From the NCBI GenBank assembly GCA_017459985.1, contig JAFUBX010000006.1, forward strand, positions 87,678 through 151,677: a stretch of DNA of 64,000 nucleotides. Direction: 5' to 3'. The DNA comes from Parasporobacterium sp. (lineage in GTDB: Bacteria > Bacillota > Clostridia > Lachnospirales > Lachnospiraceae). Positions 1 to 64,000 of the stretch are shown piece after piece. Position numbers and translations under genes: made by a program. Below the pieces are notes generated by a model. That model saw only the letters and a program-made list of their open reading frames with translations. It did not search any database and was not told the origin of the DNA. The stretch's first letter is position 1. Each line of letters begins with the position of its first letter.

Positions 1-574
1 CCGGAAGTTCAAATTCGCAATTTCTTCCGTAATCTGTCTGCTTCATGATGTGCTGATCGTCATTGCCTTCTTCGCAATCTTCCGGATGTCTGTCGGCAAC
101 TCCTTTATCGCCTGCATCCTGACCATCGTTGGTTACTCCATCAACGCGACCATCGTTATCTTCGACCGGATCAGGGAAAATCTTGCAGACACCACGATCA
201 ATCATGATCTGAAATATGTGATCAACCGCAGTATCTCCCAGTCCATGTCCCGGAGTATCCTGACATCGGCCACCACCTTTGTGACGGTATTATTCCTGTA
301 CATCCTGGGTGTGGAATCCATGAAGGCCTTTGCTCTTCCGCTGGCAGTCGGTATCATCGCCGGTGCATTCTCCTCCGTCCTTATTGCAGGATCCCTGTTC
401 TATATTCTGCATAAGAAAGAGGAAAGAGTCAGCCTGACGAAGATCCCTAAGGCAGCTGCCCAGGTCGCTGACGGGGCCGCCGCCGCTGCAGCCACTGCTG
501 TAGAAACCGTGGAAACGGCAAAGAAGAAAATCACAGCTAATCCGAACCATAAGAAGAAAAAACGGAAACAGTAA
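1..574 (+). CDS. secF: Protein translocase subunit SecF, C-terminal part
   Basis: This is the 3' end of a gene that begins before the window; the open frame runs from base 2 to the TAA at 572-574. The protein is a membrane subunit of the SecDF complex, which uses the proton-motive force to help pull exported proteins through SecYEG. The visible part has the family motif GYSINATIVIFDRIREN in a transmembrane helix, then three further hydrophobic segments. The usual Asp in GYSIND is Ala here. The tail is alanine-rich and then strongly basic (ends KKKKRKQ), consistent with a cytoplasmic end. It could equally be the SecF half of a fused SecDF. secF close to recJ is a common arrangement in Clostridia. 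Confidence 0.9.
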   Translation, partial: RKFKFAISSVICLLHDVLIVIAFFAIFRMSVGNSFIACILTIVGYSINATIVIFDRIRENLADTTINHDLKYVINRSISQSMSRSILTSATTFVTVLFLYILGVESMKAFALPLAVGIIAGAFSSVLIAGSLFYILHKKEERVSLTKIPKAAAQVADGAAAAAATAVETVETAKKKITANPNHKKKKRKQ

Positions 575-589
575 TTGATCCGGAAATCG

Positions 590-624
590 ATGGCTGTCTG
601 TGTGAGGAACGCACAGGCAGCCAT
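590..624 (+). terminator. Possible intrinsic terminator after secF
   Basis: An inverted repeat starts 16 bases after the secF stop: ATGGCTGTCTGTG pairs with CACAGGCAGCCAT across a 9-base loop. The following T tract is short (TTTGTCGTG), so termination may be weak. Confidence 0.5.
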
Positions 625-653
625 TTGTCGTGTCAGGGAATTTTTTCCGGAAA

Positions 654-679
654 GGCGAAATAGCCGGGGCTATTTCGCC
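654..679 (+). other. Perfect 11-bp hairpin upstream of the exchanger gene
   Basis: GGCGAAATAGC and GCTATTTCGCC form a perfect stem with a CGGG loop. There is no T tract on either side, so it is not a typical terminator. It lies about 90 bases before the ATG at 769 and could be an mRNA leader structure. Confidence 0.4.
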
Positions 680-768
680 GGAACGGAGAAAACGGCAAAG
701 CGATTTTCGGGCAGGTGCATAAACAGAAAATTAACAGATTGAGATTTTCAGATATAAGGAGTTTAAAC

Positions 769-1842
769 ATGATTGTACCTATTTTGTTGTTTGTTGTGGG
801 GCTGGTCTGTCTGATCAAGGGCGGGGACTGGTTTGTGGACGGAGCAGTAAGCCTGGCCCATCGGCTGAACCTGCCGGAGATTCTGATCGGAGCAACGGTG
901 GTTTCCATTGGAACCACTCTGCCGGAGGTCATGGTTTCGGCAACATCGGCAGCCACCGGCCACGGGGAACTGGCCTACGGCAACGCCATCGGTTCCATTA
1001 TCTGCAATACGGCCCTGATCGCGGCATTGACCATGGCCATTCGCCCGGCAAAGATTGACCGGAAGAACCTGGTAGTGCCTTCTATCGGCTTTTTCCTCGC
1101 CGCTGCGATTTACTGTGTGATCTCCTATGTGACCAAGACTTTTACCCGGATGACGGGGATCATTTTGCTATTCATGTTCGTGATCTATATGATCATCAGC
1201 GTAAGGCAGAGCCTCAGCAGCCGCAGAATCAGCGGACTGAATGGATCCTTCGCCGCTTCGGCCGCCGGAAGTGATGTACCTTCGGCTGCCGGGAGCGATG
1301 TGACTTCGACCGTCGGAAGTGATGTACCTTCGGCTGCCGGGACGGATACATCTGGTACTGTCTCCGGAGAGATGCCGACCTGGAAAATGATTCTGTTCCT
1401 GGTGCTGGGAGCAGCCCTGATTGCGGTCGGCGCCCGGTTGCTGGTGGATAACGGCACGAAGATTGCGGAAGGCCTCGGAGTCCCCGAATCTGTGATCGCC
1501 CTGACCTTTGTTGCTCTGGGAACTTCCCTGCCGGAACTGGTGACCGCCATTACCTCTCTGGCCAAGGGACATGGCGCCTTATCCGTCGGCAATATCATTG
1601 GAGCCAATCTGTTTAATCTGGTTCTGGTAAGCGGAATCTCTATTACCATTCAACCCTTTGACCTGCCTTCCTCCAAGCTGCTTTTCGGATACAATGCTTC
1701 GTTGATCCTGGATATTCCGCTGATGGTGCTTGTGATGCTGATCCTGGTTCTCCCGGCGCTGATAAAAGGAAAACTTTATCGGTGGCAGGGCATCGTGCTG
1801 CTCATTCTGTATGCTGGATTCTGCGCGACCCAAGTGCTGTAA
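769..1842 (+). CDS. Calcium/sodium antiporter, CaCA family (YrbG-like)
   Basis: The protein is a 357-residue integral membrane cation exchanger expected to swap Na+ (or H+) for Ca2+ across the cytoplasmic membrane. Both signature alpha repeats are visible: GATVVSIGTTLPEVMVSATS followed by GNAIGSIICN near the N-terminus, and FVALGTSLPELVTAITS followed by GNIIGANLFN in the second half; the Glu of each PE pair is the expected cation ligand. The start is ATG 769, preceded by ATAAGGAG at a good distance; an upstream in-frame ATG at 715 has no such site. The loop between the two halves carries four tandem copies of an eight-residue repeat (AAGSDVPS-like), which is not typical of the family. Confidence 0.85.
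   Translation: MIVPILLFVVGLVCLIKGGDWFVDGAVSLAHRLNLPEILIGATVVSIGTTLPEVMVSATSAATGHGELAYGNAIGSIICNTALIAALTMAIRPAKIDRKNLVVPSIGFFLAAAIYCVISYVTKTFTRMTGIILLFMFVIYMIISVRQSLSSRRISGLNGSFAASAAGSDVPSAAGSDVTSTVGSDVPSAAGTDTSGTVSGEMPTWKMILFLVLGAALIAVGARLLVDNGTKIAEGLGVPESVIALTFVALGTSLPELVTAITSLAKGHGALSVGNIIGANLFNLVLVSGISITIQPFDLPSSKLLFGYNASLILDIPLMVLVMLILVLPALIKGKLYRWQGIVLLILYAGFCATQVL
1261..1356 (+). repeat. In-frame 24-bp tandem repeat, four copies
   Basis: Four consecutive 24-base units encode AAGSDVPS-like octapeptides in the central loop of the exchanger. Copies 1 and 3 are most alike. The unit is a multiple of three, so copy-number change would keep the frame. Confidence 0.85.
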
Positions 1843-1873
1843 GTGTATCTGTAACAATGATTCCGGAAAGTTA

Positions 1874-2090
1874 CCGCAATGCTCGACATTTCTGACAGGG
1901 GCTGCCGAAAAAATGCAGCAATGCGTGAGATTTTCGGCAGGCACCTTCGAAAGGCCATGATTTTGCCGAAAAAATGCAGCAATGCGTGAGATTTTTGACA
2001 GAAATCGTCCTCTGAGAGCCTCCTTGACGAAAAAATGCAGCAATGCGTGAGATTTTCGGCAAGGCTTGACGAAAAATTGCAGCATTGCGG
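1874..2090 (+). repeat. 217-bp nested-palindrome element, copy A
   Basis: The element is bounded by CCGCAATGCT (1874-1883) and its exact reverse complement AGCATTGCGG (2081-2090). Inside are three 37-base units (1903-1939, 1964-2000, 2025-2061), each starting TGCCGAAAA or TGACGAAAA and ending TTTTCGGCA or a close variant. They are separated by two 24-base spacers, giving an exact 61-base period. After a 5-base gap follows a terminal half unit from 2067. The core of each unit can fold as ATGCA-GCAA-TGCGT, a stem capped by a GNRA-type loop. No coding frame of merit lies here. Confidence 0.85.
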
Positions 2091-2158
2091 AAATCTGCCC
2101 GGCTGAGACTTTACGGCATGCAGTCTACCGCCAATATGGAACCAGACACGACAGAAAG

Positions 2159-2190
2159 AACGGGGGTTGCCAAAAAAGGCAATCCCCGTT
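2159..2190 (+). other. 13-bp hairpin with A6 loop just before recJ
   Basis: AACGGGGGTTGCC (2159-2171) pairs with GGCAATCCCCGTT (2178-2190) across AAAAAA; the only non-Watson-Crick position would be a G-U pair in RNA. No T tract follows. It ends 12 bases before the probable recJ ATG, so it may limit or regulate recJ translation, or be a weak terminator for upstream transcription. Confidence 0.55.
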
Positions 2191-2202
2191 AAACTGTTTC
2201 AT

Positions 2203-3990
2203 ATGGAAGAGTGGAAAGTGTATGCGAAAAAGGCGGATTTTTCCGCGGTCTCAAGGCAGTTCCGGATCTCCCCACTGCTGGCCAGAATCCTGCGAAATAA
2301 GGATCTGATCGAAGAGGAGGAAATCCGCAGATATCTCTATGGAAATCTGCAGGACCTGTATGATCCCTTCCTTATGAAGGGGATGCATGAGGGAACGGAA
2401 CTGACTGCACGGACAATACAGAGCGGAGGGAAGATCCGGATCATTGGCGATTATGATACGGATGGAGTCTGTTCGGCCTACATTCTGCAGACCTATCTGA
2501 GTGCTGCCGGGGCGGACGTGGATGTGCGTCTGCCGGACCGGATCGCCGAAGGATACGGGATGAGTCCCAAAATGGCGGAGGAGGCGGAAGCAGACGGAAT
2601 CTCTTTGATCATCACCTGTGACAACGGGATCTCTGCTTTCGAAGCGGTGGCCTACGCCGAAATCCACCATATCCCCGTGATCGTCACGGATCATCATGAA
2701 CCTTCCGGTTCTCTGCCGGAAGCAAGTATTATCATTGACCCCAAGCAGGAAGGCTGTACCTATCCCTTCCGGGAACTGTGCGGCGCCGGCGTTGCCTATA
2801 AATTCGTGCAGGCGCTGGACCGGACGTTGCAGGACCCGGGCAGTGCAGTGCAGCCGCAGCCTTCGATACAGCCACAGGCACAGCCTGAATCGCAGCCGCA
2901 GATGGATGCGCTTCTGGATGCGCTTTTGCAGTATGTCGGGATCGCGACCATCGCGGACGTTGTACCTCTGATGGACGAGAACCGGATTTTCGCGGCGGAA
3001 GGACTAAAGCGGCTCCGCAGCAATCCGAACAAGGGGCTGGCCCGCCTGTCCGAGGTCCGGGGGCTCGAATTGTCCCGGGTTACTTCTGAGATGGTGGGGT
3101 ATATCATTTCCCCCTGTATCAATTCCGCCGGAAGACTGGAAACCGCCGATCTGGCATATCAACTCCTGAAGGAAGAGGAGGACGATAAGATCCTGGAACT
3201 GGCGGTACGGCTGTCACAGCTCAATGACCGGAGAAAGGAACTGACAGCGAAGCAGGAGATGGAGGCCATTTCCAAGCTGAAATCCCGGGAGATCGACGGA
3301 GTGCTGAACGAGCAGATCCTGGTGGTGTATCTTCCACAGGCCCATGAAAGCGTCGCCGGCATCATTGCAGGGCGGCTGAAGGAAGAGTATCACCGCCCGG
3401 CCATCGTCGTGACAGATTCCCTGAACGGGCTGAAGGGGTCTGGGAGATCGACGGATTCCTATAATATGATCCGCGGTTTGCGGGAAAAAGAAGAACTGTT
3501 TCTCCATTGCGGCGGCCATGCGAAGGCCTGTGGATTCACACTGCGTTCATCAGGGGACGGAAATGAGACCGTGAAACGGTTGTCTCTGGAACTGAATCAG
3601 ATGCTTCCGCCGGGGCAGGTATGCAGCGACAGAGTCGTATGGATCGATATCCCGCTGCCGTTCCGTTATATTAAAGAAGAATTTGTAAAGGAACTGGAGA
3701 TGCTGGAGCCCTTCGGCTGCGGGAACGAAAAACCGGTATTTGCCCAGAAGGACGTGACAGTCAGGGAGGCGGTGATTCTCGGCCGGAACCGCAATCTTCT
3801 GAAGATGATGCTGGAAGACAGCGCCGGCGATCAGATCCCGGGGATCTTTCTGGGAAGCGAGCAGAAAGTGCAGGCGGAATACGAAAAAGTCAATACTGCC
3901 TCGAAGATCTCCATTCTGTATTATCCGGAGATCAATGAGTTTCGGGGGATCCGCACGCCCCAGGTGAGAATCCGGGAAATAAAAATTTGA
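2203..3990 (+). CDS. recJ: Single-stranded-DNA-specific exonuclease RecJ
   Basis: RecJ degrades single-stranded DNA 5' to 3' in recombination and repair. The DHH-family catalytic motifs are present: GDYDTDG around residue 83 and DHHEP around residue 163. The DHHA1-type motif GGHAKACG follows near residue 437, and a C-terminal OB-like region completes a normal 595-residue length. Between the DHH and DHHA1 parts there is an unusual Pro/Gln-rich insertion (about residues 212-236). The start is uncertain: ATG 2203 gives the normal N-terminus but has no clear ribosome site, while an in-frame TTG at 2167 lies inside the hairpin just upstream. Its neighbour secF fits a known Clostridia gene order. 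Confidence 0.9.
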   Translation: MEEWKVYAKKADFSAVSRQFRISPLLARILRNKDLIEEEEIRRYLYGNLQDLYDPFLMKGMHEGTELTARTIQSGGKIRIIGDYDTDGVCSAYILQTYLSAAGADVDVRLPDRIAEGYGMSPKMAEEAEADGISLIITCDNGISAFEAVAYAEIHHIPVIVTDHHEPSGSLPEASIIIDPKQEGCTYPFRELCGAGVAYKFVQALDRTLQDPGSAVQPQPSIQPQAQPESQPQMDALLDALLQYVGIATIADVVPLMDENRIFAAEGLKRLRSNPNKGLARLSEVRGLELSRVTSEMVGYIISPCINSAGRLETADLAYQLLKEEEDDKILELAVRLSQLNDRRKELTAKQEMEAISKLKSREIDGVLNEQILVVYLPQAHESVAGIIAGRLKEEYHRPAIVVTDSLNGLKGSGRSTDSYNMIRGLREKEELFLHCGGHAKACGFTLRSSGDGNETVKRLSLELNQMLPPGQVCSDRVVWIDIPLPFRYIKEEFVKELEMLEPFGCGNEKPVFAQKDVTVREAVILGRNRNLLKMMLEDSAGDQIPGIFLGSEQKVQAEYEKVNTASKISILYYPEINEFRGIRTPQVRIREIKI

Positions 3991-4015
3991 ATTAATTATC
4001 CGGTAATGGTATAAT
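3987..4015 (+). promoter_or_regulatory. Promoter P1 upstream of the transglutaminase pair
   Basis: TTGAAT (3987-3992), a 17-base spacer and TATAAT (4010-4015) with the extended TG base pair at 4007-4008. The -35 box overlaps the recJ stop codon. A leader of about 150 bases would precede the ATG at 4175. Confidence 0.65.
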
Positions 4016-4108
4016 TTATTAGTTTGAGTGCTGAAACATGAATGACTCTTCCATTGTGCTAATTGCCGTTGGAAATACAGATAGAATTGTGCATATTTTG
4101 TGATAAAT

Positions 4109-4137
4109 TTGACTTTCGGTTTTCAGAAGCATACAAT
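4109..4137 (+). promoter_or_regulatory. Promoter P2 upstream of the transglutaminase pair
   Basis: TTGACT (4109-4114), a 17-base spacer and TACAAT (4132-4137). The predicted start is near 4144, about 30 bases before the ATG at 4175. Two promoters in series suggest that the gene pair is regulated separately from recJ. Confidence 0.65.
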
Positions 4138-4174
4138 GCACGGGTAAAAACCGGAATCAGGTCAGGAATTATTT

Positions 4175-5857
4175 ATGCGTACAGGATCAGGAAAACGATC
4201 AGGATATAACAGAACCACAGGGAGCAGGACCGGCCGTCTTTATTCCAGACGGACGGCCAAGAAGATCAACAAGATTTTCCTGGATGAAGAATCAAAGGTC
4301 ATCCGGACAGAATCCTATTACGGCAATCCTGCGGGCAGGTCCCGCAACTATGAATCCGCCACTTACGATGATTATTACGACAATCTTCCCGCTAAGAAAA
4401 ACAAAAAAGGAAAGATGGGCGTGGCAGCAACGATCGTGGCAGCGTCCCTGATCGTGGTGATCCTCGCCCTTGTACTGGTGGGACTGGCGCTCTTAAAGCC
4501 CCAGTCGGAAGCCCGGATCGATCTGGCCGCCGTGAATTTCTCGACCCAGACCGCCAGTGCCTTGGAAGGCAGCCCGGGAGACTCGGCAGCCCCCGTGATC
4601 TACGGCGTTATGCCCATTGTGGTTTATTCCGGTCACTCCGTTGCCTACAAGGACGGGATCTATCTGAGCGATGACAATGATTCCAACCCGAATCTGGAGA
4701 TCGATAATTCCCAGGTGGACCTGACGGTCCCCGGAGTCTATCCCGTCACCTATATCGCCCGGGATCGGGACGGCAATGTCACCGAAGAGCTGACGACCGT
4801 CACCGTGCTGGAAGGAACCGAGCTGATCAGCGAGGAAGAGATCAATCAGCTGGCGGACCGGGTGCTGGAAGCCATCATTCCGGATGATACCATTTCCGAT
4901 GAAATGAAGTGCCTGAAGGTCTATGAGTACCTTCATGCCATCGGTTACGTGGACGAGGTCCATTCCCCTGACTGGCTCCAGAATGCCTACTGGATGCTGA
5001 CAAAGCGGGAGGGAGACTGCTTCTGCTATTATTCTGTTGCGCGGCTTTTGCTTACCAGACTGGGCTATGAAGTCATGGAAGTCAGGAACAACAACAACTA
5101 TGTGCATTACTGGTGTCTGGTCAGCATCGACAAGGGAGCTACCTGGTGGCATTTCGATGCCTGCTGCTGGAGCTGGGGAGAAGACGGGATCCTGTGCCTT
5201 GTAAGCGACCGGTATCTCGCCGAGTTTACCCGGAGACATATGACATCAGACGGCAGACTGATCCATGCCTGGGATATGACTCTTTACCCGTCCACGCCCG
5301 CCGAGGATTTCTGGACAGATGAAGACCGTGCAGTGATCTACGAGGATGGCCTGATCGATGTGGATGTGTCCCATGATCCGAATGATGAAAGATGGGAAAA
5401 TGACGGCTGGGAGAATTATCAGGTTCCCTATTATCTGCCGGCAGACGAGAACATCTATAACTACAGTGCAGAGAGTACGGCGGCCTACGGCGAACAAGTT
5501 CCTGATCCGCAGGCGGATGCATATGATCCCTATAACGGGCAGACCGATCCGGCAGCCGAAGACGGAATCTATTACCAGGACGGGACCTATGATCCTTACG
5601 GGACAGATCAGCCGGACGAAACCTATGTTCCGGAGGAAACCTACGCTCCGGAAGATTCCTATTATGAAGAGCCCCTGACGGAAGACGTTTATTATACGGA
5701 GGATCCGGCAGCGGACTGGGATGGCGATACGTATTACGAAGATCCGTATGCCGGGGAACCGGCGGTTTCGGACGAGTATACCGAATCTTATATTGAACCC
5801 ATCACAGACCAGGTATTTGACGACAGCGTCGTGATTGTAGAAGACGGAGCATACTGA
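4175..5857 (+). CDS. Membrane-anchored Ig-like/transglutaminase-like protein
   Basis: A 560-residue protein with a basic cytoplasmic N-terminus and one transmembrane helix at about 82-107. An Ig-like (DUF5011-type) domain follows at about 140-213, then a transglutaminase-like core. The expected catalytic triad is visible as Cys282 (GDCFCYY), His311 (VHYW) and Asp328 (HFDACCW). The last 150 residues are an acidic tail rich in Tyr, Asp, Glu and Pro, probably disordered outside the cell. Such proteins are usually surface peptidases or crosslinkers; the substrate is unknown. The next gene is a paralogue starting 8 bases after this stop. The ribosome site (TCAGGAATTATTT before ATG) is modest. Confidence 0.75.
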   Translation: MRTGSGKRSGYNRTTGSRTGRLYSRRTAKKINKIFLDEESKVIRTESYYGNPAGRSRNYESATYDDYYDNLPAKKNKKGKMGVAATIVAASLIVVILALVLVGLALLKPQSEARIDLAAVNFSTQTASALEGSPGDSAAPVIYGVMPIVVYSGHSVAYKDGIYLSDDNDSNPNLEIDNSQVDLTVPGVYPVTYIARDRDGNVTEELTTVTVLEGTELISEEEINQLADRVLEAIIPDDTISDEMKCLKVYEYLHAIGYVDEVHSPDWLQNAYWMLTKREGDCFCYYSVARLLLTRLGYEVMEVRNNNNYVHYWCLVSIDKGATWWHFDACCWSWGEDGILCLVSDRYLAEFTRRHMTSDGRLIHAWDMTLYPSTPAEDFWTDEDRAVIYEDGLIDVDVSHDPNDERWENDGWENYQVPYYLPADENIYNYSAESTAAYGEQVPDPQADAYDPYNGQTDPAAEDGIYYQDGTYDPYGTDQPDETYVPEETYAPEDSYYEEPLTEDVYYTEDPAADWDGDTYYEDPYAGEPAVSDEYTESYIEPITDQVFDDSVVIVEDGAY

Positions 5858-5865
5858 TCATATTT

Positions 5866-7074
5866 ATGACAGGCGGAAACGATTTGAGCAACAGAGAAAA
5901 AGAACAGCTGAACGAAATCTATAAGCAGAGAAAGGAATTCAGAGACAGGAAACGGCGGACCATGAGGTTCACCGGAATATTTGCCTGCACTCTGATTCTT
6001 CTTGCCCTCTGTGCGGTTGTGACCGGCGCTCTGTATATTATAAAGAATTCTCCGGACCGGTTCTTTGTGGTCATGAGAGACCGCAAGCCCCCGGTGGCTA
6101 CGGTCCATAATGCAGTTTCCGCCAACGGAAAGACCTACCAGATCGAGGATTTTGTCGACAATGTGGATGATATTACCGATGTTTCCATGTCCTTCGTGGA
6201 AGCCCCGGATTATGATACCGACGGGAATCAGAAGGTGGTGATCCGGTTCACGGATGAAGCCGGGAACTATACCGATCAGGCGCTGAATCTGAATGTCTAT
6301 CATGATACATCCGCCCCTGTGATCTATGCGGATGACGATGTTTATGTGTTCTGGAACGACGCCATTTCCTACAAGAGCTTCGTGAGCGTTGAAGATGATT
6401 ATGACGAGGAATGCGAGCTGGAGATCGACAACAGCCAGGTGGACGTTACCAAGGTGGGCGACTATGATGTCATCTATACTGCCCGGGACAGTGTGGGAAA
6501 TGAGTCCTCCAAAACCGTGCATATCCATGTGCTGGAGCCGGATACGGATGAGTATTATCTCATGAAGGCCAATGAGCTGTGCGATAAGATTCTCGCCCAG
6601 ATCACCTATGAAGGCATGGATGATCTGCACAAGATCTGGGCTGTGTATTTCTACGTACGTGATATTCCCTACGTATTGACAGATTACACCCGGAATTACA
6701 TCCGGGAGGGATATAAGATGCTGAATGAATACCGGGGAGACTGCTATGGCAGTTACTCCGCGGTCCGTCTGCTTCTGGACAGGGCAGGGATCACCAATAT
6801 CCCGATCCAGACCGATGAAACCTACACCCGGCATTTCTGGAATATGGTGACTCTGGACGGCGTTAACTGGTATCATGTGGATGCCACAAACTGGACGGAG
6901 TGGGGGTACATCCCCAACATGTGCATGATCAGCGATGTCCGTCTGGACGAGATCTCCGCCCAGCACGGCGGGACCCATTACCATATCAAATCCGACTATC
7001 CGGAGACTCCCTACAACAGCATGCCGGTGCCGGAGGATATCTCGGCAGCGTACGGCGTGTATGACTGGAGCTGA
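5866..7074 (+). CDS. Second Ig-like/transglutaminase-like membrane protein
   Basis: A 402-residue paralogue of the preceding protein with a short charged N-terminus, a transmembrane helix at about 34-58, and two Ig-like segments (about 75-146 and 150-223). The transglutaminase-like domain has Cys293 (GDCYGSY), His323 (RHFWN) and Asp339 (HVDATNW) in the right order. The second Ig-like segment shares the phrase LEIDNSQVD with its neighbour, so the pair probably arose by tandem duplication. It lacks the long acidic tail. A TTG at 5884 preceded by AGGCGG is an alternative start. The two proteins probably act together at the cell surface. Confidence 0.75.
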   Translation: MTGGNDLSNREKEQLNEIYKQRKEFRDRKRRTMRFTGIFACTLILLALCAVVTGALYIIKNSPDRFFVVMRDRKPPVATVHNAVSANGKTYQIEDFVDNVDDITDVSMSFVEAPDYDTDGNQKVVIRFTDEAGNYTDQALNLNVYHDTSAPVIYADDDVYVFWNDAISYKSFVSVEDDYDEECELEIDNSQVDVTKVGDYDVIYTARDSVGNESSKTVHIHVLEPDTDEYYLMKANELCDKILAQITYEGMDDLHKIWAVYFYVRDIPYVLTDYTRNYIREGYKMLNEYRGDCYGSYSAVRLLLDRAGITNIPIQTDETYTRHFWNMVTLDGVNWYHVDATNWTEWGYIPNMCMISDVRLDEISAQHGGTHYHIKSDYPETPYNSMPVPEDISAAYGVYDWS

Positions 7075-7143
7075 TGACGGGTAAGACGCCTGATCCGGAA
7101 ACAAAGGCTTGGTTTCCGTAAAACTCTTGAGAAGGAGAACTGC

Positions 7144-7875
7144 ATGGTTAACGGCAAAAAGGTACTGGGTGTGATCGGAGGCATGGGGCCCATCGCCACT
7201 TCCTTTTTTATGGAACTGGTGATCAAAATGACAGATGCGGCCACAGACCAGGATCACCTGGACATGATCATATATAATATTCCATCGATCCCCGACCGGA
7301 CTTCCTATATCCTGGATCATTCCAAATCGAGTCCGCTCCCCGTGATCCTGGATATTGCGGAGAAACTGGAAGAGCAGGGCGTGGAGTTTCTGGCAATGCC
7401 GTGCTGCACGGCCCATTATTTTCAGGAGGAGCTGGAACGGTCGCTGCACAAGCCCTTTGTGAATATCATCAAGGCAACCGTGGGATATTTAAAGGAGCGG
7501 GGGATCCGCCGGGTGGGCGTTATGGCCACGGACGGAACCATGAACGCCGGATTGTTCCGGCAGGAGCTGGAGGAGAACGGGATGGAGATCGTCTGCCCCT
7601 CCCCGGAGCGGCAGAAGGATGTCATGCACATCATCTATCAGAACGTCAAGGCCAACAAACCCGCGGAGATGGACCGGTTTCACCGGGTCGGAGACGAGCT
7701 GAAGGCGGGCGGCGCCCAGGCCATTATCCTGGGCTGCACGGAACTGTCCCTGGTGAAGAGAGACAATGACGTGGGTCCCGGGTTTATCGACGCCATGGAA
7801 GTGCTGGCGCAGCAGTCCCTCCTGTCCTGCGGCTCGGTATTAAAGGAAGAGTATAAAGAACTGATTTCAACCTGA
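7144..7875 (+). CDS. Aspartate/glutamate racemase family protein
   Basis: A 243-residue cofactor-independent amino-acid racemase of the Asp/Glu family, which interconverts L and D amino acids using two cysteines. The first cysteine motif is MPCCTAH (Cys87, with Cys88 where most members have Asn) and the second is LGCTE (Cys198). The N-terminal GGMGPIATSFFM is typical of the family. Start ATG 7144 is preceded by GAAGGAG. It is the first gene of a dlt-like operon and ends 14 bases before the adenylation enzyme, suggesting that it supplies the D-amino acid for that pathway. The actual substrate (Asp, Glu, Ala or another) cannot be read from sequence. Confidence 0.8.
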   Translation: MVNGKKVLGVIGGMGPIATSFFMELVIKMTDAATDQDHLDMIIYNIPSIPDRTSYILDHSKSSPLPVILDIAEKLEEQGVEFLAMPCCTAHYFQEELERSLHKPFVNIIKATVGYLKERGIRRVGVMATDGTMNAGLFRQELEENGMEIVCPSPERQKDVMHIIYQNVKANKPAEMDRFHRVGDELKAGGAQAIILGCTELSLVKRDNDVGPGFIDAMEVLAQQSLLSCGSVLKEEYKELIST

Positions 7876-7889
7876 TCGAGGAACGATAT

Positions 7890-9407
7890 ATGCAGATCAC
7901 AAATTTACTGGAATATCTGGAACAGACCGTAACGGAGGTGCCGGACAAGGCCGCCTTCTGCGGTGAGGAGAGTACCCTGACCTTCCGGCAGGTCTCCTGC
8001 CACAGCCGCCGCATCGGTTCCTTTCTTGCAAACAAAGGATTTTATAAGAAACCGGTGGTCGTCTTTATGAAGAAGACCCCGCAGGCGCTGGCTGCCTATT
8101 TCGGCGTGATCTATGCCGGATGTTTTTATGTGGCCCTGGATGAGGAAATGCCCCGCCACCGCATTGAACTGATCATACAGACCGTGGAGGCGGAGGCGGT
8201 GATCTGTGATGAGACCACCGCACCGATGATCCGGGATTACGGATATGAAGGAGATGTCTGGCTGTATCAGGAGGCGATTGCGGAGGAAGAAGATGCAGCG
8301 TGTCTTGCGAAGATCCGGGATCAGCAGACGGATACGGATCCTGTATATGCCGTGTTCACCTCCGGCTCCACCGGAGTGCCCAAAGGCGTGCTGGCCTGCC
8401 ACCGTTCTGTCATCGATTATATCGAGAATCTGTCGGAGGTGCTGGGATTTGACCGGGATACGGTGTTCGGCAATCAGGCGCCGTTTTATTTCGACGCGGC
8501 TTTAAAGGAGGTCATTCCCACCCTGAAGTTCGGCGCCACCACCTGGATCATTCCGAAGTCCCTGTTCATGTTCCCCATCAAGCTGGTGGAGTTTCTGAAT
8601 GAGCACCGGATCAACACCATCTGCTGGGCAGCTTCGGCGCTGACCATCGTATCCTCCTTCAAGACCTTTGATAAGGTGAAGCCGGAATATGTCAAGCGGG
8701 TCGTTTTCGTCGGGGAGGTCTTCCCGATCAAGCAGCTGAATGCCTGGAAGGAAGCGCTTCCGGATGCTTTGTATGTCAATCTGTACGGCCCCACGGAAAC
8801 CACGGGAGTCTGCTGCTATTACAAGGTGGACCGGGAGTTTGCATTGGATGAGACGCTGCCGGTGGGACGTCCCTTCCACAATACCTCCATTCTGCTTCTG
8901 AAGGAGGACAACACGCCGGCTGAAACGGGTGAGGTCGGAGAGATCTGCGTCAGGGGCACCTGCCTGACTCTGGGGTATTACAACAATCCGGAGAAAACCA
9001 GGGAGAGCTTTGTGCAGAACCCGCTGAATCCGATGTACCCCGAGACGATCTACCGGACCGGCGATCTCGGGAAGTACAATGACCGGGGGGAACTGTGTTA
9101 CGTTTCCCGCAAGGATTACCAGATTAAGCATATGGGACACAGGATCGAGCTGGGCGAGATAGAGGTTGTCGTAAATATGCATAAAGGGATCCGGACAAAT
9201 TGCTGTTTATTTGATGACATTAAGAAGAAAATCGTGTTATACTATGTCGGCGATGCAACCAGAGCGGAAGTGGCGGAATTTACCAAGGAGAAGCTTCCCC
9301 GGTATATGTTCCCGAATGTGATCACACAGCTGGAGAGCATGCCCTATACCGCGAACGGCAAGATCGACAGAGTCAGTCTGAAAAATATGTATAATGAGGG
9401 AAAATAA
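7890..9407 (+). CDS. dltA: DltA-like amino-acid:carrier-protein ligase
   Basis: A 505-residue stand-alone adenylation enzyme that activates an amino acid with ATP and loads it on the carrier protein encoded next. Core motifs are clear: FTSGSTGVPKG (157-166), NLYGPTETTG (about 297-306), YRTGDLGKYNDRGE, and the C-terminal catalytic lysine in TANGKIDR. Asp202 in APFYFDAAL matches the residue that holds the substrate amine in DltA enzymes. The segment VVFVGEVFP has Val274 where Bacillus DltA has the cysteine linked to D-alanine selectivity (as I recall the structural work). The substrate may therefore differ from D-alanine. It is followed without a gap by the carrier gene. Confidence 0.8.
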   Translation: MQITNLLEYLEQTVTEVPDKAAFCGEESTLTFRQVSCHSRRIGSFLANKGFYKKPVVVFMKKTPQALAAYFGVIYAGCFYVALDEEMPRHRIELIIQTVEAEAVICDETTAPMIRDYGYEGDVWLYQEAIAEEEDAACLAKIRDQQTDTDPVYAVFTSGSTGVPKGVLACHRSVIDYIENLSEVLGFDRDTVFGNQAPFYFDAALKEVIPTLKFGATTWIIPKSLFMFPIKLVEFLNEHRINTICWAASALTIVSSFKTFDKVKPEYVKRVVFVGEVFPIKQLNAWKEALPDALYVNLYGPTETTGVCCYYKVDREFALDETLPVGRPFHNTSILLLKEDNTPAETGEVGEICVRGTCLTLGYYNNPEKTRESFVQNPLNPMYPETIYRTGDLGKYNDRGELCYVSRKDYQIKHMGHRIELGEIEVVVNMHKGIRTNCCLFDDIKKKIVLYYVGDATRAEVAEFTKEKLPRYMFPNVITQLESMPYTANGKIDRVSLKNMYNEGK

Positions 9408-9635
9408 ATGGAACAATTATTAGAGATTCTTGAAGGATTACATCCGGAAGTAGATTTTGAACTTGCCGACGATCTGATCGATGCAAAGATCTTTGACTCC
9501 TTTGATATTGTGACTCTCGTTGCGGAGATCAATGCGGAATTTGATGTTGCCATCCCGGCAGAAGAACTGATCCCTGAGAACTTCAATTCCGCAGAAGCGA
9601 TCTGGGAGCTGATCCAGAGACTGGACGAAGAGTAA
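9408..9635 (+). CDS. dltC: DltC-like acyl carrier protein
   Basis: A 75-residue acidic carrier protein starting on the base after the ligase stop. Ser31 in FDSFDIV is the expected phosphopantetheine attachment site. In the DLT pathway the carrier receives the activated amino acid and presents it to the membrane acyltransferase. Size and position between ligase and MBOAT genes match the dlt arrangement, although in Bacillus the order is A-B-C-D rather than A-C-B-D as here. Confidence 0.85.
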   Translation: MEQLLEILEGLHPEVDFELADDLIDAKIFDSFDIVTLVAEINAEFDVAIPAEELIPENFNSAEAIWELIQRLDEE

Positions 9636-9638
9636 AGA

Positions 9639-11207
9639 ATGTCGTTTACCTCGATAAATTTTCTGGTATTTTTTGGAATACTGATCATCCTGTACTATGC
9701 ACTGCCGAAAAAGATACAGTGGATAGTACTTCTTGTTGCCAGCTATGCGTTCTATCTGTTCGCGGGACTGAAATATCTGGGCTTTATTTTATTTACCACG
9801 ATCACGACCTATCTGGTCACCCGCTATATGGACGGACGGATCAAGGCCCAGAATGAGTACCTGAAGGAACACAAAGCCGAACTGTCGAAGGAGGACAAGA
9901 AGGCTTACAAGAAGCAGGTCAAGTCCCGGAACCGGCTCTGGTTCATCCTGACCATTGTCGTCAACTTCGGGATCCTGTTTTTCTGCAAAGCCTGCCTGGT
10001 GGATCCTCTGCATTCCATGACAGATTCCGGGGTCATCAGCTTCCTTTCGGTGGGGCTCCCCTTCGGCATTTCCTTCTACATGTTCCAGTCCATGGGATAT
10101 GTGATCGATGTGTACCGGGGAAAGGCGGAGGCGGAGAACAACTTCTTCAAGGTTGCCCTGTTCGTGTCCTTCTTCCCGCAGCTGGTGCAGGGCCCGATCA
10201 GCAAATGGGAGCAGCTGAAGGAATCCTTGTTTGCTCCCCATCCCTTTGACCGCCGCCAGGTGGCCTTCGGTCTGCAGCGGATGCTGTGGGGATTTTTCAA
10301 GAAGCTGGTGATCGCCGACCGGATTGCGGTTGCCATCGGGACCCTGAAGGGGACAGAGTATACCGGTGTTTCCTTTTTCCTGCTGACAGTCTTTTATGCA
10401 GTTCAGATCTACGGGGATTTCACCGGCGGAATCGACATTGCCATCGGCGTAGGCGAGACCCTGGGCGTCATTATGCCGGAGAACTTCATCCGGCCGTATT
10501 TCTCCAAGAATATCGCGGAGTACTGGCGCAGATGGCACATTTCCCTGAATGAGTGGATGAAGAGCTATATCTTCTATCCGATCACGGTGTCCGGGCCGAT
10601 GCTGAAGCTTGCCCTGAAGACCCGTAAAAGCCTGGGCAAATTCGGGATGCGGATCCCGGTCTATATCGGCTCTTTGCTGACCTGGCTGGGAACCGGCGTA
10701 TGGCATGGATTCAATCTGCATTTCATCGTATGGGGACTCATGAACTGCTTCGTGATCGTGATCTCCGAGGAGCTGAATCCGCTGTACGAGAAGTTCCATC
10801 AGAAATATTCCTGGTCCAACACAAGAGGATATAATGTATTCCAGATCCTCCGGATGTTTGTGCTGATGAATCTGATCCGTGCTTCGGACCTGTTCAATGA
10901 TGTGGGGGATTATTTCCGGCGCATGGGATCTCTGGCCTGGCAGTTCAATTTCCATGTCCTGTGGGACGGAACGCTGATGAACCTGGGACTGAACGCCGTG
11001 GATTATGTGATCCTGATTGCAGGGATTGTCCTTATGTTCCTGGTAAGCTTCTTCAGCCGGGACGATGTCAGCTTCCGGGTGAAGCTTCAGAAGATCCCGT
11101 GGATGGTGCGGTATCTGCTGATTTTCCTTCTGCTTCTGGCGGTGATCCTGTTCGGAAGCTACGGAATCGGATACGATGCAAGCAATTTTATTTATAACCA
11201 GTTCTGA
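9639..11207 (+). CDS. dltB: DltB-like MBOAT membrane acyltransferase
   Basis: A 522-residue polytopic membrane-bound O-acyltransferase. The family histidine is visible in GTGVWHGFNLHF (His356), and YFSKNIAEYWRRWHISLNEW is the typical conserved motif. In the DLT pathway it moves the aminoacyl group from the carrier protein across the membrane. The segment after the second hydrophobic region carries a charged cytoplasmic stretch (about 65-105) that is longer than in minimal DltB. It starts 3 bases after the carrier gene, so translation is likely coupled. Related MBOATs (AlgI, PatA) are alternatives, but the operon favours DltB. Confidence 0.85.
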   Translation: MSFTSINFLVFFGILIILYYALPKKIQWIVLLVASYAFYLFAGLKYLGFILFTTITTYLVTRYMDGRIKAQNEYLKEHKAELSKEDKKAYKKQVKSRNRLWFILTIVVNFGILFFCKACLVDPLHSMTDSGVISFLSVGLPFGISFYMFQSMGYVIDVYRGKAEAENNFFKVALFVSFFPQLVQGPISKWEQLKESLFAPHPFDRRQVAFGLQRMLWGFFKKLVIADRIAVAIGTLKGTEYTGVSFFLLTVFYAVQIYGDFTGGIDIAIGVGETLGVIMPENFIRPYFSKNIAEYWRRWHISLNEWMKSYIFYPITVSGPMLKLALKTRKSLGKFGMRIPVYIGSLLTWLGTGVWHGFNLHFIVWGLMNCFVIVISEELNPLYEKFHQKYSWSNTRGYNVFQILRMFVLMNLIRASDLFNDVGDYFRRMGSLAWQFNFHVLWDGTLMNLGLNAVDYVILIAGIVLMFLVSFFSRDDVSFRVKLQKIPWMVRYLLIFLLLLAVILFGSYGIGYDASNFIYNQF

Positions 11208-11274
11208 TGATAAATCGTAAGAAGCGCAGGGGCTTTTCCTCCGGGAGGCCGCAGGGTTCTTCTTTAGTAAGAAT

Positions 11275-12351
11275 ATGAAAAAGAAACTGATCGGAATCAT
11301 TCTCATAACGGTGATTGTGGCTGCAGGGCTTCTCTGGCTGGTGCAGGGGCTTCTGATGCCCAAATTTATGTCGGAAATCCCGGAAGGCGCCATGATTCAG
11401 GAGTACTATGAGAATGCTGGCGGAAACGATGTGATCTTCATCAGCGACTGCGAGGTCTATGAGAATTTCTCTCCGATCACACTGTGGGAAGATTACGGTA
11501 TCACCTCTTATATCCGGGGATCTGCTCAGCAGCTGATCTGGCAGTCCTATTATCTGATGGAAGAGACATTCCGGTACGAGACCCCGAAGATCATGGTCTT
11601 CAATGTGCTGGAAATGAAATACGATACCCCCCAGAGCACCGGGGCTTCCTCCCAGAGAGAGGCATACAACCGGATGACGCTGGACGGGATGAAATGGTCC
11701 TCTTCCAAGGTCAGTTCCATCTACGCATCCATGACCCAGGAAGAAAGGGAAAAGGACGGGATCTGGTCCTATCTGTTCCCCATCCTGAGATATCATGACC
11801 GCTGGTCCGAGATCTCCGGTGAAGATTTCCGGTATCTGTTCCAACGGGATAAGGTGACGGACAACGGTTATCTGATGCAGGTGAAGGTCAATCCGGTGGG
11901 AGATGATTATCCGGTGATCCCTCTGGTGAACTATCAGTTCGGGGAGAATTCCTATTATTATCTGGATAAGATGGTGGAACTCTGCAAAGAGCACGGCACG
12001 CAGCTGGTGCTGATCAAGGCGCCGACCCTGTCTCCGATCTGGTATGATGAATGGGATCAGCAGATGGTGGATTACGCGAAGGAGCATGATCTGCTGTACA
12101 TCAATTTCCTGGACCGGATCGATGAGATCGGGATCGACTGGAATACGGACACCTATGATCAGGGCCTGCACCTGAATGTTTATGGAGCAGAGAAGCTCTC
12201 CCGGTATTTCGGACGGATCCTTTCAGAGGAACTTGGGGTGGAGGACCATCGGACCGACGCCCGGGTCGTTCCCCGCTGGACCCAGAAATGTGAAACTTAT
12301 ATGAACCGGAAAGAAACTCTTGAAAAAGAGCTGCAAGCCGTTGTAGAATAA
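11275..12351 (+). CDS. dltD: DltD-like SGNH-type extracytoplasmic protein
   Basis: A 358-residue protein with an N-terminal signal anchor (about 5-28) and an SGNH-hydrolase-like body, the expected final aminoacyl-transfer factor of the dlt pathway. The block I segment reads FISDCEVYENFSP, so the nucleophile position is Cys59 instead of the usual serine. The C-terminal Asp/His block is DQGLHLNVYG (Asp295, His299). A Cys here may be normal for this clostridial subfamily. It is separated from the MBOAT gene by 67 bases and has a weak ribosome site (GTAAGAAT). Confidence 0.75.
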   Translation: MKKKLIGIILITVIVAAGLLWLVQGLLMPKFMSEIPEGAMIQEYYENAGGNDVIFISDCEVYENFSPITLWEDYGITSYIRGSAQQLIWQSYYLMEETFRYETPKIMVFNVLEMKYDTPQSTGASSQREAYNRMTLDGMKWSSSKVSSIYASMTQEEREKDGIWSYLFPILRYHDRWSEISGEDFRYLFQRDKVTDNGYLMQVKVNPVGDDYPVIPLVNYQFGENSYYYLDKMVELCKEHGTQLVLIKAPTLSPIWYDEWDQQMVDYAKEHDLLYINFLDRIDEIGIDWNTDTYDQGLHLNVYGAEKLSRYFGRILSEELGVEDHRTDARVVPRWTQKCETYMNRKETLEKELQAVVE

Positions 12352-12481
12352 TGCTTGCGTCCCGGCGGGAAAGGGCATGCGGCGGCCTGTGGCGGAACAC
12401 TGACAGGGTTGTCTGTAGCAGATATCGCTGCCTGCGGCGGAACGCATCGATAGAGATTGAATTTCAAAGGAGATTTTTATT

Positions 12482-13078
12482 ATGAAGAAAATAATTTGCT
12501 TAATGATCGCAGTGGTCATGGCTGCAGGGGTACTGACGGCCTGCGGATCCGGAAACTCCGGCAATACAGCGGCAACAACCGCAGATCAGCAGACTACGGC
12601 AGCAGCCAATGCCGATGCCGCAAAAGCGGATGAAACCGGCGCACTGGCCGCAGATGCTCAGACAGAAGCACCGGCAGCAGACAGATATACATTCGTTTAC
12701 AAGGGAACCAATATCGCCCTGAAGGCTGAAGCCGCCGCAATCTGTGAAGCGCTGGGCGATGCAAAGAGCTATACGGAAGAGACCAGCTGCGCATTTGACG
12801 GTCTGGACAAGAATTACACCTATACCAGCTTTATTATGACCACTTATCCGGACGGCGACAGGGACAGAGTCAATTCCATCACCCTGCTGGATGATACGGT
12901 GAGCACATTCGACGGTATTTCTATCGGCGATTCCAAGGACAAAGTGGAAGAAGTCTACGGAGCTGACAGCTTCAATGGCGTCAATGCTTACATCATGACG
13001 GATGGAGATGCACAGCTTACCGTGATCATCGATGGAGACAAGGTCTCTTCGATCCAGTATACCGCAGTCTTCGAATAA
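12482..13078 (+). CDS. Small lipoprotein of unknown function
   Basis: A 198-residue lipoprotein: a short basic N-terminus and hydrophobic stretch end in the lipobox LTAC, so Cys21 should be lipidated. Residues 22-60 are Ala/Thr/Asp-rich and probably a flexible linker. The remaining domain of about 135 residues resembles no family I can name with confidence; its GDSKDKVEEVYG phrase recalls SmpA/BamE-like small domains. Start ATG 12482 follows AAAGGAG. It lies downstream of the dlt-like operon and is closed by a strong terminator, so it may be co-transcribed with it. Confidence 0.75.
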   Translation: MKKIICLMIAVVMAAGVLTACGSGNSGNTAATTADQQTTAAANADAAKADETGALAADAQTEAPAADRYTFVYKGTNIALKAEAAAICEALGDAKSYTEETSCAFDGLDKNYTYTSFIMTTYPDGDRDRVNSITLLDDTVSTFDGISIGDSKDKVEEVYGADSFNGVNAYIMTDGDAQLTVIIDGDKVSSIQYTAVFE

Positions 13079-13157
13079 AATTCCCGGAAGTTCAGGATCA
13101 TCCGGAGCCGCAAGTGTATTTCATGAAGTTCCGGACCATTACAGAGATCATACAGAA

Positions 13158-13185
13158 GGCCGTCACACTGTGGCGGTCTTTTTTT
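13158..13185 (+). terminator. Intrinsic terminator after the lipoprotein gene
   Basis: GGCCGTCAC (13158-13166) pairs with GTGGCGGTC (13170-13178), with two G-U pairs and an ACT loop, followed by seven T residues. Confidence 0.85.
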
Positions 13186-13224
13186 ATGTTCTTCGTAGAG
13201 TTACCGGCGATCCGGGAACCTGGG

Positions 13225-13270
13225 TTATCGTATGTCGGAGCCTTCGGTTACCGTATGCCGGAGCCTTCGG
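13225..13270 (+). repeat. 23-bp direct repeat, two adjacent copies
   Basis: Two adjacent 23-base units (13225-13247 and 13248-13270) differ at two positions, and both contain GGAGCCTTCGG. A third partial copy begins TTACCC. They lie just upstream of the nested-palindrome element. Confidence 0.7.
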
Positions 13271-13309
13271 TTACCCACGCCAAATCTCCGCAATGTTGGA
13301 GCCCGGTTA

Positions 13310-13526
13310 CCGCAATGCTTGACATTTTTGACAGCGGCTGCCGAAAAAATGCAGCAATGCGTGAGATTTTCGGCAGAGCCTGTTCATTAATCCTGATTTT
13401 GCCGAAAAAATGCAGCATTGCGTGAGATTTTCGGCAAAATCAGCCTCCGGACGGTTCGCTTGCCGAAAAAATGCAGCAATGCGTGAGATTTTCGACAAGA
13501 GGTGACGAAAAAATGCAGCATTGCGG
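13310..13526 (+). repeat. 217-bp nested-palindrome element, copy B
   Basis: The architecture is the same as at 1874-2090: CCGCAATGCT at 13310-13319 and AGCATTGCGG at 13517-13526 close the element. Three 37-base units sit at 13339-13375, 13400-13436 and 13461-13497 with 24-base spacers, then a 5-base gap and a terminal half unit from 13503. Total length is again exactly 217 bases. The spacer sequences differ from copy A except for a shared TGATTT at the end of spacer 1. The loop in unit 2 is GCAT rather than GCAA, which leaves its stem intact. Confidence 0.85.
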
Positions 13527-13548
13527 AAAAATGAAAAGATGACCTGGT

Positions 13549-15156
13549 TTACAGGCCATCCATAATGTTGGGATCAATTTTGAATCCGTCGAAGTCGTCC
13601 AAAGGCCGTCGCCCGTTCGGAAAGGCAGCGAGACCATCCGAAGCGAGGGCCTCCTTTGCGGATAATGTGTGGTCGGATCTGTTTCTGGAGTCTCCGGCTC
13701 CGAAAACGTTGGGGATCTTCGGAGAGTCTGCCGCAGAGCGCTGGAATGCTTCGGAAGAAAGGTTCGATAATACAGTGTCTAAGGCCGGATTCGCAGAGAC
13801 GGCCTGTGATACTTCGGCTGCAGGCTCCGGCGCAGAGTCCGAAGCAGGCTCCGGCGCAGAGTCCGAAGCAGGCTCAAGTTCCGGTTTAAGCCCCGGTTCA
13901 TGGGCCGGCATGACAATGGTTCCGGATTCTTCCGGTTCCTCCGGAACGGAAGGTTCCGGCATCCGGGTCAGGGGATCCGCAGGCGTAGGGATCGTATGGA
14001 AGAGAGAACCGGCTGAAGGAACGGGATCCTCAGTGACGATGGTTTCGTTCAGCATCTGCTCAATCTCTTCAAAATCAATCATCTCAACCTTCGGACGGGT
14101 CGAGGCTGCATCCTCTCCCTCCTGGGAAGAGTGGGCACTGATCAGTTCGTCCAGGCTGATCTTGTCATCTTTGATCAGAGGCCGATCCACCTCAGGATCG
14201 ACAAAATCCTCCAGAATAATATGTTTGGAACGATGGGCAGGGATCTGGATCTCCTGTCCCTTCATTTCTGCGATGAGATGGATCTGCTTCAGAGCCTCTT
14301 CGAAGACCTCCGGGCTGCCCGCATCCTGAAAAAGTTCATGGCGCTGTCCGGGGAAAAGGATCTGATCCACATCCTCATAGCCATTCTCTATAAACAGCCG
14401 GAGGACATTTTCCGCATCATTCTTTCCGGAAATGCAGGAATCGGATTCTCCCCAAAACAGCCGGACGGGAAGTTCCGGATTCTTGCGGATCCAGCTGCCG
14501 CTGGTATAGGTCCGGTCCATCAGATCCAGGATCGTTTTATATCCGTTCAGAGTATAAATATATCCGCATTTCGGATTGTTCTCGTATTTTTCAACCTTGT
14601 CGGAATCCTCCGAGAGCCATGCGAACTGGGAACCCTCTTTGCTGAAGGCATGATAATAATTGCCCATGATCAGAGAATGGATCAGGGAAGAGCGGTGGTA
14701 TTCCCCCTTCATAAGGGTGAACAGAAGCACCAGCAGACTCCCCGCAATCCGGGAACGCCGGTCTGCAGGCATGCCGGAAAGCAGCAGTCCGTCGATGAAG
14801 TTGTCATATTTCTTCGCATAAATACAGGCGAGCAGAGCCCCGATGCCGTGGCCGAAGAGAATATAAGGCTTTTTCGGAAACGTGGTCCGGGCATAAGCTG
14901 TGATATCATGAATCTCTCCGATCAGGCGGGAGATGGCATTGTCTCCGAAGTATCCAAGTTCCACATCTCTGGCAATATGATTGCCGTGTCCGCGGAGGTC
15001 ACTGGTGATCACCGCATAGCCGTTGGCATTCAGAAACTGGGCAAAGTGACGGTAGCGCCCCTGATATTCCGCCATACCGTGAATCACCTGGATCACCCCA
15101 TTGATGTGATCCGTGTCCGGCATATATAAAATTGTATTTTTAGACAGATCTGACAT
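13549..15156 (-). CDS. Alpha/beta hydrolase-like protein lacking the nucleophile, with long acidic tail
   Basis: A 535-residue protein whose first 290 residues follow the monoacylglycerol-lipase/serine-aminopeptidase S33 pattern: VIHGMAEYQGRY, SDLRGHG, Asp239 in FWGESDS and His273 in PGQRHE. The nucleophile elbow, normally GHSMG, reads GHGIG, so the catalytic serine is Gly104; a GGC-to-AGC change would restore Ser. The C-terminal 200 residues are acidic and Pro/Ser-rich, with two perfect 24-base DNA repeats (13823-13870) encoding an eight-residue Ser/Ala/Pro/Glu repeat. The start ATG follows AAAGGAT. It could be a pseudoenzyme or a recently inactivated esterase. Confidence 0.75.
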   Translation of the reverse strand: MSDLSKNTILYMPDTDHINGVIQVIHGMAEYQGRYRHFAQFLNANGYAVITSDLRGHGNHIARDVELGYFGDNAISRLIGEIHDITAYARTTFPKKPYILFGHGIGALLACIYAKKYDNFIDGLLLSGMPADRRSRIAGSLLVLLFTLMKGEYHRSSLIHSLIMGNYYHAFSKEGSQFAWLSEDSDKVEKYENNPKCGYIYTLNGYKTILDLMDRTYTSGSWIRKNPELPVRLFWGESDSCISGKNDAENVLRLFIENGYEDVDQILFPGQRHELFQDAGSPEVFEEALKQIHLIAEMKGQEIQIPAHRSKHIILEDFVDPEVDRPLIKDDKISLDELISAHSSQEGEDAASTRPKVEMIDFEEIEQMLNETIVTEDPVPSAGSLFHTIPTPADPLTRMPEPSVPEEPEESGTIVMPAHEPGLKPELEPASDSAPEPASDSAPEPAAEVSQAVSANPALDTVLSNLSSEAFQRSAADSPKIPNVFGAGDSRNRSDHTLSAKEALASDGLAAFPNGRRPLDDFDGFKIDPNIMDGL

Positions 15157-15232
15157 GATGATATCCTTTATATAGTAGGACTTGGAATAATGGAACGCAG
15201 GATTCTCCGGTATCCGGCTGTTTCAGAAACCA

Positions 15233-15274
15233 GGAACCCCGAAGTCCGAAATTCCGGAACCCCGAAATCCGAAA
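15233..15274 (+). repeat. 19-bp direct repeat in an intergenic gap
   Basis: Two copies of GGAACCCCGAARTCCGAAA (15233-15251 and 15256-15274) lie 23 bases apart between the two minus-strand genes. No other structure is evident. Confidence 0.6.
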
Positions 15275-15320
15275 ACCCGGCACCCGGGTTCCCCGCATTC
15301 TCTGAACATTCAAAGCGGCA

Positions 15321-16151
15321 TCAGCGGATGTTGTCCAGGAGGCTCTGGGGGATCATGAGGTTGCCTCGGCCGGTGCCGATGTCGACGCCGGGCTTTAAGA
15401 CGCCGTGAAAATCTGAGCCGCCGGTGATGAACATCCCCAGCTCCTTCGCAAGGGAACGGAACCGCTGTTCGTCCTCTGCCGTATTGGAGGAGTAGATCGC
15501 CTCGATGCCCCGGACGCCGAAGGATTTCATAAGCGTGAAGAACTTCAGATATCCTTCCTCCGTCAGATGCAGCAGCACCGGATGGGCAACCACAGGAACG
15601 CCGCCGGAGGCCAGGATCAGCCGGACCGCGGCTTCGGTGCTCAGTTTCCGCATGGGAATGTAGCAGGGACGGCCCTTGATCAGATATTTCTCAAATGCGT
15701 CCCTGAGATCGGATGCGTACCCGCCTGCCACCAGATAGGCGGCAAAATGTCTCCGTGTGATCATCCTGCAGCCCGCGGTACTGCGGAAGTCCTCATAATT
15801 GATGTCCACCCCGTAGGACCTTAGCTGCGCGCAGATCTTGATATTGCGGTCATCCCGGATCTGGCTGATCTGCCGGTTCATCTCCAGAAGACGCGGATTC
15901 TCATAATCGATGTAATACCCCAGAATATGAATCTCCTGCCGTCCGAAAGAGGAAGTGATCTCGATGCCGGGAATGACCTCCAGAGGATAATTGCGGGCAG
16001 CGCTGATGGCCGGGGCAATTCCGGCAACACTGTCGTGATCGGTCAGGGCAAAGGCGGACAGCCCCTTCTCCAGAGCCAGCTGTACCAGCTCGGCAGGAGA
16101 GCAGGATCCGTCCGACAGATTGGAATGTACATGCAGATCGATGAAACCCAT
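15321..16151 (-). CDS. PHP-domain phosphoesterase
   Basis: A 276-residue PHP protein of the type that hydrolyses 3',5'-nucleotide bisphosphates or short RNA 5' ends (YciV/RNase AM group). Metal-binding motifs are visible: DLHVHSNLSDG at the N-terminus, TDHD near residue 38, a central His-rich segment (VVAHPVLLH), and C-terminal GGSDFHG. Length is normal. It starts 2 bases after the stop of the ABC-F gene on the same strand, so the two are probably co-transcribed. The exact substrate is inferred from family only. Confidence 0.8.
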   Translation of the reverse strand: MGFIDLHVHSNLSDGSCSPAELVQLALEKGLSAFALTDHDSVAGIAPAISAARNYPLEVIPGIEITSSFGRQEIHILGYYIDYENPRLLEMNRQISQIRDDRNIKICAQLRSYGVDINYEDFRSTAGCRMITRRHFAAYLVAGGYASDLRDAFEKYLIKGRPCYIPMRKLSTEAAVRLILASGGVPVVAHPVLLHLTEEGYLKFFTLMKSFGVRGIEAIYSSNTAEDEQRFRSLAKELGMFITGGSDFHGVLKPGVDIGTGRGNLMIPQSLLDNIR

Positions 16152-16153
16152 GG

Positions 16154-17785
16154 TCAGTCCTCGTCAGAAACAGAAACTGTATAAACAGAACGCTTTCTGG
16201 CGGAAATATCGGATGCCAGATATTCATCGTAGGTGGTGATCTTGTCGATCAGTTTGCCGTCCACGATCTCCATGATGCGGTTGGCAGTTGTCTGCACAAA
16301 CTGATGATCCCTGCAGGCGAACAGCTCCACACCGGGGAATTTTATCAAACCGTTGTTGAGGGCTGTGATGGATTCCATATCCAGATGGTTGGTGGGCTCG
16401 TCGAAGATCAGAACATTCGCGCCGGAGATCATCATCTTGGACAGAAGGCACCGTACCTTCTCGCCTCCGGAAAGGACCCGGAGCTTCTTGACGCCGTCAT
16501 CGCCGGCAAACAGCATCCGGCCCAGGAATCCGCGGACATAGGTGGCGTCCTTGATCTGGGAATATCCGGTCAGCCAGTCGGCGATCGTCAGGTCAGAGTC
16601 AAACTCCTGGGAATAATCCCTGGGGAAATACGCCCGGGACGTGGTGACGCCCCATTTGAAGGTGCCGGAGTCCGGCTTCATCTCATCCATCAGGATCTGG
16701 AATAATGTGGTCTTGGCCAGTTCGTTGGAACCGACAAAGGCAACCTTGTCGTCATGTCCCAGAGTAAAGGTGATGTTGTCCAGAACCTTGACCCCGTCGA
16801 TGGTCTTGGATAGGCCCTCCACCTGCAGGACCTCATTGCCGATGGTGCGATCCGGGCGGAAATCGATGAAGGGGTATTTGCGGCTGGAAGGACGGATCTC
16901 ATCCAGCTCGATCTTCTCCAGGGCACGCTTCCTTGAAGTGGCCTGCTTGGCCTTGGATGCATTGGCGGAGAACTTCTGGATGAATTCCTGCAGTTCTTTG
17001 ATCTTTTCTTCTTTCTTCTTGTTGGCCTCCTTCATCTGTTTGATGATCAGGGCAGAGGACTCCACCCAGAAATCATAGTTTCCGGCATAAAGCTGGATCT
17101 TGGCGTAGTCGATATCCGCGATCTGGGTGCAGACCTTATTGAGAAAATAACGGTCGTGGGAAACCACGATCACCGTATTGTCGAAATTAATGAGGAATTC
17201 CTCCAGCCAGGCGATGGCATCCATGTCCAGGTGGTTGGTGGGCTCATCCAGAAGCAGAATATCCGGATTGCCGAACAGAGCTCTGGCAAGCAGTACCTTG
17301 ACCTTCAGCGGACCGGGAAGGTCCTTCATCAGAACCTCATGATTCTCCGTTTCCACGCCCAAGCCGTTCAGTAATGTGGCGGCGCTGCTTTCCGCCTCCC
17401 AGCCGTCCATCTCGGCAAATTCCGTTTCCAGTTCACTGGCCCGGATGCCGTCTTCCTCGGTGAAATCCTCCTTGGAATAGATGGCGTCCTTTTCCTTCAT
17501 GATCTCGTACAGACGGGCGTTGCCCTGAATGACGGTCTCCATGGCGGTGAGGTCGTCGTATTTGAAATGATCCTGCTCCAGGAAGGACAGACGCTGCCCT
17601 TTAGTAATGGTCACATCGCCCTTGGAGGGCTCGATCTGGCCGGTGAGGATCTTCAGAAATGTGGATTTGCCGGCGCCGTTGGCTCCGATGAGGCCATAGC
17701 ATTCGCCTTCCACAAACTTGATATTAACATCTTCGAATAAGGCTTTTTTACCAAACCGAAGGGTGACATTATTTACACTGATCAT
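16154..17785 (-). CDS. ABC-F family ATPase (YbiT-like), one degenerate ATP site
   Basis: A 543-residue soluble protein with two ABC ATPase domains and no membrane segments, expected to act on the ribosome. Domain 1 has intact Walker A (GANGAGKS, 34-41), DEPTNHLD and VSHD, but its signature is LPGPL (156-160) instead of LSGGQ. Domain 2 has an intact signature LSGGE (438-442), but a Walker A reading GSNELAKT (352-359) and CRD where the H-loop SHD should be (Arg492). All deviations fall in the same composite ATP site. A charged linker (about 245-295) separates the domains. Its 85-base leader contains the perfect palindrome CCCGGGGATCCCCGGG (17841-17856). Confidence 0.85.
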   Translation of the reverse strand: MISVNNVTLRFGKKALFEDVNIKFVEGECYGLIGANGAGKSTFLKILTGQIEPSKGDVTITKGQRLSFLEQDHFKYDDLTAMETVIQGNARLYEIMKEKDAIYSKEDFTEEDGIRASELETEFAEMDGWEAESSAATLLNGLGVETENHEVLMKDLPGPLKVKVLLARALFGNPDILLLDEPTNHLDMDAIAWLEEFLINFDNTVIVVSHDRYFLNKVCTQIADIDYAKIQLYAGNYDFWVESSALIIKQMKEANKKKEEKIKELQEFIQKFSANASKAKQATSRKRALEKIELDEIRPSSRKYPFIDFRPDRTIGNEVLQVEGLSKTIDGVKVLDNITFTLGHDDKVAFVGSNELAKTTLFQILMDEMKPDSGTFKWGVTTSRAYFPRDYSQEFDSDLTIADWLTGYSQIKDATYVRGFLGRMLFAGDDGVKKLRVLSGGEKVRCLLSKMMISGANVLIFDEPTNHLDMESITALNNGLIKFPGVELFACRDHQFVQTTANRIMEIVDGKLIDKITTYDEYLASDISARKRSVYTVSVSDED

Positions 17786-17877
17786 ATAATTCTCCTGATA
17801 TGGGGGAGGGCCTTAAAAGCAGGCCTCCGGATGCATTGATCCCGGGGATCCCCGGGTGCGTTCAAAACAGCGAATTA

Positions 17878-17906
17878 ATACTATCATTTTAAGTGTAGAT
17901 AGTCAA
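17878..17906 (-). promoter_or_regulatory. Promoter of the ABC-F/PHP gene pair
   Basis: Read on the minus strand: TTGACT (17906-17901), a 17-base spacer and TAGTAT (17883-17878). The leader to the ATG is about 85 bases. Confidence 0.65.
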
Positions 17907-17951
17907 AAAATAATTTGTAAAAAAGACTGTTAAATATTCTACAAAAAGCAT

Positions 17952-17979
17952 TTGACTTGATCAGTGAAAGAATTATAAT
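17952..17979 (+). promoter_or_regulatory. rex promoter, placed for leaderless transcription
   Basis: TTGACT (17952-17957), a 16-base spacer and TATAAT (17974-17979). Only six bases separate the -10 box from the rex ATG at 17986, so the expected transcription start is at or next to the A of the ATG. Confidence 0.75.
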
Positions 17980-17985
17980 AGCAGT

Positions 17986-18612
17986 ATGAAAAATCAAATT
18001 TCCAAAGCAGTTATATCCAGATTGCCAAGATATTACAGATATCTGCGGGAATTAATCGACCAGGGAGTGGAAAGGATCTCCTCTGAAGAACTTAGCCGGC
18101 TTATGAAGGCTACTGCATCACAGATCAGGCAGGACCTGAATCATTTTGGCGGATTTGGACAGCAGGGCTATGGCTACAACGTCAAAAGCCTCTATAAGGA
18201 GATCGGCAACATCCTGGGGGTCGAGCAGGCCCACAACATCATCGTTCTGGGCGCCGGCAACCTGGGGAGAGCGCTTGTGAAGTACAATGGGTTCTCCCAG
18301 CACGGATTCAATTTCTGCAGTCTGTTCGACGTGGATGAGGCACTGTGCGGAAAGAGTGTGAACGGCATCGGGATCCGGCCGATCAATGAGGTGGATGATT
18401 ACGTGCGCAGCCATGAGATCGACATTGCCGCGCTGACGATCCCCATGGACAAGGCCAGAGAGATGTCGACTCTCCTGTATGATGCAGGGATCCGGTATTT
18501 CTGGAATTTTACCAACATCGATCTGCAGCTGCCGGATGATGCCATCGTAAAGGACGTGCATCTTTTGGACTCCCTTTTGGAGCTGTCCTACAGAATATGC
18601 AATGCAAAGTAA
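17986..18612 (+). CDS. rex: Redox-sensing transcriptional repressor Rex
   Basis: A 208-residue Rex protein. The N-terminal winged helix (about 1-80) binds DNA and the Rossmann domain senses the NADH/NAD+ ratio through VLGAGNLGRALV (GAGNLG at 89-94). In Clostridia it represses fermentation and reductive metabolism genes when NADH is low. The N-terminal NQISKAVISRLPRYYRYL is typical and fixes the start at ATG 17986. There is no Shine-Dalgarno sequence, and a consensus promoter ends six bases upstream. It is followed by alr with an overlap or a gap of only a few bases. Confidence 0.95.
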   Translation: MKNQISKAVISRLPRYYRYLRELIDQGVERISSEELSRLMKATASQIRQDLNHFGGFGQQGYGYNVKSLYKEIGNILGVEQAHNIIVLGAGNLGRALVKYNGFSQHGFNFCSLFDVDEALCGKSVNGIGIRPINEVDDYVRSHEIDIAALTIPMDKAREMSTLLYDAGIRYFWNFTNIDLQLPDDAIVKDVHLLDSLLELSYRICNAK

Positions 18613-18619
18613 GAACAAA

Positions 18620-19762
18620 ATGACCGATAACAGATATTACAGATTATGGGCGGATGTGGATCTTGGAGCCATCCGCTCTAATATTATCAAAATACAGAAC
18701 AATCTCCCGGACCAGGTCATGACCTGCGCCGTGATCAAGGCGGACGGTTACGGCCACGGCGCCGCGCCTGTCGCCAGGGCAGTGGAGGACCTGGTGAATT
18801 ATTATGCGGTGGCCACCATTGACGAAGGGCTGGATCTCAGGGCACATGAGGTGATCAAGCCGGTGCTGGTCCTGGGATATGTGCATCCCTCCATGACAGC
18901 CCAGGCTATTCAGAACGGTATCCGCATGACCGTGTATGATCCGGAGACCGCACAGCAGATCTCCCGGGAAGCCCTGAAGGCGGGGCAGGGGCAGAAAGCC
19001 CCGGTTCATATCAAGGTGGATACCGGAATGAGCCGGATCGGATTCTTTGTTAATGAAGAAGCCGCCGATACCGTGAAGAAGATCGCGGATCTTCCCGGTA
19101 TTGAGATCGAAGGGATCTTCACGCATTTTGCCAATGCGGATGACGAGACCCCGGACAATGCCCTTGGCCAGCTGGAGCTTTTTCAGCAGTTTTTGTCCAT
19201 GCTGAAGGAACGGGGAATCGAGATTCCCGTGCAGCACTGCGCCAACAGCGCGGCGGCCACACAGATCCCGGCAGCAGCCCTGAACATGGTGCGGTTGGGG
19301 ATTTCCATGTACGGCCTGTATCCCTCCCGGTTTGTCCATCAGATCCCGCTGGATCCGGCCCTGTCCCTGAAAAGTCATGTCATCATGGTCAAGAAGATCC
19401 CGGAGGGAACCCCGGTGGGATACGGAAGCACCTGGCACGCGCCGGGAGAGAGGATCCTTGCCACCATCCCCGCGGGTTATGCGGACGGATACAGCCGGAG
19501 CCTTTCAAACAAAGGATATGTGCTGATCGGCGGAAGCTGCTACCCGGTGGTGGGGCGGATCTGTATGGACCAGCTGATGGTGGATGTGACGGAGCCCTCC
19601 GAAGGACCCGGCAGCCCGGTGCGTCAGGGCGATGAGGTCGTTCTGGTGGGGCGTCAGGGAGACCTTGAGATCACCGCGGAGGAGATCTCGGAGCTTTCCG
19701 GTTCCTTCAACTATGAATTTGTCTGCGGCATCTCCAAACGGGTCCCGAGGATCTATCACTGA
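18620..19762 (+). CDS. alr: Alanine racemase
   Basis: A 380-residue PLP-dependent alanine racemase that makes D-alanine for peptidoglycan. The PLP lysine is Lys40 in AVIKADGYGHGA and the opposite catalytic tyrosine is Tyr268 in VGYGSTWHA. I chose ATG 18620 because the protein then begins MTDNRYYRLWADVDLGAI as usual; an in-frame ATG at 18602 overlaps the end of rex. It is probably translated together with rex. It is distinct from the Asp/Glu-type racemase in the dlt-like operon, so the cell already has a D-alanine source. Confidence 0.93.
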   Translation: MTDNRYYRLWADVDLGAIRSNIIKIQNNLPDQVMTCAVIKADGYGHGAAPVARAVEDLVNYYAVATIDEGLDLRAHEVIKPVLVLGYVHPSMTAQAIQNGIRMTVYDPETAQQISREALKAGQGQKAPVHIKVDTGMSRIGFFVNEEAADTVKKIADLPGIEIEGIFTHFANADDETPDNALGQLELFQQFLSMLKERGIEIPVQHCANSAAATQIPAAALNMVRLGISMYGLYPSRFVHQIPLDPALSLKSHVIMVKKIPEGTPVGYGSTWHAPGERILATIPAGYADGYSRSLSNKGYVLIGGSCYPVVGRICMDQLMVDVTEPSEGPGSPVRQGDEVVLVGRQGDLEITAEEISELSGSFNYEFVCGISKRVPRIYH

Positions 19763-19770
19763 TCTTTTCG

Positions 19771-19799
19771 TTGCGAAATACCCCGGAGTCTGATATGAT
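19771..19799 (+). promoter_or_regulatory. Promoter of the CorC-like gene
   Basis: TTGCGA (19771-19776), a 17-base spacer and TATGAT (19794-19799) preceded by the extended TG at 19791-19792. Confidence 0.6.
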
Positions 19800-19806
19800 A
19801 CAAAGG

Positions 19807-19825
19807 GTCTGCATATCATGCAGAC
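19807..19825 (+). promoter_or_regulatory. Perfect 8-bp dyad at the predicted transcription start
   Basis: GTCTGCAT and ATGCAGAC flank ATC. The dyad lies just after the -10 box at the likely start of the CorC-like transcript, so it could be an operator or a 5' stabilising hairpin. Confidence 0.45.
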
Positions 19826-19858
19826 TACTAATGCTGAAAAAGGAGAAAATTTTTTCAT

Positions 19859-20713
19859 ATGGAAGATGGCAGTCGAGCGGGATTTTTTTCGAGACTGTTT
19901 AAGTCAAAGAAGGGCACCCAGGTAGAGGAAGAAATTGTATCCATGCTGGAAGAAAGCCAGGATCAGGGCCTGATCAAGGAAAGTGAAGCGGAGATGATCA
20001 GCAACATCTTTGATCTGGATGAGACCTCCGCATCGGAGATCATGACCCACAGAAAGAATATCCGGGCGGTGGAAAGCACCTGGACATTGCAGGAAGCCAT
20101 GGATTTCATTACCAGGGAGCAGTACTCGAGATTCCCGGTATGTCATGAAAACATTGATAATATCACAGGTATTCTGCATATCAAGGACGCGATCGTATAT
20201 TACATGGATCCGTCGAACCGGGACAGACAGATCAAGGATATCGAAGGGCTTATGCAGAAGGCCCACTTCATCCCGGAGACCTCCAAGATCGATACCGTAT
20301 TCAGGAACATGCAGTCCAGCAAGACCCATATGGAGATCGTGGTGGATGAATACGGACAGACCTCCGGCCTGATCGCCATGGAGGATATCCTGGAGGAGAT
20401 CGTCGGCAATATCTTTGATGAGCATGATGAAGTAGAGTACAACATTACAAAGATCTCGGATCAGGTCTATCAGGTGCGGGGCCTGACTCCGCTTTCGGAG
20501 ATTGAGGAAGAACTGGGAATTTCCTATGAGGATGAGGAAAATGACACCCTGAACGGATTTCTGGTCTCCCGGCTGGACCGGATCCCGGAGAATGATGAAG
20601 GGACCGAAGTGGTCAGCGGCAATATCAGATACAAGATCCTTTCTGTCAAAGACAAGACCATCGATCTGGTCAGGATCGAGATCCCGGAGCAGAAGGAAAA
20701 TAATAATGAGTGA
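19859..20713 (+). CDS. CorC/HlyC-like CBS-domain protein
   Basis: A 284-residue soluble protein with a short N-terminal linker, a CBS pair (about 60-190; phrases [15 protein letters not shown] and [22 protein letters not shown]) and a C-terminal CorC/HlyC transporter-associated domain (about 200-280). It lacks the DUF21/CNNM membrane domain found in the larger family members, as does CorC of enterobacteria. It may influence divalent cation export. AAAGGAG lies 13 bases before ATG 19859, a longer gap than usual. The yebC start follows 11 bases after its stop. Confidence 0.85.
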
Positions 20714-20724
20714 AAGAGGTAACT

Positions 20725-21453
20725 ATGTCAGGACATTCTAAATTCGCCAACATTAAACACAAAAAAGAGAAAAATGATGCGGCAAAGGGCAAGATGTTTA
20801 CCATCATCGGCAAGGAGATCGCCATTGCTGTCAAGGAGGGGGGACCGGATCCGTCCAACAACTCCAAGCTTCGGGATGTGATCGCCAAGGCCAAGGCCAA
20901 CAATATGCCGAATGACACCATTGAGCGGGGCATCAAGAAGGCGGCCGGAGCGGAAGGCGCGGTCAATTACGAGCAGATCACCTACGAAGGATACGGCCCC
21001 AGCGGCATCGCGATCATCGTGGAGACACTGACGGATAACAAGAACCGTACTGCAGCCAATGTCAAGCATGCATTCTCCAAGGGCGGCGGCAATGTCGGAA
21101 CCCCCGGCTGTGTGTCCTATATGTTTGATAAGAAGGGCGAGATCGTCATCGACAAGGAAGAGACGGAGATCGATCCGGATGAGCTGATGATGATGGCTCT
21201 GGATGCGGGAGCGGAAGACTTCGAGGACGAAGAGGATGCCTATACCGTCTATACGGCGCCGGATGATTTCAGTACCGTCCGGGAAGCCCTGGAACAGGCC
21301 GGGATCCCGATGGCATCCGCGAATGTTTCCATGATTCCGCAGAATTACATTGCTCTGACTGATGAGGATGCGGTCAAGGATCTGAACCGGATCCTGGATA
21401 TGCTGGACGACGATGATGACGTGCAGGAAGTGTATCACAACTGGGACGAGTAA
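20725..21453 (+). CDS. yebC: YebC/PmpR family protein (TACO1-like)
   Basis: A 242-residue YebC-family protein, in bacteria annotated as a DNA-binding regulator and in several lineages shown to help ribosomes through proline stretches. The N-terminus [19 protein letters not shown] and the internal [20 protein letters not shown] are diagnostic. The start at ATG 20725 follows GAAAGAGGT; an upstream GTG at 20710 would add five atypical residues. The C-terminal part is strongly acidic, as usual. Confidence 0.93.
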
Positions 21454-21549
21454 AAAAGAGACGGAATGAGTGCAGCGGGTTCGGTGTCTGTGGATATCGG
21501 ACCCGTGTGTTGTCCATAGAAGATTTCACGCAGTTTTGAAAGAGAGTTC

Positions 21550-23022
21550 ATGCAGGTCATCACGAAGATCCTTGCGGATTCTATCGCAGAAGAACTGAAT
21601 ATCGAGCCGGGATCAAAGCTTCTCCGGGTCAACGGGGAGGAGATCGGGGACATCTTTGATTATGAATTCCTGATCGCCGACGACTATGTGGAACTGGAGA
21701 TCGAGCGGCCGGACGGCGAGGTGGATCTGTATCCCATCGAGAAGGATGAGGATGAGGAGATGGGGCTGGTCTTCGAAAACAGCCTGATGGACCAGTACCG
21801 CAGATGTTCCAACAACTGCATTTTCTGCTTTATCGACCAGATGCCGCCGGGGATGCGGGAAACGCTGTATTTCAAGGATGATGATTCCCGGCTGTCCTTC
21901 CTGCAGGGTAATTACATCACCCTGACCAATATGAAGGACCGGGACATCGACCGGATCATCCGGTATCATATGTCGCCGATCAATATTTCCGTCCATACCA
22001 CCAATCCGGAGCTGAGACAGCGGATGCTGCACAATCGGTTTGCCGGCGAGGTGCTGAAGTATCTGGACCGTCTGTATGAAGCGGAGATCCGGATGAACGG
22101 CCAGATCGTCCTTTGCAAAGGGGTCAATGACGGGGAGGAACTGGAAAGGACCATCAGGGATCTGGGACGGTACGCCCCGGTGATGGAGAGCGTATCCATC
22201 GTTCCGGTGGGACTTACCAGGTACCGGGAGGGACTGTATCCCCTGGAACCGCTGGAGCGGGAGGACGCGGTCCGGGTCATTGATCTGGTGGAGCGGTTTC
22301 AGAAGGAATTCTACGGAACCTGCGGGCTTCATGTGATCCATGCCAGTGATGAGCTGTATCTGCTGGCCGGAAGAGAACTTCCGGAGGCGGAACGCTATGA
22401 CGGATACCTGCAGCTGGAGAACGGGGTTGGCATGCTGCGGCTCCTCCGGGAGGAGTTCCGGGAGGCTCTGGCGGCCAGGACCTTTGGCGGGGCCGGGGCA
22501 GGGCAGGAACTGCGGACGGATCCGCGGAGGAAGTCTCATACGGACCGGACTGCGGATTCACAGCCGGCCGGAAAGGATAACGCTCGCAGGCTGAGCATCG
22601 CAACGGGGATGCTGGCCCATGAGACGATCCGGGATCTTCTGCTTCAGGGACAGACATCCTTCCGCGCAGCGGGCAGGGAACATGAGTGGCCCGGGGTACA
22701 GATTTTCCCGATCCGCAATGATTTTTTCGGGGAGCGGATCACCGTCTCCGGACTGATCTGCGGGTGCGATCTGATCCGGCAGCTGAAGGGCAAGGATCTG
22801 GGAGAGGAGCTTTTGCTCCCCATTAACATGATGCGGGCGGGAGAGCAGTATTTCCTGGATGATATCACCGTGTCCATGCTGGAGCAGGAGCTTCAGATCA
22901 AAGTAACCATCGTTCCTTCCGACGGGGAGTCGCTGCTGAGGGCGATCCTGGGGGAGAAACTGATCACAGGAGGAAGACAAATCTATGAGCAAGCCGATCG
23001 TGGCCATCGTGGGAAGGCCTAA
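21550..23022 (+). CDS. DUF512 radical-SAM protein
   Basis: A 490-residue protein with an N-terminal PDZ-like segment (about 1-65), then a radical-SAM domain whose cluster cysteines are Cys86, Cys90 and Cys93 (CSNNCIFC), then the DUF512 region. The reaction is unknown. Between about 315 and 350 there is an atypical Gly/Arg/Asp-rich insertion. Start ATG 21550 follows AAAGAGAG. Its last 38 bases overlap der in another frame, a tight coupling that is common for this pair in Clostridia. Confidence 0.85.
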   Translation: MQVITKILADSIAEELNIEPGSKLLRVNGEEIGDIFDYEFLIADDYVELEIERPDGEVDLYPIEKDEDEEMGLVFENSLMDQYRRCSNNCIFCFIDQMPPGMRETLYFKDDDSRLSFLQGNYITLTNMKDRDIDRIIRYHMSPINISVHTTNPELRQRMLHNRFAGEVLKYLDRLYEAEIRMNGQIVLCKGVNDGEELERTIRDLGRYAPVMESVSIVPVGLTRYREGLYPLEPLEREDAVRVIDLVERFQKEFYGTCGLHVIHASDELYLLAGRELPEAERYDGYLQLENGVGMLRLLREEFREALAARTFGGAGAGQELRTDPRRKSHTDRTADSQPAGKDNARRLSIATGMLAHETIRDLLLQGQTSFRAAGREHEWPGVQIFPIRNDFFGERITVSGLICGCDLIRQLKGKDLGEELLLPINMMRAGEQYFLDDITVSMLEQELQIKVTIVPSDGESLLRAILGEKLITGGRQIYEQADRGHRGKA

Positions 23023-24307
23023 TGTCGGAAAATCCACATTATTCAATACACTGGCGGGAGCCAATATTTCTATCATCAAGGATACCCCCGGAGTGACCCG
23101 GGACCGGATCTATGCCGAGGCAAACTGGCTGGACAAGGAGTTTACCCTGATCGATACCGGCGGCATTGAACCGGATTCTTCGGATGTGATCCTGTCCCAG
23201 ATGCGGGACCAGGCCCAGATCGCCATCGAGACGGCGGACGTGATCATTTTTATGACCGACGTGAGGCAGGGACTTGTGGACGCGGACGATAAGGTGGCGG
23301 ATCTTTTGCGGCGCAGCCACAAGAAGATCGTGCTCTGCGTCAACAAGGTGGACAATTTCCTGAAGCAGCAGGCGGATGTCTACGAATTCTACAGTCTGGG
23401 ACTGGGAGATCCGGTTCCGATCTCCGCCGCCAGCAAACAGGGGCTGGGAGACCTTCTGGATGAGGTGACCGGTCATTTTGAACATTCGGAGGGAGACGAG
23501 GAAGAGGATTTAAGGCCCAAGGTGGCGGTGATCGGCAAGCCCAATGCGGGCAAGTCTTCCATCGTCAACGCTCTGGCCGGAGCACAGAGGGTGATCGTAT
23601 CCGATGTTCCCGGAACGACCCGGGACGCCATCGATACCGTGATCCGTCATGATGAGAAGGAATATATATTTATCGATACAGCGGGACTGCGCCGCAAATC
23701 GAAGATCAAAGAGGAGCTGGAACGCTACAGCATTATCCGGGCCGTTTCGGCGGTGGAACGCTGCGACGTGGTGCTGATGGTAATCGATGCGGTGGAAGGG
23801 GTCACCGAGCAGGACGCCAAGATCGCAGGGATTGCCCATGAGCGGGGAAAGGGCGTGATCATCATCGTCAACAAATGGGATGCCATCCAGAAGGATGACA
23901 AGACCATTTACCGGTATACCGAGAAGGTGCGGCAGATCCTGTCCTTCATGTCCTATGCCCGTCTGCTGTTTGTGTCTGCGAAGACCGGACAGAGGCTGGA
24001 CAAGATCTTTGATCTGATCGATGTGATCGTGGAGAACCAGACCCGCCGGATCCAGACCGGGGTTCTCAATGAGATCATCACCGAAGCGCTGGCCATGACA
24101 CCGCCGCCCTCCGATAAGGGCAAGCGGCTGAAGCTGTTCTACGCGACCCAGGTGGGGGTCCGCCCGCCGGCCTTTGTGTTTTTTGTCAATGATAAGGAAT
24201 TGATGCATTTCTCCTATCTGAGATATCTGGAGAACCGGATCCGGGAGGCCTTCGGATTCGAGGGGACTGCACTCAAGTTTTATGTCAGGGAGCGTGGGGA
24301 AAAATGA
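22985..24307 (+). CDS. der: Ribosome-assembly GTPase Der (EngA)
   Basis: A 440-residue protein with tandem GTPase domains and a C-terminal KH-like domain, needed for large-subunit maturation. First P-loop GRPNVGKST (about 9-17) with DTPG and NKVD; second P-loop GKPNAGKSS with DVPG and NKWD. Start ATG 22985 has ACAGGAGG upstream, although it lies inside the preceding gene. The stop overlaps the plsY start by four bases (ATGA). Confidence 0.96.
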   Translation: MSKPIVAIVGRPNVGKSTLFNTLAGANISIIKDTPGVTRDRIYAEANWLDKEFTLIDTGGIEPDSSDVILSQMRDQAQIAIETADVIIFMTDVRQGLVDADDKVADLLRRSHKKIVLCVNKVDNFLKQQADVYEFYSLGLGDPVPISAASKQGLGDLLDEVTGHFEHSEGDEEEDLRPKVAVIGKPNAGKSSIVNALAGAQRVIVSDVPGTTRDAIDTVIRHDEKEYIFIDTAGLRRKSKIKEELERYSIIRAVSAVERCDVVLMVIDAVEGVTEQDAKIAGIAHERGKGVIIIVNKWDAIQKDDKTIYRYTEKVRQILSFMSYARLLFVSAKTGQRLDKIFDLIDVIVENQTRRIQTGVLNEIITEALAMTPPPSDKGKRLKLFYATQVGVRPPAFVFFVNDKELMHFSYLRYLENRIREAFGFEGTALKFYVRERGEK

Positions 24308-25251
24308 CGGAAAGAATCATTTGTCTTGTTTGCCTGGTAATCGGTTATGGGTTCGGACTGCTGCAGATCGCCCATATTTACTCCAAATCCAAAAATGTCA
24401 ATATCCGGGAGAAGGGCAGCGGCAACGCCGGCACCACCAATATGTTCCGGGTCATGGGAATCAAGGCCGGAATCATTACCCTCCTGGGGGACTGTGCCAA
24501 GCTGGTGGCCGCGGTGCTGGTGACGAAGCTGATTTTTCTGACCTGGCTTCATTATGACATTGATCCGACGGCGCTGGCCCTTTATACGGGGTTCGGCTGT
24601 GTGCTGGGCCATGATTTCCCGTTCTATTTCCATTTTAAGGGCGGAAAGGGCATGGCTACGACGGCGGCGCTTCTGTGCTGTTTCGGAAACTGGCAGATGA
24701 TCGTGGTTGGGGTCGCCATCTTCTTCGGGATCGTGATCGCGACCCAGTATGTGTCACTGGGATCCATGACGACGGTCTGCGCGGAATTTATACTGTTTGT
24801 GATCCTGACCCAGGGCGGATGGTTCCGTCTGAACAGGGCCTGGATGCCGGACAGTTACATTCTGTTCTTCCTGATCGCCGCTCTTTTGGTCTTCCAGCAC
24901 CGGAAGAATATCAAACGGCTGAAGGAACACCGGGAGACGAAGTTCTATTTCCGGACTGCCCAGCAGATCCAGGAAGCGGAAGAGAAGCACCGGGAGACCC
25001 AGGTAACCGCCAAGCTGGAGCATGTGCAGCAGAAAGCGGAGAAGAAGGTGGACCGGCTGCAAAACCGGGCGGAGAAGAAGGTGGCAGCTGCCCAGAGCAA
25101 GGCGGAGCTGGTGCAGAACAAAGCGGATTACAAGAACCGGAAGGTACAGCTCAAAGCAGAGATCAAGCAGGAGAAAAACCGCAACTGGGCCGGCAAGATC
25201 GCCGAACACGCCCCGAAATCACTGAAACAAAATGACAGCGAGAACGAATAA
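24304..25251 (+). CDS. plsY: Acyl-phosphate:glycerol-3-phosphate acyltransferase PlsY with coiled-coil tail
   Basis: PlsY makes lysophosphatidic acid, the first step of phospholipid synthesis in most Gram-positive bacteria. The conserved loops are visible: GSGNAGTTNMFRVMG near residue 38, GHDFPFYFHFKGGKGMATT near 102, and QYVSLGSM near 148. The usual length is about 200 residues; this protein is 315. The extra 100 residues are Lys/Glu/Gln/Ala-rich with repeats of the AEKKVDRLQN type and should form a long cytoplasmic coiled coil. The gene is coupled to der and its end overlaps the MutS-like gene by 20 bases. Confidence 0.88.
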   Translation: MTERIICLVCLVIGYGFGLLQIAHIYSKSKNVNIREKGSGNAGTTNMFRVMGIKAGIITLLGDCAKLVAAVLVTKLIFLTWLHYDIDPTALALYTGFGCVLGHDFPFYFHFKGGKGMATTAALLCCFGNWQMIVVGVAIFFGIVIATQYVSLGSMTTVCAEFILFVILTQGGWFRLNRAWMPDSYILFFLIAALLVFQHRKNIKRLKEHRETKFYFRTAQQIQEAEEKHRETQVTAKLEHVQQKAEKKVDRLQNRAEKKVAAAQSKAELVQNKADYKNRKVQLKAEIKQEKNRNWAGKIAEHAPKSLKQNDSENE

Positions 25252-26803
25252 CGAAAGATTGAAAAGCGATAACGGCGCAGCGAAGGACAGCTTGGCCGGA
25301 AACGGCGCAGCGGGCAGTGTCCCGGCGGGGAACGGCGCGGCGTTTTATATTGACGACATTACCTGGAATGATCTGTCCATGGAGCATGTTTACGGGAAGA
25401 TCAATACAGCCCGGTCGTCGGTGGGAGAGGAGTATCTGAAACGGGTGCTCCGGACCTCGCTGTGCGATCCGGAGAAACTAAAGCAGCGGTCCCTGAGGGC
25501 GGAACAGGTCTCTGCGGATCCAGCGGAGAAGAAACAGCTTCAGAAAATCTTCCGGGATCTGGGAAAGACGAAGAAACTTTCTTTGTATGATTATATTTTC
25601 CGGTTCCATGAGATCAAACCCTCCGGCAATGCGGTTCATATCCTGCTGTCGCTGCTGCTTATCGCGGCGATCATCCTGATCTTTGTCCGGCCGGTCATCG
25701 GGATCATTGCGCTGGTGCTCCTGTTTGTGATCAATATTTCCACGTATTTCCGATACAAAGCCTCCATCGAAGGCTATTTCATGTGCTTCAAGTACATTGT
25801 GAAAATGCTGCAGGCCGCCGCGAGGATCTGCCGGATCCCCGGAATGCGGACGGGGGCATTTGCTCCCCTGACACAGGAACTGGAGGCGGATACACAGGAG
25901 CTGGCGGGACTGAAGCGGGGATCCTGGCTGCTGACCAACAGTGTGTCGGGATCTTTGGTGGATGTGATCATGGATTATGTGCGGATGCTGTTTCATGTGG
26001 ACATCATGCGGTTTAACAGTATGCGGAAACTGGCTGTCCAGAAGGAAGAGACCATCGACCATCTGTTCTGCACCCTGGGGGAGATCGAAACGGATCTGTG
26101 CATCAGCGACTTCCGGGAAAGCCTGCCCGCCTGGTGCCGGCCGGAGTTTGCCGGAAACCTTAGGCTGGAGATCGCGGGCATGTATCACCCGCTGACCCCC
26201 ACCATTGTAAAAAATGATCTGAAGACCTGCCGGTCCATTCTTCTGACCGGCTCCAATGCCTCCGGCAAATCCACGTTCCTGAAGCAGGTGGCCATCAACC
26301 AGATCCTGGCCCAGAGTCTGGATACCTGTCTGGCGGACCGGTTTGTGACCGGATTTTATAAGGTTATGTCTTCCATGGCGCTGACAGACAATATTCTGGG
26401 AAATGAGAGCTATTTTATTGTAGAGATCAAATCCCTGAAACGGATTCTGGATGAGATCCGGGACGGGCAGGGAGAACTTCCTGTGATGTGCTTTATCGAT
26501 GAGGTGCTGCGGGGAACCAACACGAAGGAACGGATCGCCGCTTCCAGCCAGATCCTGAAAAGTATGGCGGGAAGAAATGTCCTGTGCTTTGCGGCCACCC
26601 ATGACATTGAGCTGACGCAGCTGCTCGGGGAGGACATGGAAAACTACCATTTCGAGGAATTTGTGGAGGGTAATGACGTGATTTTTGACTATCTGTTAAA
26701 GCCCGGTCCTGCCAGAACCCGCAATGCCATCCGGCTGATGCAGGCTTATGGATTTGACCCCTCAATCACGGATGCGGCGGAGCGCCTGGCGGATCAAATT
26801 TAA
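25232..26803 (+). CDS. MutS-like ATPase with transmembrane segments
   Basis: A 523-residue protein with the MutS ATPase domain at the C-terminus: Walker A GSNASGKSTFLKQ near residue 340, Walker B VMCFIDEVLRGTN, and AATHDIELTQLL. Mismatch-recognition domains are absent. Around residues 133-172 two hydrophobic helices (LLSLLLIAAIILIFV and IIALVLLFVINIS) predict membrane attachment. The N-terminal 38 residues are low complexity (GNGAA repeats). Such MutS-related proteins are common in Clostridia and have no firmly known role; classical mismatch repair is unlikely. It overlaps the end of plsY. Confidence 0.78.
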   Translation: MTARTNNERLKSDNGAAKDSLAGNGAAGSVPAGNGAAFYIDDITWNDLSMEHVYGKINTARSSVGEEYLKRVLRTSLCDPEKLKQRSLRAEQVSADPAEKKQLQKIFRDLGKTKKLSLYDYIFRFHEIKPSGNAVHILLSLLLIAAIILIFVRPVIGIIALVLLFVINISTYFRYKASIEGYFMCFKYIVKMLQAAARICRIPGMRTGAFAPLTQELEADTQELAGLKRGSWLLTNSVSGSLVDVIMDYVRMLFHVDIMRFNSMRKLAVQKEETIDHLFCTLGEIETDLCISDFRESLPAWCRPEFAGNLRLEIAGMYHPLTPTIVKNDLKTCRSILLTGSNASGKSTFLKQVAINQILAQSLDTCLADRFVTGFYKVMSSMALTDNILGNESYFIVEIKSLKRILDEIRDGQGELPVMCFIDEVLRGTNTKERIAASSQILKSMAGRNVLCFAATHDIELTQLLGEDMENYHFEEFVEGNDVIFDYLLKPGPARTRNAIRLMQAYGFDPSITDAAERLADQI

Positions 26804-26815
26804 AATAAAAAGTTC

Positions 26816-26845
26816 TTTACATCCGATATCCGGACGTTGTAGAAT
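26816..26845 (+). promoter_or_regulatory. Promoter of the nucleobase permease gene
   Basis: TTTACA (26816-26821), an 18-base spacer and TAGAAT (26840-26845). The leader is about 40 bases, ending in GAAGGGAG before the ATG at 26891. Confidence 0.55.
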
Positions 26846-26890
26846 ACTTCCTTGGAAAAAACGGAAGCATAACAGAAGGGAGTATATTCT

Positions 26891-28225
26891 ATGAATCTGA
26901 TCTATGATGTGAAAGACAGGCCTTCCTTTGGGAAAGTCATTGTTTTTGCCATTCAGCAGCTTTTGGCGATTCTGGCAGCCACAATTGCTGTTCCTTCCAT
27001 TATTGGCAATGGCATGAGCCAGAGCGCTGCATTATTCGGAGCCGGCGTCGGAACAATTATATATTTACTTTTTACAAAGTTCAGAAGCCCGGTTTTCCTG
27101 GGCTCTTCCTTTGCCTTCATCGGATCGATGTTTGCCGCATTTGCGGGAGCGACCAGCATGGAAATGGGATATCTGGGACTGATCATCGGTGCCGCATTTG
27201 CAGCGCTTGTCTATGTGATCATCGCTCTCATCGTGAAGGTGGCCGGCGTCAGATGGGTCAATTATCTCATGCCTCCGGTCGTCATCGGACCTACGGTTGC
27301 CATCATCGGACTGTCCCTGGCCGGCAATGCCGTGTCAGACGCCATGGGCGGGGTCTTTGATGCCGATGCGGGCGCCTACGTGATGGATTCTCATGCCTGG
27401 GCATGCCTGATCTGTGCATTTATCACGCTTCTGGTTGTGTGCCTGTGCTCCGTATTCGGAAAGAAGATGATGCGGCTGATCCCGTTTATTATCGGTATTT
27501 GCGCCGGATACATCGTGGCTGTTATTTTCACTCTAATCGGAAATGCTTCCGGCAACGCCGCTCTTCAGCTGGTGGATTTCTCCAGGTTTTCTTCCATGCA
27601 GTGGGTTCCGGATTTTACCTTCCTGACTGCATTTAAAGGCTTCGGAAGCCTGACGGGAACTTACATCCTGACGCTTGCGGTGGCTTATGTGCCGGTGGCC
27701 TTCGTGGTATTTGCAGAGCATATTGCGGATCATAAGAATCTCTCCAGCATTATCGGGAAGGAACTTCTGGAGGATCCGGGTCTTCACAGAACCCTGTTGG
27801 GCGATGGTGTAGGTTCCTTTATCGGTTCCATTTTCGGCGGCTGCCCGAACACCACTTACGGCGAATCCGTCGGCTGCGTGGCCATCACCGGCAATGCTTC
27901 CATCGTGACGATCCTTGCCACTGCGGTCATTGCCATCATTGCATCCTTCATCGGGCCCTTCGTGACTTTCCTTTCCACGATCCCCGGATGCGTCATGGGC
28001 GGCGTCTGCATTACACTGTACGGATTTATTGCAGTCTCCGGCCTGAAGATGCTTCAGCCGGTGGATCTCAATGATAACCGGAATCTGTTCACAGCCTCCG
28101 TGATCCTGATCTGCGGAATCGGCGGCATGGTGCTTAAGATCGGGGAAGTGACTCTGACAGAGATCGCAGTTGCCCTGATTCTCGGCATCATTGTGAACCT
28201 GATCCTCAGAAAGAGGGAGAAATAA
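26891..28225 (+). CDS. uraA: Uracil/xanthine permease, NCS2 family
   Basis: A 444-residue polytopic membrane carrier of the nucleobase:cation symporter-2 family with about 12-14 helices. Diagnostic phrases include QQLLAILAATIAVP at the N-terminus, GSSFAFIGSM, PPVVIGPTVAIIGLSLA and GGCPNTTYGESVGCVAIT, the last around the substrate-site Glu. The sequence is closest in feel to uracil permeases, but xanthine cannot be excluded. It stands alone with its own promoter and a strong terminator. No pyr attenuator or purine riboswitch is obvious in the short leader. Confidence 0.88.
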   Translation: MNLIYDVKDRPSFGKVIVFAIQQLLAILAATIAVPSIIGNGMSQSAALFGAGVGTIIYLLFTKFRSPVFLGSSFAFIGSMFAAFAGATSMEMGYLGLIIGAAFAALVYVIIALIVKVAGVRWVNYLMPPVVIGPTVAIIGLSLAGNAVSDAMGGVFDADAGAYVMDSHAWACLICAFITLLVVCLCSVFGKKMMRLIPFIIGICAGYIVAVIFTLIGNASGNAALQLVDFSRFSSMQWVPDFTFLTAFKGFGSLTGTYILTLAVAYVPVAFVVFAEHIADHKNLSSIIGKELLEDPGLHRTLLGDGVGSFIGSIFGGCPNTTYGESVGCVAITGNASIVTILATAVIAIIASFIGPFVTFLSTIPGCVMGGVCITLYGFIAVSGLKMLQPVDLNDNRNLFTASVILICGIGGMVLKIGEVTLTEIAVALILGIIVNLILRKREK

Positions 28226-28293
28226 TCCCTTCTGGATGTGGATGGAGGTCCTTCGGCTTGCGGATGATCTGCTGTAACTTCGCGGAAGGTCGG

Positions 28294-28349
28294 CGGAAGG
28301 TTTGATAGGAGAAAACTTTAATTCTCCATATCTGACCTTCCGTTTTTTT
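28294..28349 (+). terminator. Terminator after the permease gene
   Basis: CGGAAGGT (28294-28301) pairs with ACCTTCCG (28335-28342), and inside it GGAGAA pairs with TTCTCC; seven T residues follow. The GGAAGG/CCTTCC arms recur in the repeats at 29156-29276. Confidence 0.85.
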
Positions 28350-28364
28350 ATGGATTTCCGTGAG

Positions 28365-28470
28365 ATTTTGCAATGCTTGCAGTTTTTTGACTGCGGCTGC
28401 CGAAAAGTTGCAGCAATGCGTGAGATTTTCGGTAGACGCTCTTTACAGCCCTGGATTTTGCCGAAAAATT
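28365..28470 (+). repeat. Nested-palindrome element, decayed copy C
   Basis: A diverged leader (TTTGCAATGCTTGCAG) is followed by one complete 37-base unit (28398-28434), a 24-base spacer ending GGATTT, and the first 12 bases of a second unit at 28459, exactly 61 bases on. The rest is lost. Confidence 0.75.
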
Positions 28471-28569
28471 GGGATCTTCTGTACCCTGGGTGGGTGTTTC
28501 CCTGCTTTTGGAGGTGCAGTAAAGTCCATGCCGCTGTTGACTTCCTCCATACTTGCTTCCATCCTGCCA

Positions 28570-28877
28570 TTTGGGCCATCCAGGAAATAATCGTCATTTA
28601 CTATCCCTGTCATTTTTGCGAAAACAGGGATAGGATTTCCCAATAATTTCATATATAGTCCAGTTCAGGCTCTCTCAGGACCTTCATTTTGGACCATATT
28701 CTGAAAAATCGTCACTTTCTATCCCTGTTTTCAAAATCGAAACAGGGATATGATTTTCCAATAATTTCATATCTGGTCCAATCCGGGGCCTCTTCTACCT
28801 CTCAATTCGGACTGTATATGAAAAAATGCCAATTACTATCCCTGTTTTCCGGATCAGCGCAGGGATAGTAATTGGCA
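28570..28877 (+). repeat. Three tandem hairpin units, about 118-bp period
   Basis: CTATCCCTG starts at 28601, 28719 and 28836, each facing CAGGGATA downstream. The third copy is an 18-bp perfect stem: TGCCAATTACTATCCCTG (28827-28844) with its complement at 28860-28877. Units 1 and 2 share the flank CCAATAATTTCATAT, and unit 2 is enclosed by TTGGACC (28689-28695) and GGTCCAA (28775-28781). No convincing gene occupies the region. Confidence 0.8.
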
Positions 28878-29155
28878 ATTATTTCGCTGATCACCCAAAG
28901 GCCTTCGGACTACGCATATTCCTGTATGTCTATTTTCTGAAAAAAAGCATCTGCATGCTCTTAAATCCGGAATTCGCTGTGGCAGATACTTCTGCCTGTA
29001 ATGTATCCGTAATCTTTTATTTTTCTCGATTTTAGAATACATAAATCTGCTCCTGTATCCGCAATCGTATAAAATCCTTAAAAAGAGAATACATCGTTCT
29101 CATTCTGTGACTCGTAATCAGGCACTTTGACTCAAGGTGCACTTCCGTGGACGGT

Positions 29156-29276
29156 GGAAGGCCTGGTATGGAGTTTACAGGCTTTTTTCAAATTTACCTT
29201 CCGGATTTTCGATGATTTGCCCGGAAAACGGAAGGTAGCATATGGAATTTATAAGCTTTTTCAGAATTTACCTTCC
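29156..29276 (+). repeat. Two 47-bp units bounded by GGAAGG and CCTTCC
   Basis: The units lie at 29156-29202 and 29230-29276 (period 74). Both contain TATGGA, a TTTA stretch and an AGGCTTTTT or AAGCTTTTT run before AATTTACCTTCCG. Their arms match those of the terminator at 28294-28349. The DNA between 28878 and 29155 shows no gene; it has only a small GAGAA/TTCTC hairpin near 29084. Confidence 0.65.
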
Positions 29277-29309
29277 GAATGAAATTCCTCGGCGTCGCCA
29301 GACAACGGC

Positions 29310-29336
29310 TGCCGAAAAAATGCAGCATTGCGGAAA
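29310..29336 (+). repeat. Nested-palindrome element, right half only (copy D)
   Basis: TGCCGAAAAAATGCAGCATT followed by GCGGAAA matches the terminal half unit of the 217-bp elements, preceded by a degraded leader (GACAACGGC). Confidence 0.7.
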
Positions 29337-29405
29337 TGCGGCACTTGCAAGGTGAAAACCATGTCCATAGGAAGGGGAGACACGCGTAAGAAGAGGCGGT
29401 GATCG

Positions 29406-31094
29406 TCAGGAACGCACAGAGTCCTTCAGGCGGCGGGCGGAGAGTTTCATCTCTTCGGCATTCTGGAGGGTGCTTTCGGTGATCTCGCTTCCGCTCAGAA
29501 GGCGGGCAAGTTCTATGATGGAATCCGGCCGGTTCAGTTTGCGGATGCCGGAAATGGTGCTGCCGTCCCGGACGGACTTTTCGATCGAGAAATGGGTGTC
29601 TGCCATGGCAGCGATCTGGGGAAGATGGGTGATGCAGATCAGCTGATGTTCCCGGCTCAGGGTTCCGAGCTTTTCCGCCACCTTCTGGGCAGTACGGCCG
29701 CTGATCCCGGTATCAATCTCATCGAAGATCATGGTGCCGATCTGATCGGAGCTGGCAGTGGAGGACTTGATGGCCAGCATGATCCGGGACAGTTCGCCGC
29801 CGGAGGCCACCTTGATTAACGGTCTTACAGGCTCGCCGGGGTTGGTGGAGATCAGAAACTCTACCCGGTCAAAGCCGTGTTCATAGATCTTATCCGCCTT
29901 TTCAAAATGGATCTGAAAACTGACATCCAGAAAATTCAGATCCTGCAGATTCCGGATGATCTGCTGCTCCAGAGAAGAGGCAGCTTTTTTACGTTCATCA
30001 GAGAGCTGAGAAGCAAACTGGTTCACACGGGATCTGACGGATTCCATCTGCTTTATGAGATCCGCTTTGTGGGCAGAGTAGTCCTGCAGTTCCCGAAGAT
30101 GCGCTGCCTGTTTCTCATAATAATCCTGGATCTGGGAAAGATCCTGACCGTATTTGCTTTTCAGACGGTTGATCTCATTCAGCCGCTGATGGACCGCCTG
30201 ATAGCGTTCCTCGTTAAATGCGTTGCTGTCAATATAATGGGACAGTTCGTGTCCGAAATCTCTGGAAATGGAATCGAGATCCATCAGATAATCCGAAAAT
30301 ACTTTCAGGTCCGGATCCAGAGCGGTCAGGGAAGACAGCTCCTTCATTCCGTCGGAGATCCGGTTTGCGGCGCAGTCCGCCGCATCAAACAGACTGCTTT
30401 TCAGCTTCATGAGCCCCTGCGTCACCCGCTCAGCACCGGACAGCTTTTTGTATTCCGCTTCCAGCAGGGTATCCTCCCCGGGCTTCAAGGCGGCTTCCTC
30501 GATCTCCTTCAGCTCATACTCCAGAAATGCCATTTCCTTCTTCAGTTCTTCCGGGTCCTGATTGAAACTCTGGTAGGTTTTCCGGAGAGACTTGTATTCC
30601 TGATAACAGGAGTGAAAGGCGTCTTTCAGCGGAAGGATCGTCCCCCGGCCGAATTCATCCACGATCTCCAGATGTCTGGCGGGATTTAACAGGGACTGGT
30701 GATCATGCTGTCCGTGGATATCCACCATCAGGGAGGTTAGAGTCCGCAGGGTGGTCAGCGTCACAGAGGTTCCGTTGATCCGGGTCGTGCTGCCGTCCGG
30801 GGTCAGTTTCCGGGAGATCAGGATGGTACCGTCCTCCGCCGGGATCTCATTGGAAGCCAGAAGAGAAAGGACCCGTTCATCCCGGGAGGTAAATAAAAGC
30901 TCCACCAGACCGAAGTCGGCCCCGCTGCGGATAAAGGACTTGCTGGCCTTGTCTCCCAGAGCAATATTAATAGAGCCGATAATAATCGACTTACCGGCTC
31001 CCGTTTCTCCTGTCAGGATATTCAGTCCAGGATCAAAATCAATATCCGCTTCCCTGATCAGCGCCAGGTCTTTCAGGTGCACATTTTTCAGCAT
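29406..31094 (-). CDS. recN: DNA repair protein RecN
   Basis: A 562-residue SMC-like ATPase acting early in double-strand-break repair. Walker A is GETGAGKS (29-36), followed by a long coiled-coil middle (about 150-370), then the C-terminal ASGGELSRIMLAIK signature, the Walker B segment TMIFDEIDTGISG, and ICITHLPQIAAMADTHF. Length is normal. The start follows the argR stop by 13 bases on the same strand; argR-recN is a classic Gram-positive pair. Confidence 0.95.
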   Translation of the reverse strand: MLKNVHLKDLALIREADIDFDPGLNILTGETGAGKSIIIGSINIALGDKASKSFIRSGADFGLVELLFTSRDERVLSLLASNEIPAEDGTILISRKLTPDGSTTRINGTSVTLTTLRTLTSLMVDIHGQHDHQSLLNPARHLEIVDEFGRGTILPLKDAFHSCYQEYKSLRKTYQSFNQDPEELKKEMAFLEYELKEIEEAALKPGEDTLLEAEYKKLSGAERVTQGLMKLKSSLFDAADCAANRISDGMKELSSLTALDPDLKVFSDYLMDLDSISRDFGHELSHYIDSNAFNEERYQAVHQRLNEINRLKSKYGQDLSQIQDYYEKQAAHLRELQDYSAHKADLIKQMESVRSRVNQFASQLSDERKKAASSLEQQIIRNLQDLNFLDVSFQIHFEKADKIYEHGFDRVEFLISTNPGEPVRPLIKVASGGELSRIMLAIKSSTASSDQIGTMIFDEIDTGISGRTAQKVAEKLGTLSREHQLICITHLPQIAAMADTHFSIEKSVRDGSTISGIRKLNRPDSIIELARLLSGSEITESTLQNAEEMKLSARRLKDSVRS

Positions 31095-31107
31095 GTCCGG
31101 AAATCCC

Positions 31108-31557
31108 TCATTTCATCTTCTTCATCAGCTGACGGATCCTCGCTATCAGGGCGGCGGCATCCGCCTCCGAACGGCAGGCGCACATGATGGTGTCATCTCC
31201 GGCAATGGATCCGACGATCTCTTCCAGGTGCAGTTCATCCAAAGCAGCCGCAGCCGCCATGGCCATGCCGGAAAATGTCCGGATTACAGCCAGGTTTGCT
31301 GCCTGATCCATCCCCGTCAGGCTGTCGGCAAAGATCCGCAGATATTTGTCTTCTCCGCCGGACATATCCGCAGGAGAATATCTCTGGCCTTTGCTTCCGG
31401 GGACCTTCCTGAGATTCAGGGCCTTGATATCCCGGGACACCGTTGCCTGCGTTGTCTTATAGCCCAGTTCGTTCAGACGTAAGGTCAGCTCTTCCTGCGT
31501 GCTGATCTCGTAGGTGGATATTAATTCCAGGATCTTCTCCTGTCGTGATGATTTCAT
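31108..31557 (-). CDS. argR: Arginine repressor ArgR
   Basis: A 149-residue regulator of arginine metabolism. The N-terminal winged helix contains STQEELTLRLNELGYKTTQATVSRDIKALNL-type sequence (SRDIK is characteristic). The C-terminal hexamerisation/arginine domain has GSIAGDDTIMCACRS, where the Asp pair binds arginine. The start is ATG 31557, preceded by AGAGGGG; a TTG five codons upstream is less likely. It is expressed with recN from a consensus minus-strand promoter. Confidence 0.93.
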   Translation of the reverse strand: MKSSRQEKILELISTYEISTQEELTLRLNELGYKTTQATVSRDIKALNLRKVPGSKGQRYSPADMSGGEDKYLRIFADSLTGMDQAANLAVIRTFSGMAMAAAAALDELHLEEIVGSIAGDDTIMCACRSEADAAALIARIRQLMKKMK

Positions 31558-31639
31558 AAGGACCCCTCTCAACTGTCATCGAAACAATCTGCCTGCCGGA
31601 ACATCTATGGCCTGCCGGTGCAGGAGCAGATCACCCGTG

Positions 31640-31668
31640 ATTATATGCTAAAATACAGGGAAAAGCAA
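31640..31668 (-). promoter_or_regulatory. Promoter of argR-recN
   Basis: On the minus strand: TTGCTT (31668-31663), a 17-base spacer and a perfect TATAAT (31645-31640). Confidence 0.75.
31646..31654 (+). promoter_or_regulatory. Possible extended -10 for rqcH, overlapping the argR promoter
   Basis: TGCTAAAAT (31646-31654) is a good extended -10, but no -35 box is recognisable. It lies inside the spacer of the divergent argR promoter, so the two could interfere. Confidence 0.35.
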
Positions 31669-31736
31669 TAAAGAGCCTTGAAAACAGCCCTCCTTCCATG
31701 TATTCTATTACAGCGATCAAAGAAACGGAGAGAGCC

Positions 31737-33677
31737 ATGGCGTTTGACGGAAGCTGCGTTTACGCAGTGGTGCAGGAACTGAAGAGGGAAATACAGGACG
31801 GGAGGATCGTGAAGATCGCCCAGACGGAGAAGGACGAGCTGCTGCTGACCATTAAGAAAGAGGGGAATCAGCGGCGGCTTCTGATCAGTGTCAATCCCTC
31901 CCTGCCGCTGATCTATCTGACGGAAGAGACGAAGAATGCGCCGCTGAAGGCGCCTGCTTTTTGTATGCTCCTCAGAAAACATCTGACAAACGGGCATATT
32001 CTGCAGGTCTCCCAGCCCTCCATGGAGCGGATCGTGGAATTTGAGATCGAGCATTTCAATGAGATGGGAGATCTGTGCCGGAAGATCCTGACAGTGGAAC
32101 TGATGGGGAAATATAGCAACATCATTCTCCGGGAGGAAGAGAAGATCCTGGATTCCATCCGGCATGTGTCGGCGCTGATGAGCTCTGTGCGGGAGGTACT
32201 TCCCGGAAGGACCTATTTTATTCCCTTCAGCGAAGAAAATCTGAATCCCTTCACCGCAGACCGGACACTGCTGTTCCGGCAGATGCAGCGGGAGGGGAGC
32301 CTTGCGTCGGCCAAAGCCCTCTATACCGCAGTGGCGGGCTTCAGCCCCCAGATCGCCCAGGAGATCTTCTTCCGGGCAGAGGTGGATTCCGACCGTCCGG
32401 TCTCCAGCATCACAGAGGAGGAAAAAGACCGGATTTTCCGGGCATTCTGCGAGGTGATGGAGGAGATCCGCGATGCGGGAACCAAAGACCCGGCGGAATC
32501 CGGGGACATCGGCTGCGGGAAGGAGACCCGGGAGATCCGCGATGCGGGCGGACCGGATGTTTCCGGAGGTCCCAATATCATCTATCAAAATCAGGAACCG
32601 GTGCAATATGGAGTCTTTCATTTCCGGATGTATGACGCGCCGGGCTATGAGAGCAGGCCCTGCGGAAGCATTTCAGGGCTTTTGCATGAGTTTTATTCCC
32701 GGAAGCAGGCGGTGACTTTGCTGCGTCAGAAGACTGCGGGGCTGCGCCAGAGTCTTCACAGCCTCCTGAACAAGAATTACAAAAAATACGATCTGCAGCA
32801 GCGGCAGATCCGGGACACGGAGAAGAAAGAGAAATACCGGGTCTACGGGGAACTGCTGACGGCCTACGGATACAATGCAGCGCCGGGAGAGACGGTGTTC
32901 GAAACCACGGATTTCTACACGGGAAAGGAGCTGAAGATCCCGCTGGATCCCACCCTTTCCGCCGTTGAGAACGGGAAGAACTATTTCAAAAAATACGCCA
33001 AACTGAAGCGGACCGAGGACGCTCTCCGGGAGATCATCGTAAGGACGAAGGAAGACATCGATTATCTGGAATCTGTGGAAATGTCGCTGGATCTGGCCCG
33101 GAATCTTGAGGATATCGCGGAGATCCGGCAGGAGCTCCAGGAATTTGCCCGTTCGGGACATGAAGGAAAAGAATCCGCTGCCGGCGGATCCAGAGGGGCA
33201 GGCTCCGGTTCCAGAGGGGCAGGCTCCGGATCCAGAGGGGCAGGCTCCGGAAGGACGGAGAAAAACCGCAGACAGAAGGACAGCAAAGGGTCCCGCAGGT
33301 CCCAGCCCCTGCATTATCTCAGCAGCGACGGATTTCATATCTATGTGGGGAAAAATAATTACCAGAATGATTCCCTGACCTTCAAACTGGCCACGGGGAA
33401 TGACTGGTGGTTCCATGCCAAGGATATCCCGGGAAGCCATGTGATCGTGAAGACCGAGGGGCAGGAGCTGCCGGACCGGACCTATGAGGAGGCCGCCTCC
33501 CTGGCTGCCCATTACAGCGCCTCCGCGGGAAGCGACAAGGTGGAAGTGCAGTATACGCAGAAAAAGAACCTGAAAAAGGCCGCCTCCGGAAAGCCGGGGC
33601 TGGTGGTATTCCATACCTATTATTCCATGGCCGCGGCCACGGACATCAGCCATCTGCAGGAAGTGCAGCAGTCATGA
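31737..33677 (+). CDS. rqcH: Ribosome quality-control protein RqcH (NFACT family)
   Basis: A 646-residue NFACT protein (older name fibronectin-binding protein FbpA). On stalled large subunits RqcH recruits alanyl-tRNA and adds C-terminal alanine tails. The start MAFDGSCVYAVVQEL is diagnostic and sets ATG 31737, with GGAGAG upstream. The N-terminal NFACT-N, central coiled coil (about 330-450) and C-terminal NFACT-R domain (FHIYVGKNNYQND, NDWWFHAKDIPGSHV) are in order. Just before NFACT-R there are three perfect seven-residue repeats (SRGAGSG) from a 21-base DNA repeat, an unusual insertion. The gene overlaps mntP by four bases. Confidence 0.92.
   Translation: MAFDGSCVYAVVQELKREIQDGRIVKIAQTEKDELLLTIKKEGNQRRLLISVNPSLPLIYLTEETKNAPLKAPAFCMLLRKHLTNGHILQVSQPSMERIVEFEIEHFNEMGDLCRKILTVELMGKYSNIILREEEKILDSIRHVSALMSSVREVLPGRTYFIPFSEENLNPFTADRTLLFRQMQREGSLASAKALYTAVAGFSPQIAQEIFFRAEVDSDRPVSSITEEEKDRIFRAFCEVMEEIRDAGTKDPAESGDIGCGKETREIRDAGGPDVSGGPNIIYQNQEPVQYGVFHFRMYDAPGYESRPCGSISGLLHEFYSRKQAVTLLRQKTAGLRQSLHSLLNKNYKKYDLQQRQIRDTEKKEKYRVYGELLTAYGYNAAPGETVFETTDFYTGKELKIPLDPTLSAVENGKNYFKKYAKLKRTEDALREIIVRTKEDIDYLESVEMSLDLARNLEDIAEIRQELQEFARSGHEGKESAAGGSRGAGSGSRGAGSGSRGAGSGRTEKNRRQKDSKGSRRSQPLHYLSSDGFHIYVGKNNYQNDSLTFKLATGNDWWFHAKDIPGSHVIVKTEGQELPDRTYEEAASLAAHYSASAGSDKVEVQYTQKKNLKKAASGKPGLVVFHTYYSMAAATDISHLQEVQQS
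33189..33251 (+). repeat. In-frame 21-bp tandem repeat in rqcH, three copies
   Basis: Units at 33189-33209, 33210-33230 and 33231-33251 are nearly identical and encode SRGAGSG. They sit in the linker before the NFACT-R domain. Confidence 0.9.
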
Positions 33678-34285
33678 GTATTCTGGAAGTGTTTCTGATC
33701 GGCGTGGGACTTTCCATGGATGCCCTGGCGGTATCCATGTGCAAAGGGCTGGCCATGGACCGGTTTCAAAAAAGATATGCCTTTACGATCGCCGGATTCT
33801 TCGGATTTTTTCAGGCCCTGATGCCGGTCATCGGATGGCTCCTGGGATCTGGATTCCGGGATTACATTGAAGCGGTGGACCACTGGGTCGCCTTCGGACT
33901 TTTGCTGCTGATCGGCGGAAAAATGATCCTGGATGCGGTCCGGGAAATGAAGCATCCGCCGGAAGAGGAGGAACCCTTATATAGCTTCCGGCTGGGGGAG
34001 ATGCTTCTTCTGTCCATAGCCACCAGCATTGATGCCCTGGCGGTGGGAATCTCCTTCGCCATGCTGGGGATGAAGCTGCAGGACAGCGCTTCCGGAACCA
34101 TGAGCCTGTGGAGCGCGGTGCTGCTGATCGGCGTGACCACCTTCGGAATCTGCTTTGCCGGGGTCTTTACGGGCCACCGCTTCGGCGGGAGATTTCGTTC
34201 CCGGGCGGAGATCATCGGCGGGATCGTGCTGATCGCCATCGGAATAAAAATCCTCATCGAACATATTTTCTTCACAAACGGATGA
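33674..34285 (+). CDS. mntP: Manganese efflux pump MntP
   Basis: A 203-residue membrane protein with six predicted helices. The two halves repeat the metal-site motif: GLSMDALAVSMCKG in helix 1 and ATSIDALAVGISFA in the second half, with the Asp residues expected to bind Mn2+. The start ATG overlaps the rqcH stop (ATGA), so translation is coupled. The mntP-type Mn2+ riboswitch is not seen, which fits expression from the rqcH transcript. Confidence 0.9.
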   Translation: MSILEVFLIGVGLSMDALAVSMCKGLAMDRFQKRYAFTIAGFFGFFQALMPVIGWLLGSGFRDYIEAVDHWVAFGLLLLIGGKMILDAVREMKHPPEEEEPLYSFRLGEMLLLSIATSIDALAVGISFAMLGMKLQDSASGTMSLWSAVLLIGVTTFGICFAGVFTGHRFGGRFRSRAEIIGGIVLIAIGIKILIEHIFFTNG

Positions 34286-34324
34286 TATGATAACCAAATT
34301 GTTGAACAAGGAGCCAGAACGCAT

Positions 34325-35005
34325 ATGGATAGTCTCAGAATACTTGTGGTAGATGATGAAGCCAGAATGAGGAAGATCGTCCGGGATTTCCTCGTGGCAA
34401 AGCAGTATATCGTGATCGAAGCCTCCAACGGAGAAGAGGCCCTCGATATCGTATACAAGAATAAGAATATCGACCTGGTCATCCTGGATGTCATGATGCC
34501 CAAAATGGACGGATGGGAGTGCTGCAAGGAGATCCGCAAGTTCTCCAAGGTGCCGATCATTATGCTGACCGCCAAGGGAGAGGAGTCGGATGAGCTGCAG
34601 GGATTTGACCTGGGGATCGACGATTACATTTCCAAACCCTTCAGCCCCAAGATCCTGGTGGCCCGGATCGACGCCCTGCTGCACAGGACCTATAAACTGG
34701 ACGAGGTGGACATCATCAAGGCCGGCAGGCTGGAGATCAACAAGACCTCCCACATCGTGACCGTGGACGGCAAGACCGTGGAGCTCAGCTACAAAGAATT
34801 TGAACTGCTGTGCTATTTTGTGGAGAACAAAGGCATCGCCCTTTCCCGGGAGAAGATCCTGAACAGCGTCTGGAACTACGATTATTTCGGAGATGCCCGG
34901 ACCATCGATACCCATGTCAAGAAGATCCGCAGCAAGCTGGGCGAGTGCGGAGAATATATCAAGACGATCTGGGGCATGGGATATAAGTTCGAGGTCGACG
35001 AATGA
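34325..35005 (+). CDS. OmpR-family response regulator
   Basis: A 226-residue regulator with a receiver domain (about 1-120; acidic Asp10/Asp11, phospho-acceptor Asp55 in VILDVMMP, Lys in KPF) and a C-terminal winged helix (about 130-225, ending WGMGYKFE). It is paired with the histidine kinase that follows with a four-base overlap. The regulated genes are unknown. Confidence 0.93.
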   Translation: MDSLRILVVDDEARMRKIVRDFLVAKQYIVIEASNGEEALDIVYKNKNIDLVILDVMMPKMDGWECCKEIRKFSKVPIIMLTAKGEESDELQGFDLGIDDYISKPFSPKILVARIDALLHRTYKLDEVDIIKAGRLEINKTSHIVTVDGKTVELSYKEFELLCYFVENKGIALSREKILNSVWNYDYFGDARTIDTHVKKIRSKLGECGEYIKTIWGMGYKFEVDE

Positions 35006-36591
35006 GATTTTCCATCCGGAAGAAAACCGCCCTGTATATCATCCTTCTGATCATCCTGGCCTTCGGGATCGGGCTTTCTTTCTGCGCGATCTTTGCCAAC
35101 CGGTATTTTACCGAAGTCACCCGGGAGGAGATGTGCAACGCCTATAATCTGATCCGGCGGCTGTATGTGGAGGATGCCCAGGGAGGCTATTTCGGACGGG
35201 TTCCCCAGGAATATAAAAACGAACTGACCCAGATCTGCGAGGAAAACGGATTTTCCATGCTGATCGTAAGCCCCTCCGGGATCCCGGCCTTTACCTACGG
35301 GAACTCGGATTTTCTTTACAGCCGGCTGACCAATCTGGTGTTCTCCCGGATCTCGGATATCGTCGCGGTTCTGGAGACCGGCGACGGCTATACCATACAG
35401 ACGGTCCGGGGAGAGGACGACCTGATCAAATATATTGAGATGTGGGGCTTTCTGTACGACGGCTCCTCCTTTATCTACCGGTCCTCCTACATGAACCTGC
35501 AGAACAACATCAATGTATCCATGAGCTTCTATGTGGCGGTCTGCGCCATGATCTTCCTGATCTTCGCCGTGATCATCCTGCTGCTGATCAAGTCCTTCAC
35601 AGAACCACTGAAACGGCTGGCAGAGGTGACGGTCAAGGTCAATGAGGGAGAATTTGAGACCCGGTATGAGTCCCGGCGAAAGCGCAATGACGAGATCGGT
35701 GTGCTGTCGGAGAATGTTTATGAAATGGCTCAGAAGCTGGAAAAGAGCATTTCGGCCCTGAAATCCTCCAACCTGAACCTGCAGAACGAGCTGAAGGCCA
35801 AGGAGAAAATGGAGGAGGCCCGCAAGAAATACATGTCGGATGTCTCCCATGAACTGAAGACCCCCATCGCTCTGATCTCCAGCTATGCGGAGGGCCTGAA
35901 GGAAGGCATCTTCGACAGCAGTGAGGATCGGGATTATTACTGCGACGTCATCATCGATGAAGCAGAGAAAATGAATCTGATGGTGAAGAAGCTCTCCACC
36001 CTGAACCAGCTGGAGCAGGGCAAGAGCGCCGTGACGCTGGAGCGGTTCAACGTGATCGAAGTGATCGATGGATTCCTGAAGAATATGTCCGTGATCATCG
36101 AGGAAAAGCAGGCCCATGTTACCTTCAACAATACGGACATCGCCTATGTGTGGTCGGACGAATTCCTCTTCGAGGATGTGCTGGTGAATTATTTCAATAA
36201 TGCGCTGAATCATATGGATGAGAAGAAGTGCATCAAGATCACGGTGGAAAAGGTGGCGGAGAATATCCGGGTCACGGTGTTCAATACGGGAAGCAATATC
36301 CCGGAGGAGGAGCTTCCGAAGCTCTGGGATAAATTCTATAAAGTGGATAAGGCCAGGACCCGGGAGTACGGCGGGTCCGGGCTGGGGCTTTCCATTGTCA
36401 AGGCCATCGCCGATTCCCTGAATAAGGAATGCGGCGTGTACAATACACCGGATGGCGTAGCCTTCTACATCGAACTGGAGTCCGCCGGAGAGTTCATTCC
36501 GGGCGGAAAGGTTCAGGAACTGACGGATAAATCTGAAAAACACGGGAGAGAACGATGGCACCGATCGCAGGCGACTGGCAGCAGGCCTTAA
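35002..36591 (+). CDS. Membrane sensor histidine kinase
   Basis: A 529-residue kinase: transmembrane helix at about 10-32, an extracellular sensor of about 140 residues, a second helix at about 175-198, HAMP (about 200-250), H-box SDVSHELKTPIAL, N-box NYFNNALNHM, and the ATP lid ending GGSGLGLSIVKAIADS. It resembles VanS/PhoR-type kinases; the signal is unknown. Its last 37 bases overlap the start of ung in another frame. Confidence 0.92.
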   Translation: MRFSIRKKTALYIILLIILAFGIGLSFCAIFANRYFTEVTREEMCNAYNLIRRLYVEDAQGGYFGRVPQEYKNELTQICEENGFSMLIVSPSGIPAFTYGNSDFLYSRLTNLVFSRISDIVAVLETGDGYTIQTVRGEDDLIKYIEMWGFLYDGSSFIYRSSYMNLQNNINVSMSFYVAVCAMIFLIFAVIILLLIKSFTEPLKRLAEVTVKVNEGEFETRYESRRKRNDEIGVLSENVYEMAQKLEKSISALKSSNLNLQNELKAKEKMEEARKKYMSDVSHELKTPIALISSYAEGLKEGIFDSSEDRDYYCDVIIDEAEKMNLMVKKLSTLNQLEQGKSAVTLERFNVIEVIDGFLKNMSVIIEEKQAHVTFNNTDIAYVWSDEFLFEDVLVNYFNNALNHMDEKKCIKITVEKVAENIRVTVFNTGSNIPEEELPKLWDKFYKVDKARTREYGGSGLGLSIVKAIADSLNKECGVYNTPDGVAFYIELESAGEFIPGGKVQELTDKSEKHGRERWHRSQATGSRP

Positions 36592-37223
36592 AGACAGAGT
36601 ATGCCAAGCCCTATTACAAAAAGCTGTATCAGTTTGTAAATGAAGAATACAGGACCCGGAGGATCTTCCCGCCCGGGAAGGATATTTTTAACGCCTTTCA
36701 TCTGACGCCTCTTTCCGAAGTGAAGGTGGTGATCCTGGGACAGGACCCCTATCATGGGGACGGGCAGGCCCACGGACTGTGCTTTTCCGTGAATCAGGGG
36801 GTGGAGATTCCGCCTTCCCTGGTAAATATTTACAAGGAACTCCATGACGATATCGGGTTTGAGATTCCGTCCCACGGCAACCTGACCCATTGGGCGGAGC
36901 AGGGCGTGCTGCTGCTCAATACGGTTCTGACGGTCAGGGCCCACCAGGCCAATTCCCACCGGGGGATGGGCTGGGAGGAGTTCACCGACGCCGCTATCCG
37001 GGTGCTGAATGAGCAGGACCACCCCATTGTATTCATGCTGTGGGGGAGGCCGGCCCGGGAGAAGAAAAAGCTCCTCAATAATCCCCGGCATTTGATCCTG
37101 GAGGCACCCCATCCCAGTCCCTTATCTGCCTACAACGGATTCTTCGGATGCCGGCATTTTTCCAGATGCAACCAGTTTCTGGAAAGCCACGGCGCCACTC
37201 CCGTGGACTGGCAGATTCGGTGA
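36555..37223 (+). CDS. ung: Uracil-DNA glycosylase, family 1
   Basis: A 222-residue base-excision enzyme that removes uracil from DNA. The catalytic motif is LGQDPYHGDGQAHGLCFSV, with the water-activating Asp, and the C-terminal motif is APHPSPLSAYNGFFGC, with the catalytic His. Length is normal. The start ATG lies inside the kinase gene after GGGAGAG. It ends at a convergent bidirectional terminator. Confidence 0.95.
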   Translation: MAPIAGDWQQALKTEYAKPYYKKLYQFVNEEYRTRRIFPPGKDIFNAFHLTPLSEVKVVILGQDPYHGDGQAHGLCFSVNQGVEIPPSLVNIYKELHDDIGFEIPSHGNLTHWAEQGVLLLNTVLTVRAHQANSHRGMGWEEFTDAAIRVLNEQDHPIVFMLWGRPAREKKKLLNNPRHLILEAPHPSPLSAYNGFFGCRHFSRCNQFLESHGATPVDWQIR

Positions 37224-37255
37224 CCCCGGTGAAATCCGGCGATTCAGATTGATAA

Positions 37256-37293
37256 AAGAGGCTGCTGTGACATTCCTGTCACGGCAGCCTCTT
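37256..37293. terminator. Bidirectional terminator between ung and the activase gene
   Basis: AAGAGGCTGCTGTGACA (37256-37272) pairs with TGTCACGGCAGCCTCTT (37277-37293) across TTCC, with one T-G position. A run of A lies on the left and T on the right, so it can serve both converging genes. Confidence 0.85.
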
Positions 37294-37324
37294 GTGTTTC
37301 CTTCGCACTTTCCGGATCCCGTTG

Positions 37325-40300
37325 TTACTTCGATTTCAGATTTTCCTTGGCGGTGGAGAGCATCAGCTTGATGCGGTTCAGCTGGTTGACCTCCGAAGCG
37401 CCGGGATCGTAGTCGATGGCCACAATGTTGGCCTCCGGATGGCGGTTCCGGATGGATTTGATGACGCCCTTTCCCATGACATGATTGGGGAGACAGCCGA
37501 AGGGCTGTACGCATACGATGTTGGGCACGCCTTCTTCGATCAGCTCCATCATTTCCCCGGTCAGGAACCACCCCTCGCCGCTCTGGTTTCCGTTGGAGAC
37601 ATATTCCTGAGCCATGGAGGCCAGGTGTCCGATCTCGGATGCCGGTGTAAAATGCCGGCTGCTGCGCAGAGCGGCATTGGCTTCCTTGCGCAGATATTCC
37701 ATGAGGCGGATCCCCAGGGTGGCGATCATGGATTTGCTCCAGCCGGCGGAGTAATTCTCCACTTTGAAATAATTGTTCTGCAGACAGTACAGCAGGAAAT
37801 CCATCAGATCCGGCATGACGCCTTCCGCGCCTTCCTGCTCCAGAAGTCTTATGATGTCCCGGTTGGCCACCGGAGAGAATTTCACCAGGATCTCTCCCAC
37901 CACGCCGACCCGGGGCTTACGGACATCCAGCCGTTCCAGTTCGTCGAATTCCTTTACCATTTCCCGGATCAGCCGGTTCGCTGTCCGGCGGTTGAATCCA
38001 TGCCGGTTCAGCTCTTCCTTGCATTTCCCGGACCATTTTTCATAAAGCTGATCGGCTGCGCCCTTCACCGCCTCATAGGGCCGGGTGGCATAGAGGACCC
38101 GCATCAGCACGTCGCCCATGACCAAAGCGTACATTCCCTTGGTAATGATCGGAAGAGACAGTTTGAAACCGGAGTTCTTCTCCAGTCCGAGGCTGAAGGA
38201 GATGACCGGGATATGTCCCATCCCCGCGTTTGTGAGGGCCCGCCGGATGAATCCGATATAGTTGGAGGCCCTGCAGCCGCCTCCGGTCTGGGTGATCAGA
38301 AGGGCGGTTTTGTCAAGGTCATATTTGCCGGACAGAAGGGCATCCATCATCTGTCCTACCACGATAATGGAGGGATAGCAGGCGTCGTTGTTGACGTATT
38401 TGAGGCCGGCGTTGATGGAATGGGTATTGTCATTTTCCAGGATTACGAAATTGTATCCCTCGGAATCAAAGGCTTCCTTGATCAGGTCAAACTGGATCGG
38501 AGCCATCTGGGGAGCCAGGATCGTATATCCGGCTTTGCGCATTTCCGGAGTAAACTCCACCCGCCGGAAGGCGGTGGACTGATAGGGTTTCTGGCTGACC
38601 GGATCGGTGCGGTCCCGCAGGGCAGCCAGAAGGGAACGGATTCGGATCCGGGCGGCGCCTAAGTTGCTGACCTCATCGATCTTTAATACGGTATAAATGT
38701 TGCCGCTGCCGGTCAGGATATCCCGGACGCAGTCGGTGGTGACGGCATCCAGACCGCAGCCGAAGGAAAACAGCTGGATCAGGTTGAGGTTGTCCTGGGA
38801 TTTCACGAAATTGGCGGCCCGGTAGAGACGGGAATGGTACATCCACTGGTCCATGACCACCAAAGGCCGGTCGACCTGCCCCAGATGGGAAACGGAATCC
38901 TCCGTCAGCACAGCCACCCCGTAGGAGGTGATGAGCTCCGGCACGCCGTGGTTGATCTCGGGATCCACATGATAGGGACGGCCCGCCAGCACGATGCCCT
39001 GATGGCCGGTGTGGGCCATCCATCGGAGGACTTCCTCTCCCTTGTCTTCGATATCCTTCTTGGCCTGCAGCAGTTCGTTCCATGCCTTTTCGGCGGCATC
39101 GGCGATTTCATTTGCCTTCAGACCCATAAATCCGGTGAACTGCCGGACCAGCCCGGTGCGGAAGATTTTCAGGGACTTCATGGAGAAGAAGGGATGCAGG
39201 AAGGTGACCTGAAGCCGTTCCAGGTCCTCCACGTTGTTCTTGATATTCTCCGGATAGCTGGCCACCATCGGGCAGTTGAAATGATTGTTGGAATCCGGGG
39301 TCTCGTTCCGTTCAAAGGCAATGCTGGGGTAGAAAATAAACCGGATCCCCTGATCGATCAGCCACTGGACATGGCCATGGGCCAGCTTGGCGGGATAACA
39401 TTCGGATTCGGACGGTATCGACTCGATGCCCAGCTCGTAAATTGCCCGGGAGGACAGAGGAGAGAGCTGAATGGAAAAGCCCAGCTCCCGGAAAAAGACG
39501 GCCCAGAACGGGAAATTTTCGTACATATTCAGGACCCTGGGGATGCCCACGACGCCCCGCGGCGCTTTCCCGGGATCCAGCGGCTCGTAGGAGAACATCC
39601 GGTCCAGCTTGTATTTGAACAGATTCGGAACAGAGTCGTTCCGGGCTTCCTTGCCCAGACCCTTTTCGCAGCGGTTGCCGGTGATGAATTTCCGGCCGCC
39701 GGAGAAATTGTTGATGGTCAGCAGGCAGCTGTTGGTGCAGCCCTTGCAGTGGGCAAGGGTGGTTTTGTATTCCAGCTTCAGGATCTCGTCGATGCTGAGC
39801 ATGGTGGTCTGCGGCTCCGGCACGTTCTGCGAAGCCGGGGATGTTTGTGCTTCTGCGGCCGGGAATGCCTGCTGCAGACCGGCCAAGTCCGCCTGCACCT
39901 GATCCGCCAAGTCCGCCTGCTTCAGGGTATACCGCTCCCGGGCGATCAGGGCCGCGCCAAAGGCTCCCATGATCCCGGCAATGTCCGGCCGTATGACCTG
40001 TCTGCCGGTGATGGACTCCAGCGCCCGCAGCACGGAATCATTATAAAACGTGCCGCCCTGCACCACGATCTTGTCCCCCAGGTCATTGGGATCCGTCAGT
40101 TTGATGACCTTGTACAGAGCGTTCCGGATTACAGAATAAGACAGTCCCGCGGAGATCTCGGAGAGAAGAGCGCCTTCCTTCTGGGCCTGCTTGACGTTGG
40201 AATTCATGAATACGGTGCAGCGGGTTCCCAGATCTGTCGGTTCCGGAGCAAACAAAGCGGCCTTCGCGAAATCCTGCACGGACATGTTCATGGAGGACGC

Positions 40301-41665
40301 GAAATTCTCGATAAAGGAGCCGCAGCCGGAGGAGCAGGCTTCATTCAGCATGATATCGTCGATGGCGCCTCCCCGGATCCGGATGTATTTCATATCCTGC
40401 CCGCCGATATCCAGAATACAGTCCACGTCCGGTTCGAAGAACCGGGCGGCATAGAAATGGGACACGGTCTCCACTTCGCCTTCATCCAGCATCAGGGCGG
40501 ATTTCAGAAGGGCTTCTCCGTAACCGGTGGAGCAGGACCAGGCGATCCGGCAGCTCTCAGGAAGAACCTTTTTCAGCTCTGCCATAGCGCGGATGGTGGT
40601 TTTCAGAGGGGAACCGTGATTGTTGTCATAAAAGGACCAGCGCAGGGTTCCTTCATTATCCACCAGCGCAATCTTGGTGGTGGTGGAACCGGCATCGATC
40701 CCCAGGAACAGCGTTCCTTCGTACTCTTCGATCGGGGCTCTGTTCACCCGGGCTTTCGCATGGCGGGCAACAAAGGCCTGATAATCCGCTTCGGTCTCAA
40801 ATAAAGGCTCCACCCGGGTGATCTCGCTGGCCATATGGATGCCGTGAGCAAGCTTCTCATACAGGCTGTCCAGAGTAATGGGCTCCTGATCCTCTGACTG
40901 CATGGCGGAGCCAATGGCCGCGAACAGGTGGGAGTTTTCCGGGTGCAGAGCGGATTCCGGAGTCAGCTTCAGTGTCCGGATAAATGCTTCCCGGAGCTGA
41001 TCCAGAAAATGCAGCGGCCCTCCCAGGAAGGCAACATTGCCCCGGATGGGTTTGCCGCAGGCCAGACCGGAAATGGTCTGGTTCACCACCGCCTGGAAAA
41101 TGGAGGCGGCGAGATTCTCTTTGGTAGCTCCTTCATTGATCAGGGGTTGAATGTCGGTTTTTGCGAAAACACCGCAGCGGGCGGCAATGGAGTAGATCTG
41201 TTTGTATCCTTTGGCATACTCATTCAGACCGGCGGAATCTGTCTGCAGAAGATCCGCCATCTGGTCGATAAAAGAACCGGTGCCGCCGGCGCAGATTCCG
41301 TTCATCCGCTGTTCAATGCCGTTAGTCAGATAGATGATCTTGGCATCCTCCCCGCCCAGCTCAATGGCCACATCCGTCTGGGGAAGGTAATATTTCAGGG
41401 CAGAGGACACGGCAATGACTTCCTGAACAAAGGGAACGTCCAGATGTTTTGACAGGGTCAGGCCTCCGGAACCGGTGATGACCGGCTTGACCGGGCAGTC
41501 TCCGATGGCGGCTTTGGCCTCTCCGACCAGATCCGCCAGGGTCTCCTGAATATTGGCAAAGTGTCTGCGGTAGTCCGAGAACAGCACTCTGCAGTCCCCG
41601 TCGATGATCGCCACCTTGACGGTGGTGGAACCGATATCAACGCCTAATCTGTAAGAATCCGTCAT
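37325..41665 (-). CDS. Giant 2-hydroxyacyl-CoA dehydratase activase-type protein (two ATPase domains plus DUF2229)
   Basis: A 1446-residue protein with two BadF/BcrA/HgdC-type ATPase domains. The first begins [16 protein letters not shown] and has [12 protein letters not shown] and CGVFAKTD. The second (about 320-590) begins [16 protein letters not shown] and has [16 protein letters not shown]2229 region and a dehydratase-like C-terminal part follow, with [24 protein letters not shown] and [10 protein letters not shown] supplying many cysteines. HgdC-type activases bind a shared [4Fe-4S] cluster and use ATP to inject an electron into a dehydratase. This fused form has no firmly assigned substrate, and no dehydratase subunit genes lie beside it. 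The start follows ACAGGATGGTATCAGA. Confidence 0.88.
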
Positions 41666-41714
41666 TCTGATACCATCCTGTAGAGATAATTTCCTTGATA
41701 TTCAAAACTAGATC

Positions 41715-41743
41715 ATTATATACCAACCGGCAGCAAAAATAAA
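41715..41743 (-). promoter_or_regulatory. Likely promoter of the activase gene
   Basis: On the minus strand a perfect TATAAT lies at 41720-41715; the -35 region (TTTATT, 41743-41738) is poor. The leader is about 45 bases. Confidence 0.45.
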
Positions 41744-41799
41744 CACCCCGGCAGACGGACCCGGAGAAGCGGACTCAGAACACCATTTTGCAGATGCTT

Positions 41800-41897
41800 C
41801 CGCAATGCTGCATTTTTTCGGCAGCCGCTGTCAAAAACGTCGAGCATTGCGGTCAATATCCTGGCAGCCGCTGTCAGTAACGTCGTGCATTACGGTA
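41800..41897 (-). repeat. Nested-palindrome element, minimal 53-bp copy plus a second leader (copy E)
   Basis: 41800-41852 is a 53-base near-palindrome closed by the same ends, CCGCAATGCT and AGCATTGCGG; on the minus strand it is leader plus terminal half unit with no internal 37-base units. A second, diverged leader (about 41863-41897) follows. This copy shows the smallest form of the family. Confidence 0.8.
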
Positions 41898-41967
41898 CTC
41901 TTTGCCGGAGTTGACAGGTGACTCTTCGGCGGGAACGGAATTTCATGTGGCTAATATCGTCTGTGTG

Positions 41968-41976
41968 TGATATAAT
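41968..41976 (+). promoter_or_regulatory. Extended -10 of the rhomboid-like gene, placed for leaderless transcription
   Basis: TGATATAAT (41968-41976) is a perfect extended -10. The ATG follows at 41983 after six bases, and there is no ribosome site. The -35 is weak (TGGCTA, 41948-41953). Confidence 0.65.
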
Positions 41977-41982
41977 CGCACC

Positions 41983-43044
41983 ATGTTAGATAAATTAGAA
42001 CGAAAATTTGGCAAATACGCAATCAAGAATCTGATCTATTACATATTGGGGGCTTATGTCGTAGGCTATGTCCTTTATATGGCGAAGATCGAGTGGTATT
42101 CGTACATTGTCCTGGATCCTGCACTTGTGATGAAAGGCCAGGTGTGGAGACTGATCACATGGGTCTGTACCGTACCGCAGTCACTGAGCATTCTGCTGAT
42201 CTTCATGTTCCTGTTTTATTATTATATCGGCAGGACACTGGAACAGTACATGGGATCCTTCAAGTATAACCTGTACATCCTGTCGGGGTGGTTTTTCACG
42301 ACCCTGGGCGTGATGGCTGCGTACTGGATCTCGGGAGGGTCTTTGATCGTCAGTGCCAGCACCTATTATATCAACCTGACTTCATTCCTGGCGTTTGCGG
42401 TGATCTTTCCTGATGCCAAGGTCCTTCTGTTTGCGATCATCCCCATTAAGATGAAGATACTGGCCTGGATCGACGCGGCCTATCTGGGACTGCAGGTGAT
42501 CAGCGGACTGATTATTGCATTTTCGCCCTCGTCAACGGTGTCCCGGGCACTCCAGATCTATTCGGGACTTCCCGCCAGCAGCAATGATGTGGAATATCTG
42601 CGGCAGGGCAGCATTTCCCTGGTGATCACGATCCTGATCTCCGTGCTCAATTTCCTGATTTTCTTCTTTGCGATTGCCCGGAAGAATGCAAGGAACGGAA
42701 AACGCAGATCTGAGTTTGCCCGGAAAATGGAAGCGGGAAGGTCTGCCGGCACCGGATTCGGAACGGATCCGGGAACCCGGGGATCCACCGGAAGAAGCTT
42801 TTTCGGGGGCGGAGCCGCCGGCACAGGGCAGGGGCAGGAAGGAGCTTTCCGGAATCCGGATACGGCCAGAGCCGCCCGCCCGAAATACAAACCGGGCAGC
42901 TCCGCAGAGATCCTGCATCAGTGTTCTGTCTGCGGCAGAACCAATGTCGATTATCCGGATCTGATGTTCCGGTACTGTTCCAAATGCAGCGGAAATCATG
43001 AGTATTGCCAGGATCACCTGTTTACCCATGAACATGTGAAGTAA
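41983..43044 (+). CDS. Rhomboid-like membrane protein with C-terminal zinc-binding tail
   Basis: A 353-residue protein with about six transmembrane helices in rhomboid order (phrases KGQVWRLITWV and YYIGRTLEQYMGSFKYNLYI). The catalytic GxSG serine is absent (SASTYYINL at that place), and I see no matching catalytic histidine, so it is probably a non-proteolytic rhomboid relative. After a Gly/Ala/Thr-rich linker (about 240-300), the tail has CSVCGRTN, FRYCSKC and HEYC plus histidines, a likely zinc ribbon. The start has no Shine-Dalgarno sequence. The function is unknown. Confidence 0.75.
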   Translation: MLDKLERKFGKYAIKNLIYYILGAYVVGYVLYMAKIEWYSYIVLDPALVMKGQVWRLITWVCTVPQSLSILLIFMFLFYYYIGRTLEQYMGSFKYNLYILSGWFFTTLGVMAAYWISGGSLIVSASTYYINLTSFLAFAVIFPDAKVLLFAIIPIKMKILAWIDAAYLGLQVISGLIIAFSPSSTVSRALQIYSGLPASSNDVEYLRQGSISLVITILISVLNFLIFFFAIARKNARNGKRRSEFARKMEAGRSAGTGFGTDPGTRGSTGRSFFGGGAAGTGQGQEGAFRNPDTARAARPKYKPGSSAEILHQCSVCGRTNVDYPDLMFRYCSKCSGNHEYCQDHLFTHEHVK

Positions 43045-43089
43045 AATAATAAGAAAACGTGAATTATTCAGCACACAGGAGGATTTGCA

Positions 43090-43527
43090 GTGAAAGAAGC
43101 AGTTAGCTGTGGCGGAGTTGTAATATATCGGGGAAAGATATTATTATTGTATAAGAATTATAAAGACCGTTATAAAGGATGGGTGTTCCCGAAAGGGACC
43201 GTGGAGAAGGACGAGACTTACGAACAGACAGCACTCCGGGAGGTAAAGGAGGAGACCGGAGCCAGGGGAACCATCATGAAATACCTGGGAAGCAGCGAAT
43301 ACGAGTTTAATACCTCGGATGACGTGGTGAGCAAGAAAGTGCACTGGTATCTGATGATGGGGGACAGCTATTATTCAAAACCACAGAAGGAAGAGTTTTT
43401 TACGGACTCGGGATATTACAAGTATCATGAGGCTTATTATCTGCTGAAATATGATAATGAGCGGCATATCCTGGAGAACGCTTATAAAGAATACACGGAA
43501 TTGAGAAAGAACGGGGAGTGGGTCTGA
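43090..43527 (+). CDS. Nudix hydrolase
   Basis: A 145-residue Nudix-family hydrolase. The Nudix box is visible as GTVEKDETYEQT followed by ALREVKEETGARG, matching the GX5EX7REUXEEXGU pattern that binds Mg2+. The start is GTG 43090, preceded by CAGGAGG at good spacing. The FPKGTVEKDET context resembles diadenosine-polyphosphate hydrolases (Ap4A type), but the substrate is not certain. Confidence 0.88.
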   Translation: MKEAVSCGGVVIYRGKILLLYKNYKDRYKGWVFPKGTVEKDETYEQTALREVKEETGARGTIMKYLGSSEYEFNTSDDVVSKKVHWYLMMGDSYYSKPQKEEFFTDSGYYKYHEAYYLLKYDNERHILENAYKEYTELRKNGEWV

Positions 43528-43578
43528 ATGGTTCCTTCCGGAGAAGGAGTGCGGTAGCCGGCGGTTTCTGACGGAGAG

Positions 43579-43657
43579 CCGGCATCCGGGGAAGGCTGCA
43601 GACCAATGAAGAGATGAACCGGCATCCGTGTGAGCCGCAGACCGATGAAGAAATGAA
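43579..43657 (+). repeat. Tandem duplication of about 39 bp over the queH start
   Basis: CCGGCATCCG begins both units (43579 and 43619), and both end near GCAGACCRATGAAGARATGAA. The duplication creates two in-frame ATG candidates, 43614 and 43653. Confidence 0.75.
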
Positions 43658-44330
43658 ACAAAATTACCAGCAGGAGCTGGATCGGATAATTGAACAGAAC
43701 CAACTTACAGGCAAGGTCCCATCGCTGTTGTTGCACAGCTGCTGCGGACCTTGCAGCAGTTATGTGGTCACTTATCTGAAAGGGTATTTTGACGTGACGG
43801 TCCTTTACTACAATCCGAATATTTATCCGGAGGAGGAATACGATCACCGGTTAGCGGAACAGGCACGGCTCCTTCGTGAACTTGGGGTCCCGCTGCTGAC
43901 GGTGCCCTACGATCACCGGGAATTTCTGGAAAAGGTCCGGGGATATGAGCAGGAACCGGAGGGCGGGGCAAGATGCAGACTCTGCTTTGAACTGCGGCTG
44001 AAGAAGACCTGGGAGATAGCAGCGGCGGAAGGATTTGATTATTACTGCACGACCCTGACTGTCAGTCCCCATAAGAATGCGATGGTGATCAATGAAGTCG
44101 GGGAGATCCTGTCCTTCGATCAGGAGGTCCCCGGTGCGGCGTTGTCCGGCGCGGCCTTGCACAGTGAGGCTGCAGCAGGCACAGCGGAATCCTGTGCTGC
44201 CGGAACCGGGGCGGCATGGCTTCCTTCTGATTTCAAAAAACGGGAGGGGTATAAAAAATCGATCGAACTGTCGAAACAGTACGGGTTGTACCGGCAGGTA
44301 TACTGCGGATGCGAGTTCGCCCGGAGCTGA
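43614..44330 (+). CDS. queH: Epoxyqueuosine reductase QueH
   Basis: A 238-residue QueH (DUF208) enzyme that reduces epoxyqueuosine to queuosine in tRNA. Cysteines expected for the Fe-S and metal sites are in LLLHSCCGPCSS and RCRLCFELRL, with the C-terminal YCGCEF. Between about 190 and 215 there is an Ala/Gly-rich insertion (PGAALSGAALHSEAAAG...) not usual for the family. The start may be ATG 43653, which gives the family-like MKQNYQQELD; ATG 43614 comes from a tandem duplication. Neither has a strong ribosome site. Confidence 0.85.
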   Translation: MNRHPCEPQTDEEMKQNYQQELDRIIEQNQLTGKVPSLLLHSCCGPCSSYVVTYLKGYFDVTVLYYNPNIYPEEEYDHRLAEQARLLRELGVPLLTVPYDHREFLEKVRGYEQEPEGGARCRLCFELRLKKTWEIAAAEGFDYYCTTLTVSPHKNAMVINEVGEILSFDQEVPGAALSGAALHSEAAAGTAESCAAGTGAAWLPSDFKKREGYKKSIELSKQYGLYRQVYCGCEFARS

Positions 44331-44382
44331 AGAACGGGAAAGCCTTGGCTCTCGGAGTTTCTCATATTTTACCTAAATTTAC

Positions 44383-44500
44383 GAGGCTACGTGAGAAAAT
44401 GAGAAGGCTTTCTGAAAAATGGCATGAAAATGCGAGGCTACGTGAGAAAAGAAGATGGTTTTCTGAAATAAGCCGGAAAGAAAAGCGGGTTTGTGAGAAA
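44383..44500 (+). repeat. 51-bp-period array, three copies
   Basis: GTGAGAAA occurs at 44391, 44442 and 44493, exactly 51 bases apart, and TTTCTGA at 44409 and 44460 repeats with the same period. The first two copies share GAGGCTACGTGAGAAAA. The period is a multiple of three, so a short frame through it encodes 17-residue repeats, but that frame has no ribosome site. Confidence 0.75.
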
Positions 44501-44521
44501 CTATCGGAATGGACATAAAGT

Positions 44522-46117
44522 ATGGAAACAGAAAATAGAGTGAATATAGTAGAAAAGGCAACGGCGTCAGTGCTGGACAGCGTGCTGGGGTTTGTGATCT
44601 TCCTGGTATCCCTGGCGGCGTTTTATCTGCCCTTCGAGATCCGGATCATTCCGGAGGTGGCGCGGGTGCTGCCAATCGTGCGGTATGTGTGCGCAGGGAT
44701 CCTGCTCGTTTCATTTTTCTTCCTTTACGGAAGCACGCTGACGGTATTCCGCAGAAACTGGGCACTGTGGGCAGCGGCCGGATTTACCGGGGTGCTGATC
44801 TTTTCCACTGTGATGAACGGCGGAGATCTGGAGAGCGCGCTGGGCACTTCCGGGCTGGCGGGGCTGTTCCTGGTCATGGACATCGCCGTGTTCTTCCGGG
44901 TAAACCCGAAGAAATATCTCCTGACCGCCTTTTTCTTCCTGCTGGCAATCAATATTGCCAATACCTGCACGGTTTATGAATACTGCATAAAGCGGGGAAC
45001 CGGCATGTGGGATGTTTACGGGATTTCCACGAACTGGTTCTTTTCCCTGGTGGGAAATTATAACGGCGGGATCGAGTATATCCTTCCGATGGCCATCTGC
45101 GGATCGGCTTATGCCCACCGGTACGGGAAATGGCTGGACATTTTCAATTATGCCGGAATGATTATGAGCCTGATCATGGCGATCAAAGTGGATTCCCTGA
45201 CGCAGGTGGTTGTATTTGCGGCGCTTCTTGTATTTATGGTGATCGGAAATGTCGCCATGTTGTCGGATGGATTTGCGAAGGTTCTGAAAGTGGTGTTTCA
45301 GCCGGTGATTTTTGTCGCGGTCGATTTTGCGATCCTGGTCTCGGTGGTGATCATCAACCAGAGCAACTGGGTGGCAAGACTCGGGATCGATCCGGATTTT
45401 CACAACCGGCGGCATGTCTGGAATATGTCCATGGAATGGATCGCTCAAAAGCCCATCTGGGGGAGCGGCCAGGAGACCATTACCGTGGAAGCGAGCAAGA
45501 TCACAGGATATGCCCATTCCCACTGCACCTATCTGGAGGCGGCTTATAAAACCGGATTCGTGGGCTGCGTCTTTTTGCTGCTTTTGCTGGCGGCGGCGGT
45601 GGTGGCGATCTACCGGAACCGCCATGGCCGGCTTTCCTATATTCTGACGGGGCAGCTGTTTTTGTTCGGGCTGGCGGCGGTGGCGGAGACCTATCCCATG
45701 GTCTATGTGATGCTGTGCCTGGGACTGATCTATTATATTGCGAAGAATACCAACGAGACGAAGGAGGCCGGAAAGCGCATGAGGAAGGTCCGGCCGGATC
45801 CTGGTCCTGCATCGGGCAATAGCCGCGCGCCGGGCGGTGGGGTTAAGCCAGGCGAGACAACCGTGTCGGGAAATAGTCCCGTGCCGGGAAATGAGGGTAA
45901 GCCGGGAAACATTCCCGCATCGGGAAACATTCCAACGCCGGGAAATAGTCCCGCTCCTGTCCAGTCCGCCCTGGACATCCAGGAAGAACAGCTGGAACAG
46001 GTGGGGCAGAAGGTTCAGGAAGTGCAAGAGAACCAGCTGAGCGAGTTTGTATCCGGGGATGATATCGACCAGACCGTCCATATCGACGAGACTGTGCTGA
46101 TGAAGGGCGGGAGATAA
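44522..46117 (+). CDS. O-antigen-ligase/polymerase-like membrane protein
   Basis: A 531-residue protein with about 11-12 hydrophobic helices in the first 425 residues, resembling the O-antigen ligase/Wzy group, which join or polymerise surface glycans. The large loop contains NRRHVWNMSMEWIAQ, WGSGQET and AHSHCTYLEAAYKTG, which match the typical RxxxW and H-N/C-xYLE patterns. The C-terminal 100 residues are a cytoplasmic-looking tail with repeated PGNSPV-like hexapeptides from an 18-base DNA repeat (about 45868-45957). The start codon has only a weak ribosome site. No other glycan genes lie nearby. Confidence 0.65.
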   Translation: METENRVNIVEKATASVLDSVLGFVIFLVSLAAFYLPFEIRIIPEVARVLPIVRYVCAGILLVSFFFLYGSTLTVFRRNWALWAAAGFTGVLIFSTVMNGGDLESALGTSGLAGLFLVMDIAVFFRVNPKKYLLTAFFFLLAINIANTCTVYEYCIKRGTGMWDVYGISTNWFFSLVGNYNGGIEYILPMAICGSAYAHRYGKWLDIFNYAGMIMSLIMAIKVDSLTQVVVFAALLVFMVIGNVAMLSDGFAKVLKVVFQPVIFVAVDFAILVSVVIINQSNWVARLGIDPDFHNRRHVWNMSMEWIAQKPIWGSGQETITVEASKITGYAHSHCTYLEAAYKTGFVGCVFLLLLLAAAVVAIYRNRHGRLSYILTGQLFLFGLAAVAETYPMVYVMLCLGLIYYIAKNTNETKEAGKRMRKVRPDPGPASGNSRAPGGGVKPGETTVSGNSPVPGNEGKPGNIPASGNIPTPGNSPAPVQSALDIQEEQLEQVGQKVQEVQENQLSEFVSGDDIDQTVHIDETVLMKGGR

Positions 46118-46122
46118 TTCGT

Positions 46123-46151
46123 TTTACTTTTTTACGTTAATAGTGTAAAAT
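46123..46151 (+). promoter_or_regulatory. Promoter of the ABC importer operon
   Basis: TTTACT (46123-46128), a 17-base spacer and TAAAAT (46146-46151). The leader is about 60 bases and ends in GAGGAGG before the ATG at 46216. Confidence 0.6.
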
Positions 46152-46215
46152 TTAGTGTACAAAAATGTATCCAATCCCGGAGCCTACCGGGAGCAAAAAT
46201 CGAGGAGGTATTTTT

Positions 46216-47427
46216 ATGAAGTTGAGAAAAGTATTTGCAGTTCTTCTTGCTGCAGTCATGGTATTCGCCATCGCAATGACAGCTTCTGCAGAAGAGAAGA
46301 CATTGAAGGTTGGCGTTGCTGTCAATGCGACCGGCTGGTTTGCGGATTTTGACGCCAACAACTGGGAAGAGCTTGTAATCTACGCCGATATGCTGAATGA
46401 AGAGGGCGGCCTTCATGTGGGAGATGACACCTACAAGATCGAGCTGGTTCAGGCAGACGGACAGTCTGATTTCGCCGGCATGCCCACCGCATGTATGGAT
46501 CTGATTGACAAAGAAGTGGATTTCGTCATTGAGACCAACGACTTCTGGATGGTAGACGGAAACCAGCTGCTGAAGGAAGCGGACATCCTGACCCTTTCCT
46601 GCTATCCGGATTTCGCAACCGGATTCTGGACCGACGCGGACGGCAATGTCAATGACTGCCTGCTGAGCTGCGCAAATGGTGCGGCCAACGACATCGTTGC
46701 TCTTCTGACCGAACTGGGCGAAATGTATCCGGATGCCCACACCGTGATGTATGTCTGCAACGCTGACGGAACCGAAGGCGTGAAGTATGAATATGTCAAG
46801 AAGGTCTGCGAAGAAATGGGATACGAACTGCTGGAGCAGTATGAAGTTTATGATTCCAGCGCACCGGATATGACAGCCATCGCACAGAAGGTTGCTGCCG
46901 CTGATCCGGATGCCTACATCGGCCAGGGCGTTATCAGCTGCATCGGCCAGCTGATCGCAGCACTCCAGGATTATGATCCGGACTGCATCTGCCTCGCATC
47001 CTGCGGACAGAGCGTTGAGGTGCTGGCAAGCATCATCGGTGACTCCACCAAGTGCAACAAGATCATCTCCACCGGTATCGGATTCGACAAGGAGAAGAAT
47101 ACCGAGCTGATGAATACCATCTATGACAAGCTGATGGACAAATTCGGACCGGAAACCGCCAACTCCTGGGCAGGCAACTTTGTAAACTGCATGAAGGTCT
47201 ACAAGGAAATCGTCGAAGAGATCGGAACCATTGACAAAGATGCCATCATCGACTACTGGAAAAATGCCGAGACCCTGTCTACCGTATATTCTGACGAAGC
47301 ACATCTGGGCGGCAAGGAATCCTTCGGCCTGGATTTCAACCGTATGATCGTCAACCCGACACCGATCTCCACACTGGACGGCGGCGTAGGAACCTTCCTT
47401 GGCTGGTATCAGTTTGACGTTCAGTAA
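46216..47427 (+). CDS. Branched-chain-type ABC transporter substrate-binding protein
   Basis: A 403-residue secreted or lipid-free binding protein with a clear signal peptide, cut near TASA-EEKTL (about residue 26). The mature part is a periplasmic-binding-protein type I fold (KVGVAVNATGWFADFD..., ELVQADGQSD). The start at ATG 46216 has GAGGAGG upstream. It is the first gene of a livKHMGF-type operon. The ligand may be a branched-chain amino acid, another amino acid, or an amide; the sequence does not decide. Confidence 0.85.
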   Translation: MKLRKVFAVLLAAVMVFAIAMTASAEEKTLKVGVAVNATGWFADFDANNWEELVIYADMLNEEGGLHVGDDTYKIELVQADGQSDFAGMPTACMDLIDKEVDFVIETNDFWMVDGNQLLKEADILTLSCYPDFATGFWTDADGNVNDCLLSCANGAANDIVALLTELGEMYPDAHTVMYVCNADGTEGVKYEYVKKVCEEMGYELLEQYEVYDSSAPDMTAIAQKVAAADPDAYIGQGVISCIGQLIAALQDYDPDCICLASCGQSVEVLASIIGDSTKCNKIISTGIGFDKEKNTELMNTIYDKLMDKFGPETANSWAGNFVNCMKVYKEIVEEIGTIDKDAIIDYWKNAETLSTVYSDEAHLGGKESFGLDFNRMIVNPTPISTLDGGVGTFLGWYQFDVQ

Positions 47428-47481
47428 GGGACAGAAGCGCAAACTGTGTGAAGGCCATAGAATGAGCTGACAGTGAAGCAC

Positions 47482-47515
47482 GGGGTCTTATCTCTGGCGG
47501 ATAAGACCCCTTTTT
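47482..47515 (+). terminator. Terminator between the binding protein and permease genes
   Basis: GGGGTCTTATC (47482-47492) pairs perfectly with GATAAGACCCC (47500-47510) and is followed by TTTTT. As it lies inside the operon, it probably lets only part of transcription continue, giving more binding protein than permease. Confidence 0.85.
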
Positions 47516-47537
47516 CAATAAAAAATAGGAGATTCTT

Positions 47538-48404
47538 ATGTTTACGGGAACCATCTGGCTGGGAATCGGCGTCAATACGCTGATGCTGGCCTCAATGTAT
47601 ATCATGGCAGCCCTGGGGTTTGCCTTCATTTTCAATATGCTGGGTGCGATCAACCTGGCACACGGAAACATTTACATGATCGGCGCGTTTATTGCCTACG
47701 CGATCTGTTACTATACCGGACTGCCGAACTGGCTGTCCATCCTGATCGCAGCCCTGATCACCGCCGCCTTCGGTCTGCTGCTGGAGCGGTTCGCGATCCG
47801 GCCCTTCAAGGATGACTTTTCGCGGATTGTTATGGTGGGTGTGGCGCTGATGTTCATTTTCCAGACTTCGGCAACCTTGTTTACGGGAACCAAGACCCTG
47901 TCCATTCCGCTGCTGGCGGAGGGCACGGTGCGGATCGGAGCTCTGGGTATTTCCAATCAGAAGATCATCATGTTTGTGATCGCCGTGGTGATCCTGGCGA
48001 TCGTACTGTTTATCACCAATAAAACCAAGCTGGGCAGAGAAATGAAAGCCGTTTCCCAGGACCGTCTGGGAGCAGCTCTTCAGGGGATTCCGATCAACCG
48101 GGTGGCAGCCATCGTCTGTGCCATCGGATGTGGGATCGCCACCATCGCGGGCGGTCTGATGGGATCCTATCAGTCCCTGTCCTCCGGAATGGGCGATACC
48201 ATTACCCTGCGGATCCTGATGCTGGTCATGATGGCCGGCGCCGGTTCCATGAACGGAATCATTGTAACCGGGCTCATCATGGGATTCCTGGATGCCTTTT
48301 TCCCGGTGCTGCTCAGCGGATCCCTGGCTACGACGGTGACTCTGTTTGTCGTTATCGTGATCCTGCTGATTCGGCCAAAGGGATTCTTTGGCCATGAAAT
48401 GTAA
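47538..48404 (+). CDS. livH: Branched-chain amino-acid ABC permease LivH-like
   Basis: A 288-residue membrane permease with about eight helices. LivH features include GAINLAHGNIYMIGAF near the N-terminus and AVSQDRLGAALQGIPINRVAAIVCAIG with the cytoplasmic EAA-like loop. It forms a heterodimer channel with the next protein. Start ATG 47538 follows ATAGGAGA. Confidence 0.92.
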   Translation: MFTGTIWLGIGVNTLMLASMYIMAALGFAFIFNMLGAINLAHGNIYMIGAFIAYAICYYTGLPNWLSILIAALITAAFGLLLERFAIRPFKDDFSRIVMVGVALMFIFQTSATLFTGTKTLSIPLLAEGTVRIGALGISNQKIIMFVIAVVILAIVLFITNKTKLGREMKAVSQDRLGAALQGIPINRVAAIVCAIGCGIATIAGGLMGSYQSLSSGMGDTITLRILMLVMMAGAGSMNGIIVTGLIMGFLDAFFPVLLSGSLATTVTLFVVIVILLIRPKGFFGHEM

Positions 48405-48415
48405 GGAGGTTTGAG

Positions 48416-49405
48416 ATGAAAAAGAATTCGAAATTATTATCCATCCTTCCTTATGCGGTGATCCTGGTCTGCTTCCTGATCATCCCCACGTCCATTGACA
48501 AGATGTTCTGGTATGCGGCCTTCATCTCCATTCTTGCTAAAATGATCGCATCTGTGGGACTTCGTATGGTGTCCCTGGGCGGGGATATGAGTTTTGCCAT
48601 GGGCGCCTTCATGGGCCTGGGAGCCTACGGCGCCGCCATTATGGTGACCAAATGGAGTTTTCCGTTCTGGGCCGCCATCATCCTGGCCGCCGTATTTGCC
48701 GCCATTGTGGCTGTGCTGACGGGAATTCCTTTCGCAAGACTCCGGTCGATTTATTACTGTATGACCACCATGTTCCTGGGGATTTTCCTGATCTATATTT
48801 TCCAGAGCTTTGACTGGACCGGCGCTAATACCGGAATCAAGCAGATCCCGAAGCTTTTCGGAGGCAAGCCGGCCATCAATTACTGGTATTTCCTGGCGCT
48901 GGCGGTGGTCTGCATCTTCTGCATGTGGCGGTTCGAGAAATCCCGGATCGGCAACACTCTGAAAGCCATTGCCCAGTCCCACGAAGTGGCGGCTTCCATG
49001 GGCGTCAACGAACGGTTCTACCGTCTGATGGCCATCGGTGTGGCAGCCTTTTTCTGCGGCGTGGCCGGCGCCAGCTATGCGCTGTACTACGGATCCGTTG
49101 TGGGTTCCACCTACGGCATGACCCTGGATCTGTGGATCATCATGTTCTTCATGGTGGGCGGCAAGGACGATTTCTTCGGGCCCATCATCGGAGCTGCCCT
49201 GCTGGGCGTGGTCAATGAAGGATCCCGGACCTTCGGAAGCTATGCGCCGTTCCTGGCATGCGCCGTTTTGCTGCTGGTGGCATATCTGCTTCCGGGCGGA
49301 CTGGCCAGCATTCCAAGAACCATTAAGAAAGCCATTGATGACAAAAAGATGAAACAGGTGGATATCAGCGCCTTTTCTTCAGGATCTGACGGGAAGGAGG
49401 CGTAA
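48416..49405 (+). CDS. livM: Branched-chain amino-acid ABC permease LivM-like
   Basis: A 329-residue membrane permease partner with the typical GGDMSFAMGAFMGLGAYGAA segment and the cytoplasmic loop RIGNTLKAIAQSHEVAASMGVN. Start ATG 48416 follows AAGGAGG, 11 bases after livH. Its stop is two bases before livG. Confidence 0.92.
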   Translation: MKKNSKLLSILPYAVILVCFLIIPTSIDKMFWYAAFISILAKMIASVGLRMVSLGGDMSFAMGAFMGLGAYGAAIMVTKWSFPFWAAIILAAVFAAIVAVLTGIPFARLRSIYYCMTTMFLGIFLIYIFQSFDWTGANTGIKQIPKLFGGKPAINYWYFLALAVVCIFCMWRFEKSRIGNTLKAIAQSHEVAASMGVNERFYRLMAIGVAAFFCGVAGASYALYYGSVVGSTYGMTLDLWIIMFFMVGGKDDFFGPIIGAALLGVVNEGSRTFGSYAPFLACAVLLLVAYLLPGGLASIPRTIKKAIDDKKMKQVDISAFSSGSDGKEA

Positions 49406-49407
49406 CC

Positions 49408-50193
49408 ATGGAATTTCAGAAAAAGACATTGCTAAAAACCGTTGATCTGACCAAACGCTTCGGCGGACTGGTGGTCATGAACAAATTAAATATGCAGGTG
49501 ACGGAGGGAGAAGTCCACGGACTTTTAGGACCCAACGGAGCCGGCAAATCCACCTTCTTCAACCTGGTGACGGGAGTCTTAAAACCCACCTCCGGCAAGA
49601 TCTGGTACGACGATGTGATGGATATCACCAACGCCAAGCCCCATAAGGTGGCGAAGCTGGGCATCGGGAGGACCTTTCAGTTAAATCCTCTGTTCGGCGA
49701 TTTCACCGTGGAGGAAAATATCATGGCGGCCCAGTTCCTGCATCCCCATTCCACGGTGCTTCAGGTGTATTTCAATACCCCGACCTACCGAAAAAATGAG
49801 AAGGAAGCCCAGAAATCCACGAATGACATCATGGAAATGCTGAATATGACGGCAATTAAGGATGTCAAGGCGGCGGCCCTTCCCCACGGATACCAGAAGC
49901 TCCTCGGGGTGGCCAGGGCTCTGGCGGTTAAGCCGAAGCTCCTGATGCTGGATGAGCCCCTGGGCGGCATGAACCCGGAGGAGATCCATTTTACGCTGGA
50001 CGCCATCAACACCATGAACAAGGAGATCGGCATCACCATTCTGATCGTGGAGCACAATATGCAGGTGCTGGATATCTGCGATAACGTGACGGTCATTTCC
50101 TTCGGGGAGAAGATCTTTGACGGAACCGCGGAGGAAGTGCGGGACGATAAGACCGTCAATGAAGTGTATTTCGGAGGTGTGGAATATGACTGA
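49408..50193 (+). CDS. livG: Branched-chain amino-acid ABC ATPase LivG-like
   Basis: A 261-residue ABC ATPase: Walker A GPNGAGKST, the Q-loop segment GRTFQLNPLF, a signature region reading LPHGYQKLLGVARAL, Walker B LLMLDEPLGGMN, and the H-loop VEHNM. The signature lacks the usual SGG, as is common in LivG proteins. It overlaps livF by eight bases. Confidence 0.92.
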   Translation: MEFQKKTLLKTVDLTKRFGGLVVMNKLNMQVTEGEVHGLLGPNGAGKSTFFNLVTGVLKPTSGKIWYDDVMDITNAKPHKVAKLGIGRTFQLNPLFGDFTVEENIMAAQFLHPHSTVLQVYFNTPTYRKNEKEAQKSTNDIMEMLNMTAIKDVKAAALPHGYQKLLGVARALAVKPKLLMLDEPLGGMNPEEIHFTLDAINTMNKEIGITILIVEHNMQVLDICDNVTVISFGEKIFDGTAEEVRDDKTVNEVYFGGVEYD

Positions 50194-50938
50194 TATGAAT
50201 AGGAAATCCGGATCCAATATTCTCGAACTCCGGGATATCGATGTGATCTACGGCAAGTCGGTGGCGATCCATGATGTTAGCCTTAAGGTTCCGGAGGGGG
50301 AGATCGTGACCCTCATCGGATCCAACGGCGCCGGCAAATCCACCACCCTGAATACCATCGCCGGTATCGTAAAGCCTTCCAGGGGATCTGTGGTTTATAA
50401 AGGGGAGGATATTACGAAGCTTCCGACGGACAAGAGGGTCCAGATGGGACTGTGTCTGGTGCCGGAGGGGCGGCATCTGTTTCCGTTCCTGACGGTGCTG
50501 GAAAACCTTCAGCTGGGAGCCACCCAGCGAAAGGATTCCGCCGGGATCAAATCAGATTTTGACTTTGTGTATGATCTGTTTCCGAAACTGAAGGACCGCA
50601 GGTCTCAGAAGGCGGGGACCCTGTCCGGCGGCGAGCAGCAGATGGTGGCTATCGCCAGGGGATTGATGTCGGATCCGAAGCTTTTGTGTCTGGACGAGCC
50701 TTCTCTGGGCATTGCCCCCATTGTGATCGAGGAAATGGGCGTGGCCATCAAAGAGATCAACAAATCCAAGGGTACCAGTATCCTGCTGGTGGAGCAGAAT
50801 GTGCATCTGGCGTTCAGCACCGCGTCCTACTGCTATGCGCTGCAGGTCGGCGAGCTGATGGCGGAGGGAGACATTGAGAGCATCAAGAATTCTGACGTGG
50901 TCAAGAAGGCGTACTTCGGCGGCGACAAGGAAGCATAG
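50186..50938 (+). CDS. livF: Branched-chain amino-acid ABC ATPase LivF-like
   Basis: A 250-residue ABC ATPase: Walker A GSNGAGKST, signature LSGGEQQMVAIARGL, Walker B LLCLDEPSLGIAP, and the H-loop VEQNV. I chose ATG 50186 because GGAGG lies upstream and the protein then begins just before the ATPase domain; a longer frame upstream lies inside livG. It is the last gene of the importer operon. Confidence 0.92.
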   Translation: MTDMNRKSGSNILELRDIDVIYGKSVAIHDVSLKVPEGEIVTLIGSNGAGKSTTLNTIAGIVKPSRGSVVYKGEDITKLPTDKRVQMGLCLVPEGRHLFPFLTVLENLQLGATQRKDSAGIKSDFDFVYDLFPKLKDRRSQKAGTLSGGEQQMVAIARGLMSDPKLLCLDEPSLGIAPIVIEEMGVAIKEINKSKGTSILLVEQNVHLAFSTASYCYALQVGELMAEGDIESIKNSDVVKKAYFGGDKEA

Positions 50939-51105
50939 ATTCCAGGGCTGGCAGGATTGCCATAAAGTCCCCGTACTGCACAGATATTTAAGGTTTTATG
51001 GAATTGAGAAGTCTTTGAGTTCATACTCCCTGTGAAGGGACTCTGTTTTATTAAGCTATGGCAGAAAACGTATAGCTATGCATGAAAAACAGGAGGAAAT
51101 GCGTA

Positions 51106-51324
51106 ATGACGATGGAGAAGATGGTGATATTCCACAACCTTCTGGACGAGAATTTACGGCCAGCCATGGGACGCTGGTTCAGGAGATCCCATGTGCCGGA
51201 TGTGCTGACCCTGTGTCCCTGGACAAAACCGGTATCTGATGTACCGGCCGGCGGCAGTCAGGCGTATTCATTTCTGAGAATATATGCCCAGGAGGCGGAT
51301 ATTTTGAACTTTGTCATGTACTAA
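51106..51324 (+). CDS. Small ORF, possible truncated dimeric alpha/beta-barrel protein
   Basis: A 72-residue frame with AGGAGG nine bases before ATG 51106. The first half (EKMVIFHNLLDENLRPAMGR, then WFRRSHVPDVLTLCPWTK) looks like a conserved enzyme fragment of the EthD-like ferredoxin-fold type, but this is a guess. After TKP the sequence loses that character and ends in the first site of the 52-bp array. It may be a gene remnant interrupted or overwritten by the array. Confidence 0.4.
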   Translation: MTMEKMVIFHNLLDENLRPAMGRWFRRSHVPDVLTLCPWTKPVSDVPAGGSQAYSFLRIYAQEADILNFVMY

Positions 51325-51659
51325 TCGATGATGTTCAATTATACATGATGTAATTCGTTGTCAGATCATGTAAAAAATAGAAATGCAAAAATATACATGA
51401 CCAAATACATGATAATGTCATGTAAAAAACGGTAAAATTGATATTTACATGATTATAAACGCAATTTCATCATGTATAAAACGGAAAAGACGGAATATAC
51501 ATGATGCTTTTACGGAATTTATCATGTAAATAATGGGATAATCAAAATATACATGACAGATTTGCAGAATTCATCATGTAAAGAATGAATCACATGAATA
51601 ATACATGACGGGTCAGCCGCTTTTGTCATGTAAAAATGTTTTATTAATAAATTTACATG
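51315..51659 (+). repeat. Array of alternating TACATG/CATGTA sites, exact 52-bp period
   Basis: TACATG begins at 51342, 51394, 51446, 51498, 51550, 51602 and 51654. CATGTA begins at 51315, 51367, 51419, 51471, 51523, 51575 and 51627. Every step is exactly 52 bases. Each left site is followed by 19 bases and a right site, then 21 bases to the next left site. The usual extended forms are TTTACATGA or TATACATGA and TCATGTAAA. The bases between sites are AT-rich and not conserved. No gene lies in the array. Confidence 0.92.
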
Positions 51660-51707
51660 AAAATAGATAAAATGACCGGGGAGAGAACACTTAAAACAGC
51701 GGAAGGA

Positions 51708-51736
51708 TTGACATCGTGCAATACATGTGATAAATT
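51708..51736 (+). promoter_or_regulatory. Promoter of the rimP-infB operon
   Basis: A perfect TTGACA (51708-51713), a 17-base spacer and TAAATT (51731-51736) with the extended TG at 51728-51729. It starts 49 bases after the last site of the 52-bp array. Confidence 0.75.
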
Positions 51737-51761
51737 ACACAAGGTAACTAATAGGAATGAT

Positions 51762-51789
51762 TTTAAGCGGACCCGGTGGTCCGCTTAAA
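51762..51789 (+). other. Perfect 12-bp hairpin in the rimP leader
   Basis: TTTAAGCGGACC and GGTCCGCTTAAA flank a CGGT loop. A T-rich stretch (TATTGCATTTTT) follows after one base, so it could act as an attenuator. It ends 25 bases before the rimP ATG. Confidence 0.7.
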
Positions 51790-51814
51790 TATTGCATTTT
51801 TCAGGATAAATAAG

Positions 51815-52288
51815 ATGGCAAAGCAGAACAATATTGAGCAGCAGACGGAGTCTCTTCTGCAGCCGATTCTGGACCGGCATCAGTTTGAACTGGTGGATGT
51901 GGAATATGTAAAGGAAGGGTCGGACTGGTATTTAAGGGCGTATATTGATAAGGAAGGCGGGATCGCCGTAGATGACTGCGAGGCCGTCAGCCGGGAACTG
52001 GAGAAGGAACTGGACGCCCGGGACCTGGTCCCCGGAGCGTATATCCTGGAGGTCAGCTCCCCGGGACTGACCAGGGCCCTGAAGAAAGAGAAGGATTATA
52101 TCAGAAATCTCGGGAAGCCGGTGGAAGTGCATACTTATAAGCCCATCGAGGGGGCGAAGGAATTCATCGGCGATCTTCTCCGGTATGACAATGAAAGCGT
52201 CGTACTGGATATCGGGCCTGAAGAAACAGAAGAAATCACCATACCAAGAAGCAATATTTCGGTAATTAAACAATATTTTGTATACTGA
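51815..52288 (+). CDS. rimP: Ribosome maturation factor RimP
   Basis: A 157-residue protein that helps 30S subunit assembly. Typical phrases are FELVDVEYVKEGSDWYLRAYID, YILEVSSPGLTRALKK and the C-terminal EITIPRSNISVIKQYF. I chose ATG 51815, with AGGAT seven bases upstream. It heads the nusA-infB operon, as in most bacteria. Confidence 0.95.
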   Translation: MAKQNNIEQQTESLLQPILDRHQFELVDVEYVKEGSDWYLRAYIDKEGGIAVDDCEAVSRELEKELDARDLVPGAYILEVSSPGLTRALKKEKDYIRNLGKPVEVHTYKPIEGAKEFIGDLLRYDNESVVLDIGPEETEEITIPRSNISVIKQYFVY

Positions 52289-52312
52289 TCTGATCAGCAG
52301 GAGGAGATCAAC

Positions 52313-53581
52313 ATGGCAAGTGAATTAATGGAAGCAATAGAAATCCTGGTAAAAGAGAAGAACATCAGCAAGGAGTCCATCCTTTCTTCGATCGAAAGCT
52401 CTCTCGTAACCGCATACAAGAATCAGTACAAGAAAAAAGATGATTCGGTACTGGCAGCGGAAAATGTATTTGCCCGGATCGACGAGGAGACCGGCGAGTA
52501 TTTCGTTTATGCCGAGAAGGAAGTCGTGGACGAAGTGGAAAACGGACTGACGGAGATCTCTTTGAAGGATGCACAGGAGATCTACCCCGGCTGCCAGGTG
52601 GGAGATATCGTAAGGCTCCAGGCACGGGACAAGGATTTCAGCCGGATCGCCACCCAGAATGCAAAGAACGTATTGCTTCAGAACCTTCGCGAGAAGGAAA
52701 AGAATAATGTATTTGAAGAATTCCAGGCCAAGGAAAAGGAAGTGGTCACTGGTATCGTACAGCGGTTTAACGACAACAATATCGTGATCAATCTGGGGAA
52801 AGCAGACGGTATTCTGAACGAGAACGAGCAGGTCAGCTCCGAGCGTCTGCACATCAATGACCGGATCCGGGTATTTGTGCTGGAGGTTCGCAATTCCCGC
52901 AAGTCCTTAAGGATCCTGGTGTCCAGAACTCATCCGGACCTGGTACGGAAATTATTTGAATCCGAAGTGGCGGAGATCAAGGACGGAACCGTGGAGATCA
53001 AAGCCATTGCCAGAGAGGCGGGCAGCCGGACCAAGATGGCGGTCTGGTCCAACGACCCGGATGTGGATCCGGTGGGCGCTTGTGTCGGAATCAACGGTAT
53101 GAGAGTCAATACGGTTGTCTCCGAGCTCCGGGGAGAGAAGATCGATATCATCAACTGGTCCGACAATCCGGCGATCCTGATCGAGAACGCCCTGAGTCCG
53201 GCCAAGGTCATCACGGTGCTCGCGGATGATGAGGAGAAGACTGCGACGGTCATCGTTCCGGATTATCAGCTGTCCCTGGCCATCGGCAAGGAAGGACAGA
53301 ACGCGAGACTGGCTGCCAAACTGACAGGATTCAAGATCGATATCCTCAACGAGACCCAGGCTGCCGATATTCTGGAAGAGCTGTACCAGGGCACCTACGA
53401 AGGCGAGGACGAATATTACGAGGACGGCGAGTATTCCGAAGAAGAGTACGCAGACGCCGGGTATTCCGACGAAGAATATGCGGACGGAGAGTACGAAGAG
53501 GGTGAATACGCCGAGGAAGAGTACGCAGACGGAGAATCTTCGGATGATCCGGAAGCATCTCAGGAAGGCGGGGCGGAATAA
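52313..53581 (+). CDS. nusA: Transcription factor NusA with long acidic tail
   Basis: A 422-residue elongation and antitermination factor: N-terminal RNA-polymerase-binding domain (about 1-130), S1 domain, and two KH domains (phrases VGACVGINGMRV and AIGKEGQNARLAAKL). Gram-positive NusA usually ends soon after KH2, near 350-370. Here 60 further residues are repeats of EEYADGEY type, extremely acidic and Tyr-rich, recalling by different sequence the acidic C-terminal domains of enterobacterial NusA. RBS AGGAGG precedes ATG 52313. Confidence 0.95.
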   Translation: MASELMEAIEILVKEKNISKESILSSIESSLVTAYKNQYKKKDDSVLAAENVFARIDEETGEYFVYAEKEVVDEVENGLTEISLKDAQEIYPGCQVGDIVRLQARDKDFSRIATQNAKNVLLQNLREKEKNNVFEEFQAKEKEVVTGIVQRFNDNNIVINLGKADGILNENEQVSSERLHINDRIRVFVLEVRNSRKSLRILVSRTHPDLVRKLFESEVAEIKDGTVEIKAIAREAGSRTKMAVWSNDPDVDPVGACVGINGMRVNTVVSELRGEKIDIINWSDNPAILIENALSPAKVITVLADDEEKTATVIVPDYQLSLAIGKEGQNARLAAKLTGFKIDILNETQAADILEELYQGTYEGEDEYYEDGEYSEEEYADAGYSDEEYADGEYEEGEYAEEEYADGESSDDPEASQEGGAE

Positions 53582-53896
53582 TTGCCGGATCCGGAGAATC
53601 GATTCAAGCAGCTGCTGGGACTTGCCACGAAAGCGGGGGCGGTTGTTTCCGGCGAGTTCGCGGTAGAGCAGGCGATCAGAAAAGGGGAGGTGTTCCTGGT
53701 GATCATCGCCCGGGATGCCTCAGAAAATACAAAAAAACATTTCCGCGATATGTGTGCATACAGACAGGTTCCGATCCTGTTTGCGCTGGAGAAATCGGAA
53801 CTGGGCAGATATACCGGGAAAGAACAACGAGCCAGCGCAGGTCTTCTAAATAAAGGATTTGCTGATAAACTCATATCCATAAAACGGGAGGGATAA
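53582..53896 (+). CDS. L7Ae/L30e-type RNA-binding protein YlxQ
   Basis: A 104-residue protein of the L7Ae family (LLGLATKAGAVVSGEFAVEQAIRKG). It starts at TTG 53582, the base after the nusA stop, with GGCGGGGCGG upstream. In most Bacillota the rnpM (ylxR) gene lies between nusA and ylxQ; here there is no room for it. YlxQ proteins bind kink-turn RNA; the exact role is unclear. Confidence 0.88.
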   Translation: MPDPENRFKQLLGLATKAGAVVSGEFAVEQAIRKGEVFLVIIARDASENTKKHFRDMCAYRQVPILFALEKSELGRYTGKEQRASAGLLNKGFADKLISIKREG

Positions 53897-53898
53897 AT

Positions 53899-56800
53899 TT
53901 GAGAATTTACGAACTTGGAAAAGAGCTGAATGTTGACAGCAAGGCAATCATCGGCTTTCTGGACGGGAAGGGATACAAGAATCTTGCATCCGCCAGTTCT
54001 GTTCCGGAAAAAATGATGGCGGAGGTCAGAAGTCATTTCTCTCATTCTGCGGCGGACACGAAGAAAAGCGAAGGTCCGGTAGCTGCGCCGCTTCCTGATT
54101 TCATTATCAAGAAGGTGGAGGCAGAGGCAAGGGCCGCAGAAGAAAAGGAGCAGCAGGCGCAGAAGGAAGCTCCGAAGGAAGAGGCTCAGACGAAGGCGGC
54201 TCCGGCGCAGAAAAAGAAGAAGATCATTGCTGTCTTCAATCCGCAGCATGCCCAGTCGGATAAGGGAAAAGCCATTGCCAGGAAACGTGATGACAAACAG
54301 CCTTCCAGGGAACCGGCAAGACGCCCGGCTCCCGGAAACCGGATCCCAGCCCGTGACCGGATCCCGGATGATGAGAAGAAGGCCATCAAGCGTCCGCTTC
54401 CCAGCCAGATCCGTCCGGCCCGTGACCGGATCCCGGATGACGTCCGCCAGGAAATGGAGCGGGAGAAACAGCTAGCCAGGGAACAGGCAGAGCTTAAGGC
54501 CCGTGAGGAAGCTGCAAGGAAAGAGGCTGCCCAGGCAGAAGAGACTGCTGCGGCCGCAGCCGCTGTAAAAGATTCGGGCAGCGAAGCAGCCGCCCCGGCT
54601 TCCGGGACAGCGCCGAAGGCCGAAGAGAGCCTGGCTGCTGTGAAGCCTCAGAAGGAGACCCTTAAGCAGCCGGTACAGGAAGCAAAAGAGCAGCGCGCGC
54701 CGCAGCAGGGTGCAGCCGCTTCGAAGGCGCCTGCGCGGGAGAGCGTAAAGCCGGCGGATAAACCGAAGGAATCCGAAGCGGTGAAGTCCCTGCGGGATAA
54801 GATCGTCAAGGGAACGGTCAGCGTATCGGATATCAAGGTCTCCAAACGTCCTGCCCAGCCGGGCCGTGACGGGGATCGTCAGCAGGGCAGAAAACAAGGC
54901 GACCGGCCCTTTAACAGGAACCGCGGCCAGGGTCAGGGACAGGGACAGCGTCCGGATCGTCCGGGCGGACAGGGTCCTGACAGAGATAACCGCGGCAAAG
55001 GCAGAACCAACGGCGGTTCCGCATCGGCTCCGGTGATGAATGATGCCAAGGGCAAAGGCAAGGGCGGAAGGAACCAGAAGGGCCGCTTCGAAAAACAGGG
55101 CGGAGACAAGTTCGACCGCTTCGAGAACGAGAAGGGCCTGCTGAAGAAACAGCAGGAAGGCAAGACAAAGCAGGAAGAGGAGATCAAGGTGATCACCCTT
55201 CCGGATACCATTTCCCTGAAGGACTTTGCGGATAAACTCAAGATGCAGCCCTCCGCGTTGATCAAGAAGCTGTTCCTGGAGGGCAAGGTCCTGACCGTGA
55301 ACGACATTCTGGATTATGATACGGCGGAAGCCATTGCTCTGGATATGGATATTATCTGCGAGCATGAGGAAGTCATTGACTATATTGAAGAACTCCTGAA
55401 GGAGGATGCGGAAGACGAAAGCAGGATGGTGAAACGTCCGCCGGTCGTCTGCGTTATGGGTCACGTTGACCATGGCAAGACCTCCCTTCTGGATGCAATA
55501 CGTAATACCAATGTGATCGCCCGGGAAGCCGGCGGCATCACCCAGCACATCGGTGCTTATCAGGTGACCCTGCCCAGCGGAGAGAAGATCACATTCCTGG
55601 ATACCCCGGGCCATGAGGCGTTCACCGCCATGCGTCTGAGAGGCGCCATGGCCACCGACGTGGCTATTCTGGTGGTCGCCGCCGATGACGGCGTCATGCC
55701 CCAGACCATTGAGGCCATCAACCATGCCAAGGCAGCCGGGATCCATGTGATCGTGGCCGTCAATAAGATTGACAAGCCCGGCGCCAATATCGACAAGGTC
55801 AAGCAGGAACTTTCCGATCAGGGACTGGTTCCGGAGGACTGGGGCGGAGATACCATTTTCTGCCCGGTTTCCGCCAAGAGAGGCGACGGAATTGAGGAAC
55901 TGCTGGAAATGGTGATCCTGGATACCGAGATCCTGGAGCTGAAGGCCGATCCGGACCGGAAGGCAAGAGGTCTTGTGATCGAAGCCAAACTGGACAAGGG
56001 ACGCGGCAGCGTGGTCACACTGCTGGTCCAGAAGGGTACCCTGAAGGTGGGCGACCATATTGCCATGGGCGAGTCCTACGGCAAGGTCCGTTCCATGACC
56101 ACGGCAGACGGCACAAAGGTCAGGGAGGCAGGTCCCTCCGTACCGGTGGAGATCACGGGTATGAACGGCGTCCCGAATGCGGGCGAAGTCTTTGTGGCCT
56201 ATGATACAGATAAGGAGGCCAAGGCATTTGCCCAGGTATTCATTGAAGAGAACAAGAAGAAGCTTCTGGCAGGCACCAAGTCCAAGATGAACCTGGAGGA
56301 TGTGTTCGACCAGATGAAGGCCGGCGACATGAAGGATCTGGAGATCATCATCAAGGCCGACGTTCAGGGTTCTGTGGGAGCTCTGAAGGAGAGCCTGGAG
56401 AAGCTTTCCAACGACGAAGTCAATGTCCGGGTGATCCACGCCGGCGTCGGCAATGTCAACGAAAGCGACGCCATCCTGGCCTCCGCTTCCAATGCCATCA
56501 TTATCGCATTCAATGTCAATGCGGATTCCATGGCCTCCGCCGTTATCGAGCACGAAAAGGTGGATATGCGCAAGTACAATGTCATCTACAGTGCCATCGA
56601 CGACGTGGAGCTGGCCATCAAGGGCATGCTGAAGCCGGTTTACGAAGAAGTGATCACGGGACATGTGGAGATCCGTCAGATCTTCCGTTCCTCCAGCACC
56701 GGCGCAATCGCGGGTTCTTATATTACCGACGGCGTCGTGAAGCGTGATTCCAGAATCCGCCTGATGCGGGGCGAGGAACAGATCTATGACGGCAGCGTTG

Positions 56801-56940
56801 CCACCCTGAAGCGCTTCAGCGACGATGTCAAGGAAGTCCGTGCCGGATACGAATGCGGTATTACACTGAAGGATTTCCAGGAGTTCCGCGAGGGAGATAC
56901 CATGGAAGCCTACGAAATGAAGGAAGTTCCGAGGAAATAA
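53899..56940 (+). CDS. infB: Translation initiation factor IF-2
   Basis: A 1013-residue GTPase that brings initiator tRNA to the 30S subunit. The small N-terminal IF2-N domain begins at TTG 53899 (GGGAGGGATAAAT upstream). A long charged, Ala/Lys/Glu- then Gly/Arg/Gln-rich linker of about 370 residues follows. The GTPase domain then begins with GHVDHGKT at 521-528, DTPGHEAFT and NKID, followed by domains II-IV. Repeats of ARDRIPDD (about residues 150-178) lie in the linker. Such long linkers are common in Clostridia. Confidence 0.96.
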
Positions 56941-56950
56941 CGAAAAAGGC

Positions 56951-57331
56951 ATGAGAAAGAATTCAATCAAAAACATGAGAATCAATAATGAGGTGCAGCG
57001 CGAGCTCTCCGGCATCATCCGGGATGTGAAGGACCCGCGCATCCATCCTCTGACCTTCGTCGTGGCGGTGGAGGTTGCCACGGATCTGAAGACCTGCAAG
57101 GTCTATGTGTCGGTGATCGGAACCGAAGAGGAGCGGGCGGCCACCCGGGAGGGGCTGAAGAGCGCTGCCGGATTTATCCGCCGGGAGCTGGCCCACAGAC
57201 TCAATCTCCGAAATACGCCGGAGCTTCGGTTTGTGATTGACACATCCATTGAAGATGCCATGGATATGATGAAGAAGATTGATGAAGTGACCCGGGCGGA
57301 CAGGCATGAAGCACCTGCGGAACTGTCGTAA
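56951..57331 (+). CDS. rbfA: Ribosome-binding factor A
   Basis: A 126-residue KH-fold 30S maturation factor. It begins MRKNSIKNMRINNEVQRELS and includes VSVIGTEEERAATREGLKSA and IRRELAHRLNLRNTPELRF, as expected. It starts 10 bases after infB. Confidence 0.94.
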   Translation: MRKNSIKNMRINNEVQRELSGIIRDVKDPRIHPLTFVVAVEVATDLKTCKVYVSVIGTEEERAATREGLKSAAGFIRRELAHRLNLRNTPELRFVIDTSIEDAMDMMKKIDEVTRADRHEAPAELS

Positions 57332-57367
57332 CGGGACAGCCGGGGAAACGGGAGAGGATTTCTGATC

Positions 57368-58312
57368 ATGAAGATTGATGAGATCGTCAGCAATATCAAA
57401 ACGGCAGCGATTACAGGACATATCAAGCCAGACGGAGACTGTGTGGGCTCCGTGCTGGCTTTATATAACTATCTGGAACGCAATTACCCGGAGCTTTCGG
57501 TGGATCTGTATCTGGAAGAGCCCAGCGGGAAATATGGGTTCCTGAAGAATTTCGACCGGATCGATTCCTCCTATGGGAAGGAATGCGTTTACGATGTCCT
57601 GTTCTGTCTGGACTGCTCGACCAAAGAGAGACTGGGAGCAGCCCGGAAATATTTCGATACGGCAAAGCATACCGTCTGCCTGGACCATCATGTCTCCAAC
57701 GAGGGATATGCCGGGGAAAACTATATCTACGGGGAGCTGAGCTCCGCCTGCGAGGTGCTGTACAATCATCTGGATCCTAAGAAACTGGACCTGGACATCG
57801 CCACCTGCCTGTATGCCGGGATCGTCTCCGATACAGGAGTGTTCCGGTATTCCTGCACGTCCCCTGCGACCATGCGGATCGCGGCAGATCTGATGGAATA
57901 CGGAATCAGGACCAATGAAGTGGTGGATGAGACCTTCTTTACGAAGGACTGGAATGAAAACCGGATCCTGGGATACGCGGTTCTAAACAGTCATCTGCTC
58001 TTTGACGGCAGGGTCATTTATTCCTATATTACCGATGAGAAAATGAAGGAATTTCAGGTCACCAGCCGGGAACTGGACGGGATCGTATCCCAGCTGCGGC
58101 TTACCCGGGGCGTGATCTGCGCGGTGTTCCTGTATGAGACAGGACCCTGGGAATACAAGGTATCGCTCAGGAGCGACGATCCCTTTGATGTCAATGAAGT
58201 GGCAGCCGTCTTCGGCGGAGGCGGCCATGTGCGGGCCGCCGGATGCAATGTCCGGGGGGAACTGGCGGATTGTATCGAAGCCATTACCGCACAGATTGGC
58301 AGCAGGCTGTAA
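57368..58312 (+). CDS. nrnA: DHH-family oligoribonuclease/pAp phosphatase NrnA
   Basis: A 314-residue phosphoesterase that degrades very short RNAs and 3'-phosphoadenosine 5'-phosphate. DHH motifs in order: GHIKPDGDCVGS, LFCLDCSTKERLG, LDHHVSNEGYA, and the DHHA1 motif GGGGHVRAAGC near the C-terminus. It sits between rbfA and truB, its usual place in Bacillota. Confidence 0.93.
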   Translation: MKIDEIVSNIKTAAITGHIKPDGDCVGSVLALYNYLERNYPELSVDLYLEEPSGKYGFLKNFDRIDSSYGKECVYDVLFCLDCSTKERLGAARKYFDTAKHTVCLDHHVSNEGYAGENYIYGELSSACEVLYNHLDPKKLDLDIATCLYAGIVSDTGVFRYSCTSPATMRIAADLMEYGIRTNEVVDETFFTKDWNENRILGYAVLNSHLLFDGRVIYSYITDEKMKEFQVTSRELDGIVSQLRLTRGVICAVFLYETGPWEYKVSLRSDDPFDVNEVAAVFGGGGHVRAAGCNVRGELADCIEAITAQIGSRL

Positions 58313-58420
58313 CCGGAAGCCGCTTCAAACGCCGGCTGAAGGCCGTAATTAAGAGCGGCAGGCCGGAAACCGGAAATCCGCCGGGAGCATCGGCAGCAGA
58401 ACGGACACAGGAGGAATATC

Positions 58421-59413
58421 ATAAACGGCGTTATTAATATTTATAAAGAAAAGGGATATACGTCCTTTCATGTGGTATATCAGCTCCGCAAGCTGACAGG
58501 AGAGAGCAAAGTGGGACATACAGGGACCCTGGATCCGGATGTGACCGGGGTCCTTCCTGTGTGCCTGGGAAAGGCCACCAAGCTGGTGGGACAGCTGACG
58601 GATACCGACAAGATCTACCGGTGCCGGATGCGGTTCGGTCTGAAAACCGACACCCAGGATCTGTCCGGGCAGGTTCTTCAGCAGATGGAGGAAGGAAAGG
58701 TCCGGGATCTGCTGGGAGGCACCGGGGAAGAGGCCCTTCGGCGGGTCACTGAGGCGGCAGCCGCCTTTACCGGAGAGATCTGGCAGATCCCTCCCATGTA
58801 CAGCGCGCTGAAGGTGGATGGAATGAAACTGGTCAACGCGGCCCGGAGAGGTGTGACGGTGGAGCGAAAGGCCCGGAAGGTCACGGTGCATTCCATCTCG
58901 CAGATCCGGGTCAGCGAGGACCTTCTGCATGCGGAGTTTACCGTTCACTGTTCTAAGGGAACCTATGTCAGGACCCTCTGCGAGGACCTTGGGGAGTGGC
59001 TGGGGATCCCCGCCTGCATGGAGGAGCTGGAACGGACCCAGGCGGCCGGGCTGGACCTTGACAGCGCTATTACGCTGCAGCAGGCGGAGCAGTATGCCCG
59101 GGAAGGCACCCTGGAGGATCATTTGATCCCGACGGATCGGTTTCTGACGGAGCATCCCTCTCTGACGGTCCGGGATGAGGCAGTCCGGAAGCTCATTTAC
59201 GGAAATGTGCTGGAAAAGCAGGAGTTTGAGGATCCGCCCTATCTGGAGCAGGACCGGATTTACCGGGTTTATGACTGGGCGGGAGAATTTTACGCCTTAT
59301 ACCGGTATGAGCGCAGGGGCAACTGCCTGAAATGTGTGAAAATGTTTATGGATGCAGAATCCTGGAAGCAGGAGAGAAAAGAAAGCGAAGATGAAGATCA
59401 TTCAGGATTTTGA
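58421..59413 (+). CDS. truB: tRNA pseudouridine-55 synthase TruB, apparent ATA start
   Basis: A 330-residue enzyme forming pseudouridine 55 in the T-loop of tRNAs. The catalytic Asp lies in GHTGTLDPDVTGVLPVC. The family's N-terminal motif NGVINIYKEKGYTSFHVV is encoded from 58424 onwards, directly after ATA at 58421. AGGAGG (58409-58414) lies six bases before it. Going upstream in frame to the stop at 58346, there is no ATG, GTG or TTG; the first standard start downstream is GTG 58472, which would delete the conserved motif. A near-cognate ATA (or the adjacent ATC at 58418) is therefore the likely initiator, unless an ATG has mutated or been misread. Confidence 0.85.
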   Translation: MNGVINIYKEKGYTSFHVVYQLRKLTGESKVGHTGTLDPDVTGVLPVCLGKATKLVGQLTDTDKIYRCRMRFGLKTDTQDLSGQVLQQMEEGKVRDLLGGTGEEALRRVTEAAAAFTGEIWQIPPMYSALKVDGMKLVNAARRGVTVERKARKVTVHSISQIRVSEDLLHAEFTVHCSKGTYVRTLCEDLGEWLGIPACMEELERTQAAGLDLDSAITLQQAEQYAREGTLEDHLIPTDRFLTEHPSLTVRDEAVRKLIYGNVLEKQEFEDPPYLEQDRIYRVYDWAGEFYALYRYERRGNCLKCVKMFMDAESWKQERKESEDEDHSGF

Positions 59414-60362
59414 AAAGATCAGACTGGAAAATACGGTGATCACCCTGGGAAAATTTGACGGAAATCACATCGGCCATCAAAGGCTTTTTGAAACCGCGGC
59501 AGCGCTGAAACGCCCGGATCAGAAGGCGGTGATCTTTACCTTCAGCCAGCATCCGTCGAAGGTTCTGCTGAAGGGGAAGGAGGAGGCCGCGGATACGTTC
59601 CGGACGATCCAGACCGCGCAGGAACGGGCTCAGGACCAGTACCCGGAGGGCATCGATTATATGGTGGAATTTCCCTTCAACAGACAGACTATGTCCATGG
59701 AGGCGGAGGCATTTGTCCGGGAGGTCCTGGTCAGCCGATTCGGCGTCCGGGCTATTGTCTGCGGAACGGATTTCCGGTTCGGAAAGGGCAGGCGGGGAGA
59801 TACGGATCTTCTAAAGGAACTGGGAAGACTGTATGGATTTGAGGTCCATGTAATCGATAAGGTGATGGTAACCCTGCCGGAGCAGGGCGCGCCGGCCGAA
59901 ATCAGCTCTTCTTTAATAAAAGAGGAGATCCGGAAGGGGCATATGGAGAATGTGACCCTCATGATGGGACGGCCGTTCTACATCACCGGAGAGGTGCTTC
60001 ACGGAAAACATCTGGGCCATACCTATGGATTTCCGACCCTGAACCAGACCGCTCCGGCGGAGAAGATCCTGCCCCCGGACGGGGTGTACGCCACAAAAAC
60101 TCTGCTGGAGGGAACCTGGTATGAGGGCATCACCAATGTGGGTAAACGGCCGACCTTTGATGACGGAGAGGAGAGAACCGTGGAGACAAATCTGTTCGAT
60201 TTCAACGCAGATGCCTACGGCCGGGAAGTGACTGTGGCCTTTTATGATTTTGTTCGGCCGGAACAGAAATTCTCCGGAATCCGGGAACTGAAGGCGCAAA
60301 TCGAAACAGATTGCGGAAAAGTAAAGGCGTATTTTGTGGATAAGCTGTTGAAAAAATCATGA
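59391..60362 (+). CDS. ribF: Bifunctional riboflavin kinase/FAD synthetase RibF
   Basis: A 323-residue enzyme making FMN and FAD. The N-terminal adenylyltransferase has LGKFDGNHIGHQRLF and GTDFRFGKGRRGD. The C-terminal kinase has GRPFYITGEVLHGKHLGHTY, FPTLNQ and NVGKRPTFDDG. I chose ATG 59391, where the protein begins MKIIQDFEKI; it overlaps truB by 23 bases. It closes the operon; rpsO, which often follows, is absent here. Confidence 0.93.
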   Translation: MKIIQDFEKIRLENTVITLGKFDGNHIGHQRLFETAAALKRPDQKAVIFTFSQHPSKVLLKGKEEAADTFRTIQTAQERAQDQYPEGIDYMVEFPFNRQTMSMEAEAFVREVLVSRFGVRAIVCGTDFRFGKGRRGDTDLLKELGRLYGFEVHVIDKVMVTLPEQGAPAEISSSLIKEEIRKGHMENVTLMMGRPFYITGEVLHGKHLGHTYGFPTLNQTAPAEKILPPDGVYATKTLLEGTWYEGITNVGKRPTFDDGEERTVETNLFDFNADAYGREVTVAFYDFVRPEQKFSGIRELKAQIETDCGKVKAYFVDKLLKKS

Positions 60363-60459
60363 GTCTTCCCAAAAATTCTCCGGATTATTCTGAAATAAAT
60401 ACCAAAAATAATTAAAAATAAATCTTTGCAGGATGAATAAAATACTAAAATTATCAGGA

Positions 60460-60490
60460 ATTATCAAAAAGTTGGAAAATATTTGATAAT
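60460..60490 (+). promoter_or_regulatory. 9-bp dyad upstream of the first MFS gene
   Basis: ATTATCAAA (60460-60468) and TTTGATAAT (60482-60490) form a perfect inverted repeat with a 13-base centre, about 35 bases before the predicted -35. It may be an operator. The rest of 60363-60610 is AT-rich without a gene. Confidence 0.4.
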
Positions 60491-60523
60491 GCCTTTTGTA
60501 TTTTTACAACTCTGTTAAGTTTG

Positions 60524-60552
60524 TTGAGAATTGATGGATTCCGTGATATTTC
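60524..60552 (+). promoter_or_regulatory. Possible promoter of MFS gene 1
   Basis: TTGAGA (60524-60529), a 17-base spacer and TATTTC (60547-60552) with the extended TG at 60544-60545. The layout matches the better promoter of the paralogue at 62261. Confidence 0.45.
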
Positions 60553-60610
60553 GAAAATGATACAAAATTACAAATTTATGTATCGATAATCAAATTAGGG
60601 AGGGTTATGT

Positions 60611-62062
60611 ATGCAACAGAAAAAAAGTTTAGGCTTCGGCGCCCGTGGATGGCTGCTGATCATTTCCCAGGCCATCGCGTTCCTGGCATTCACAGCATTT
60701 ACGAATTATCCGATGAACCTGCTGGCAAGCTCCGGATTCTACGGCGGCTGGACCGGCAATCCGGAAGCAGGCGAGATCACAGGTACCGCGCTGGTATCCA
60801 CCATTTACACGATCGCAGCTGTCGTCTGTGTCGTGATTCAGCTGATTCTTTCCCGGTTCATGGGCAAGATCAAGAGTATTAAGCCGTTCCTGGTTACGAT
60901 GGGTATCATCGGCCTTGCAATTGCGGCATTTATCACATTCTATCCGCCGACAATGAATCCCCAGGGCGATGTCCTCTGGCTGATCCTGTACGGAATTGAA
61001 TGTGTGACCATCGTTATGTATGCCACCTTCGCATTCGGTGTCATTATCGGACAGTGGTTCCCGAGAAGAAAAGGAACTGTTATGGGTATCGCAACCCTGA
61101 TATTCCCCATCGCCAATGGTCTGATCGGCTTCGTGGCAAACGGACTGTTCGCTATGGACTTTGAAGCTGAAGGCGGCCCGGTTCCGCAGCTGATCGAGTA
61201 TGCAATGTCCGGCGGATTTGCAGGCAAGAATACCATGGTCGGCGCTATGCTGCCGTTCCTGATTGTCTGTGTAATCGGATTCCTGATCGCAGTGATCTTT
61301 GTCAAGGATTATCCGGAGCAGGTCGGCGCTTACAGAGATAACGACAAGAGCATCACTCCGGAAGTTGCCCAGAAGATGATGGAGCAGGAGATTGAAGCAA
61401 GAAGAACCACCGTATGGACCACAGGCCATACTATGGCAAACCGCGATTTCTGGTTCATTACCATTCCGGCAGGATTCCTGCTGATGTTCGCCGTCGGTGC
61501 CATGACCCAGACACAGCCCATCTTCCAGATGGTTGGTCTTGGCGACAGCTATCAGGGCATTATGTTCGGTATCTGTGCCGCAGGTCTGATCGGCAGTTAT
61601 GTACTGGGTATTATCGATACCAAGATCGGTACCAAGAAATCCATGATTATGGCTACCGCGCTGATGGTAATTTCCGGTATTCTGGGAATTATCGGCGTTG
61701 CGGCCCATGTTGGCGCACTGGTCGTTGTAGCATTTATCATCCTTGGTCTGTTCATGGGTGCTTCTTCCAACTACACCGTTTCCGCTGCAGCTCAGTACTG
61801 GAGACGTGAGGACTTCTCCTCCGTATTCGCCTGCCTGAACCCGATCGCAAACCTGCTGCAGGCATTCGGACCGATGATCATCGCAAACCTGCTGTTTGGC
61901 GCAGCCGGACTGAACGGCGTATTTATTACCTGCGCCATCGCCGGTGCTGTCAGCGTTGTTCTGATGATCCTGTTCAGTGCAAAACATGTCAAAGAAACCG
62001 ACGACAAGTACAGAACAGCTGCCGGCAAGCCGCTGGATGATGAGCTGGCTCACAGACTGTAA
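60611..62062 (+). CDS. MFS transporter 1, OFA-like
   Basis: A 483-residue carrier with 12 predicted helices. The cytoplasmic motif FPRRKGTVMGIATLI after helix 4 and KDYPEQVGAYRDND in the central loop match the oxalate:formate antiporter-like branch of the major facilitator superfamily, whose members carry carboxylates. RBS GGGAGGG precedes the ATG. The start MQQKKSLGFGARGW and much of the protein are shared with the next gene. The N-terminal half contains extra loops (GGWTGNPEAGEITG, PPTMNPQGD) that the paralogue lacks. The substrate is unknown. Confidence 0.82.
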   Translation: MQQKKSLGFGARGWLLIISQAIAFLAFTAFTNYPMNLLASSGFYGGWTGNPEAGEITGTALVSTIYTIAAVVCVVIQLILSRFMGKIKSIKPFLVTMGIIGLAIAAFITFYPPTMNPQGDVLWLILYGIECVTIVMYATFAFGVIIGQWFPRRKGTVMGIATLIFPIANGLIGFVANGLFAMDFEAEGGPVPQLIEYAMSGGFAGKNTMVGAMLPFLIVCVIGFLIAVIFVKDYPEQVGAYRDNDKSITPEVAQKMMEQEIEARRTTVWTTGHTMANRDFWFITIPAGFLLMFAVGAMTQTQPIFQMVGLGDSYQGIMFGICAAGLIGSYVLGIIDTKIGTKKSMIMATALMVISGILGIIGVAAHVGALVVVAFIILGLFMGASSNYTVSAAAQYWRREDFSSVFACLNPIANLLQAFGPMIIANLLFGAAGLNGVFITCAIAGAVSVVLMILFSAKHVKETDDKYRTAAGKPLDDELAHRL

Positions 62063-62090
62063 GTTGTTAATTGATTGGATTAAATTCAAG

Positions 62091-62123
62091 GGCTGCCGCA
62101 TTTGATAGTGCGGCAGCTCTTTT
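62091..62123 (+). terminator. Terminator after MFS gene 1
   Basis: GGCTGCCGCA (62091-62100) pairs with TGCGGCAGCT (62109-62118), followed by CTTTTC and more T. The same stem recurs after MFS gene 2. Confidence 0.8.
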
Positions 62124-62260
62124 CAGTTTTATTTAAATTTTGAAAAAAACCGTTGGAAACAGGAAAATTAAAAATAATTACAAAAAATGCGAGTTTATTT
62201 AAAATTGGTATAAAAATATATAGCAAATTTTAAGTGTTTTTTACAAGTTTGCGAAGTTGG

Positions 62261-62289
62261 TTGAGGAATTTTTCTGTTCGTGTTATAAG
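62261..62289 (+). promoter_or_regulatory. Promoter of MFS gene 2
   Basis: TTGAGG (62261-62266), a 17-base spacer and TATAAG (62284-62289) with extended TG at 62281-62282. The leader is about 43 bases and ends in GGGAGGG, as for gene 1. Confidence 0.65.
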
Positions 62290-62338
62290 ATGTTGGAATT
62301 TATGGTTTTTATTTTAACACACAAAAGGGAGGGTTTGT

Positions 62339-63685
62339 ATGCAACAGAAAAAATCAATCGGCTTCGGTTTCCGCGGATGGATATTGATCATCGTCTGTTT
62401 CTTCGGATTCATGATGTTCCAGGTATTTACCAACTATCCGTTAAACATTCTCGCTGATTTCTATGGCGGAGCACAGAGAGTAGCCATGCTGCTCACCATC
62501 GGAACCTTTATCGGAGTCGTCCTGCAGATCATCATTTCTGCATTTATCGGCAAATTCAAAAGCATTAAAGGAATCACAGCCATTGTAGGTCTGATCGGCC
62601 TGATCTGCTGTATCGGCGTCGCAACGATTCCGTTCACCAGTCTGGGGTTGTGGTCTGCGGCTTATCTGATCTGCAATATTACGGTTACCATGTATGCGCT
62701 GTTTTTCCTGAGCATCCTTGCGGGGCAGTGGTTCCCGAGAAGAAAGGGTACGGTCATGGGTATTGCCACGATCGCGTATCCGGTTTTCAACGGTGTAATC
62801 GGACTGTTCGCAAATGTTGCAATGGCTCCGCTGGCAACCGGAGGTACACCGGCAGTACTGAAGGCGTTTCTTCCGTTCCTGATCCTGGCTCTGATCGGGT
62901 ATGTGCTGTTTGTGGTCTTCATTAAGGATTATCCGGAACAGGTCGGTGCTTATCGTGACAATGACAGAAGCATTACGCCGGAAGTGGCTAATGCTATGAT
63001 GCAGCAGGAGATCGAGAACAAACGGACCACGGTATGGCATACCGGTCATATTTTCGCAACCAGGGATTTCTGGTTTGCAGCTGTGACCTGCGGCCTGCTG
63101 CTGATGGGCGCTGTCGGCACCATGACCCAGTCCAATGCCATTATCTCCGCATTTCCGGAACTGAATTACGCAGTGATCATGATCGTAATCGCCATCTGCG
63201 GCGCAGTGGGAAGCTGGCTGCTGGGTGTGCTGGATACAAAGTTCGGTACCAAGAAATCCATGATCATCGCTACCTGCCTGATGATCCTGTCGGGTATTTT
63301 CGGCGTGATCGCCGTGAAGACCGGCGTTGGCGCTCTGACAGTCATTTCCCTGATCCTGGTTGCCATGTTTATGGGAGCTTCTTCCAACTATACGGTTTCT
63401 GTGGCAGCTCAGTACTGGAGACGAGAAGATTTCTCCAGCGTATTTGCCTGCGTGAACCCCATCGCCAATATCTTTAATGCACTGGCGCCCACCGTTGTGG
63501 CAACCATCATGTATCAGGGTGGTGCAGTCAATGTGCAGGGCGTGTTCATTTTCCTGGGAATCGCAGGAATTATCGGTACTATCCTGATGATCATCTTCAG
63601 CAAGGATCATGTTCGGAAAGTGGACGACAAGTACAGAACCGCCGCCGGCAAGAAGCTGGATGATGAACTGGCGCAGAGACTGTAA
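62339..63685 (+). CDS. MFS transporter 2, paralogue of MFS transporter 1
   Basis: A 448-residue 12-helix carrier. It shares with its neighbour the start MQQKKSIGFGFRGW, FPRRKGTVMGIAT, KDYPEQVGAYRDND, the ASSNYTVSVAAQYWRREDFS segment and the ending AGKKLDDELAQRL. It is shorter by about 35 residues in the first half. Leader, ribosome site and terminator are also alike, so the whole transcription unit was duplicated. Differences cluster in the helices, which could mean different carboxylate substrates. Confidence 0.82.
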   Translation: MQQKKSIGFGFRGWILIIVCFFGFMMFQVFTNYPLNILADFYGGAQRVAMLLTIGTFIGVVLQIIISAFIGKFKSIKGITAIVGLIGLICCIGVATIPFTSLGLWSAAYLICNITVTMYALFFLSILAGQWFPRRKGTVMGIATIAYPVFNGVIGLFANVAMAPLATGGTPAVLKAFLPFLILALIGYVLFVVFIKDYPEQVGAYRDNDRSITPEVANAMMQQEIENKRTTVWHTGHIFATRDFWFAAVTCGLLLMGAVGTMTQSNAIISAFPELNYAVIMIVIAICGAVGSWLLGVLDTKFGTKKSMIIATCLMILSGIFGVIAVKTGVGALTVISLILVAMFMGASSNYTVSVAAQYWRREDFSSVFACVNPIANIFNALAPTVVATIMYQGGAVNVQGVFIFLGIAGIIGTILMIIFSKDHVRKVDDKYRTAAGKKLDDELAQRL

Positions 63686-63726
63686 AAGGTTTGAAATCAG
63701 ATGCCCCGAAGCGGGAACGCCCCGAT

Positions 63727-63788
63727 GGTGGCTGCTTCGAAATGGGAACGCTCCGAAGGTGGCTGCTTCGAAATGGGAACGCTCCGAA
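63727..63788 (+). repeat. 31-bp direct repeat, two copies
   Basis: Two identical 31-base units (63727-63757 and 63758-63788) begin GGTGGCTGCTTCGAAATGGG; a third partial copy follows at 63789. They lie between the MFS gene and its terminator. Confidence 0.85.
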
Positions 63789-63835
63789 GGTGGAACGCCC
63801 CCCGAAGGCATCGATTGACTAAATCAGGACTCACG

Positions 63836-63864
63836 GGCTGCCGCAGTTATGCGGCAGCCTTTTT
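63836..63864 (+). terminator. Terminator after MFS gene 2
   Basis: GGCTGCCGCA (63836-63845) pairs perfectly with TGCGGCAGCC (63850-63859) across GTTA and is followed by five T residues. Confidence 0.9.
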
Positions 63865-63865
63865 A

Positions 63866-64000
63866 CGGTATGACGGGCATGCCGTCAGTCTGTGGTGAAA
63901 GTCCACGAGGGGCGTAGTTGCCAACGAACCCCATAGCGACTCCCAAGGTTCACATCGTGAGATGTGGGCGAGAAGAAGGGATAGCGAAATCGTAGCCTGA
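63866..64000 (+). mobile_element. Probable 5' end of a group II intron, cut by the window end
   Basis: Immediately after the terminator the sequence becomes highly structured and does not code. TGACGG...CCGTCA forms a stem, then GTGGTGAAAGTCCAC, and GGGG(CG)...CCCC, and TTCACATCGTGAGATGTGGGC follow. This reads like the 5' domain I of bacterial group II introns, recognised by eye only. Class C introns are known to insert just after intrinsic terminators, which fits the position. The intron-encoded reverse transcriptase would lie beyond base 64000. Confidence 0.5.

Follow-up and report, generated by a model that had tools for sequence, protein, structure and literature searches.

Dispersed intergenic arrays of inverted YRCATGA sites at fixed spacing, putatively protein-binding, in a clade of Parasporobacterium

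Introduction

Plasmid centromere and iteron arrays and the matS and Noc sites are single-locus rows of short sites, or else isolated sites scattered over a chromosome. The passages of PMC2817692 drawn on here describe BIMEs as regularly spaced REPs in alternating orientation, found both solo and clustered, for which protein-binding roles have been proposed. The REPs themselves appear in the corresponding passages of PMC2817692 and PMC3733652 as palindromic sequences that have a compact stem and carry GTAG or CGTC at the head. The BOX elements of Streptococcus, as presented in the part of PMC3049150 used here, are intergenic mosaics whose tandem inner modules vary in number and stand between end modules. 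None of the titles and abstract openings retrieved from the literature, on which alone this statement is based, describes arrays of the kind reported below.

The array in the window

Parasporobacterium belongs to the Lachnospiraceae. The window, by which we mean the whole stretch of 64,000 nucleotides analysed here, holds at 51314..51660 (no strand assigned) an array of 14 sites, or seven units, in which TCATGTA and TACATGA alternate; we refer to this core as the T class. The TCATGTA sites lie at 51314, 51366, 51418, 51470, 51522, 51574 and 51626 (51314+52k, k=0-6) and the TACATGA sites at 51342, 51394, 51446, 51498, 51550, 51602 and 51654 (51342+52k, k=0-6), so that steps of 28 and 24 bp alternate with zero exceptions. 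The first unit, TCATGTA-N21-TACATGA, spans 35 bp (51314..51348, again without strand) and recurs each 52 bp, with 17-bp linkers between units. This confirms the first-pass annotation, which had described 14 alternating sites with a 52-bp period and no slip. Its count of seven TACATG holds for the in-register sites, but an eighth lies out of register within a linker (51406..51411, + strand). The window as a whole contains 10 TACATGA and 8 TCATGTA, among them the 7 + 7 in-register sites of the array. The longest in-register chain has 14 sites, against a maximum of 1 when the window was simulated 200 times with a first-order Markov model.

Between the cores, little is shared. The central parts of the spacers, defined as the spacers minus the 4 bases adjoining each core, are 35-37% identical from unit to unit, where random letters with this composition give 30%. 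GC content is 27% in the array and 53% in the window. Judged by its anatomy, and in agreement with the earlier reading, the array is not a CRISPR, which would have repeats of about 24-37 bp, unique spacers and cas genes; the conserved stretch here is 7 bp with weak flanks. Like-oriented sites are 52 bp apart, but the half-step is not exactly 2.5 turns, because the distance from one site to the next is 28 and 24 bp in turn; 26 bp separates the two kinds of dyad.

Upstream of the array lies a gene (50117..50938, + strand) that we take, from its translation, to encode an ABC transporter ATPase of the branched-chain amino-acid (livF-like) type. An 80-aa open frame at 51082..51324 (+ strand), which has no match in Pfam and whose stop falls within the first site, is probably not a gene. 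Downstream, and outside the element, a rimP-like gene known from its translation (51776..52288, + strand) heads what is presumably a rimP-nusA-(ORF)-infB cluster, these names being taken from translations. Elsewhere in the window there are short tandem repeats at 53423-53537, within the 3′ portion of the nusA-like gene, and at 63713-63793, where a 31-bp unit is present in 2.6 copies.

A dispersed family in the source genome

When the array was searched against the window's own genome (G000; 3.53 Mb in 131 contigs, 94.75% complete), similar arrays were found on many contigs. The pattern TACATGA-N17-TCATGTA occurs at 45 places, against 0 for the reversed control, and a chain scan of the extracted stretches yielded 13 T-class arrays of 10 to 14 sites each. 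A second core, CGCATGA (the C class), has the same geometry: TCATGCG-N19..23-CGCATGA is present at 49 places (control 0), two of them on contig C37, a duplicate of part of contig C12. C-class sites form rows of up to 14 sites and also solo 35-bp units. The duplicated loci (L077 on C12 and L080 on C37) share 6.4 kb at 99.98% identity, which reflects either assembly redundancy or a recent duplication; L080 is excluded from the step counts, chain tables and array-pair identities, while its two places are counted in the 49 above and in the 119 given below. These arrays thus constitute a clade-restricted, multi-copy family of dispersed intergenic elements whose main core classes are TACATGA and CGCATGA.

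Since most arrays begin with a reverse site and end with a forward site, the unit is the 35-bp inverted pair, with 17-bp linkers between pairs. Steps are exactly 28 or 24 bp in 142 of 150 cases in the T arrays of the source genome, in 72 of 76 in its C arrays and in 33 of 34 in four arrays of a relative, G004. These counts leave out nine solo C units (seven at 28 and two at 27) and, at array ends, five steps leading to flanking C units (52, 46, 37, 28 and 28). They are also to be read with the search in mind: the cores served to find the arrays, and the chain scan tolerates small deviations only, a larger slip terminating a chain, so irregular arrays would escape detection. Across 46 chains, some shortened by degenerate units, the number of units ranges from 2 to 7 in the source genome (6 units in 10 of its 25 chains), is 3, 3, 3, 4, 5, 5, 5, 5 and 6 in a second relative, G002, and in G004 is 3, 3, 3, 4, then 5 seven times, and 6. 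Two pairs of G002 arrays each match one G004 locus and were therefore probably split by assembly.

The site profile, from which the mosaic array L036 was omitted, as it was from the hairpin-pairing tables, consists of the non-palindromic core YRCATGA and, to its left and right, AT-rich flanks that are conserved even at the outermost sites. In L036, C units stand at both ends and T units inside; L040 is built likewise with one end degenerate, and most T arrays have no C ends.

Occurrence and gene context in related genomes

In the genus, TCATGYR-N21-YRCATGA has matches in six of 14 genomes, with 119 in the source genome, 56 in G004, 31 in G002 and one in each of three others; the reversed control gave 0 in all 14. 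The T-class pattern alone is found in two of the 14 (45 in the source genome, 12 in G004). Abundance is therefore confined to three of the 14 genus genomes examined. In a family sample of 299 genomes, which includes the source genome and one other member of the genus, 38 have a match, and all of the 298 other than the source genome (119) have three or fewer; the reversed control gave 0 or 1 per genome. A two-unit pattern with a looser core matched only the source genome among 392 genomes sampled from the order, a sample to which G002 and G004 do not belong. A scan of a named genome collection returned three stretches, all from Parasporobacterium sp. RGIG5915, the window's own records possibly being excluded there. 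The window array has no match in 72,556 plasmid records, in 50,697 phage records or in viral contigs.

No array precedes rimP in G002, G004 or a third relative, G010, and in G002 and G004 the upstream gene differs too, so at this slot the array was lost or never present. The array is dispensable, being absent at rimP in these three relatives and lacking altogether in most members of the genus. The initial reading had held that irregular spacing or free loss in relatives would speak against selection on geometry: spacing is regular wherever arrays exist, but the rimP slot is empty in the three relatives.

These results also bear on the idea that the arrays are ordinary operators which control the adjacent genes, here rimP-nusA-infB. 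The window array does stand in front of rimP, as had been pointed out, and the array of locus L100 lies directly before a gene start. However, the neighbours of the arrays (enzymes, transporters, GTPases, gyrase, translation factors and others) have no common theme, judged from 62 of 74 proteins at the arrays of the source genome and four G004 arrays, and from 43 of 49 at further G002 and G004 arrays. The rimP setting is thus one of many unrelated gene contexts, a functional link to it is unsupported, and, with no array at rimP in the relatives, we consider control of adjacent genes very unlikely.

Copying, divergence and orthologous slots

Among the T arrays, five that lie at different loci show 80-95% identity across 242-368 bp. 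In nine of their ten pairwise comparisons, mismatches affect 2-5 of the 70 core positions and 29-37 of the 172 spacer positions, corresponding to 3-7% core divergence against 17-22% spacer divergence; in the tenth pair, L035/L036, cores differ at 2/70 and spacers at 6/172. The counted columns of the five-array alignment are gap-free, and the one inserted base, in L037, lies between them. Gap openings are also rare relative to mismatches, with 29/1061 in 26 array pairs against 115/1132 in 33 pairs formed by the other repeats of these loci, a control that includes repeats differing in the number of a 61-bp unit and in which, as among the arrays, pairs are not independent. Both this shortage of indels and the recurrence of one spacing in many arrays, in two core classes and in three species, support the earlier proposal that selection acts on geometry while the spacers drift.

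The arrays are copied between loci, with turnover. What L036 and L040 have in common is the whole stretch between, and including, their terminal C units. The T-class array L100 of G004 and the C-class array L081 of the source genome lie behind the same gene, at 86.6% identity. Between G002 and G004, the arrays L135 and L148 agree at 241/243 positions, with 166/199 and 122/129 in the flank windows there; L131 and L145 have six and five units, L131 lying behind gyrB, with gyrA, in the same tally, next by position; and L132 and L146 differ by at least one whole unit.

L137 in G002 and L099 in G004 are one orthologous locus. Its right flank is identical at 193/199 positions and its left coding flank at 76/79 (96-97%), and each of the two arrays fits five units into 243 bp. 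Within the sites, the TCATG letters agree at 50/50 positions and the YR letters at 0/20, since all ten sites have CG in G002 and TA in G004. Spacers agree at 113/173 positions (0.653), compared with a median of 0.447 for 528 array pairs. As arrays at different loci of G002 and G004 reach a spacer identity of 0.644 (L132/L144), and copies within a genome are higher still, a history of in-place rewriting and one of replacement by a different array look the same at this locus.

Fixed spacing could in part be inherited through duplication of units. In the extreme, neutral form of this account, a 52-bp unit underwent tandem duplication followed by drift, and the spacing is regular by inheritance alone. 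The units of some arrays are indeed near-identical (L033), and rows of 2 to 7 units are what such duplication would leave. Nevertheless, between copies the cores change less than the spacers, gaps are few, and one geometry is maintained across two core classes and three species. We therefore regard purely neutral duplication as improbable, and favour selection on spacing and cores, as far as comparison of copies can indicate it.

Folding of the arrays

Both strands fold better than shuffled sequences (z -5.3 and -7.5), which might suggest a structured RNA, in which rows of hairpins are transcribed along with the neighbouring genes. This folding, however, follows from the array being a row of exact inverted repeats. 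Beyond the cores, pairing was not consistently in excess on either the N17 axis (60 hairpins) or the N21 axis (62 hairpins), with z of 1.9-2.5 at a few positions and down to -4.0 at others, and in 34 mixed-word arrays the agreement between partner arms did not exceed that of shuffled words (244/324 against 236.5, z 1.5; 205/276 against 202.4, z 0.5). Rfam gave five weak matches, none reaching a family's cut-off, and arrays are also found between divergent genes (L031). With stem covariation not significant, the RNA of repeated hairpins considered in the first-pass annotation is not supported, and we rate it as highly improbable. The lack of stem covariation, together with the non-palindromic conserved flanks, would fit sites read by protein in double-stranded DNA.

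Signs of mobility

A more serious alternative is that the family is an interspersed repeat of a purely selfish kind, comparable to a MITE or a BIME. Its sites would then be just the recognition sites of an enzyme encoded at another locus, a transposase or a nuclease, and the arrays would bring the host no benefit. The copying of whole arrays between loci, the likeness of L036 and L040 from terminal C unit to terminal C unit, the patchy distribution and the presence of other dispersed repeats beside C units would all be expected of such a repeat. On the other hand, 35 arrays give no signal of target-site duplications (summed match 24, against a shuffled mean of 37.8), and a MITE, with its terminal inverted repeats and target-site duplications, was rejected on this count. 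No Y1 transposase lies beside the sites at the seven inspected of 11 Y1 loci in the genus, and the two Y1 matches of the source genome do not adjoin arrays. Nor is there a transposase among the 25 commonest of the 97 and of the 87 neighbour families tallied, a depth at which a rare transposase could be hidden, save for one tyrosine recombinase, whose gene adjoins the T array at L038. We consider pure selfishness a possibility of minor but appreciable weight.

Flanking gene pairs are co-directional (the window, L033, L035), divergent (L031) or, by choice of ORF, convergent (L091). At L111 (contig C199 of G004, a genome with arrays), a 279-aa open frame has a weak Y1 transposase match, and scattered core-like words occur nearby.

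Other repeats share the genome. A second dispersed family consists of 37-bp inverted repeats, TGCCGAAAA...TTTTCGGCA, often 61 bp apart, at 1903, 13339 and 13400 of the window and at L077, L080, L082, L085, L087, L088, L092, L093, L095 and L096; in several loci these repeats are near C-class units. Because its 61-bp period is not a whole number of turns, repeat periods in this genome need not be helical. A third family, of inverted repeats of about 105 bp with ends CAGGGATA...TATCCCTG, is present at 28625 and 28743 of the window and at L032, L081 and L096, and inverted repeats CGGAAGGTA...TACCTTCCG at 29229 of the window and at position 4571 of L081.

A putative protein assembly on the arrays

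The best explanation of these observations, which we hold with moderate confidence and on sequence evidence, is that the family consists of clade-restricted intergenic arrays bound by a putative protein that assembles cooperatively at many chromosomal places. The element is a row of 1 to 7 units at 52 bp, and each unit holds two inverted copies, 28 bp apart, of a site that is non-palindromic and about 13-16 bp long (a YRCATGA core with AT-rich flanks). A sequence-specific DNA-binding protein, or two related ones, would read the cores, one subunit to each core. Like-oriented sites would lie about five helical turns apart, and the fixed steps of 28 and 24 bp could let neighbouring subunits or dimers touch along one array. 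Such contacts may in turn drive cooperative assembly, so that a single compact complex covering about 240-370 bp forms at each of many chromosomal locations. Whole arrays and units would be copied, by recombination or by an enzyme acting in trans, and so be spread and rewritten.

The multi-site protein-DNA assembly named among the original suggestions thus stays the best reading, and we favour a complex that serves as a chromosomal platform over purely selfish spread. More tentatively, the arrays could point to a new protein, perhaps in two versions (for TACATGA and CGCATGA), that bridges or folds the chromosome on arrays of fixed geometry in one clade of gut bacteria, with slots able to switch version while length and spacing are kept. 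The slot shared by two species in which all ten cores are switched may be a natural experiment in the joint change of a protein and its dispersed sites. The identity of the putative protein would tell a chromosome organiser from an enzyme of mobile DNA.

Comparison with known repeats and protein-site arrays

Known dispersed bacterial repeats are mostly foldable palindromes. Here, spacing and short cores seem to be selected and nearly all the rest drifts, and therefore the binding geometry may be readable from the sequence itself. To judge from the portions of the literature cited in the Introduction, the family resembles the BIMEs (built of REPs, in gammaproteobacteria and others) in being dispersed and intergenic, with regular spacing, alternating orientation and both solo and clustered forms. 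It differs in having a non-palindromic core with AT-rich flanks, arranged as an inverted pair that encloses 21 bp; furthermore, no GTAG or CGTC head was seen by eye at array ends, and the Y1 transposase (RAYT) does not adjoin these sites at the seven inspected of 11 loci. L036 and L040, with C units at the ends and T units inside, may recall BOX elements, in which tandem boxB modules lie between boxA and boxC ends. BOX modules are reported to be foldable, whereas the arrays here keep short cores and spacing only. In layout, then, the family appears to be like BIME or BOX without the hallmarks of REPs. With plasmid centromeres and iterons, and with matS and Noc sites, it would share short protein sites in rows or dispersed; unlike in those systems, entire rows recur here at many chromosomal loci.
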